Shown here piece after piece: positions 1 through 26,881 of a stretch of 26,881 bases of DNA (positions are counted from its first letter, which is position 1; every line of letters starts with the position of its first letter). This DNA comes from a virus, in IMG/VR virus record IMGVR_UViG_3300006871_000148, positions 1 through 26,881 of that record; one strand, written 5' to 3'. Below the pieces are notes generated by a model. The model saw only the letters and a program-made list of their open reading frames with translations. It searched no databases and was not told the origin of the DNA. The position numbers and the translations under genes are program-made.

Positions 1-1021
1 GAGCATAATCTCGACGTTCGCCCACACGCTGAACGCCGCGTACAGCAACCCGAGCGCGGCAAAGAGAACCCGCGGCCAAAGCCACAATGGCGAGCGTGAC
101 AGGCATGTAGAGAGGAAATGCAAACAGTCCCTCGACCAGAAAGACGACGATCACCAACCGCTCGGCGATCGCGCCGCGCCACAGACAGTAGCCGAAGAAC
201 GTAGCGAGCAACAGCACACCAGGAAGCCCGAGCTCGTAGGCGACCTGAAGGAAATCGTTGTGCGCGTACTCGAAGAAAGGATGATCGAAACGGAACGAGC
301 CAAGCCCGTTCCCCCACAGGCTCAGCCCGTCCCACGCCCGACCCCAGATCTCAAGACGCTCCGACAAGGTGGCAACTTTGAGGGTGAGGAAATGTGCCGA
401 GATACCAATAGCTACGACTGCAACTAACGCGGCCGCAAATTTTGCCCGACGCCACAGGACGAGCCAGCCGGCCGAGACCAGCGCCAAGATCGCCCCGCGC
501 GAGAGTGGGAGGGTCAAGAGAGGAACGCTGGCGCCGATCGCCAAGCTTGATCGACAAAGTGTCGGTCGAGCCCCCACAACCAACCCAACGATCGCCAGCG
601 CCGCCACCTCCGCGGACAAGTTCTTGTTGAAAAACAATCCACTGTAGAAGGTCGACGCCTCCCACTCGACAACCTGAAGCACTTGAAGAACCGTCGTCAA
701 GCTGTTGATACACAACGCTAATCCTGCCGCGACGTAAACCGGGTGCATTGCGCTCGGAGCGAGCAGAAACAACCCTCCAAACAACAAAAAGTGCCAGTAA
801 ATATCAGCGCCGAGCAGCAGGTCGGGCGTCCACCAGAACGAAGCGAGACCCCAAAGCAGGAAGCCCCCGAGACAAAAATGTCCTGGGGTCCAACTAACCC
901 GTTGAATTGTAAACAAAAGAACAGGAACTGCGACGGACAGCAACACCCAACGCGGAGCGTGCGCGCCGTCCGGCCACCAGGGCACGAAAGCGAGGACCAA
1001 GCAAAAGACCAGGAGAGGCAC
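1..1021 (-). CDS. O-antigen ligase/polymerase (Wzy/WaaL-like) membrane protein, C-terminus beyond left edge
   Basis: About 340 residues are visible, mostly hydrophobic helices. Read on the minus strand, hallmarks of the Wzy_C/O-antigen ligase family appear in the right order: GLFFNKN about 115 residues in, LTLPLSRGAIL about 45 later, then WGNGLGSFRFDHPFFEYAHNDF and LQVAYELGLPG, followed by FPLYMP. Family members polymerise or ligate lipid-linked O-antigen or similar glycans at the periplasmic face of the inner membrane. The start is GTG at 1021-1019, overlapping the TAG of the upstream gene (TAGTG), so translation is coupled. It is the last visible gene of the terminase-portal operon. Polymerase and ligase cannot be told apart from sequence alone. 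The fold call is strong; substrate and role are inference. The frame stays open to base 1. Confidence 0.85.
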   Translation of the reverse strand, partial: MPLLVFCLVLAFVPWWPDGAHAPRWVLLSVAVPVLLFTIQRVSWTPGHFCLGGFLLWGLASFWWTPDLLLGADIYWHFLLFGGLFLLAPSAMHPVYVAAGLALCINSLTTVLQVLQVVEWEASTFYSGLFFNKNLSAEVAALAIVGLVVGARPTLCRSSLAIGASVPLLTLPLSRGAILALVSAGWLVLWRRAKFAAALVAVVAIGISAHFLTLKVATLSERLEIWGRAWDGLSLWGNGLGSFRFDHPFFEYAHNDFLQVAYELGLPGVLLLATFFGYCLWRGAIAERLVIVVFLVEGLFAFPLYMPVTLAIVALAAGSLCRARVAVRGVQRVGERRDYA

Positions 1022-1191
1022 TAGACGGCCGTAAGGTCTTTGTTTTCCACGTAAATTGACACGCCGAAGGGCGCCTCCACCCGGCAACCCTTGTCGTCGA
1101 CCACAAGCACACGACCCTCGAAGGCCAGCGTGTTGCCCACGCCGTCCTTAGAGTTGACCCGCACCGTGTCACCGACCTTGAAGACGTTCAC
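1021..1191 (-). CDS. small SH3/KOW-like beta-barrel protein
   Basis: A 56-residue protein of alternating hydrophobic strands beginning NVFKVGDTVRV and containing FEGRVLVVDD, then a strand ending in SIYVENKDL. The pattern (VGD-hydrophobic start, turn, GRV-hydrophobic strand) resembles small SH3-like barrels. The start is GTG at 1191-1189, overlapping the portal stop (GTGA), with AGAGG just upstream. Its own stop overlaps the start of the Wzy-like gene. It sits between portal and membrane protein and is probably co-translated with both. No specific function is recognised; a head-completion or regulatory role would be a guess. Confidence 0.7.
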   Translation of the reverse strand: MNVFKVGDTVRVNSKDGVGNTLAFEGRVLVVDDKGCRVEAPFGVSIYVENKDLTAV

Positions 1192-3392
1192 TGCAACCTC
1201 TGTGGCCGCGGCACGCGGCTAGGATCCTGAAGCTGGTCTTGATGAATTAACCCCGGCGGTCCCTGCACCCGCGGCTGGCCGGGCTGCGCACCCTCGCGCG
1301 GCGTCCCCGCCACGCCAGGGCCGGCGCCCCCAGGCACCCCAGGAGCGCCCTGCTGCGCTTGTACTTGCGCCTGCACCGCAGCCATCTGCTTGCGCTGGCC
1401 CTGCTGGACATGCTTGAAAATGTGGGTCTGGATTTTCTTGGTGTTCTTCCCGCCGCCCGGCTGCGCGCCGAGCTGCTGAAGCAGCATCATGTGCGCCTGC
1501 ATGTGGGCCTGGTCGTCGTCCATCTCGTGCGTCGGGACGTCAAACCCCTCGGCAAGCAACTGGTTCTCCTGCTCGACGGGCACCGGCATCTGGTCCTCGG
1601 GCTTGACGAAGATCATCGGCGCCAGCCGCGGACCAAATGTGTTCTCGACCAGCTGAGTGACCACCGGCACGAGGTTGACCTGATAGCCGTTCAACTGCTG
1701 TGGCGGTATGCCGCGGATGACGTTCATGCCGGCAATCTGCTGCTGAATCTGCTGCGCCGAGCGCGCTTGCTCGACCCCGAACCAACGAAACACGTAGCGG
1801 TGCTCCATCTGGATCGGCGGCACTTCTTCGAGCCCGGCCTGCACGCCCATCTGCCCGAACTGCTTGACGGTGAGCATCTTGTCGCGGTGCTGGTGGTCGA
1901 GCTCCAAGAACAGTGCCAGCATAGGAGTGAGGATGCCTTCCTCGATCACCGTCACGGCGTCGGCAGTGGTGAGAATGTCGACCTGCTGTTCCTGCGCTAC
2001 CTCGGCCTGCGTCGGCTTCTCGCCACCAAGCCGGCCACGGATGCCGGTCGTGATCGCCGCCGGCGATACACTGAGCGTCTGACTGATCTGTTGCACGCAA
2101 TTGGCGACGATCTCCAACCCGTCCTTCCACAGCGCCGGAAACTGAGCGAACTCCGTCGACTTGGGATCGGTCTCCCACACCGCAGCGAGACTGAGTACCA
2201 TGCTCCCCACGCGCGGATTGTTGTTGGGGTCGGTCATCACGATCGGCATCAACGCATATGCAGCGCTGTCCATCGCCTCGTTAACCGCGTCGTTAGCCTG
2301 ATACTGCAAGTCCGCGCAGGGTTTGATTTTGCTGATGCCTTTGAAAGACTCTGACACCTTCTCGACCGGCACCGAGAGCAACGGCACCTTGTCCGACCAG
2401 TTCGGATTGCGCCGGCAGCCGAGCATCCGTTGCTCGCCGCCGAAGAACATCTGGCACAGGCGCCGCTCGCCCTTGGCGATCTTGATGCACGCCCACGTCT
2501 CATAGACTTGAGCATACGCACCAACGCCATAACCCTTCACGCCAGCGGCATCCACCATCTTGCGCGCCGGGTTCTTGTCCTCGGTGCGCGCTTCGGTCTG
2601 AAGTTCTTTGAGAAGGGCAGCGCCCTCGTCCTCGCGGATGGCGCCTTCCTTGACCATCTGGCGAATTTTTGCCTTGCCCCAGCGCCGGATGATGGTCGCC
2701 GACCCGCCCTCATAGACCGCCTCGTCCACGGTGTCAGCCGTCGCCGGCAGCACCAGCACATCGGCGTCATGCAACACCTCGACCTCAGGGTAAGCGTCCT
2801 CAATCTCCTCCTCGTCCATGGTCTCGACTTCGTCAGCCGCCGGATTAGGCACACCTTCGGCAAGCTCGGGCACCTCCATGGTGCGCCAGGTCACGTTGCG
2901 CTTGCGCGAGCACCAGCTGATATAGATGTTGTACTGCCCCTCGATGTCGCCGTTCTTCACCAGCGCGGGCATCACCTTGGTGCGCAACTTGGCCTTGCGA
3001 ACGTAGTGTTCGAGCAACGCGGTCAGCGAGTCAGGCTGCGTGCCATCGGAGGACGTAGTCTCGACGTAGCGCCCCGACTGCGGAAAAATCTGGTTGGTGA
3101 AACGGGTCTTGCGCGCGTTGACAGCGTTGTGGACCGCAGGAACAAAGATTTGAGAGGTGCCATTATAGAACTGCTTGCCGGTGAGCTTGGTATTGTAGAT
3201 GTCCCAGTAGTCGAGCAGGTCGTCCGAGCGCGAAGCCTGATCCTCGTAACCCTTCTCGACTTCCTTGAAAATGTCGAGCATCTGCTTCTTGACGCCGGCC
3301 TTGCGCGACAAGTCGTCCTTGCGCGCCTTAGTGCTCGGCGCCTCAAGGTCGTTGTCCTCGCCTTCCTGGTCGTCAACGGTGTAATCAGCCAC
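1188..3392 (-). CDS. phage portal protein
   Basis: A 734-residue protein directly downstream of the terminase, the usual place for a portal. The size fits the large portals of podovirus-type phages (about 700-770 residues). The N-terminal 40 residues are acidic and charged. The body has helix-rich segments such as DYWDIYNTKLTGKQFYNG and TRFTNQIFPQSGRYVETT typical of portal wing and stem regions. The last ~70 residues are rich in Gln, Gly and Pro (QAQVQAQQGAPG) and look disordered. The portal forms the dodecameric ring at the head vertex through which DNA is pumped. Start ATG overlaps the end of the upstream small gene by 8 bp; the stop overlaps the next gene by 4 bp. Assignment rests on position, length and general sequence character. 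Confidence 0.85.
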   Translation of the reverse strand: MADYTVDDQEGEDNDLEAPSTKARKDDLSRKAGVKKQMLDIFKEVEKGYEDQASRSDDLLDYWDIYNTKLTGKQFYNGTSQIFVPAVHNAVNARKTRFTNQIFPQSGRYVETTSSDGTQPDSLTALLEHYVRKAKLRTKVMPALVKNGDIEGQYNIYISWCSRKRNVTWRTMEVPELAEGVPNPAADEVETMDEEEIEDAYPEVEVLHDADVLVLPATADTVDEAVYEGGSATIIRRWGKAKIRQMVKEGAIREDEGAALLKELQTEARTEDKNPARKMVDAAGVKGYGVGAYAQVYETWACIKIAKGERRLCQMFFGGEQRMLGCRRNPNWSDKVPLLSVPVEKVSESFKGISKIKPCADLQYQANDAVNEAMDSAAYALMPIVMTDPNNNPRVGSMVLSLAAVWETDPKSTEFAQFPALWKDGLEIVANCVQQISQTLSVSPAAITTGIRGRLGGEKPTQAEVAQEQQVDILTTADAVTVIEEGILTPMLALFLELDHQHRDKMLTVKQFGQMGVQAGLEEVPPIQMEHRYVFRWFGVEQARSAQQIQQQIAGMNVIRGIPPQQLNGYQVNLVPVVTQLVENTFGPRLAPMIFVKPEDQMPVPVEQENQLLAEGFDVPTHEMDDDQAHMQAHMMLLQQLGAQPGGGKNTKKIQTHIFKHVQQGQRKQMAAVQAQVQAQQGAPGVPGGAGPGVAGTPREGAQPGQPRVQGPPGLIHQDQLQDPSRVPRPQRLQ

Positions 3393-3579
3393 GACGATCC
3401 TCTACGTGTTCAACCTTCCAACCCTTCGCCCTAAATTGACTAATCACATAGTTTGCTCGTGCGCTGTACCGACACCACTTTGAAAGAATTGGCGCGCAGC
3501 CGGTGATCTCGTCGTTGTACTCAGTAAATCCGGCGACAAAATTAGGCGCAGTCACCTGCCACAACCTGTCGTGGGCCAT
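3385..3579 (-). CDS. small conserved phage protein with VTAPxFxAG motif
   Basis: A 64-residue protein (start MAHDRLWQVTAPNFVAGF) with a central CAPILSKW and a C-terminal KGWKVEHV. Proteins with a VTAPHFxAG...AP...GW signature are common small ORFs in phages, often near packaging genes; none has a function known to me. The ATG at 3579 has GGTGG upstream. An in-frame TTG at 3618, preceded by AGGAGAGG inside the terminase tail, would add 13 residues and couple translation to the terminase. I prefer the ATG because the family motif normally lies close to the N-terminus. The 3' end overlaps the portal start by 8 bp. Confidence 0.75.
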   Translation of the reverse strand: MAHDRLWQVTAPNFVAGFTEYNDEITGCAPILSKWCRYSARANYVISQFRAKGWKVEHVEDRRG

Positions 3580-3610
3580 CGTGGCACCACCAATTTCTTT
3601 CCGCAGTGGG

Positions 3611-5638
3611 CTAGCCAATTTTCCTCTCCTGCACCGTCGACTGCCTGTTGCCTAATGACGAGATGTACCTGCGCCCGTCTGGTGTCGTCGCGTAGTGGAC
3701 AGGCTCGTCATCGCGGATGCTACTCGATTTGAGCAAAGCCGCAAAGGACTCGATGCCTTCCATCAGAGTACGATATGGCCCTTCGACTGCGAACTCGGAC
3801 AGAACGCCGTGCTTGGTCACCTCCTGTGCATACCCTCCGGCGAAAGCGTTCAAAACCCATCTGGCCTGTGTCGACACCCGCAGCGCGGGGAAGCCGCGCG
3901 TCAGCCGTCGAGTGAGCAGTCGTATTTCCTCTCGCCCGATATGCGGCGCCTGGCCCTGACCGACATCGACGGGAATTTTGCGCGCAGCCGCTCGAAGTCC
4001 GACAGTGTCATGCTGACTAAAATGTTGCGGTCCTGCGAAGACACGAACCTTGTGACCACTGGCGGCTGCTCCAGCTGCCTTGCATATTCCTCCAAGCCCT
4101 TGTCCAGGATCGCCTTCTCTGACCCAGTCGTCGATGACATGCAGCCCTCCGTCGATCACCTGAACCAGCGCGGCCGTGGTGCAAAGCGTGGTCGCGTTCA
4201 CTACCAGATAGACGGATTGTCTTTGAACAAGTCCCAGGTCTTCGGTGATGTTCTGCACCGTGAAGCCGTCGTAGATCGGCTGCCCAGGGCGCAGGCGTAG
4301 AGCATAAGCAAGAGCGTTGGGAACGTCGATGCGCCCGGTCGGGAAGCCAAGAAACTGAGCCACTGCCTCGGGACAATCTTTGGCAAAGGTCACCTCTTTT
4401 GCTTTGAAGAATGGCTGAAGGCCACGGATGAAGTCGAGCTTGCCCTTGGGCGCCTTGAGCGGCCGGATGGGGATGGCGTAGGCGCGGCGAAGTTGCTCTT
4501 GTCGAAGAGGTTGCAGAATAAACTCATGTAAACCGTCTTCTTCCACGCCAATAACGATCGGACGGTACAGGTCGTCAACTCTGAACATATCCGCAATGAT
4601 TTCATCCGGCTTCCACATGCCCACGTAGGCATCCCACACGATCAGCCGGTTGTTCAGCCACGACCAGATAGCAATGCCCGTACTGGCAGAAGTGGACTTC
4701 ACAGTGCGTGCCGGGTCGTACATCGCATAGACGGCCTGCCACGTACGCACCATCGGCTCGACCCGCATCAGGTCGACCGTGAACGGCTTCTGGCTCATGT
4801 CCTCGGCTTTGCATAGATATTCCTGGGCAAAATTGTTGTGCAAACCAAGACGCGCGTACTCTGCCTCTTTTGCCGTTATCCAAGCAAGCGAGAACCGATC
4901 AGGCCATGTTGCCTGAAGCTCTCCGGTTTCAGCATTTATGCTGCGGATCGGATAGGTTCGGCTCTCCCAATCCTTCTCGCCTTCGGGCGTGACAACTGCT
5001 TCAAGCTGCTCGATCACTGCCTGCGGTGAAAGCGGAGTGCCGTTAATACGGACAAGCGCGTTGGGATCGAGCGCCGGCATCACCACCGACATAAGCCAGC
5101 GCATACACTTCTCGATCGCCTCGGGCGTCGCTACCGACTCCTCGTTCTCGATGTCGTCGCCGAACGCAAGGTCGGGACGCCAGTCCAAATGCTTCGAGCC
5201 ACGCAACGACTGACCACGCCCAAAAGCTTGAATGGCCACGCCGTTCGCGAGCACAATCCGACCTTCCGACCATGTGTCTCCGACGAGATTTCCGAACAGG
5301 TCTTCGAGGTAGGCGTTCGTATCAAATTCGTTTTTGATTGCGCGCAGGCGCTCTACCGCGCGCTCGTACGTCTCTCCCAGCACGATGCAATTCTTGAACT
5401 GCCGCAGGCACGCCCGGATGATGATCGCCTCCTCGGCGCGCGTGCTCTTGGCAGCGCCGCGGAAGGCTTTTATGAGCACCTTTGGTGCGTCACTATGCCA
5501 CAGGTCGATGATCTCGTTGTGAAAATCGGGGGTGGTGTTGGGATGGCGATGACCAAAGAGAACGGCGTGCGCGAGCCGCGGGTTGCGGCCGAGCTTCACG
5601 ATCAGCTCGCTGCGGGGGTCGAGAGGGGCGTCGGTCAT
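3611..5638 (-). CDS. terL: terminase large subunit with C-terminal extension
   Basis: A 675-residue packaging motor. The ATPase domain shows a Walker A-like FRGAAKST (residues 59-66) and Walker B DLAFGDDIEN (156-165). A nuclease-like domain follows, with YAMYDPART (Asp308), VIGVEEDGL (362-370) and IDVPNALAYAL (Asp438), fitting the RNase H-fold terminase nuclease. Terminases usually end near residue 450-550; here about 215 more residues follow (see findings). The protein cuts concatemeric DNA and drives it through the portal. Start ATG 5638 has no clear Shine-Dalgarno; the KTSC gene ends 18 bp upstream, so coupling is likely. A small terminase subunit is not obvious next to it. Confidence 0.93.
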   Translation of the reverse strand: MTDAPLDPRSELIVKLGRNPRLAHAVLFGHRHPNTTPDFHNEIIDLWHSDAPKVLIKAFRGAAKSTRAEEAIIIRACLRQFKNCIVLGETYERAVERLRAIKNEFDTNAYLEDLFGNLVGDTWSEGRIVLANGVAIQAFGRGQSLRGSKHLDWRPDLAFGDDIENEESVATPEAIEKCMRWLMSVVMPALDPNALVRINGTPLSPQAVIEQLEAVVTPEGEKDWESRTYPIRSINAETGELQATWPDRFSLAWITAKEAEYARLGLHNNFAQEYLCKAEDMSQKPFTVDLMRVEPMVRTWQAVYAMYDPARTVKSTSASTGIAIWSWLNNRLIVWDAYVGMWKPDEIIADMFRVDDLYRPIVIGVEEDGLHEFILQPLRQEQLRRAYAIPIRPLKAPKGKLDFIRGLQPFFKAKEVTFAKDCPEAVAQFLGFPTGRIDVPNALAYALRLRPGQPIYDGFTVQNITEDLGLVQRQSVYLVVNATTLCTTAALVQVIDGGLHVIDDWVREGDPGQGLGGICKAAGAAASGHKVRVFAGPQHFSQHDTVGLRAAARKIPVDVGQGQAPHIGREEIRLLTRRLTRGFPALRVSTQARWVLNAFAGGYAQEVTKHGVLSEFAVEGPYRTLMEGIESFAALLKSSSIRDDEPVHYATTPDGRRYISSLGNRQSTVQERKIG

Positions 5639-5656
5639 GCCGCGAGCGTAGACGAA

Positions 5657-5854
5657 CTACGTCTCGTCGTACACGCCCTTAACGGCGCTGTTGAAATACT
5701 GGCCAGGGGAGGAAGCGGAAGTGAGGCCGTCAGCGATCTGCTGAGGAACGTCGGCGTAGCGGTAAGTCCGGCCCGAGCGAAACAAGATGATCAGGATCTG
5801 GCGTTCCGCGTCATAGTCGCAGCCGGCCAGGTTGGAACTGGAGAGGGGGGTCAT
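5657..5854 (-). CDS. KTSC-domain protein
   Basis: A 65-residue protein matching the short KTSC domain: an SSNL-type beginning, a YD-x6-L hydrophobic strand (DYDAERQILIILF), then G-x-TYRYADVPQQI and SASSPGQYFNSAVKGVY at the end. In this family the strand, Y-x-Y-x-x-VP and SxGxYFN blocks are the landmarks. KTSC domains occur alone in phages and fused to lysyl-tRNA synthetases; their function is not established. The start ATG lies 13 bp after the stop of the secreted-protein gene. Longer in-frame starts upstream would overlap that gene and add non-family sequence, so I rejected them. Confidence 0.82.
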   Translation of the reverse strand: MTPLSSSNLAGCDYDAERQILIILFRSGRTYRYADVPQQIADGLTSASSPGQYFNSAVKGVYDET

Positions 5855-5867
5855 CAGCTTCGCTGTT

Positions 5868-6131
5868 TCAGCGTTTGAAGGGAACGACGTCCGCGGCGAA
5901 CTGGTCGGAGGTGTTGACCACTGCGAGGCGCTGTTTCTTGGCCTTGCGGATTTTGGTCTTCCCGGTGCGCAGAGGTGCCTTGTCGCACCAAACAACAGTC
6001 TTGCCCGCCTGATTGTCGATGTGGAGATTTCCCCACCCTGGTGCGCAGGTGATCGTGTTGCGAGGGGCGGCCACGGAAGGGGTGGTGACGAGCACGAGGA
6101 GTGCGGCAGCCAGCAAGAGGGCTTTCTTCAT
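5868..6131 (-). CDS. small secreted protein with signal peptide
   Basis: An 87-residue protein with a textbook signal peptide (MKKALLLAAALLVLVTTPSVAA, split here as MKKALLLAAALLVLV then TTPSVAA), probably cleaved after VAA near residue 22. The mature part has two cysteines (TITCAPGWGN and VVWCDKAP), which could form one disulfide in the periplasm, and a basic stretch KTKIRKAKKQR. Start ATG overlaps the stop of the upstream small gene (ATGA), with GAGG ahead. I do not recognise a family. It belongs to the front of the packaging operon; an envelope or periplasmic role is inferred only from the signal peptide. Confidence 0.75.
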   Translation of the reverse strand: MKKALLLAAALLVLVTTPSVAAPRNTITCAPGWGNLHIDNQAGKTVVWCDKAPLRTGKTKIRKAKKQRLAVVNTSDQFAADVVPFKR

Positions 6132-6280
6132 TTCAAATCCTCGGTTTGAAGGGGCGCCATCGCGTGCTTGGTGTGCGCGGCGTTTAGGGCGGCTTGGGAA
6201 AACCGCAGGGCATCTTCGGATCGCTCGGCGTCCGTGGCCTTCTTCAGCAATGCATTGATGGTGTTTTGCAGGTCGTCCAT
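6128..6280 (-). CDS. small conserved phage protein (SEDALRFSQAALN motif)
   Basis: A 50-residue helical protein, MDDLQNTINALLKKA at the start and SEDALRFSQAALNAAH in the middle. Short proteins with a DA-x-x-FSQAALN-A core are frequent in tailed phages of proteobacteria and have no assigned function. The ATG is preceded by GGAGGT 9-10 bases upstream, the strongest ribosome site of this operon, and it is the first gene of the leftward arm. Its stop overlaps the start of the secreted-protein gene (ATGA). The two-helix pattern suggests a small dimer or a coat/head cofactor, but that is a guess. Confidence 0.75.
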   Translation of the reverse strand: MDDLQNTINALLKKATDAERSEDALRFSQAALNAAHTKHAMAPLQTEDLK

Positions 6281-6303
6281 CGGGTTTTACCTCCGGATGT
6301 GGG

Positions 6304-6342
6304 TTGCGTGTGGAGCGTGAGGTATTGCGTGTGAGGTGTCAA
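6304..6342 (-). promoter_or_regulatory. possible late promoter/activator site with 9-bp direct repeats
   Basis: On the minus strand a perfect TTGACA (6342-6337) lies 57 bases before the first late ATG. It is followed by two copies of CACACGCAA (6333-6325 and 6312-6304) exactly 21 bp apart, about two helical turns. No good -10 hexamer sits 16-18 bases after the TTGACA. The repeats could therefore be an activator site, or the promoter may need a phage factor. The rightward promoter shares CCTTGACACC and ACACGC. Weak evidence. Confidence 0.35.
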
Positions 6343-6640
6343 GGGCTTTGGGGGTAGCTTATTATGCGGAGGAAAATCCTATTTTATGCTGCTGTCTGCG
6401 AATGAAGTCATAAAAATTAAAATCTCCCGCCCCCCGGCAAAGCAAATCCCGAGTTGTTCGAGGCACAAAGCAAATAAGATCAATGGCTTAGCGCCAGCGG
6501 CTCGCCTGGTACACGAAGCTCGCGGCCTATTGTACAGCAAGTTACATGTGAGTAGAACGGAATTGCTCAATGATTTCAACGCTGCGTATGTATTTTGTTG
6601 GCCTGCATATTTATTCTGCATGGACCAGGTAGGAGAAAAA

Positions 6641-6661
6641 AGAACATTCCGTGTTTGTTCT
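6641..6661. promoter_or_regulatory. 21-bp dyad, candidate operator
   Basis: Inverted repeat with 6-bp arms AGAACA and TGTTCT around a 9-base centre. It has the size of a dimeric HTH repressor site. It superficially recalls LexA sites (GAAC...GTTC), but the spacing fits neither the GAAC-N4-GTTC form nor the alphaproteobacterial GTTC-N7-GTTC form. It lies in the divergent control region. Confidence 0.3.
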
Positions 6662-6781
6662 CTTAATTCGATACATTCAAAAAACGCTGTAACCTATTGA
6701 TGTTGTTCACTGTCCAGGGTAGTAGTAGTTAAGTAGTTACTATATTTGATGATTTTTCTTCCTGGGCCAACTCGCGTACAT

Positions 6782-6802
6782 TTATGCTCATATTGAGCAT
6801 AA
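6782..6802. promoter_or_regulatory. 21-bp perfect dyad, candidate operator
   Basis: Perfect inverted repeat with 9-bp arms, TTATGCTCA and TGAGCATAA, around TAT. Neither side has a T-run suited to termination, so an operator for one of the two downstream HTH proteins is the likelier reading. It lies about 150 bp upstream of the rightward -35 box. The symmetry is seen directly; the binding protein is inferred. Confidence 0.45.
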
Positions 6803-6829
6803 CTATTTTCATAGGTCAGAATGCAAAAA

Positions 6830-6862
6830 CAAATAAAAAAATTTAGGCTACTAGTGTAGCCT
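6830..6862 (-). terminator. rho-independent terminator facing left
   Basis: Hairpin with perfect 7-bp stem AGGCTAC/GTAGCCT (6845-6851 and 6856-6862) and a TAGT loop. On the minus strand it is followed by AAATTTTTTTATTTG, giving a T-run for leftward transcripts. No minus-strand gene ends here. It would stop antisense or leaky transcripts coming from the early promoter side, or end a small RNA. Confidence 0.5.
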
Positions 6863-6954
6863 TTGAAACCATTACACAATCCGCTTTTTCTGTCTAAACT
6901 TGTGACATTCCTACCACACACAAAATGTACCCACATGAGCCCCATAAGTAGACC

Positions 6955-6984
6955 TTGACACCACGCCCACACGCGCATTATATA
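6955..6984 (+). promoter_or_regulatory. sigma70-like promoter of the rightward early operon
   Basis: A consensus -35 box TTGACA at 6955-6960. It is followed after 18 bases by TATATA (6979-6984), or after 17 by TTATAT. Transcription would start near 6990, just ahead of the first HTH reading frame. Orientation and position fit the early arm promoter. Confidence 0.6.
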
Positions 6985-7085
6985 CATTGCCGAATTCACG
7001 CTAGGCAAAAGGCCCCAAAACGACGCCAGCTCGCTTCGGTCTTCGCGACGGACCATCGGCTGCCGACTTAAAGGACGCGCGCCGC

Positions 7086-7235
7086 GTGCTTAAACTAACG
7101 CAAGAGCAAAAGGCCGACTATTTCAGCGTTTCCGTGAAAACATACCGCAAATGGGAAAGTGGTAATAGTGTACACGGTACGCCGCACCGGATCGCCAGCG
7201 CGCTCTTAACCCTCCTACTGCGAGGCAGACCATGA
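7086..7235 (+). CDS. small XRE-type helix-turn-helix protein, start uncertain
   Basis: The frame encodes LKLTQEQKADYFSVSVKTYR and then KWESGNS, a classic XRE helix-turn-helix (TQEQ-x-A, then VS-x-x-T-x-x-KWE-x-G). Taking the only usual start in frame, GTG at 7086, gives 49 residues but cuts off most of helix 1, which continues upstream as AADLKDARRVL in open frame back to a TAG at 7002. The upstream stretch has no ATG, GTG or TTG. The stop overlaps the ATG of the next gene (ATGA). It is the first gene after the early promoter and probably acts as a repressor or Cro-like regulator. A rare start such as ACG (7020 or 7023) or a mutated start are alternatives. Confidence 0.6.
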   Translation: MLKLTQEQKADYFSVSVKTYRKWESGNSVHGTPHRIASALLTLLLRGRP

Positions 7236-7456
7236 CACGCAAACGCAAAATGTCAGAACGCGAGTTTCGGCGTATCTGTAGCCGGAATGGCGGGTACTGG
7301 GATGGCGTCGCCGATCGTAAAGCGCAGCGAATCGCCAAGTGGTGCCGCGGCGCCCACAAAAACTATGGCCATTTTGATCCTGATTACGCCGAAGGCTACA
7401 GCATCGGCGTCTTCGGGGGAGACCCGCCGCCCTACGCAATGGGAGAATACCGATGA
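7232..7456 (+). CDS. small hypothetical protein, faintly RMF-like
   Basis: A 74-residue basic protein starting MTRKRKMSEREFRRIC. It contains GGYWDGVADRKAQ and later DYAEGYSIGVFGG. The spacing of GY-x-x-G, a cysteine and a second GY-x-x-G loosely recalls ribosome modulation factor-type proteins, but the match is too weak for a name. It overlaps both neighbours by 4 bp (ATGA), so it is co-translated with the two HTH genes. Confidence 0.6.
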   Translation: MTRKRKMSEREFRRICSRNGGYWDGVADRKAQRIAKWCRGAHKNYGHFDPDYAEGYSIGVFGGDPPPYAMGEYR

Positions 7457-7686
7457 CCACGAATCACTCCGCCGCCGCCGGCGGCTTCAACCTTCCCGCC
7501 GCGCGCCAAGCCCACAACTTGACGCAAGCCCGCCTGGCCACCTTGCTAGGTGTCACGGTTACCACCGTGTCACGCTGGGAACGCGCCGGCGCTTCCCCTG
7601 CCTGGCTGGCCACATGGTTCCAAGGCTATGCGAGCTCTACCGTGCCACTGGCCAACCTGGACCGCACCACACTGCCAACCATTTAG
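7453..7686 (+). CDS. XRE-type helix-turn-helix regulator
   Basis: A 77-residue protein. Residues 12-45 form a clear HTH: FNLPAARQAHNLTQARLATL then LGVTVTTVSRWERAGASP. The TQA-x-LA, VT-x-x-TVS-x-WE core and the WE-x-x-G end are complete. There is no dimerisation or cleavage domain, so it resembles Cro or Arc-sized phage regulators rather than CI. Start ATG overlaps the previous stop. Two unrelated small HTH proteins flanking one small gene suggest an early control cassette acting on the dyads upstream. Confidence 0.82.
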   Translation: MTTNHSAAAGGFNLPAARQAHNLTQARLATLLGVTVTTVSRWERAGASPAWLATWFQGYASSTVPLANLDRTTLPTI

Positions 7687-7701
7687 AAAGGAACTGCCAC
7701 C

Positions 7702-7905
7702 ATGCTCTACGCAAAACACGAATCGAATCGCCTTGGATCAGACTGGACGTGTATCTGCAAGGACCTAAAAACCGTGCGCGGTGTGCAAAATCGAATTGTG
7801 CGCGGCAAGTGGCCAGCCGGTAAATGGCGCGTCTATTCGGTGCACCCTGACAACTGGTATCGCGCCACTGGCCACTTTCTAGTCGGCAAAGTTACCAAAA
7901 ACTAA
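7702..7905 (+). CDS. small hypothetical protein
   Basis: A 67-residue basic protein rich in aromatic residues (WTCICKD, KWPAGKWRVYSV, NWYRATGHFLVG). It probably folds as a small beta-sheet. Start ATG follows GAAAGGAAC at good distance. I recognise no family. It lies in the early cassette between the HTH genes and the 166-residue conserved protein. Confidence 0.6.
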   Translation: MLYAKHESNRLGSDWTCICKDLKTVRGVQNRIVRGKWPAGKWRVYSVHPDNWYRATGHFLVGKVTKN

Positions 7906-7945
7906 ACCGCGCACCCTCGCGCACAACCGACGGAAGGAATGAGCT

Positions 7946-8446
7946 ATGTACGAACCAAAGCACCTAAAACGCTGGACCATGCCGCAACACTATTTCGGCG
8001 CCAGCTGGCCGAATCACTACAGCGCAGGCGTCGGACAATCGCGCGACTCGGATTGTCTCGAAGCCTCTAACTTTGTGACCATGCTTCGCTTGCTAGGTGG
8101 CGAGTCGGACGTCGTCACAGTAGTGCGCGAGTCGCACTGGTTAGTCGGCTGGGTCGAATGGATTGCCATTGAAGCGGATGGCACCCCCGAGGCCGACAAG
8201 GCTTTGCAGATTGCCGACGAAGCAAAAGGGCGCCTCGAAGACTATCCGGTTTTAGACGAGTCGGACTGGTCGGAACGTGAACAGGAGGCCGCTAACGAGG
8301 TATGGACAAATTGCTACGACGATAAGCAGCGGCTCGACTATATCCGCCGCAATCGCTCTCAATTTGAGTTCCACGACTATGGCGACCTAATCGGGTGCGT
8401 TCGTGGTCGCTACTTTGCCGGCTATGCGAGCGAGCTCCTAAACTAA
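7946..8446 (+). CDS. conserved phage protein of unknown function (HWLVGWVEWIAI, DYPVLDE motifs)
   Basis: A 166-residue acidic protein. Recognisable blocks are SRDSDCLEASNFVTML (residues 31-46), ESHWLVGWVEWIAIE and LEDYPVLDESDWSERE. Proteins with this run of motifs (SRDS-x-x-LE-x-SN, HW-x-x-GWVE, DYPVLDE-x-x-x-S-x-x-E) recur in phages and plasmids without known function. Start ATG follows GGAAGGAATGAG. It is the last gene before the terminator at 8458-8484, so it ends the first early transcription unit. Confidence 0.75.
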   Translation: MYEPKHLKRWTMPQHYFGASWPNHYSAGVGQSRDSDCLEASNFVTMLRLLGGESDVVTVVRESHWLVGWVEWIAIEADGTPEADKALQIADEAKGRLEDYPVLDESDWSEREQEAANEVWTNCYDDKQRLDYIRRNRSQFEFHDYGDLIGCVRGRYFAGYASELLN

Positions 8447-8457
8447 AATCTTCCTGC

Positions 8458-8484
8458 CCCGTGGTGCAAATGCCACGGGTTTTT
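8458..8484 (+). terminator. rho-independent terminator
   Basis: Stem CCCGTGG (8458-8464) and CCACGGG (8473-8479), loop TGCAAATG, followed directly by TTTTT. It lies 12 bp after the stop of the 166-residue gene and closes the first early unit. A promoter for the genes to the right is not obvious; TATGCT at 8503-8508 lacks a good -35. Confidence 0.75.
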
Positions 8485-8543
8485 GTTGACGCCACTAACA
8501 CCTATGCTACCATCACGACACTTTAACCGTTAAGGAATAGCCT

Positions 8544-8636
8544 ATGTTTCGCCAGATCATCGAAGACGCCGCGGCCTTGCTTGCGCTTGGCCTGTTTGTG
8601 TCCATGATCGCGGTATGGGCCGCGATTCTTCACTAA
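8544..8636 (+). CDS. 30-residue single-pass membrane microprotein
   Basis: The frame encodes MFRQIIEDAAALLALG followed by LFVSMIAVWAAILH. It has a short amphipathic start with two acids and then about 20 hydrophobic residues, a single transmembrane helix. AAGGAA lies 7 bases before the ATG, and a TTAAC-C-GTTAA half-symmetric element sits just upstream (8522-8532). Small proteins with an ED..ALLALGLF pattern occur in many phages without known role; an inner-membrane location is inferred. Confidence 0.6.
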   Translation: MFRQIIEDAAALLALGLFVSMIAVWAAILH

Positions 8637-8648
8637 AGGAAACAGGCT

Positions 8649-8939
8649 ATGCACGGCGGACCATCGCTTAAAGGCGACCCAAAGACACACCCTTGCGGAT
8701 TTTGCGATTCGGAAAGCGCCTGCATAGAGGACACCGCAAAGCGGCGCTTGTACGAATGCAAAGCGTGCGGCGCTATCGAACACATCAGCAAAGGCGCGTC
8801 GTGGTGGTATTTTGGTTGGGAACACCCCGATGGCCGACGCTTGCGCTCTCCCACCACAGCGGAAATGAACGGGGGGAAATACGGCTGGCAAGCGGACGAT
8901 CCGCGGCCGGCGAGCCTGTCTTTTTCCCGGCTCAACTAA
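8649..8939 (+). CDS. small zinc-ribbon-like protein
   Basis: A 96-residue protein with CGFC (residues 16-19), another Cys at 25 and CKAC about 12 residues later, arranged like a rubredoxin or treble-clef zinc ribbon (CxxC...CxxC). The C-terminal half has two Trp-rich turns (SWWYFGWEHPDG). Start ATG follows AAAGGAAACAGG. Probably a nucleic-acid or protein-binding zinc domain; the specific function is unknown. Confidence 0.65.
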   Translation: MHGGPSLKGDPKTHPCGFCDSESACIEDTAKRRLYECKACGAIEHISKGASWWYFGWEHPDGRRLRSPTTAEMNGGKYGWQADDPRPASLSFSRLN

Positions 8940-8999
8940 CCAGCCCCACAGGGCGGGCCTCGTGCATACCGCGCGGGGCTTTACGGTAGGAATGAAGCT

Positions 9000-9395
9000 A
9001 TGCGAGCATCACAAAGTTGCATCGGGCCGTTGACTGCGGCCGGAATATCTTACGACGACGCTTGCCAACTCAGGCGAATCAGCATGACACTGCACCGCTG
9101 GCACGAACTCGAATGTGGCACGGACGGCGGCTGCATCGAGCGCGAAGAATCGGACCCTGATGGTGGTCGACCATTCTGGCGCTACAGCTCAGGCGCGCGC
9201 GGCTCCTATATACCTGATCGAGAACTTGGAGCGCGTAAGCGCCTTGGCAAGATCATGGCGCGCTATCCGGGCTTCACGGCCTATGTGCAAGGCGACCCGC
9301 GCGGCGCTTCGCTCTACATCTTGCGGCCCGGTGACGTGCCTGAAGGCGCAGACGTGTCCAGCTACTACAATCGCGGCATCGCGGTTTACAAGTGA
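9000..9395 (+). CDS. conserved phage protein of unknown function (MTLHRWHELECG motif)
   Basis: A 131-residue protein with an ordered set of conserved blocks: AGISYDDACQLRRISMTLHR near residue 14, WHELECG, CIEREESDPDG, then IPDREL, DPRGASLYILRPGD and YYNRGIAVYK at the end. This family is common in phages and environmental viral contigs and has no known activity. Start ATG follows GGTAGGAATGAAG. Its stop overlaps the GTG start of the thermonuclease (GTGA). Confidence 0.8.
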   Translation: MRASQSCIGPLTAAGISYDDACQLRRISMTLHRWHELECGTDGGCIEREESDPDGGRPFWRYSSGARGSYIPDRELGARKRLGKIMARYPGFTAYVQGDPRGASLYILRPGDVPEGADVSSYYNRGIAVYK

Positions 9396-9799
9396 TCCGC
9401 CCCCTACTCCTAACCCTCGCAACGGGCGCTGTGCTCTATCTCACAGCGCCCAACCCCTTGCGGGTGATCGACGGCGACACCGCAGCGATCGGACCTGACC
9501 GCTACCGCTTGGCCACCACCGACGCACCCGAGCTCTTTCATCCTCGCTGCGCTCGCGAGCTGGAGCTTGCTTCAAAAGCCAAGACGCGGTTGATTGAGCT
9601 GACGCAAGGCGACTACTCGCTAACCCATGTCCCTTGTACCATCCGCCCCGCCGGCGAGCGCAACAGAGACAGATATGGGCGCACTTGCGTGATCTTAAAA
9701 ATTCCTCCTGACTGGACGGACGTGGGCGACACGCTCATTGCCGAAGGGTTGGCGGTCAGATTTGAAAAAGGCAAAAAAACTGATTGGTGCAAAAAATGA
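9392..9799 (+). CDS. secreted thermonuclease-like (SNase) nuclease
   Basis: A 135-residue protein. Residues 1-20 form a hydrophobic signal peptide or anchor (MIRPLLLTLATGAVLYL). The staphylococcal nuclease domain follows: VIDGDTAAIG (Ca2+-binding Asp27/Asp29, Thr30), YRLATTDAPE (Arg39, Glu47) and RDRYGRT (Arg97). The Arg-Glu-Arg catalytic set is therefore complete. It ends with GDTLIAEGLAVRF. The expected activity is Ca2+-dependent cleavage of DNA or RNA outside the cytoplasm. GTG start overlaps the upstream stop. Family call strong; export is inferred from the N-terminus. Confidence 0.88.
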   Translation: MIRPLLLTLATGAVLYLTAPNPLRVIDGDTAAIGPDRYRLATTDAPELFHPRCARELELASKAKTRLIELTQGDYSLTHVPCTIRPAGERNRDRYGRTCVILKIPPDWTDVGDTLIAEGLAVRFEKGKKTDWCKK

Positions 9800-10062
9800 G
9801 CAAAGACAAACGCTCACGTTATCGAATCGACAAGCCATCTCACCGGCTGATGCACGACGGGAAGTGCTATGCCGTCATCAAATGTGGGGGATGGTCGCCG
9901 GCAATCCGCATTGAAGCTACTGGTGAGACAGAACGCTCTGCATCTGCTTTGATGGACTGTGATTTGCTCATGGGGCGCTGGCAGAATGCTGTGCTGTATA
10001 TGTTTGGCGGTGAAATCTTAGACAGTATTCCGTCCCAAGCCGTCATGGAGAAAATAGAATGA
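9796..10062 (+). CDS. small hypothetical protein
   Basis: An 88-residue protein beginning MSKDKRSRYRIDKPSHRL, with strands YAVIKCGGWSPAIRIEA and a C-terminal segment AVLYMFGGEIL. The start chosen is the ATG at 9796, overlapping the nuclease stop (ATGA). An earlier TTG at 9784 would add four residues. No family recognised. It is translationally coupled on both sides. Confidence 0.6.
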   Translation: MSKDKRSRYRIDKPSHRLMHDGKCYAVIKCGGWSPAIRIEATGETERSASALMDCDLLMGRWQNAVLYMFGGEILDSIPSQAVMEKIE

Positions 10063-10469
10063 CTCACATTGACCACGAAGCGGCAAGCGAAGCGGTCCAA
10101 AAAGGCATGGCGGAGTGGGACAGGGTCAAGCGGCTCAGTCTTGAAGCGATCGACCGCGCCAACGCAGCCGAGAAGCGAGCTACAACGGCCGAGGCACGCG
10201 CGGAGATCCTTGGCACGCAGAACAAAACATTAGCCGAAGAAAACATCCGGCTGCGCTCTCAGGTGGAGGACGCCAAGGTGGGCTTGGCCGCGGCGATGGC
10301 TGCGCTGCTGGCGGCGCGCGACAATGTGAACACGGGCGACTACCGTGCAGCCGGTTCGCTCAAGCTCGACGCGGCCGACAAAGCCGGGCTTCAGGGCGTA
10401 GCCCAGGAGCTCGACGGTCACAAACCCATTCCCAAATTCTTGCAAGGCAACCAGGGGCAATCAAAATGA
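10059..10469 (+). CDS. coiled-coil hypothetical protein
   Basis: A 136-residue protein with a long heptad-rich helix from about residue 20 to 90 (LEAIDRANAAEKRATTAEAR, then NIRLRSQVEDAKVGLAAAM), ending in a flexible polar tail. Start overlaps the upstream stop by 4 bp, as does the end with the next coiled-coil gene. Two consecutive coiled-coil proteins may form a complex. Function unknown. Confidence 0.65.
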   Translation: MTHIDHEAASEAVQKGMAEWDRVKRLSLEAIDRANAAEKRATTAEARAEILGTQNKTLAEENIRLRSQVEDAKVGLAAAMAALLAARDNVNTGDYRAAGSLKLDAADKAGLQGVAQELDGHKPIPKFLQGNQGQSK

Positions 10470-10753
10470 GAGCCTACTTTTCTATGCCGAGTCGTGAGTT
10501 CATCGCTCAGCTGCGCGACGTGGCTATTGCCACCAAGGCATCGCCATTATTCATCGGCCAGATTGACCAGCTGGGCGAAGTCGAGGGGCTGAAAGCTGAG
10601 CTTGAAAAAGTTGGCGAAGAACTGACCGCGATGGAAGAATCGCGCGACCACTGGCGCGAGGAAGCGCGAGTGTTTGAGGAACGTAATCAAAAGCTCGAAG
10701 AATGGGTTCTCGACTTGAAAGCTGAATTGGCGTCCGCCGAGAGCGAAGACTAA
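10466..10753 (+). CDS. coiled-coil hypothetical protein
   Basis: A 95-residue protein. From about residue 34 to the end it is a charged heptad helix (VEGLKAELEKVGEELTAMEE, then RVFEERNQKLEEWVLDLK). Start overlaps the previous gene by 4 bp. It is the last gene of the small-protein string before the polymerase. No family recognised. Confidence 0.65.
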   Translation: MRAYFSMPSREFIAQLRDVAIATKASPLFIGQIDQLGEVEGLKAELEKVGEELTAMEESRDHWREEARVFEERNQKLEEWVLDLKAELASAESED

Positions 10754-10819
10754 TCCTCTCGCTCCTCCATCGCCATCACCGCCAGCGCGAGCGTAAACCA
10801 AGCTGCAAAGACAAGCGCA

Positions 10820-12634
10820 ATGAACATCGTCACCCTCGACTTTGAAACGTACTTCGACGACGAGTACACGTTGAAGAAGCTCACGACTGAAGAATATATC
10901 AGAGATCCGAGGTTCGGGGCGTTGGGTTGTGGATTCAGGTTTAGCGACGGGCAAACATACTTTTGCCCCGCCGAGAACCTTGCTGCGTGGATGAATGGGA
11001 TGCGTTTGGCTTGTGAGCGCCAGCCTATCACAATTCTCTGCCACCACGCTCACTTCGACGGACTGATTCTCTCTCACCACTTCGAAGTCAAACCCCATGT
11101 CTGGCTCGATACGCTCAGCATGGCTCGTTTGCTGGTGGGCAACCACTTATCTGTGAGCCTTGAGTCGCTCGCGCGTCACTTCAACCTCGCTGCAAAGAAT
11201 GTCCCTTATGACCTGTTCAAAGGCAAGCATTGGCACGAGCTGACGCCACAAGTTCAAAAGCAGGTGGCAGATGGGTGCTTATGGGACGTGGAGCTGACCT
11301 GGCAGCTATTTAACATCCTGGCCAAAGATTTTCCTCCTGAAGAATTTGCCATCGTGGACGAGACGGTGAGAATGTTCACCGAACCCGTGTTGCGCGGAGA
11401 CATCAACCTCTTAGCCCAAGTGTGGACAGATGAAGCCAACAAAAAACGTGACCTACTTGACCAACTCGGGGTCACCAGTGACGATTTACAATCTGCTAAC
11501 CGCTTTTGCCGACTGCTTGAAGCGGAAGGCGTCGAAGTCCCCACCAAGGACGGCAAGAATGGGCCGATCCCGGCGATCGCGAAGACCGATCAGTTCATGA
11601 AGGACTTGCTGGAGGAAACCGATGACAGAATCAGAACACTTGCTGAAGCCCGTCTTGGAGTGCGGAGCACGGCAGACCAAGCCCGCGCGGAACGACTAGG
11701 CTTTGCTGCCACACGCGGAGCGTTGCCCGTCTATCTTTCCTACTGCGGCGCCCACACAACCAGGTGGTCGGGGGGTGACAAAAATAATTTTCAAAACTTC
11801 AAACGTGGTGGTTTGATTCGCAAAGCATTGCAAGCTCCTGAAGGGCATGTGCTTCTAAAAGCGGACGCGAGTCAGCAAGAGTGTAGGTTCCTTAACTTTG
11901 TTGCCGGACAATGGGACGTCATCGAGCGGTTTAGGAACAAGGAAGACCCCTATGTCGGAAACGCCAGCAAGTTTTATGGAAGAACTATTACTAAGGCGGA
12001 TACGGCAGAGCGTGGACTCGGCAAGCAAATTGAGCTTTCTTGCGGTTTCATGTGCGGAGCCGAGACCATTGTACGCACAGCGGCAAGAGGCACTTATGGA
12101 CCTGCTCTTAAACTTACACTTGCGGAGGGTCTTCAGGCGCGCGACGTGTATCGCGACACCCACCCCGCGGTAGTTCAGTTGTGGAAAGATGCTGGCCGGA
12201 TGATTGCCCGCATTGCCGGCGGCGAGAAGGTGCAGTGGGGGCCGGTGCAAGTCAGGACCGGCGCCGTCATCCTCCCCAACGGTTGCCCCATGCTCTATCC
12301 CGACCTGGAATACCATCGCGAACAGGAGACGGGCGAGGAGTTCTGGCGTTACAGGTCACGCAAGGGCTGGGTGAAACTCTACGGTGCCAAGCTGGTAGAG
12401 AACGTGATTCAGGGCATCGCGCGAGTAGATATGTCGCAGACCATGCTGCGTCTGCGCGTGCTCGGTTACCGGATCGTGCTGACGGAACATGACTCGCTGA
12501 CAATCGTGGTCAAGAACGATTCAGCACTTGACACTCATGTTGCAACGGTTACAAATGAGATGCGCCGTTCGCCCGAGTGGATGAAGGATATACCACTCGA
12601 CTGTGAGGTGACGGTTGGAGAACGGTACTCATGA
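10820..12634 (+). CDS. family A DNA polymerase with 3'-5' exonuclease domain
   Basis: A 604-residue replicative polymerase of the phage type. The exonuclease domain carries LDFETYFD (Asp7, Glu9), HFDG (Asp80) and CLWDVELT (Asp156). The polymerase motifs are A KADASQQE (Asp349, Glu354), B ERGLGKQIELSCGF (Arg398, Lys402) and C EHDSL (Asp558). The residue aligned with E. coli Pol I Phe762 is Leu406. Motif C reads HDS where HDE is usual, and the exo III Tyr is replaced by Gly152. There is no 5'-3' exonuclease domain. Start ATG 10820 has only a weak ribosome site. The stop overlaps the next gene (ATGA). Confidence 0.95.
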   Translation: MNIVTLDFETYFDDEYTLKKLTTEEYIRDPRFGALGCGFRFSDGQTYFCPAENLAAWMNGMRLACERQPITILCHHAHFDGLILSHHFEVKPHVWLDTLSMARLLVGNHLSVSLESLARHFNLAAKNVPYDLFKGKHWHELTPQVQKQVADGCLWDVELTWQLFNILAKDFPPEEFAIVDETVRMFTEPVLRGDINLLAQVWTDEANKKRDLLDQLGVTSDDLQSANRFCRLLEAEGVEVPTKDGKNGPIPAIAKTDQFMKDLLEETDDRIRTLAEARLGVRSTADQARAERLGFAATRGALPVYLSYCGAHTTRWSGGDKNNFQNFKRGGLIRKALQAPEGHVLLKADASQQECRFLNFVAGQWDVIERFRNKEDPYVGNASKFYGRTITKADTAERGLGKQIELSCGFMCGAETIVRTAARGTYGPALKLTLAEGLQARDVYRDTHPAVVQLWKDAGRMIARIAGGEKVQWGPVQVRTGAVILPNGCPMLYPDLEYHREQETGEEFWRYRSRKGWVKLYGAKLVENVIQGIARVDMSQTMLRLRVLGYRIVLTEHDSLTIVVKNDSALDTHVATVTNEMRRSPEWMKDIPLDCEVTVGERYS

Positions 12635-12816
12635 AGCCAAATCTATACGTCACGATGAGCAAAGAAGGGCTTTACACGGTTCGGTTAGAAATAGAGACCG
12701 GATCCGAAGACCAAGCACTGCGGGTGCTTGGTAGTTTTACTTCGCTGCTTCTCGTAGAAAGGGAACAGAATGCCAAAGGACGTGAAAGGCGTGGTGAAAG
12801 AGTTCAAGGCGGGTAA
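12631..12816 (+). CDS. small hypothetical protein
   Basis: A 61-residue protein, MKPNLYVTMSKEGLYTVRLE at the start and a basic tail. The ATG overlaps the polymerase stop (ATGA), which supports translation. Its last 47 bases overlap the DUF6496-like gene in another frame, so the C-terminus may be unconstrained. No family recognised. Confidence 0.5.
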   Translation: MKPNLYVTMSKEGLYTVRLEIETGSEDQALRVLGSFTSLLLVEREQNAKGRERRGERVQGG

Positions 12817-12988
12817 GCTTCACAGCGGATCGAAGACTGGTCCTGTGGTGAAGAACCCCAAGCAAGCCGTCGCCATCGGTTTGAGCGAGCAACGAAAGGC
12901 GGGCAAGCCCACACCGCCGAAGCCTGCGGCAAAGAAACCGGCCAAGCCTGTCTCGCTCGAAAAGCGGTTGAAGAACGTACCTGTCTGA
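12770..12988 (+). CDS. DUF6496-like small basic protein
   Basis: A 72-residue very basic protein. VKEFKAGKLHSGSKTGPVVK followed by NPKQAVAIGLSEQRKAGK is the signature I associate with the DUF6496 family (EF-x-x-GKLHSGSK, then QA-x-AI-x-LSE). The C-terminal third is a Lys/Pro/Ala tail like those of DNA-binding proteins. Start ATG follows AGAAAGGGAAC. Members occur in phages and bacteria; the function is not known, with nucleic-acid binding likely from charge. Confidence 0.8.
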   Translation: MPKDVKGVVKEFKAGKLHSGSKTGPVVKNPKQAVAIGLSEQRKAGKPTPPKPAAKKPAKPVSLEKRLKNVPV

Positions 12989-13044
12989 AGCTAGGCCCCA
13001 GCGGGCAGTTCCGGTCGGGTGTTAGCCGAGCTCGACTTATCGAA

Positions 13045-13098
13045 AGGTGTCCTGCGGTTCGCTGGTGCGCCTGCTAGGCATAGCCGTTCAAGGACACC
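13045..13098. repeat. inverted repeat (long-loop stem)
   Basis: GGTGTCCT (13046-13053) and AGGACACC (13091-13098) can pair as an 8-bp stem over a 37-base loop. The loop contains a smaller GCCT-GCT-AGGC hairpin (about 13069-13079). There is no T-run, so it is not a standard terminator. It lies in the 140-bp gap before the two membrane microproteins, where I see no other gene. Confidence 0.35.
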
Positions 13099-13128
13099 AC
13101 CTCGGCGTTTCAACAACAAAACAGCCAA

Positions 13129-13230
13129 ATGTCCTCCATCACCCTCATGTACTCATGGGTAGCTGCCGGGAGCATAGCCGCCTACTTATCGGTGCTGTGG
13201 GTCATCGACGGCGGGAGGGGGCACCTGTGA
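13129..13230 (+). CDS. 33-residue membrane microprotein
   Basis: The frame encodes MSSITLMYSWVAAGSIAAYL then SVLWVIDGGRGHL, one transmembrane helix with a short polar tail. Its stop overlaps the next start (GTGA). The ribosome site before the ATG is weak. Paired with a second membrane microprotein in the next gene; a two-component holin-like pair is conceivable but unsupported by anything specific. Confidence 0.5.
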   Translation: MSSITLMYSWVAAGSIAAYLSVLWVIDGGRGHL

Positions 13231-13340
13231 GCAGCATATCGCGGGAGTGGGTCTCTCAAATCGAGACAGCTGTCATGCTGTTGGCCATTATCGTTTTTGC
13301 CATCTCCGCGGTAGGTGCAACTTTAGGGCTTTGGTCATGA
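13227..13340 (+). CDS. 37-residue membrane microprotein
   Basis: Starting at GTG 13227, with GGGAGGGGG ahead, the frame gives SSISREWVSQIETAVMLLAI followed by IVFAISAVGATLGLW, a short cytosolic start and one transmembrane helix. Start and stop overlap its neighbours by 4 bp each. An in-frame ATG at 13047 would lengthen it, but the extra part lies across the preceding gene and looks random. Confidence 0.55.
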   Translation: MSSISREWVSQIETAVMLLAIIVFAISAVGATLGLWS

Positions 13341-14158
13341 CCGACCCGATCATATCGCGGGAGCAGGTGGAGGCGGCTAATAGACTGCACTATCAGATTT
13401 CGTCATGGCTGAGAGATCACGCCAATGCCGATGAAGGGCAGGTGTTTGATCTCTACCCTGACCAACAGCCGTTAGTTTTGATTGCGCTGGCTGCCCTCGC
13501 CTCCGGCCCCGCTCAAGACGCGCAAGTAGAGCCTCAATTACCCGGTTGCAGCCGATGCGGACAATTCAGCAATGGCTTACCGCTGTGTCGCGCTTGCCTC
13601 GCTGTCGATGCACTCGCGAAGATCGAACGAATAACCTGGCAGGAGGGCGATCATCCGGCGAAGCAGCTTATCGCCTGCCGCAAAGTCGCTTCATCCATTC
13701 TTGCAGGCGAGACGCTTGGGCCGTCCACGCTCGCGGCCAACTGTATTCCTAGCGTCTCCGAAAGTCGCCGTGGCGAGCCTGCACCATCCATGCTTGTGGC
13801 CGATCGTGCTGCTGGCGTTATTGTGAATAAAGGTTACGCCAAGCCTGCACCAGCGAGTGCGGAGCGCCGCCAAGGCCATTCGAGGCTTGTCTATGACAAA
13901 GAGAAGCGCACCATCGTCACCGTCGATCCGCATCCCCCCGCCTCCCCGCTGGGGCAGGAGTGGCGGCGGGCGCAACCGGAACAGATAGCAAAGTTCGTCG
14001 CGGTGTTTGAAGCGCTTTCCGCCTATGAAGCGGAGCAGGAGTTCATCCGAGGGCACGGACTGTTTTCGAAGGAAGATTGCCCAATGCCGGAAGTCGTGAC
14101 CGTGCTGGCGTGGTTGCGCTCCTTGACTTCTGCACAGGGTCACAGGGGCAGCAAATGA
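13337..14158 (+). CDS. hypothetical protein with four-cysteine zinc-binding motif
   Basis: A 273-residue protein. A helical N-terminus (SREQVEAANRLHYQISSWL) is followed by a CxxC-x9-CxxC knuckle (Cys71, Cys74, Cys84, Cys87). Low-complexity linkers come next, and a C-terminal helical part containing AYEAEQEFIRGHGLF. Start ATG overlaps the preceding stop (ATGA); a longer frame from 13247 only extends into the microprotein gene. Not recognised as a family. Zinc knuckle inferred from spacing. Confidence 0.65.
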   Translation: MTDPIISREQVEAANRLHYQISSWLRDHANADEGQVFDLYPDQQPLVLIALAALASGPAQDAQVEPQLPGCSRCGQFSNGLPLCRACLAVDALAKIERITWQEGDHPAKQLIACRKVASSILAGETLGPSTLAANCIPSVSESRRGEPAPSMLVADRAAGVIVNKGYAKPAPASAERRQGHSRLVYDKEKRTIVTVDPHPPASPLGQEWRRAQPEQIAKFVAVFEALSAYEAEQEFIRGHGLFSKEDCPMPEVVTVLAWLRSLTSAQGHRGSK

Positions 14159-14484
14159 GCATCAATAAGCAGATCAGCGCCGCAGAGGCGGCTAGGCAAG
14201 AGGCGGCAGAGGCGTTGTCTGTTGCGGAAAAGAAACTGGCCGACCTTTACGTGCTCCGCAGCATGGAAAAATACGGGATCAAACCCGGCATGCGCGTGCG
14301 CAATCAAAATAAGGAATTTGTTGTTGATGAAATCCGTCCCAAGTCGTGGGACTGCAAGCCTTGGCTCTATGGGCGACAAATCCTGAAAGACGGCAAAGTC
14401 GGTGATGCCCGTCGCAACATCTATGGCGAATGGGAAATCATTGATGACGGCACCTTAAAGACCGCACAGGACACAAAGCTGTGA
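14155..14484 (+). CDS. hypothetical protein, helical N-terminus and SH3-like core
   Basis: A 109-residue protein. Residues 1-40 form an Ala/Glu-rich helix (AAEAARQEAAEALSVAEKKL). From about 45 come beta strands GIKPGMRVRNQNKEFVVDEI and KVGDARRNIYGEWEI, similar to small SH3-like barrels. Start overlaps the previous stop by 4 bp; the stop overlaps the nuclease gene (GTGA). Function unknown; it may partner the nuclease. Confidence 0.65.
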   Translation: MSINKQISAAEAARQEAAEALSVAEKKLADLYVLRSMEKYGIKPGMRVRNQNKEFVVDEIRPKSWDCKPWLYGRQILKDGKVGDARRNIYGEWEIIDDGTLKTAQDTKL

Positions 14485-15140
14485 AATTACCGCCCGTCAC
14501 CTACACGTTCCATCGCAACTATGAGAACTGTCCCCGAAAGGCGTTCCACGTCAACATCGCCAAGGATCTGCCGAAGGAAGACAGCGAGCAGTTGCGCTGG
14601 GGCAACCAGGTTCACAAAGCTATGGAACAGCGCATCAACAACGGCACGCCGCTCCCTGAGAGCATGGCCAAGTACGAGCCGCTGGTTCACTTTGGCAACT
14701 ACAACGTCAAGGCTGAAGTGAAGCTTGGCATCCGCGAGAACGGCTTGCCATGCGGCATGTGGGGCAGCGACGTGTGGGGTCGCGGCGTGATCGACGTTCT
14801 TGTGGCCGAGAAGCCCATGCTCAACACGGCGTTCATCCTCGACTGGAAGACGGGCAAGCGGCGTGAGGAGCCCAAGGAGCTGGAGTTCCACGCCGTCCTG
14901 TTGCGCGCTACGCGCCCTAAGCTGGAGAAGATCACTGGCGCCTACGCTTGGCTGCAAGAGATGAAGCTGGGCCAGTCGCACGACTTGTCCGACACTGATG
15001 CCACGCTGGAGCGAGAGCGCGCAACGAGGCGCGAGATCGAGCACGCATTCAAGTTGGGCTCGGATGCTTTTCCGCCGCGGCAGAATCCTTTATGCGGTTA
15101 CTGTCCGGTCAAGAGCTGCGAGTTTAACAGGAGCCAGTGA
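14481..15140 (+). CDS. PD-(D/E)XK exonuclease, Cas4/RecB-like with probable 4Fe-4S cluster
   Basis: A 219-residue nuclease. The core shows WGNQVHKAME (His45), RGVIDVLV (Asp105) and ILDWKTGK (Asp121, Lys123), the motifs of RecB/Cas4-type PD-(D/E)XK exonucleases. Four cysteines, C17 near the N-terminus and C205, C208, C213 at the C-terminus, match the iron-sulfur staple of AddB, Cas4 and Dna2. Expected role: DNA end processing during replication or recombination. It is the first of three neighbouring enzymes with the VRR-NUC and SNF2 helicase. GTG start overlaps the previous gene (GTGA). Confidence 0.88.
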   Translation: MKLPPVTYTFHRNYENCPRKAFHVNIAKDLPKEDSEQLRWGNQVHKAMEQRINNGTPLPESMAKYEPLVHFGNYNVKAEVKLGIRENGLPCGMWGSDVWGRGVIDVLVAEKPMLNTAFILDWKTGKRREEPKELEFHAVLLRATRPKLEKITGAYAWLQEMKLGQSHDLSDTDATLERERATRREIEHAFKLGSDAFPPRQNPLCGYCPVKSCEFNRSQ

Positions 15141-15379
15141 TGCTGATCGCCCGCTTCTTCACGATTGATGGCGACCGCTTTGATTTCCCGCTCGCCGAGG
15201 GCAACACGTTGCCGCAACTGATGCAGACCGTTTATATGGACGGCTATATCAGCCACGCGCACTTCTTCATCCCCTACGGCGCCATTAAGCAGGTGGTTGC
15301 CTACGAAGCTGCGGTCGCGCCGGGAGGACCAAATCTGAAGGTTGTTCCATTCACATCACCCGAGAAGCCCGCTTCTTAG
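15140..15379 (+). CDS. small hypothetical protein
   Basis: A 79-residue protein with strands MLIARFFTIDGDRFDFPLAE and AHFFIPYGAIKQVVAYE. ATG 15140 has AGGAG six bases upstream and overlaps the nuclease stop (TGATG). The in-frame GTG at 15137 sits too close to that ribosome site. No family recognised. Confidence 0.65.
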   Translation: MLIARFFTIDGDRFDFPLAEGNTLPQLMQTVYMDGYISHAHFFIPYGAIKQVVAYEAAVAPGGPNLKVVPFTSPEKPAS

Positions 15380-15400
15380 CGGTTTCGAAAGGCGGCAGTT

Positions 15401-15706
15401 ATGAAGGGCCTCGAAAAACAAGTAAAAAAAGAATGCCGCGCTTGGCTGCGCTCGATCGGTGCCTATGTCTACTCACCCGTGCCTGTCGGCTACGGCGCTC
15501 CCACGCTCGACGATCTTGTCTGCTTGCGTGGTCGATTCATTGGCATCGAGTACAAAGCACCTGGCAAGATGCCGACCGCACGTCAATCCGCTACCATGAC
15601 CGAGATCCACAAAGCTGGTGGCATCGCGTTCGCCACTGACAGTCTGAAGCGGTGTCAGACCTACATCGGAGATCACCTCCTTGGCCAATACACCCCAGCA
15701 GATTAA
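15401..15706 (+). CDS. VRR-NUC domain nuclease
   Basis: A 101-residue single-domain nuclease. It begins with KGLEKQVKKECRAWL, then GAPTLDDLVCLRGRFIGIEY with KAPG, and a Gln-containing helix (ARQSATMTEIHKAGG). Asp37/Asp38, Glu50, Lys52 and Gln62 form the family's active-site set. Stand-alone phage VRR-NUC proteins can act as structure-specific nucleases on branched DNA. Start ATG follows AAAGGCGG. The 3' end overlaps the next gene by 26 bp. Confidence 0.9.
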   Translation: MKGLEKQVKKECRAWLRSIGAYVYSPVPVGYGAPTLDDLVCLRGRFIGIEYKAPGKMPTARQSATMTEIHKAGGIAFATDSLKRCQTYIGDHLLGQYTPAD

Positions 15707-15980
15707 GCCGTGCCCGTGCTGCGGGCATCCGATGGCCGACGAGCTTGACATTGCGCTAACTCCACTACAGCGCGTCGTGTTTGACAAGGTGCGCGCGGCT
15801 GGAACAGCTGGCATCCATGAGGAACGTGTGCATGTGGCACTGTACGGGAATAGGCCTGATGGCGGCCCGGAGTCGCGCGTAATTAGTATCCATGTTCACA
15901 ACCTCAATGCGCGGATCCGCCGCTACAATTTGCGGATCAAAGCCAAGCACTACGTCTACAGGCTAGAGAATGTGGCTTGA
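15681..15980 (+). CDS. zinc-ribbon plus winged-helix DNA-binding protein
   Basis: A 99-residue protein. CPCCGHP at residues 11-17 is followed by ALTPLQRVVFDKVRAAG and RPDGGPESRVISIHVHNLNA, ending in HYVYRL. The second part looks like the winged helix of response-regulator output domains (recognition helix around SRVISIHVHNLNARI). Start TTG at 15681 has GGAG ten bases upstream. It overlaps both the VRR-NUC gene and the helicase start. Probably a DNA-binding cofactor or regulator of the replication genes. Confidence 0.72.
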   Translation: MANTPQQIKPCPCCGHPMADELDIALTPLQRVVFDKVRAAGTAGIHEERVHVALYGNRPDGGPESRVISIHVHNLNARIRRYNLRIKAKHYVYRLENVA

Positions 15981-17511
15981 CCGGCAACGCAACGTCGTCG
16001 TGTACGACACGCCCGAGTTCGCCAAGATCACGGCGAGCGTGCCGGGTGCTGTCCGCTTGCACAACGGTTACGTCGCTGCGCCGGCTACGCTCTATAATCT
16101 GCAACTGTTGCGCTGGCTTGGGTTCAAGGTGCCGGCGCCCATGGACGAGGCAGGATATGACTGGCCCGGTAAATTCACCCCTTTTCAAGCGCAGCGTGTC
16201 ACTTCCAATTTCCTCACTGTGCATCCTCGTGCTTTTGTTCTGTCCGACATGGGAACAGGCAAAACCCTGGCTGCTTTGTGGGCTGCTGACTTTATTATGC
16301 GCAGTTTGGGGACTGGCCTACGCTGTCTTATCGTTGCTCCCCTAAGCACCCTCCAACGAGTGTGGTCCGATGCCATTTTTCAGAATTTCCTCGGAAGACG
16401 TACTTGCCGAGTCCTGCATGGAGATGCTGCGAAGCGCAGACAACTGCTTTCGCAACCCGCAGATTTCTACATTGTCAATTTCGATGGAGTTGGAGTGCTC
16501 GCAAAAGAGCTTGCTGACCGTGCCGATATTCGGATGGTTATTTGCGACGAAGCTTCAGCATACCGAGATTTCAGAACTAAGCGTCACCGCCTCGCGCGTC
16601 AGCTTTTTGCTAAGAAGGATTACCTCTGGCTGATGACCGGCACACCGACGCCGAACGGCCCGACCGACGCCTACGGCTTGGCCAAGCTGGTCAACAACGC
16701 CTTCGGCGAGACGTTCACCAGCTACCAGGCGCGGGTTATGACCAAGGTGTCGGTGTTTAAATGGGTGCCGAGGAACGGATCGCATGAGACAGCACATCGT
16801 CTTTTACAGCCTAGCATTCGGTTTGCTATTTCTGACTGCATTGATCTTCCCCCTTGCACTACTCAAGCTCGTGACGTCGAGTTGTCCATAGAGCAGGCCA
16901 AAGCCTACAAGGCGATGAAGGCGCACTGCGTCGCGCTCGTCGCCAAGGGGCAGATCACAGCGGTCAACGAGGCAGCGGTCAGGACAAAGCTGATTCAGAT
17001 TGCCTGCGGGGCAGTGTACGACTCGGCCCACGACATTCACTTGGTCGACGCTTCTCCCAAGCTCAAGGCACTGCGGGAAGTGATGCAGGAGTGCAACGAG
17101 AAAATAATTGTGTTCGCACCATTGACATCTGTGATCCAACTACTTTACAAGGAGTTGAAGGAATACACTAGAGCGGTCATCAATGGGCAGGTTGGGCATC
17201 GCGAGCGGTCTGAAACCTTCCGTGCGTTCCAGGACGGTAACGCTGCGCTCCGTGTGCTTATTGCGGACCCGGCGACTATGGCTCACGGGCTCACACTCAC
17301 TGCGGCGACAACTGTTGTGTGGTATGCGCCCATTGGTAGGACCGAGCTATACCTGCAAGCCAACAAGCGAATTGATCGACCAGGTCAGACGAAAGCTACT
17401 ACGATTGTCCAACTTGCCGCGACGCCCGTGGAGCGAGAGATATATCGGCGCTTGGAAGCCAACGAAAATCTCCAGGGACTGACGCTGAAGTTGGCGAGAG
17501 GTGAATTGTGA
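15970..17511 (+). CDS. SNF2-type superfamily 2 helicase/translocase
   Basis: A 513-residue ATPase. Motif I is DMGTGKT (93-99), Ia IVAPLSTLQRVW, II ICDEAS (191-196) and III LMTGTPTPNG (221-230). In the second lobe are IIVFAP, the HRERSETFRAF region and motif VI QANKRIDRPGQT (463-474). This is the compact phage form of SNF2 proteins, thought to translocate on duplex DNA and remodel replication or recombination intermediates. ATG 15970 overlaps the previous gene by 11 bp; GTGA links to the next gene. Codon third positions change abruptly within the gene (see findings). Confidence 0.93.
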   Translation: MWLDRQRNVVVYDTPEFAKITASVPGAVRLHNGYVAAPATLYNLQLLRWLGFKVPAPMDEAGYDWPGKFTPFQAQRVTSNFLTVHPRAFVLSDMGTGKTLAALWAADFIMRSLGTGLRCLIVAPLSTLQRVWSDAIFQNFLGRRTCRVLHGDAAKRRQLLSQPADFYIVNFDGVGVLAKELADRADIRMVICDEASAYRDFRTKRHRLARQLFAKKDYLWLMTGTPTPNGPTDAYGLAKLVNNAFGETFTSYQARVMTKVSVFKWVPRNGSHETAHRLLQPSIRFAISDCIDLPPCTTQARDVELSIEQAKAYKAMKAHCVALVAKGQITAVNEAAVRTKLIQIACGAVYDSAHDIHLVDASPKLKALREVMQECNEKIIVFAPLTSVIQLLYKELKEYTRAVINGQVGHRERSETFRAFQDGNAALRVLIADPATMAHGLTLTAATTVVWYAPIGRTELYLQANKRIDRPGQTKATTIVQLAATPVEREIYRRLEANENLQGLTLKLARGEL

Positions 17512-17708
17512 GCGACGAACCGTGCCCCGAGAAGAAAGGCCACTGTTGCGAAGGCTGCGCGTTCTTTTGTGGCGCCATCTTGGTTGCATTCGTGCTAGGA
17601 ATTATTGGTTTTATCACTGTCGACGCTTGGCAAAAGTGGGGGATTCGCAACGGTTTGGCCGCTTACAACCCAACGACCGGCTACCTCGAATGGAAAGATA
17701 AAAAATAA
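17508..17708 (+). CDS. cysteine-rich single-pass membrane protein
   Basis: A 66-residue protein. The N-terminus holds five cysteines in about 17 residues (CPEKKGHCCEGCAFFC). One transmembrane helix, AILVAFVLGIIGFITV, and a polar C-terminus follow. GTG start overlaps the helicase stop (GTGA) and its TAA overlaps the next ATG (TAATG). The cysteines could bind metal or be palmitoylation/disulfide sites; function unknown. Confidence 0.6.
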   Translation: MSDEPCPEKKGHCCEGCAFFCGAILVAFVLGIIGFITVDAWQKWGIRNGLAAYNPTTGYLEWKDKK

Positions 17709-18094
17709 TGCCAACGACCGCTGACTACATCGGCCAGTACATCAAGCTGCGCAACACGGTTGCGGTGCTCACGGCCGAGCACGAGGAGCGAGTCAGGCCG
17801 TACACCGAGGCTATGCAGGCTTTGGAAGGTATGGTGACCGAGGAGATCAACCGCCTCGGTGGCGAGAGCATCAAGACGGAACAGGGTACTGCGTATCGGA
17901 CAACCGTTCTCGCTACCAAGGTGGCTGACCGCGAGCTGTTCATGGACTTCGTCTTTGACGGGCGCCGCGAAGGGTTCCTGACGTCGGCCGTCGCCAAGGA
18001 CGCCGTCAAGGAGTACATGGACGACCACGCGGGCGCAGTGCCGCCCGGCATCGACGTGACCCTCATTCACAAGACTAACTTCAGGAAAGCGTGA
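17708..18094 (+). CDS. conserved phage protein of unknown function (Gam-like helical, VADRELFMDFV motif)
   Basis: A 128-residue protein: a long N-terminal helix (YIKLRNTVAVLTAEHEERV), then GGESIKTEQGTAYRTTVL, VADRELFMDFVF and a PPGIDVTLIHKTNFRK end. The order helix, IKT-x-x-GTAY, VADR, PPG...NFR is familiar from many phage replication modules, next to polymerases and primases, but I know no proven function. The architecture loosely recalls Gam-type proteins. Start overlaps the preceding stop (TAATG). Confidence 0.72.
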   Translation: MPTTADYIGQYIKLRNTVAVLTAEHEERVRPYTEAMQALEGMVTEEINRLGGESIKTEQGTAYRTTVLATKVADRELFMDFVFDGRREGFLTSAVAKDAVKEYMDDHAGAVPPGIDVTLIHKTNFRKA

Positions 18095-18249
18095 TGCTCT
18101 TTGCGCAGATCACGATGGTGTATATCACAGCACTGGGGACCATCTTGGTTATATGGCTCGCTGTAAAAAAGGAACCTTGGCTGTGGGTTCTTGTCCCTCC
18201 ATGTTGCGGAGTCACCGCTATGTGGATTTCAACTTTTTTCTGGAGGTAA
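18094..18249 (+). CDS. 51-residue two-helix membrane protein
   Basis: The frame reads MLFAQITMVYITALGTILVI, a KKEPW turn, and WVLVPPCCGVTAMWISTFF. That gives two hydrophobic helices joined by a short basic loop, a hairpin membrane protein. ATG at 18094 overlaps the previous stop, with AGGAAA ahead; a GTG three bases earlier is possible. It is too short for a confident function. Confidence 0.55.
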   Translation: MLFAQITMVYITALGTILVIWLAVKKEPWLWVLVPPCCGVTAMWISTFFWR

Positions 18250-18250
18250 A

Positions 18251-19381
18251 ATGAACCAGCAACTTCCTTCCTTCGCTTCGCTTCGCCCCACCTCGCTCGT
18301 TGCCGATGCCATCGGCGGCGTGGGCGGCCAGCGTCCGCCGCACATCAGCATCGACAGCAACCGCTTCTCGTTGGTCGACGGCACGGGCAACGTGCGCGAG
18401 CTTCCGCCCATCGTCAACGGGCAGACTGCCGTCGTCGGCATCGACGTGGTGTTCATCGACGCCAACCCGGTGCCGAGCAAGATCTACTGGGATCCGACCA
18501 AGCCCTACAGCCCCAACTCGTCCGACCCGCCGTGGTGCTTCTCGGACAACGGACAGGCGCCGTCCACGATGGCGATCAAGCCGCAGAACAGCGTTTGCGT
18601 TAGCTGTCCCAACAACGTCATCGGCTCGGCAGTCAGCAAGTTCTCGGGTGCCAACATCAAGGCGTGTCAGGACTTTAAGAAGCTTGCCGCCATCCTGCCC
18701 GGCGATCCCGACCGGATGGTCTTCCTGATGCAGATCAAGCCCGGCAGCTTCAAGAACTGGTCCGCATACCTCGGCTGGCTCAAGACGCAGAAAATGCAGA
18801 ACGGCGCGGCGCCAGACCTGTGCGACGTGGTGACGCGCGTGAGCTTCGAGTCTCAGGGCGTCCTCAAGTTTGAGCCGGTCGCCCTGGTCGATCAGGCTGG
18901 TCCGGTCGGCCAACAGATGGTCGAGGCGTGGTCGAAGAACGTGACCGGCACCTTGGTCGGCAAGGACGACAAGCCCATCCAGGGCATGATTGGTCAGCAG
19001 AGGCCGCAGGGCGCGCTGCCGCCGCCTCCCCAGCCGCAAGTAGTTGGCCCTGTGCCACCCACGCCGCCTGTATGGCCGCAGCAGCCAGCGAATGTGACTA
19101 CCACGATGCAGTCCGAGCCAACCAAGCGCCATCGTGGTCGTCCTGCGGCCGAGCCCGCGCAGCCGGCACCGACGCAAGCGCCGTTCATCACCGGCACGCA
19201 GCAGGTGCCCGCGCAGGGTGCTCCGCTCGCCGATAACGCCATGGAAATCCCGGACTTTCTGCGTCGCGACAAGCCGGCGGCACTTCCCGCACAGTCACAG
19301 ACGATCATGCAGAACACGCCGGAACCGAGCCCCGACCTGGCGGCGAAGCTCGCCCAGGCGTTCAATCTACCCACGAGGTAA
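18251..19381 (+). CDS. conserved phage replication-module protein with cysteine knuckle and Pro-rich tail
   Basis: A 376-residue protein. The folded part (about 1-235) contains VVGIDVVFIDANPVPSKIYW, WCFSDNGQAPS and a four-cysteine set at 96, 116, 119 and 139 (CVSCPNN...ACQDFKKLA), likely a zinc site. From about 255 onward it is Pro/Gln/Ala-rich and disordered, with an AT-hook-like HRGRPAAE. Homologous-looking proteins sit in many phage replication modules; ssDNA binding has been my working guess but is unproven. Start ATG follows GGAGGTAAA. An earlier in-frame ATG lies inside the preceding gene. Confidence 0.7.
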   Translation: MNQQLPSFASLRPTSLVADAIGGVGGQRPPHISIDSNRFSLVDGTGNVRELPPIVNGQTAVVGIDVVFIDANPVPSKIYWDPTKPYSPNSSDPPWCFSDNGQAPSTMAIKPQNSVCVSCPNNVIGSAVSKFSGANIKACQDFKKLAAILPGDPDRMVFLMQIKPGSFKNWSAYLGWLKTQKMQNGAAPDLCDVVTRVSFESQGVLKFEPVALVDQAGPVGQQMVEAWSKNVTGTLVGKDDKPIQGMIGQQRPQGALPPPPQPQVVGPVPPTPPVWPQQPANVTTTMQSEPTKRHRGRPAAEPAQPAPTQAPFITGTQQVPAQGAPLADNAMEIPDFLRRDKPAALPAQSQTIMQNTPEPSPDLAAKLAQAFNLPTR

Positions 19382-19384
19382 GGT

Positions 19385-19687
19385 ATGGCGGAGTTCACTA
19401 GACGCTTGCGGTGGTGTCTCAAGCAAGGCGACCTGACCATCGGCGACCTGCACCACTGGTTCAAACGGCCACGGGCGACCGTGCGGCGTTGGGTGATCGA
19501 CGCCTGCGTGCCGCGCGGCCCGACCGGAAATCATGCCTCCTTGCTCTTGGACTTGTTGGAGAGCAGGATCAAGAGTGGACGGGGCTTCCCCATTCCTCCC
19601 GAGCTGCACGCCCAGCAACGCCCAGGCTATATCCATGAGCAGCGCATTAGCCTTCCTAAAACATATTCTGCCCGCGGAAGGCTATAA
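19385..19687 (+). CDS. small HTH DNA-binding protein
   Basis: A 100-residue basic protein. Its core LTIGDLHHWFKRPRATVRRW is a helix-turn-helix pattern (DL-x-x-WF-x-R-x-x-x-TVR-x-WV). It is followed by a helix LLLDLLESRIKSG and a tail PGYIHEQRI. This type is frequent just before phage primases. Start ATG follows AGGTAAGGT. The 3' end overlaps the primase-helicase by 53 bp in another frame. Confidence 0.72.
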   Translation: MAEFTRRLRWCLKQGDLTIGDLHHWFKRPRATVRRWVIDACVPRGPTGNHASLLLDLLESRIKSGRGFPIPPELHAQQRPGYIHEQRISLPKTYSARGRL

Positions 19688-22484
19688 ATGCGCGACGGTT
19701 ATTACAGAGACGAAGAAGTACAATCGGTTCTTCACGAGTTGCGAAGAACTGGCGCACTTTATTTCGACCGAGGACGCGCTTGGCCGCACTGTCTACCACG
19801 CCTGTGCGAGCTTCAAGACCAACGAGAGCAGGAAGGCCAGCAATGTCCTGTGCGCGAAAACGCTTTGGCTTGACGTCGATGCAGGAGAAGGCAAGCCCTA
19901 CGCCGATGCCTGTGCTGCGTACCAAGCCGTCAATTCGTTCCGGCGAAGACTGGCGCTTCCAGCCCCGACCTATATTAGCTCAGGTTACGGTCTCCATGTG
20001 TATCTACCGCTGGACGAAGCAGTGGACTTGGACACGTGGAAAATTCTGGCTGCAAAACTCAAACAGCTTTGTCATCAGGAACGTTTGGAGGTTGACGAGC
20101 ATCGAACTTGTGATGCGTCGTCAATACTTCGTACTCCCGGCACCAGGAACCGAAAGCACGGCGGAGCCGAGATAGTCACGGTCGGAGAGCTGACCGGGCC
20201 GTACCGGCTGGATGAATTGGGAGCGTTGAATGTTGGACTGTCCATACTGCGGCGCGAAGAAGTGGCAAGTCCATCACCACGCTTGTCCGACGTTGCGCGG
20301 CCCGCGTCACTGTGTCGAATCTCCGAAGCAGCCGGAAATCTCTACACCGATGAACCAGTCAATGTCCACGCGATTGCAGATGGATGTGCTCAACTTGGCG
20401 AGTTGCGCGGACGACTTGGAAAAATTCCTGAACCAAATTGGTATGCGTGTCTCGGAGTCCTTGCGGAAGCTGGAGCAGATGCAATCGCTCATGAATGGTC
20501 TTCTGGCCATCCTACCTACTCTCGACATGAAACTCAAAACCGCCTTGGCCGCGCCCGAGAGTTCGGACCAACCACCTGCGCCAAATTCGAGTCGGTCAAC
20601 GCCAAAGGCTGCGAAGGTTGCCCGCACAAAGGAAAAATCACGTCGCCAATTCAACTCGGACGAGGACGCTTGGGATGCGTGGCTCCTCCAACACCCCAAC
20701 AGCTACATGAGTTTTGTGGATTTCCAACAGCGCCGCAAGACTTCATCCTCGACCAAACCGGCCTCTGGCACCTCTCGGAGCGCGACGACAAGAACAAAAT
20801 CCGCATCCTCGTCTCGTCGGCGCCGATCTACCTCGAAAGCATCCAGACCGGCGAAATAACCGCAGAAAGTTTCAGCCTGTGCTTCAAGCTGCACCTGCCC
20901 AACGAACCAGTGAAGGACTTGACCGTTCCGGCCAAGACGTTCTTCTCGTCGCACGGCATGAGCGAACTACATGGCCGAGGGGCCGTGATCCACGAGCCGG
21001 ATGTTTTCCGCAAGTACGTGCGTGAAGCCATGGACGCCTGGCACACTGATAACAAGCTGGAGATGCGTTACGACCAGTTCGGCTGGAAACACGACGACAA
21101 TGCGTTCCTGTGTGGACAGCGGCTTTACACGGCGCGAAACATCGAACCAACCGTCGGCAGCGACGAGATCAAAACGAGGAGTCAGTATCTTGGACCAACA
21201 AGAACCGGATCAATCTCAGCTTGGTCAAACGCAGCTAACAGCCTCTTTGCTGTCGGATGTGAACCTCAATCTTTTGCTCTCCTTAGCTCATTTGCCGCGC
21301 CACTCATGCGATTCCACTCTACGGGCGAAGGGGGAGCTATTGTCAGCCTTGTGTCGGATCAATCCGGCTCGGGGAAAACCACCGCTCTCGAAGCCGTTGC
21401 AAGCGTATGGGGTCGTCTCAAAGGTGTCCAGCTCACCGACGACGACACCAAAGTCAGCAAAGGACTGACGCTCGGCGTGCTGGGCAATCTGCCGTGTGTC
21501 TACGACGAGCTGTACGACCGCGACCCCGAGGTGATCCGCAAGTTCGTCCTGATGTTCACCAACGGGCGCGACAAGATGCGCGGCACCGTGGACGGCCAAC
21601 TTCGGCACTCCAAAGCCGAATGGCAGACCCTTCTCGTGCTTGCCTCCAACAAGTCTATCGTCGACATGCTGTCCACCATGGACGGAACCGACGCGCCAGC
21701 TTTCCGCCTGCTGGAGTTCATCACCGAGTTCCCCACTTCACTTGAAAAGCGCGGTGACGAGCTTAAGCGCATTCTCGCGGCCAACTCGGGCTTCGCCGGC
21801 GACGCCTACCTGCGCGCCTTGCTGCAACCGGAAACCTTGAGCTATGTCAAGACAGCCCTTCCTGAATGGACAGATAAAATCTGGCAGCGATCGGGACTGC
21901 GCAACGAGCATCGTTTTTGGGTTAGGACTCTTGCTAGTGTCGTGGCTGCTGGCGTACTTGTTCGTCATGTTGGTATATTGGATTTTTCCATTCAGCGCAT
22001 CCTTGATTGGGCCATATCCGAATGTCAAGCGCGGGCCGATGACGCCACTGTCACAGGAAAGCGTGACGCCCAGTCTGCCCTCGCCGACTTCTTTCACACC
22101 CACATCAACGATACTCTGGTGGTACAGGACGAGTGGAAACCTCATACAGCTATTAGACCTCTCGTTACCCCTAAACGAGACCTTCATGTCCGGTTCGAGC
22201 TTAATCCTCAGCGCGCATTTATCACCGAAACTGTGCTTCGAAAGTGGCTCGTCACTAAGGGAGTGAATCGCGCTGCGTTCATGAAGGAACTCAAAGCCCG
22301 CGATATTCTCTTACACGACAAGAAGCGTGTGACGCTCGGCGCTGGCACCGACTTCGCTTCCGGTCAGGTCACAGTGCTGGAGATCAACATGAAACATCCA
22401 GCAGTGAGCGGTGTAGTGGCAAGTGTTACCGAGATGGTGCAGAAGCCGGCTGCGCCGTTGCGAGCGAAACGGCTCAAATCTTGA
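19635..22484 (+). CDS. primase-helicase: archaeo-eukaryotic primase-like domain fused to DUF927-like ATPase
   Basis: A 949-residue replication protein. The N-terminal primase-like part shows LWLDVDAGEG (Asp80, Asp82), SSGYGLHVYLPLD (His121) and CDASSILRTPGTRN (Asp160). A cysteine-containing linker, GPTTCAKFESVNAKGCEGCP, joins it to the C-terminal ATPase. That ATPase has SGSGKTT (578-583) and VYDELYD (Asp624, Glu625). It should lay primers and unwind DNA at the phage fork. Start ATG 19635 is chosen because earlier in-frame sequence is random-looking. GC at third positions alternates in blocks, and a second long frame lies inside (20230-20859). Confidence 0.9.
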   Translation: MSSALAFLKHILPAEGYKCATVITETKKYNRFFTSCEELAHFISTEDALGRTVYHACASFKTNESRKASNVLCAKTLWLDVDAGEGKPYADACAAYQAVNSFRRRLALPAPTYISSGYGLHVYLPLDEAVDLDTWKILAAKLKQLCHQERLEVDEHRTCDASSILRTPGTRNRKHGGAEIVTVGELTGPYRLDELGALNVGLSILRREEVASPSPRLSDVARPASLCRISEAAGNLYTDEPVNVHAIADGCAQLGELRGRLGKIPEPNWYACLGVLAEAGADAIAHEWSSGHPTYSRHETQNRLGRAREFGPTTCAKFESVNAKGCEGCPHKGKITSPIQLGRGRLGCVAPPTPQQLHEFCGFPTAPQDFILDQTGLWHLSERDDKNKIRILVSSAPIYLESIQTGEITAESFSLCFKLHLPNEPVKDLTVPAKTFFSSHGMSELHGRGAVIHEPDVFRKYVREAMDAWHTDNKLEMRYDQFGWKHDDNAFLCGQRLYTARNIEPTVGSDEIKTRSQYLGPTRTGSISAWSNAANSLFAVGCEPQSFALLSSFAAPLMRFHSTGEGGAIVSLVSDQSGSGKTTALEAVASVWGRLKGVQLTDDDTKVSKGLTLGVLGNLPCVYDELYDRDPEVIRKFVLMFTNGRDKMRGTVDGQLRHSKAEWQTLLVLASNKSIVDMLSTMDGTDAPAFRLLEFITEFPTSLEKRGDELKRILAANSGFAGDAYLRALLQPETLSYVKTALPEWTDKIWQRSGLRNEHRFWVRTLASVVAAGVLVRHVGILDFSIQRILDWAISECQARADDATVTGKRDAQSALADFFHTHINDTLVVQDEWKPHTAIRPLVTPKRDLHVRFELNPQRAFITETVLRKWLVTKGVNRAAFMKELKARDILLHDKKRVTLGAGTDFASGQVTVLEINMKHPAVSGVVASVTEMVQKPAAPLRAKRLKS

Positions 22485-22514
22485 CAACGGCTTAAGGCTA
22501 CGGAGGCGAAGAAA

Positions 22515-22883
22515 ATGTCTGATTTGCCGGTCCTAGAGAAGCGAATGCAGGAAGCCAGCCGAGCCTTCTATGCTGCGAAATCGGCTCAGCAAGAAAAGGA
22601 AAACTCTCGCCTTATTGGCTCGTGTTTCAAATATCGGAACAACTATTCATGCCCGGAAAAGCCGAGCGACTATTGGTGGATGTACACTCAGGTTTTGAAG
22701 GCGGACGGCGGCAGTCTCGTTTGTTGGGAGTTTCAGCGAGATAAGAACGGGAAAATCGAGATCGATTTTCAGCGATTTTACTATCCGCACTTGCTCGAAG
22801 GACATATCAAAATCACGAGGAAAGAATTTGCTAAAGCGTGGCGTGGCCTCCAAAAGCGAATCGCGGCGCTCAAAGTCGGATGA
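22515..22883 (+). CDS. hypothetical protein
   Basis: A 122-residue protein. The N-terminal helix (LEKRMQEASRAFYAAKSAQQ) leads into a beta-rich part with SCFKYRNNYSCPEKPSDYWW and WMYTQVLKADGG, then a basic C-terminal helix (EFAKAWRGLQKRIAALK). Start ATG follows ACGGAGGCGAAG. It opens the string of small unknown genes after the replication block. Confidence 0.65.
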   Translation: MSDLPVLEKRMQEASRAFYAAKSAQQEKENSRLIGSCFKYRNNYSCPEKPSDYWWMYTQVLKADGGSLVCWEFQRDKNGKIEIDFQRFYYPHLLEGHIKITRKEFAKAWRGLQKRIAALKVG

Positions 22884-22920
22884 GCATCTTAAGCATCGGT
22901 TAAGCACGCAGGAGACGGAA

Positions 22921-23475
22921 ATGATCTGGCTTTTGACAATCCCAGCGATTGTGTATTTTACCTTTAGCGAACTAATTGCAGCGTGCTTTCCTGATTATGC
23001 TTGTCACGGAACAACGCGCGGATTCCTTGGTTGGTGCTTTCTCGTTTTCGTTGGTTGCTTTATCAGTGCCTTGATTTCGGCAGTCCCAATCCTCATTGGC
23101 GGTGCCATCGGCGCAATCCCCGAACGGCGCGGCTACAAAGATAGCGAGTTTCCGCTTGTGGCGCTTCGCGAACGAGATGGCGTAGCGGGTCATTTCTTCC
23201 TTGGCACCGGCTTTATCGGAAGCGAACAATATTATTTTTGGTATAGGAAAAATGATGACGGAGCTATCTCAGGCGGAAAAACATATCGTGAGCCAGGAGT
23301 GACCATCTATGAGGATGACAGCAACCCGAGGATGACCACTTACACGACCAAATACGTCTCAGATTTTGCCCGCCAATATTTGTGGCTTATCGGCATCGAT
23401 ATGCGAGGCGGGACTGATTGGTGTCCCACTTTTCACATTCCAAAAGGGTCGGTGAAAGAAGGCTATTCGCTGTAA
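22921..23475 (+). CDS. two-helix membrane protein with C-terminal soluble domain
   Basis: A 184-residue protein. Two transmembrane helices (LLTIPAIVYFTFSELIAACF and FLVFVGCFISALISAVPILI) are followed by a soluble domain with repeated aromatic strands (FFLGTGFIGSEQYYFWYRK, TIYEDD, YLWLIGIDMRGG) and the end FHIPKGSVKEGYSL. This domain style (strand-rich, ending in IP-x-GSV-x-x-x-Y) is seen in predicted inner-membrane proteins of phages and bacteria. Start ATG at 22921 follows AGGAGACGG; an earlier ATG (22828) lies in the preceding gene. Confidence 0.7.
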   Translation: MIWLLTIPAIVYFTFSELIAACFPDYACHGTTRGFLGWCFLVFVGCFISALISAVPILIGGAIGAIPERRGYKDSEFPLVALRERDGVAGHFFLGTGFIGSEQYYFWYRKNDDGAISGGKTYREPGVTIYEDDSNPRMTTYTTKYVSDFARQYLWLIGIDMRGGTDWCPTFHIPKGSVKEGYSL

Positions 23476-23514
23476 CAACGACGCCTAACGTCAGTACAAC
23501 GCTTCGAGGACGAC

Positions 23515-23721
23515 ATGACCGCCGAAGAAATGAGGGAGCAGGCCGCCAAGGTTGCCGACGATCTGGAACGCCGCTGGCGCGCATCGGCTCGCAGGCAACA
23601 GGCGCTCTATGACGCGGCATGGATCGGCGGCGGGGACAACCGCCGCACGGCAGCAGAGTTGAACGCAGCGGCCGATGGCGTTGCGGCAATCGCGAGAGTT
23701 ATCCGCAGTTTGGAGGCTTAA
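23515..23721 (+). CDS. small helical hypothetical protein
   Basis: A 68-residue protein made of two helices (EEMREQAAKVADDLERRWRA and RRTAAELNAAADGVAAIARV). Start ATG follows GAGGACG. It has the look of a small dimeric helical bundle. No family recognised. Confidence 0.6.
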   Translation: MTAEEMREQAAKVADDLERRWRASARRQQALYDAAWIGGGDNRRTAAELNAAADGVAAIARVIRSLEA

Positions 23722-23733
23722 GGGGCCGATAGC

Positions 23734-24132
23734 ATGCGATGGGATGAGTGGCGAGGATCAATAGACGGGCGCCCAACATTGTGGGTGCGGCACCTGCTTT
23801 GCGGTCGCGGTTTCCATATCGACATTCACAAGATGATCGCCTCTGACGACCCGGAATGTTTCCACACGCATCCGGCCTACGCTATTCGCGTGATCCTGTG
23901 GGGCGGCTACGTCGAGGAACTATACGGCGGCTGCCGGTGGCGCACCTGGTTGCCCGGCATGATCGGCCTTGTGACGCCCGCATGTTGTCATCGCATCGGG
24001 GGCCTTCGAAACGGCCATGTGTCGTACTCACTTTGGATCAGGTTCCGCAAAGTCGCCAAGGTGGAGTTACGCGGCGCCGGTTGGGATCGGCAGGATCAAA
24101 TCTATCGCGCGCCGAATACCGTGCGCGCTTAA
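23734..24132 (+). CDS. cupin-like protein
   Basis: A 132-residue protein. FHTHPAYAIRVILWGGYVEE (first cupin motif), a WLPGMIGLV segment and CCHRIGGL (second motif), then YSLWIRFRK, give the H-x-H...G-x-Y-x-E...H order of a small cupin barrel. Metal ligands would be His74, His76, the Glu of YVEE and the His of HRI. Cupin proteins of this layout recur in phages of proteobacteria without a known substrate. A weak ribosome site precedes the ATG. Confidence 0.7.
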   Translation: MRWDEWRGSIDGRPTLWVRHLLCGRGFHIDIHKMIASDDPECFHTHPAYAIRVILWGGYVEELYGGCRWRTWLPGMIGLVTPACCHRIGGLRNGHVSYSLWIRFRKVAKVELRGAGWDRQDQIYRAPNTVRA

Positions 24133-24151
24133 TGCGTCGTCTGGAGGAACT

Positions 24152-24439
24152 ATGAGACTGGACAGATCAAAATTCGTGCGCTGGCTAAGGGCAAAACCGC
24201 CGGCAACAATCGTCGGTGCAAATCGCGACTGTCATGCCTGCCCTATCGCCTTGTTCTGTGAGGAAGCGAGCGGCGGCTGTGAGGTTGTGATCTTTGATGA
24301 CGGCGACCGCTACATCATCGATCGCGGGTACGACAAGCGGCGTCTGCCAGCGTGGGCAGAGAGCTTTGTCTGCGAGGTCGATGGCGAGAATGACGGGCGC
24401 ATCTCCGCTGGCCGCGCCCTCGAAATTCTCGGCGCTTGA
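24152..24439 (+). CDS. small conserved phage protein (RLDRSKFVRWL motif)
   Basis: A 95-residue protein beginning RLDRSKFVRWLRAKPP, then VGANRDCHACPIALFCEEAS and a C-terminal strand-helix part with GRISAGRALEIL. The F-x-x-WL...VG...CP-x-A block is common in phage cargo regions. Start ATG 24152 follows a strong GGAGGAAC; longer in-frame starts lie inside the cupin gene. Function unknown. Confidence 0.68.
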   Translation: MRLDRSKFVRWLRAKPPATIVGANRDCHACPIALFCEEASGGCEVVIFDDGDRYIIDRGYDKRRLPAWAESFVCEVDGENDGRISAGRALEILGA

Positions 24440-24454
24440 GCGTCAGATAGCATC

Positions 24455-24700
24455 ATGCCGCGGATCGAAACGAGAGATATGCACACCGCTGGACTGCGCT
24501 ACGTGCGCAGCGACGGCGCTGTTGTGAAATATTTCGGCGGCCCGCGCAAAATGGACTGGATTGCGTTTGAGCCAAACCCGTCCGAAGAATATTTGGCGAG
24601 GACGAACGGCCGACTCACTTGGCCACGCCGATGGGCATCTGCCGAAGCGGCAATGCGCGCGGTTGATCGGGAATACCCCGAGCAGCACTCAGATCAGTAG
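24455..24700 (+). CDS. small conserved hypothetical protein
   Basis: An 81-residue protein with LRYVRSDGAVVKYFGGPRKM, DWIAFEPNPSEEYL and WASAEAAMRAVDREYP. Proteins with this YVRSDGAVV, RKMDWIAFEP and AM-x-AVD-x-EYP order are recurrent in phages and mobile elements and have no function I know. It starts 15 bp after the previous stop with no clear ribosome site. Confidence 0.65.
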   Translation: MPRIETRDMHTAGLRYVRSDGAVVKYFGGPRKMDWIAFEPNPSEEYLARTNGRLTWPRRWASAEAAMRAVDREYPEQHSDQ

Positions 24701-24725
24701 ATAGGCAGCATCAAGGAATAACAAA

Positions 24726-25049
24726 ATGGGAAGATCAAAGGGTTCGTATAATATCCTAATCCCTGATGCGCTCTTTGCTGCTGTTCGCGATGGCGACATG
24801 AGCCAAGTGGAAGCTGCACGCCGTGCAGGTTGTTCCCAGGAACTTTTCCACTACCGTTATAAGTCGTTTCGTTCTCAACAAATATCTCAGCGAACGACCA
24901 AAGCCCTCGCGGCATGTGCTGCCTACTTACGTGGGTGCCGCTCCGTGGGCTTTCAATGTGAGGCGATTCGCGATCTACGAGCGCTTTGGTGGGAATGGCA
25001 CGACGAAGGCGGGAACCTTCTTTCTTCACCGCGAAGATATTGGCGGTAG
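24726..25049 (+). CDS. HTH-containing hypothetical protein
   Basis: A 107-residue protein. Residues 23-42 (GDMSQVEAARRAGCSQELFH) read as a helix-turn-helix of the resolvase/homeodomain-like sort. Basic helices with SFRSQQISQRTTKALAAC follow. ATG is preceded by AAGGAATAAC. It may be a late or cargo-region regulator; the exact family is not clear. Confidence 0.6.
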   Translation: MGRSKGSYNILIPDALFAAVRDGDMSQVEAARRAGCSQELFHYRYKSFRSQQISQRTTKALAACAAYLRGCRSVGFQCEAIRDLRALWWEWHDEGGNLLSSPRRYWR

Positions 25050-25063
25050 GCCACGGGAAACAA

Positions 25064-25261
25064 ATGAAGCAACGGGATCGCGAGAACATCAATCCGACGC
25101 CTGCTGCCGTTGTCGCAATGTATTTGTGGTGCGATGACTACGCTGCTCAATCCGGCGGCAGCATGGATTTCTGGAAAAAACTTCCGGACTGGAAACAGAA
25201 ACTTTGTGAGGACGCCGTGAAAGATATTTTGAGGGCTCACGCAAACCAGACATCACATTAG
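25064..25261 (+). CDS. small conserved hypothetical protein (FWKKLPDWKQKLC motif)
   Basis: A 65-residue protein: NPTPAAVVAMYLWCDDYAAQ, GGSMDFWKKLPDWKQKLCED and a helical end. The N-PTPAAV-x-AM-x-LW...GGSMDFW...K-x-x-C order recurs in phages. Start ATG at 25064 is preferred to 24986, because the earlier stretch lies inside the HTH gene and looks random. Function unknown. Confidence 0.65.
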   Translation: MKQRDRENINPTPAAVVAMYLWCDDYAAQSGGSMDFWKKLPDWKQKLCEDAVKDILRAHANQTSH

Positions 25262-25268
25262 GTAACCG

Positions 25269-25472
25269 ATGAACCTGAAAATTGGACGAAAGCTGTTTCA
25301 GATTGTTTGGTGGGGGTGGCAACGCCCGTGCGGTTATTGGCGATGGCCTCCGCTGGAAACTCGTGAGATCATGGAAGTGAGAATGCCTGGGAAGGGCATG
25401 TCTTTCGGATTCCACGGACTGCACTTCGGCCCGATTGAGTTTCGATATCACCCGAACCATACCGGCAGGTAG
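25269..25472 (+). CDS. small hypothetical protein
   Basis: A 67-residue Trp-rich basic protein (VWWGWQRPCGYWRWPP) with a Gly/His-rich end. ATG follows AGGTAACCG. No family recognised. The high aromatic content suggests a compact or membrane-associated fold. Confidence 0.5.
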   Translation: MNLKIGRKLFQIVWWGWQRPCGYWRWPPLETREIMEVRMPGKGMSFGFHGLHFGPIEFRYHPNHTGR

Positions 25473-25482
25473 GAGATCAAAG

Positions 25483-25752
25483 ATGGACCGGCGAGAGTTC
25501 GTTCTAGGAATCGGCTCAACAATTCCGACCACAATGGGGCCGCCCATAACATTGCCCCCCGCCTCTCCGATACCGTGGAGGTGGAGCTCTCAGTCAGTGA
25601 CGGGGTTTGGAAGACATGGGCGAGGCGGAATTTCAATTGCTGACGCAAATGGTCAGCACGTTGGTATTTTCCAGTATGAGGGAGATGGACTCCAAGCGTT
25701 CGCAAATGTCCAGCGCATTCTTGATGCCGTGAACGGTAAGCGCGCTTCATAA
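25483..25752 (+). CDS. small hypothetical protein with twin-arginine-like start
   Basis: An 89-residue protein starting MDRREFVLGIGSTIPTTMG, which resembles the start of a Tat signal (DRR-x-F, then a weakly hydrophobic stretch). The rest has a GRGGISIADANGQHVGIFQY strand pair and a helix. Start ATG follows TAGGAGATC. The hydrophobic part is short for a Tat substrate, so export is uncertain. Confidence 0.55.
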   Translation: MDRREFVLGIGSTIPTTMGPPITLPPASPIPWRWSSQSVTGFGRHGRGGISIADANGQHVGIFQYEGDGLQAFANVQRILDAVNGKRAS

Positions 25753-25768
25753 GCGATTAAGGTGACAC

Positions 25769-26041
25769 ATGAGCATTTATCTGCCCGATATCGAAGATAC
25801 TCACGGGATGCTGTACGCAGCTCATGCCGCATTGCGTGATGCTGGCGACAAGATTCATGCGGTAATCGTCGCCCTGCACAACGCCGGGCGATACGCCGAT
25901 GGACGCAAAGAGGCAGCGGAGGTACTTCCGTCTTTGGAACGCGCTCGCGAATTGATCGACGATGCCATGACGGCTGCTGGCAACGGTCGCTCAAAACTTA
26001 TTCACAAAACTGGCTGCAATGGGTCATGCAGCGGCGTCTAG
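25769..26041 (+). CDS. small hypothetical protein
   Basis: A 90-residue protein, mostly helical (MLYAAHAALRDAGDKIHAVI; LERARELIDDAMTAA), ending in a cysteine-containing CNGSCSGV. ATG follows AAGGTGACAC. No family recognised. It may be a small helical bundle. Confidence 0.58.
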   Translation: MSIYLPDIEDTHGMLYAAHAALRDAGDKIHAVIVALHNAGRYADGRKEAAEVLPSLERARELIDDAMTAAGNGRSKLIHKTGCNGSCSGV

Positions 26042-26062
26042 TGGGCAATTAAGGAGCGAGAC

Positions 26063-26209
26063 ATGAGGCCCTTCTTTGTATTTGTCGCCGTTGTTTGCGC
26101 TCTAGGGTTTCTTAACCCACATTCCCCTTATGTGGAAGGCATATCTTCATGGGTGAAGTTAGCGCAATTTTTAACGGCTGCGTTTTCTGCAGCGGCTGCA
26201 TCCAAATAG
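26063..26209 (+). CDS. 48-residue membrane or secreted microprotein
   Basis: The frame encodes MRPFFVFVAVVCALGFLNPH then SPYVEGISSWVKLAQ and a hydrophobic, Ala-rich end (FLTAAFSAAAA). The first 17 residues look like a signal anchor. AAGGAGCG six bases before the ATG is a strong ribosome site. It is the last gene of the early arm, its stop lying 5 bp from the stop of the converging minus-strand gene. Confidence 0.6.
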   Translation: MRPFFVFVAVVCALGFLNPHSPYVEGISSWVKLAQFLTAAFSAAAASK

Positions 26210-26214
26210 ATGAT

Positions 26215-26595
26215 TCAACCTCCAACGACCTTCATCTCCTCGCGCGCAATCAGCTCCAGCAACTTCGGCAGCATGTCCACCTGCCGCCGACGCAAGCGCG
26301 TGTCGTCCACTTTAGTCTGCGTTGAGAACACCGTCTGAATAAGACTGGCCTTGGTGTTCACAATTTTAGGATCCAGTAAATCCCACGGTGTCTCGATCAG
26401 TGTGCGTGCCTCGCGCAGCGAAATGTCCACGAGCTCGTCAAGCTGGCCGGTCGCGTCGAGAGAGCCGATCGGGCGAAGCTCGTCGGGCTCAGTATAAACC
26501 GGAACGCGGACAGGCAGCTGCACGTCATCGAGGTTGTCGAGCGACACCTTCGTTGTTCTAGGAACAACAACGTCAGCTGCGTCTATTAACTTCAC
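26215..26595 (-). CDS. hypothetical late-arm protein, possibly small terminase subunit-like
   Basis: A 126-residue protein (start GTG 26595). The acidic, strand-forming first half gives way to a helical second half with NTKASLIQTVFSTQTKVDDT and RLRRRQVDMLPKLLELIARE. That half, with its TKVD-x-x-x-LR-x-R...LP-x-LL pattern, resembles the oligomerisation helices of some small terminase subunits, but the similarity is general. GGAGG lies 6 bases before the GTG. The start overlaps the stop of the upstream gene (GTGA). Last gene of its strand before the convergence point. Confidence 0.6.
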   Translation of the reverse strand: MKLIDAADVVVPRTTKVSLDNLDDVQLPVRVPVYTEPDELRPIGSLDATGQLDELVDISLREARTLIETPWDLLDPKIVNTKASLIQTVFSTQTKVDDTRLRRRQVDMLPKLLELIAREEMKVVGG

Positions 26596-26879
26596 TGCGG
26601 GCCTCCGTAGCGGTTCTGCTCGGCCTGGTCATGCCCGAGCTTGCCACCACGCCCTCGTCTACCAAACCAGCGCCGCTCTGCCAACGCGCGCATCATGCCC
26701 TCATGCCCCTCCGGGTCGACCAGCTGCCGCGGGGCGGTACGCATCCCAATGGCCTTCTCGACCGCTGAGATGTTGGAACCTTCCTCGCGGCCTTTACCCG
26801 TGTTCTGCACCGTGATCGGCGTCATCTCTTTCAGGACCAGATCAAAATACTCTTGCAGGTAGTCCGGCGCCTTCTTCAT
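26592..26879 (-). CDS. hypothetical late-arm protein, N-terminus possibly beyond right edge
   Basis: 95 residues visible from a Met at 26879: KAPDYLQEYFDLVLKEMTPI, then ISAVEKAIGMRTAPRQL and a Gly/Arg-rich basic tail. The VEKAIGMR-x-AP-x-x-L-x-DPEG pattern reminds me of the C-terminal ends of very large phage polyvalent proteins; if so the Met is internal and the gene continues past base 26881. The frame is open to the window edge. The tail is probably disordered. No specific function. Confidence 0.55.
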   Translation of the reverse strand: MKKAPDYLQEYFDLVLKEMTPITVQNTGKGREEGSNISAVEKAIGMRTAPRQLVDPEGHEGMMRALAERRWFGRRGRGGKLGHDQAEQNRYGGPQ

Positions 26880-26881
26880 GA

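Follow-up and report, generated by a model that had tools for sequence, protein, structure and literature searches.

O-antigen ligases and polymerases of the WaaL/Wzy type work at the periplasmic face, where undecaprenyl diphosphate supplies their glycan. The O-antigen polymerase genes known from phages are prophage conversion genes, and D3 is a seroconverting phage. In the Variovorax temperate phage VarioGold, VG_p25 codes for a Wzy_C protein with ten transmembrane (TM) segments; its gene adjoins the lysis genes and runs opposite to the late genes, and activity in lysogeny has been proposed (PMC9658991). For the O-antigen-modifying genes of lytic phages, among them the gnarl genes of coliphages, a role in receptor masking has been proposed, which stops virions from binding the debris of lysed cells (PMC12373910).

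Here, we analysed a window of 26,881 nucleotides, which is an entire IMG/VR contig (IMGVR_UViG_3300006871_000148). A first-pass annotation had placed an O-antigen-ligase-like gene in the late operon of this phage. We confirm this observation and propose, with moderate confidence, that the gene serves the remodelling of host envelope glycans late in infection. No description of such a late-operon gene was found in searches of an open-access library, which most subscription journals fall outside.

The ligase-like gene and its operon

The motifs FFNKN, LSRGAI, GLGSF and HNDF, from which the gene had been recognised by eye, are all present in the minus-strand open reading frame (ORF) at the edge of the window (Table 1). 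The truncated protein matches Wzy_C (PF04932) with an E value of 2e-6 and 28.1 bits, which just misses the Pfam cut-off of 31.7, and the protein together with its frame neighbours scores 32.1 bits, above this cut-off, so that the HMM search agrees with the family initially assigned. A Wzy_C match at E<=0.01 was also obtained for 13 of 17 homologues. The protein had no match in PHROGs or in NCBIfam, and the sequence here does not separate a ligase from a polymerase (Wzy). The same phage is represented by a further assembly (G001, 46,974 bases), which includes the window at 100% identity and whose contig ends share a 26-base overlap, consistent with a circular reading of 46.9 kb. When read across this overlap, the gene codes for a full-length protein of 363 aa, the last 23 of which are removed by the window edge; the extension of the gene beyond the contig, advised at first pass, is thereby supplied. 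Position 1 of the window and position 1 of G001 are assembly breaks at most 5 bases apart, both inside the ligase-like gene, and might be due to differences between strains or mark a true end of the genome.

Table 1. Features of the late operon around the ligase-like gene, in window coordinates.
Feature	Position	Strand	Remarks
Wzy_C / O-antigen-ligase-fold membrane protein	2..1021	minus	3' end lost at window edge; 340/363 aa present
H254-N255-D256 codons, start of the WaaL-type signature (residues 254-268)	254..262	minus	His and Asp fully conserved among the 17 homologues
56-aa ORF between portal and ligase, overlapping both	1021..1191	minus	no significant family; weak S1, E 0.022
Portal protein, 734 aa	1188..3392	minus	phrog_1216, E 3.5e-7; orthologues 57-69% identical
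77-aa ORF overlapping terminase and portal	3385..3618	minus	no family match
Terminase large subunit, 675 aa	3611..5638	minus	phrog_38, E 3.9e-56; orthologues 66-71% identical

On the minus strand, the genes follow one another in the order terminase, 77-aa ORF, portal, 56-aa ORF and ligase. The portal gene is joined to the 56-aa ORF by a 4-nt overlap (GTGA) and the latter to the ligase-like gene by a 1-nt overlap (TAGTG), with the ligase start at 1021. The chain of unbroken joins between terminase, portal and ligase, ending in TAGTG, stands as first described, with the refinement that the immediate upstream gene is the 56-aa ORF and not the portal gene. The placement in the late operon is likewise borne out by the shared strand, the overlapping start and stop codons and the PHROGs matches of terminase and portal. 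In G001, the ligase-like gene is followed by genes for a small signal-peptide-like protein and a 1,154-aa fibre-like protein and by small ORFs, and further on by an ORF whose product has a peptidoglycan-binding domain and by genes for a scaffold-like protein, the major head protein and a tail-collar fibre; the neighbouring fibres were annotated through Collar, tail fibre PHROGs and Gly_rich_2. Unlike the late genes, those for replication (DNA polymerase A, SNF2-type helicase, DUF927/primase and nuclease) are encoded on the opposite strand. The early arm also contains a plus-strand ORF (17708-18094) that matches the minor head protein phrog_13900 (E 3.3e-18) and lies apart from the other structural genes. 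On the minus strand, an 87-aa ORF with a signal-peptide-like start (5868-6131) overlaps a KTSC-domain ORF (5657-5995) in a different frame.

Fold, active site and selection

A structure model built from 17 homologues reached a mean pLDDT of 83; an earlier model from 4 sequences, with a pLDDT of 45, was set aside and not used. The model aligns with WaaL (7tpg) with a Z score of 21.5 over 307 residues at 3.7 A, and the predicted fold is that of an O-antigen ligase, the outcome for which structure prediction had been recommended at first pass. WaaL 7tpg is also the best solved match of the model in Foldseek (E 7.8e-6) and the single credible solved relative of the profile of the 17 homologues (E 1.5e-8). 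An identity as a SEDS protein (RodA/FtsW) was rejected, with Z scores of at most 10.7 against 21.5 for WaaL, and a fold search of BFVD with the model gave no clear viral match.

The 17 homologues, which range down to 19% identity with the window protein, all carry W25, R222, H254, D256 and the FPLxP block, and most of them retain R175 of the SRG motif. The WaaL signature H[NSQ]X9GXX[GTY] is present in the window protein as HNDFLQVAYELGLPG; the strict signature is found in 11 of the 17 homologues and its His in all of them (0.7% of shuffles carry the signature). The dN/dS values of the ligase-like gene, 0.11-0.45 in four pairs, compare with 0.07 and 0.24 for the portal gene in two of those pairs and show purifying selection. 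Because the deep branches of the tree of the 17 homologues do not resolve, one acquisition followed by later moves is not told apart from several acquisitions.

Position in related phages

Conservation of the site in related phages, which the first-pass annotation had asked about, was found in six other phages, with a ligase orthologue behind the portal gene either directly or after one short ORF. The gene lies directly behind portal in G002, G004 and G005, with 36-50% identity and overlaps of 1 or 4 nt, and in L109, with an overlap of 17 nt; in L031 and L107 one short ORF intervenes. This inserted ORF (L031:1695-2165 and L107:5508-5993) is HNH-endonuclease-like as recognised by eye, without a family search. 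Elsewhere, the ligase gene comes after a fibre-like gene and ahead of an endolysin-like gene (L035 and L036) or after a tail-collar-type fibre gene with a 4-nt overlap (L108, L110 and L111, which have tail and other late proteins in common with the window phage). Wzy_C genes are also located between major head and tail genes in G003 and amid structural, fibre or lysis genes in L112, L113 and L116, four contigs for which relatedness to the window phage was not detected in the stretches compared. L112, a 63-kb phage contig, carries two different Wzy_C copies (2350-3570 and 5890-7116), separated by about 2.3 kb in a region of putative fibre genes. In most loci, the ligase gene overlaps the upstream gene by 1 to 4 nt. 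To call the gene locked into the packaging operon is too strong, because relatives also carry it at other places beside fibre genes. Where present, the ligase gene adjoins portal, fibre or lysis genes, and its constant association is with fibre and lysis genes rather than with packaging.

A search of 20 contigs from related phages with the A3 profile detected no copy of the ligase gene in 18, several of which exceed 40 kb, and the gene is therefore optional and not essential to this phage type. The A3 profile served to recheck negatives, since PF04932 alone had overlooked G024, which is a true homologue. The portal-scaffold intervals examined in relatives without the ligase contain no ORF predicted to have more than three TM segments, and a substitute glycan enzyme in these phages was rejected. 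At the sensitivity used, tblastn searches returned no match among cultured phages or plasmids. With regard to a cellular origin, scans of 84,980 species genomes revealed no relative, either with the major capsid protein or with the ligase alignment, the latter using short patterns and one confirming sequence, by which distant relatives may be missed.

Proposed function and described systems

In the reading that we favour, a polytopic inner-membrane glycan transferase with the WaaL/Wzy_C fold would be translated from the late structural operon and, in conjunction with the receptor-binding fibre and lysis genes, remodel the host envelope glycan for receptor masking or superinfection exclusion. 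At the periplasmic face, the enzyme would most likely pick up host surface glycan linked to undecaprenyl diphosphate and join it to a different acceptor or through a different linkage. Newly exported envelope glycan could in this way escape recognition by the phage's own fibres; progeny would not stay bound to the dying cell or to its debris, and superinfection would be blocked. No sugar-synthesis enzyme was found among the phage proteins covered by a non-exhaustive scan, and the donor would therefore be that of the host. That the fibres bind the modified glycan is suggested by the gene's place in the late operon and its linkage to fibre genes. Several points weigh against this proposal: LPS remodelling late in infection reaches newly made LPS only, the genes by which lytic phages exclude superinfection are usually early, many relatives are without the gene, and the family profile matches that of D3 Wzy-beta only around the HN/His motif, with a probability of 4%.

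One might instead regard the gene as an ordinary accessory (moron) glycan polymerase or ligase, present in the late region by chance and used with its own promoter for serotype conversion by a temperate phage, and phage Wzy_C genes of this kind are known from D3 and VarioGold (PMC9658991). We consider this unlikely because the gene lies on the same strand as the late genes, overlaps its upstream gene as described above and is accompanied by no integrase or resolvase match above the cut-off in 12 contigs. In line with the latter result, a role in lysogenic conversion is not indicated, and the uncultured phage family carrying the gene is apparently virulent. A promoter search of the region also argues against an accessory gene of this type, as its one promoter-like match is on the opposite strand and does not exceed what shuffles give.

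A PglL/PilO-like oligosaccharyltransferase would move the host's lipid-linked glycan onto phage fibre and small proteins that it meets in the periplasm. PglL, PilO and TfpO enzymes belong to the Wzy_C family, and neighbours of the ligase gene start in a signal-peptide-like manner (C001_10, C001_11, G004_25-27, G005_48/49/51/52, G003_16 and proteins in L035 and L113), a call based on a simple heuristic that 1.2% of shuffled proteins pass. The idea is weakened because signal-like fibres also occur in L052, L057, L065 and L050, where the ligase was not found. Moreover, the length of 320-430 aa is WaaL-like, and no PglL-specific Pfam or NCBIfam match beyond Wzy_C was obtained, in searches of low sensitivity for such divergent proteins. 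We hold this explanation to be decidedly unlikely, and less likely again its narrower form, in which, late in infection, a WaaL-fold oligosaccharyltransferase would glycosylate exported fibre proteins of the phage itself that bear signal peptides. Sec-signal-peptide-like starts, such as MKRLLALFLLLASPAQAQ, are seen in fibre-like and small late proteins of G001 (L017:3056-6520 minus, C001_11 and C001_24), G004 and G005 and also of L031, L035, L036, L045, L050, L052, L057 and L065; such starts are unusual in proteins of virions that assemble in the cytoplasm.

It is very improbable that the enzyme acts as a lysis helper, which would use up undecaprenyl-diphosphate-linked glycan or perturb the lipid carrier pool and so weaken wall synthesis at lysis. 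The ligase gene is indeed close to endolysin and holin-like genes in several loci, but the protein retains the catalytic residues of a productive transferase, known ligases release the carrier instead of trapping it, and the nearest neighbours in the window phage are portal and fibre genes. An assembly artefact, or a join between host DNA and phage sequence, was a possibility raised at first pass and by the gene's location at the extreme edge of the window contig. It has a negligible chance of being true and is rejected, given the identical gene in the circular contig G001 and the orthologues that occupy this site in several further contigs of phages.

With late host-glycan remodelling as the favoured role, the locus represents a WaaL-fold enzyme that selection maintains in a late operon, in phages showing no sign of lysogeny. 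If the link to the fibres is functional, it can be tested whether virulent phages edit the host surface glycan late so that their progeny escape.

With WaaL (7tpg/7tpj), the protein shares the predicted fold over the aligned residues, the Wzy_C domain and the active-site His and Arg motifs, whereas identity is only about 16% and the present gene is phage-borne and part of a structural operon. Like Pseudomonas phage D3 Wzy-beta, it is a phage-borne candidate enzyme of the lipid-linked O-antigen pathway. The contrast with D3 drawn at first pass holds for strand and operon, as D3 wzy-beta runs opposite to the tail and lysis genes and the present gene lies in the same direction as the late genes, joined to them by overlapping start and stop codons. 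It does not hold for the neighbourhood, because in the D3 genome the cassette too is located between tail fibre and endolysin. D3 is moreover temperate, with an integrase further on, and has iap and oac beside wzy (cassette iap/oac/wzy). VarioGold VG_p25 has in common with the present gene the Wzy_C domain and the place beside lysis genes, and differs in its opposite strand and temperate phage. The gnarl genes share the phage modification of O-antigen and the proposed receptor masking, but code for small effectors and not for WaaL-fold enzymes. Taken together, the present family is set apart from D3 and VarioGold by its coupling to the late operon, its linkage to fibre genes and the fact that no lysogeny genes were found, and the ligase-like gene adds a late, fibre-linked form to the O-antigen enzymes known from phages.
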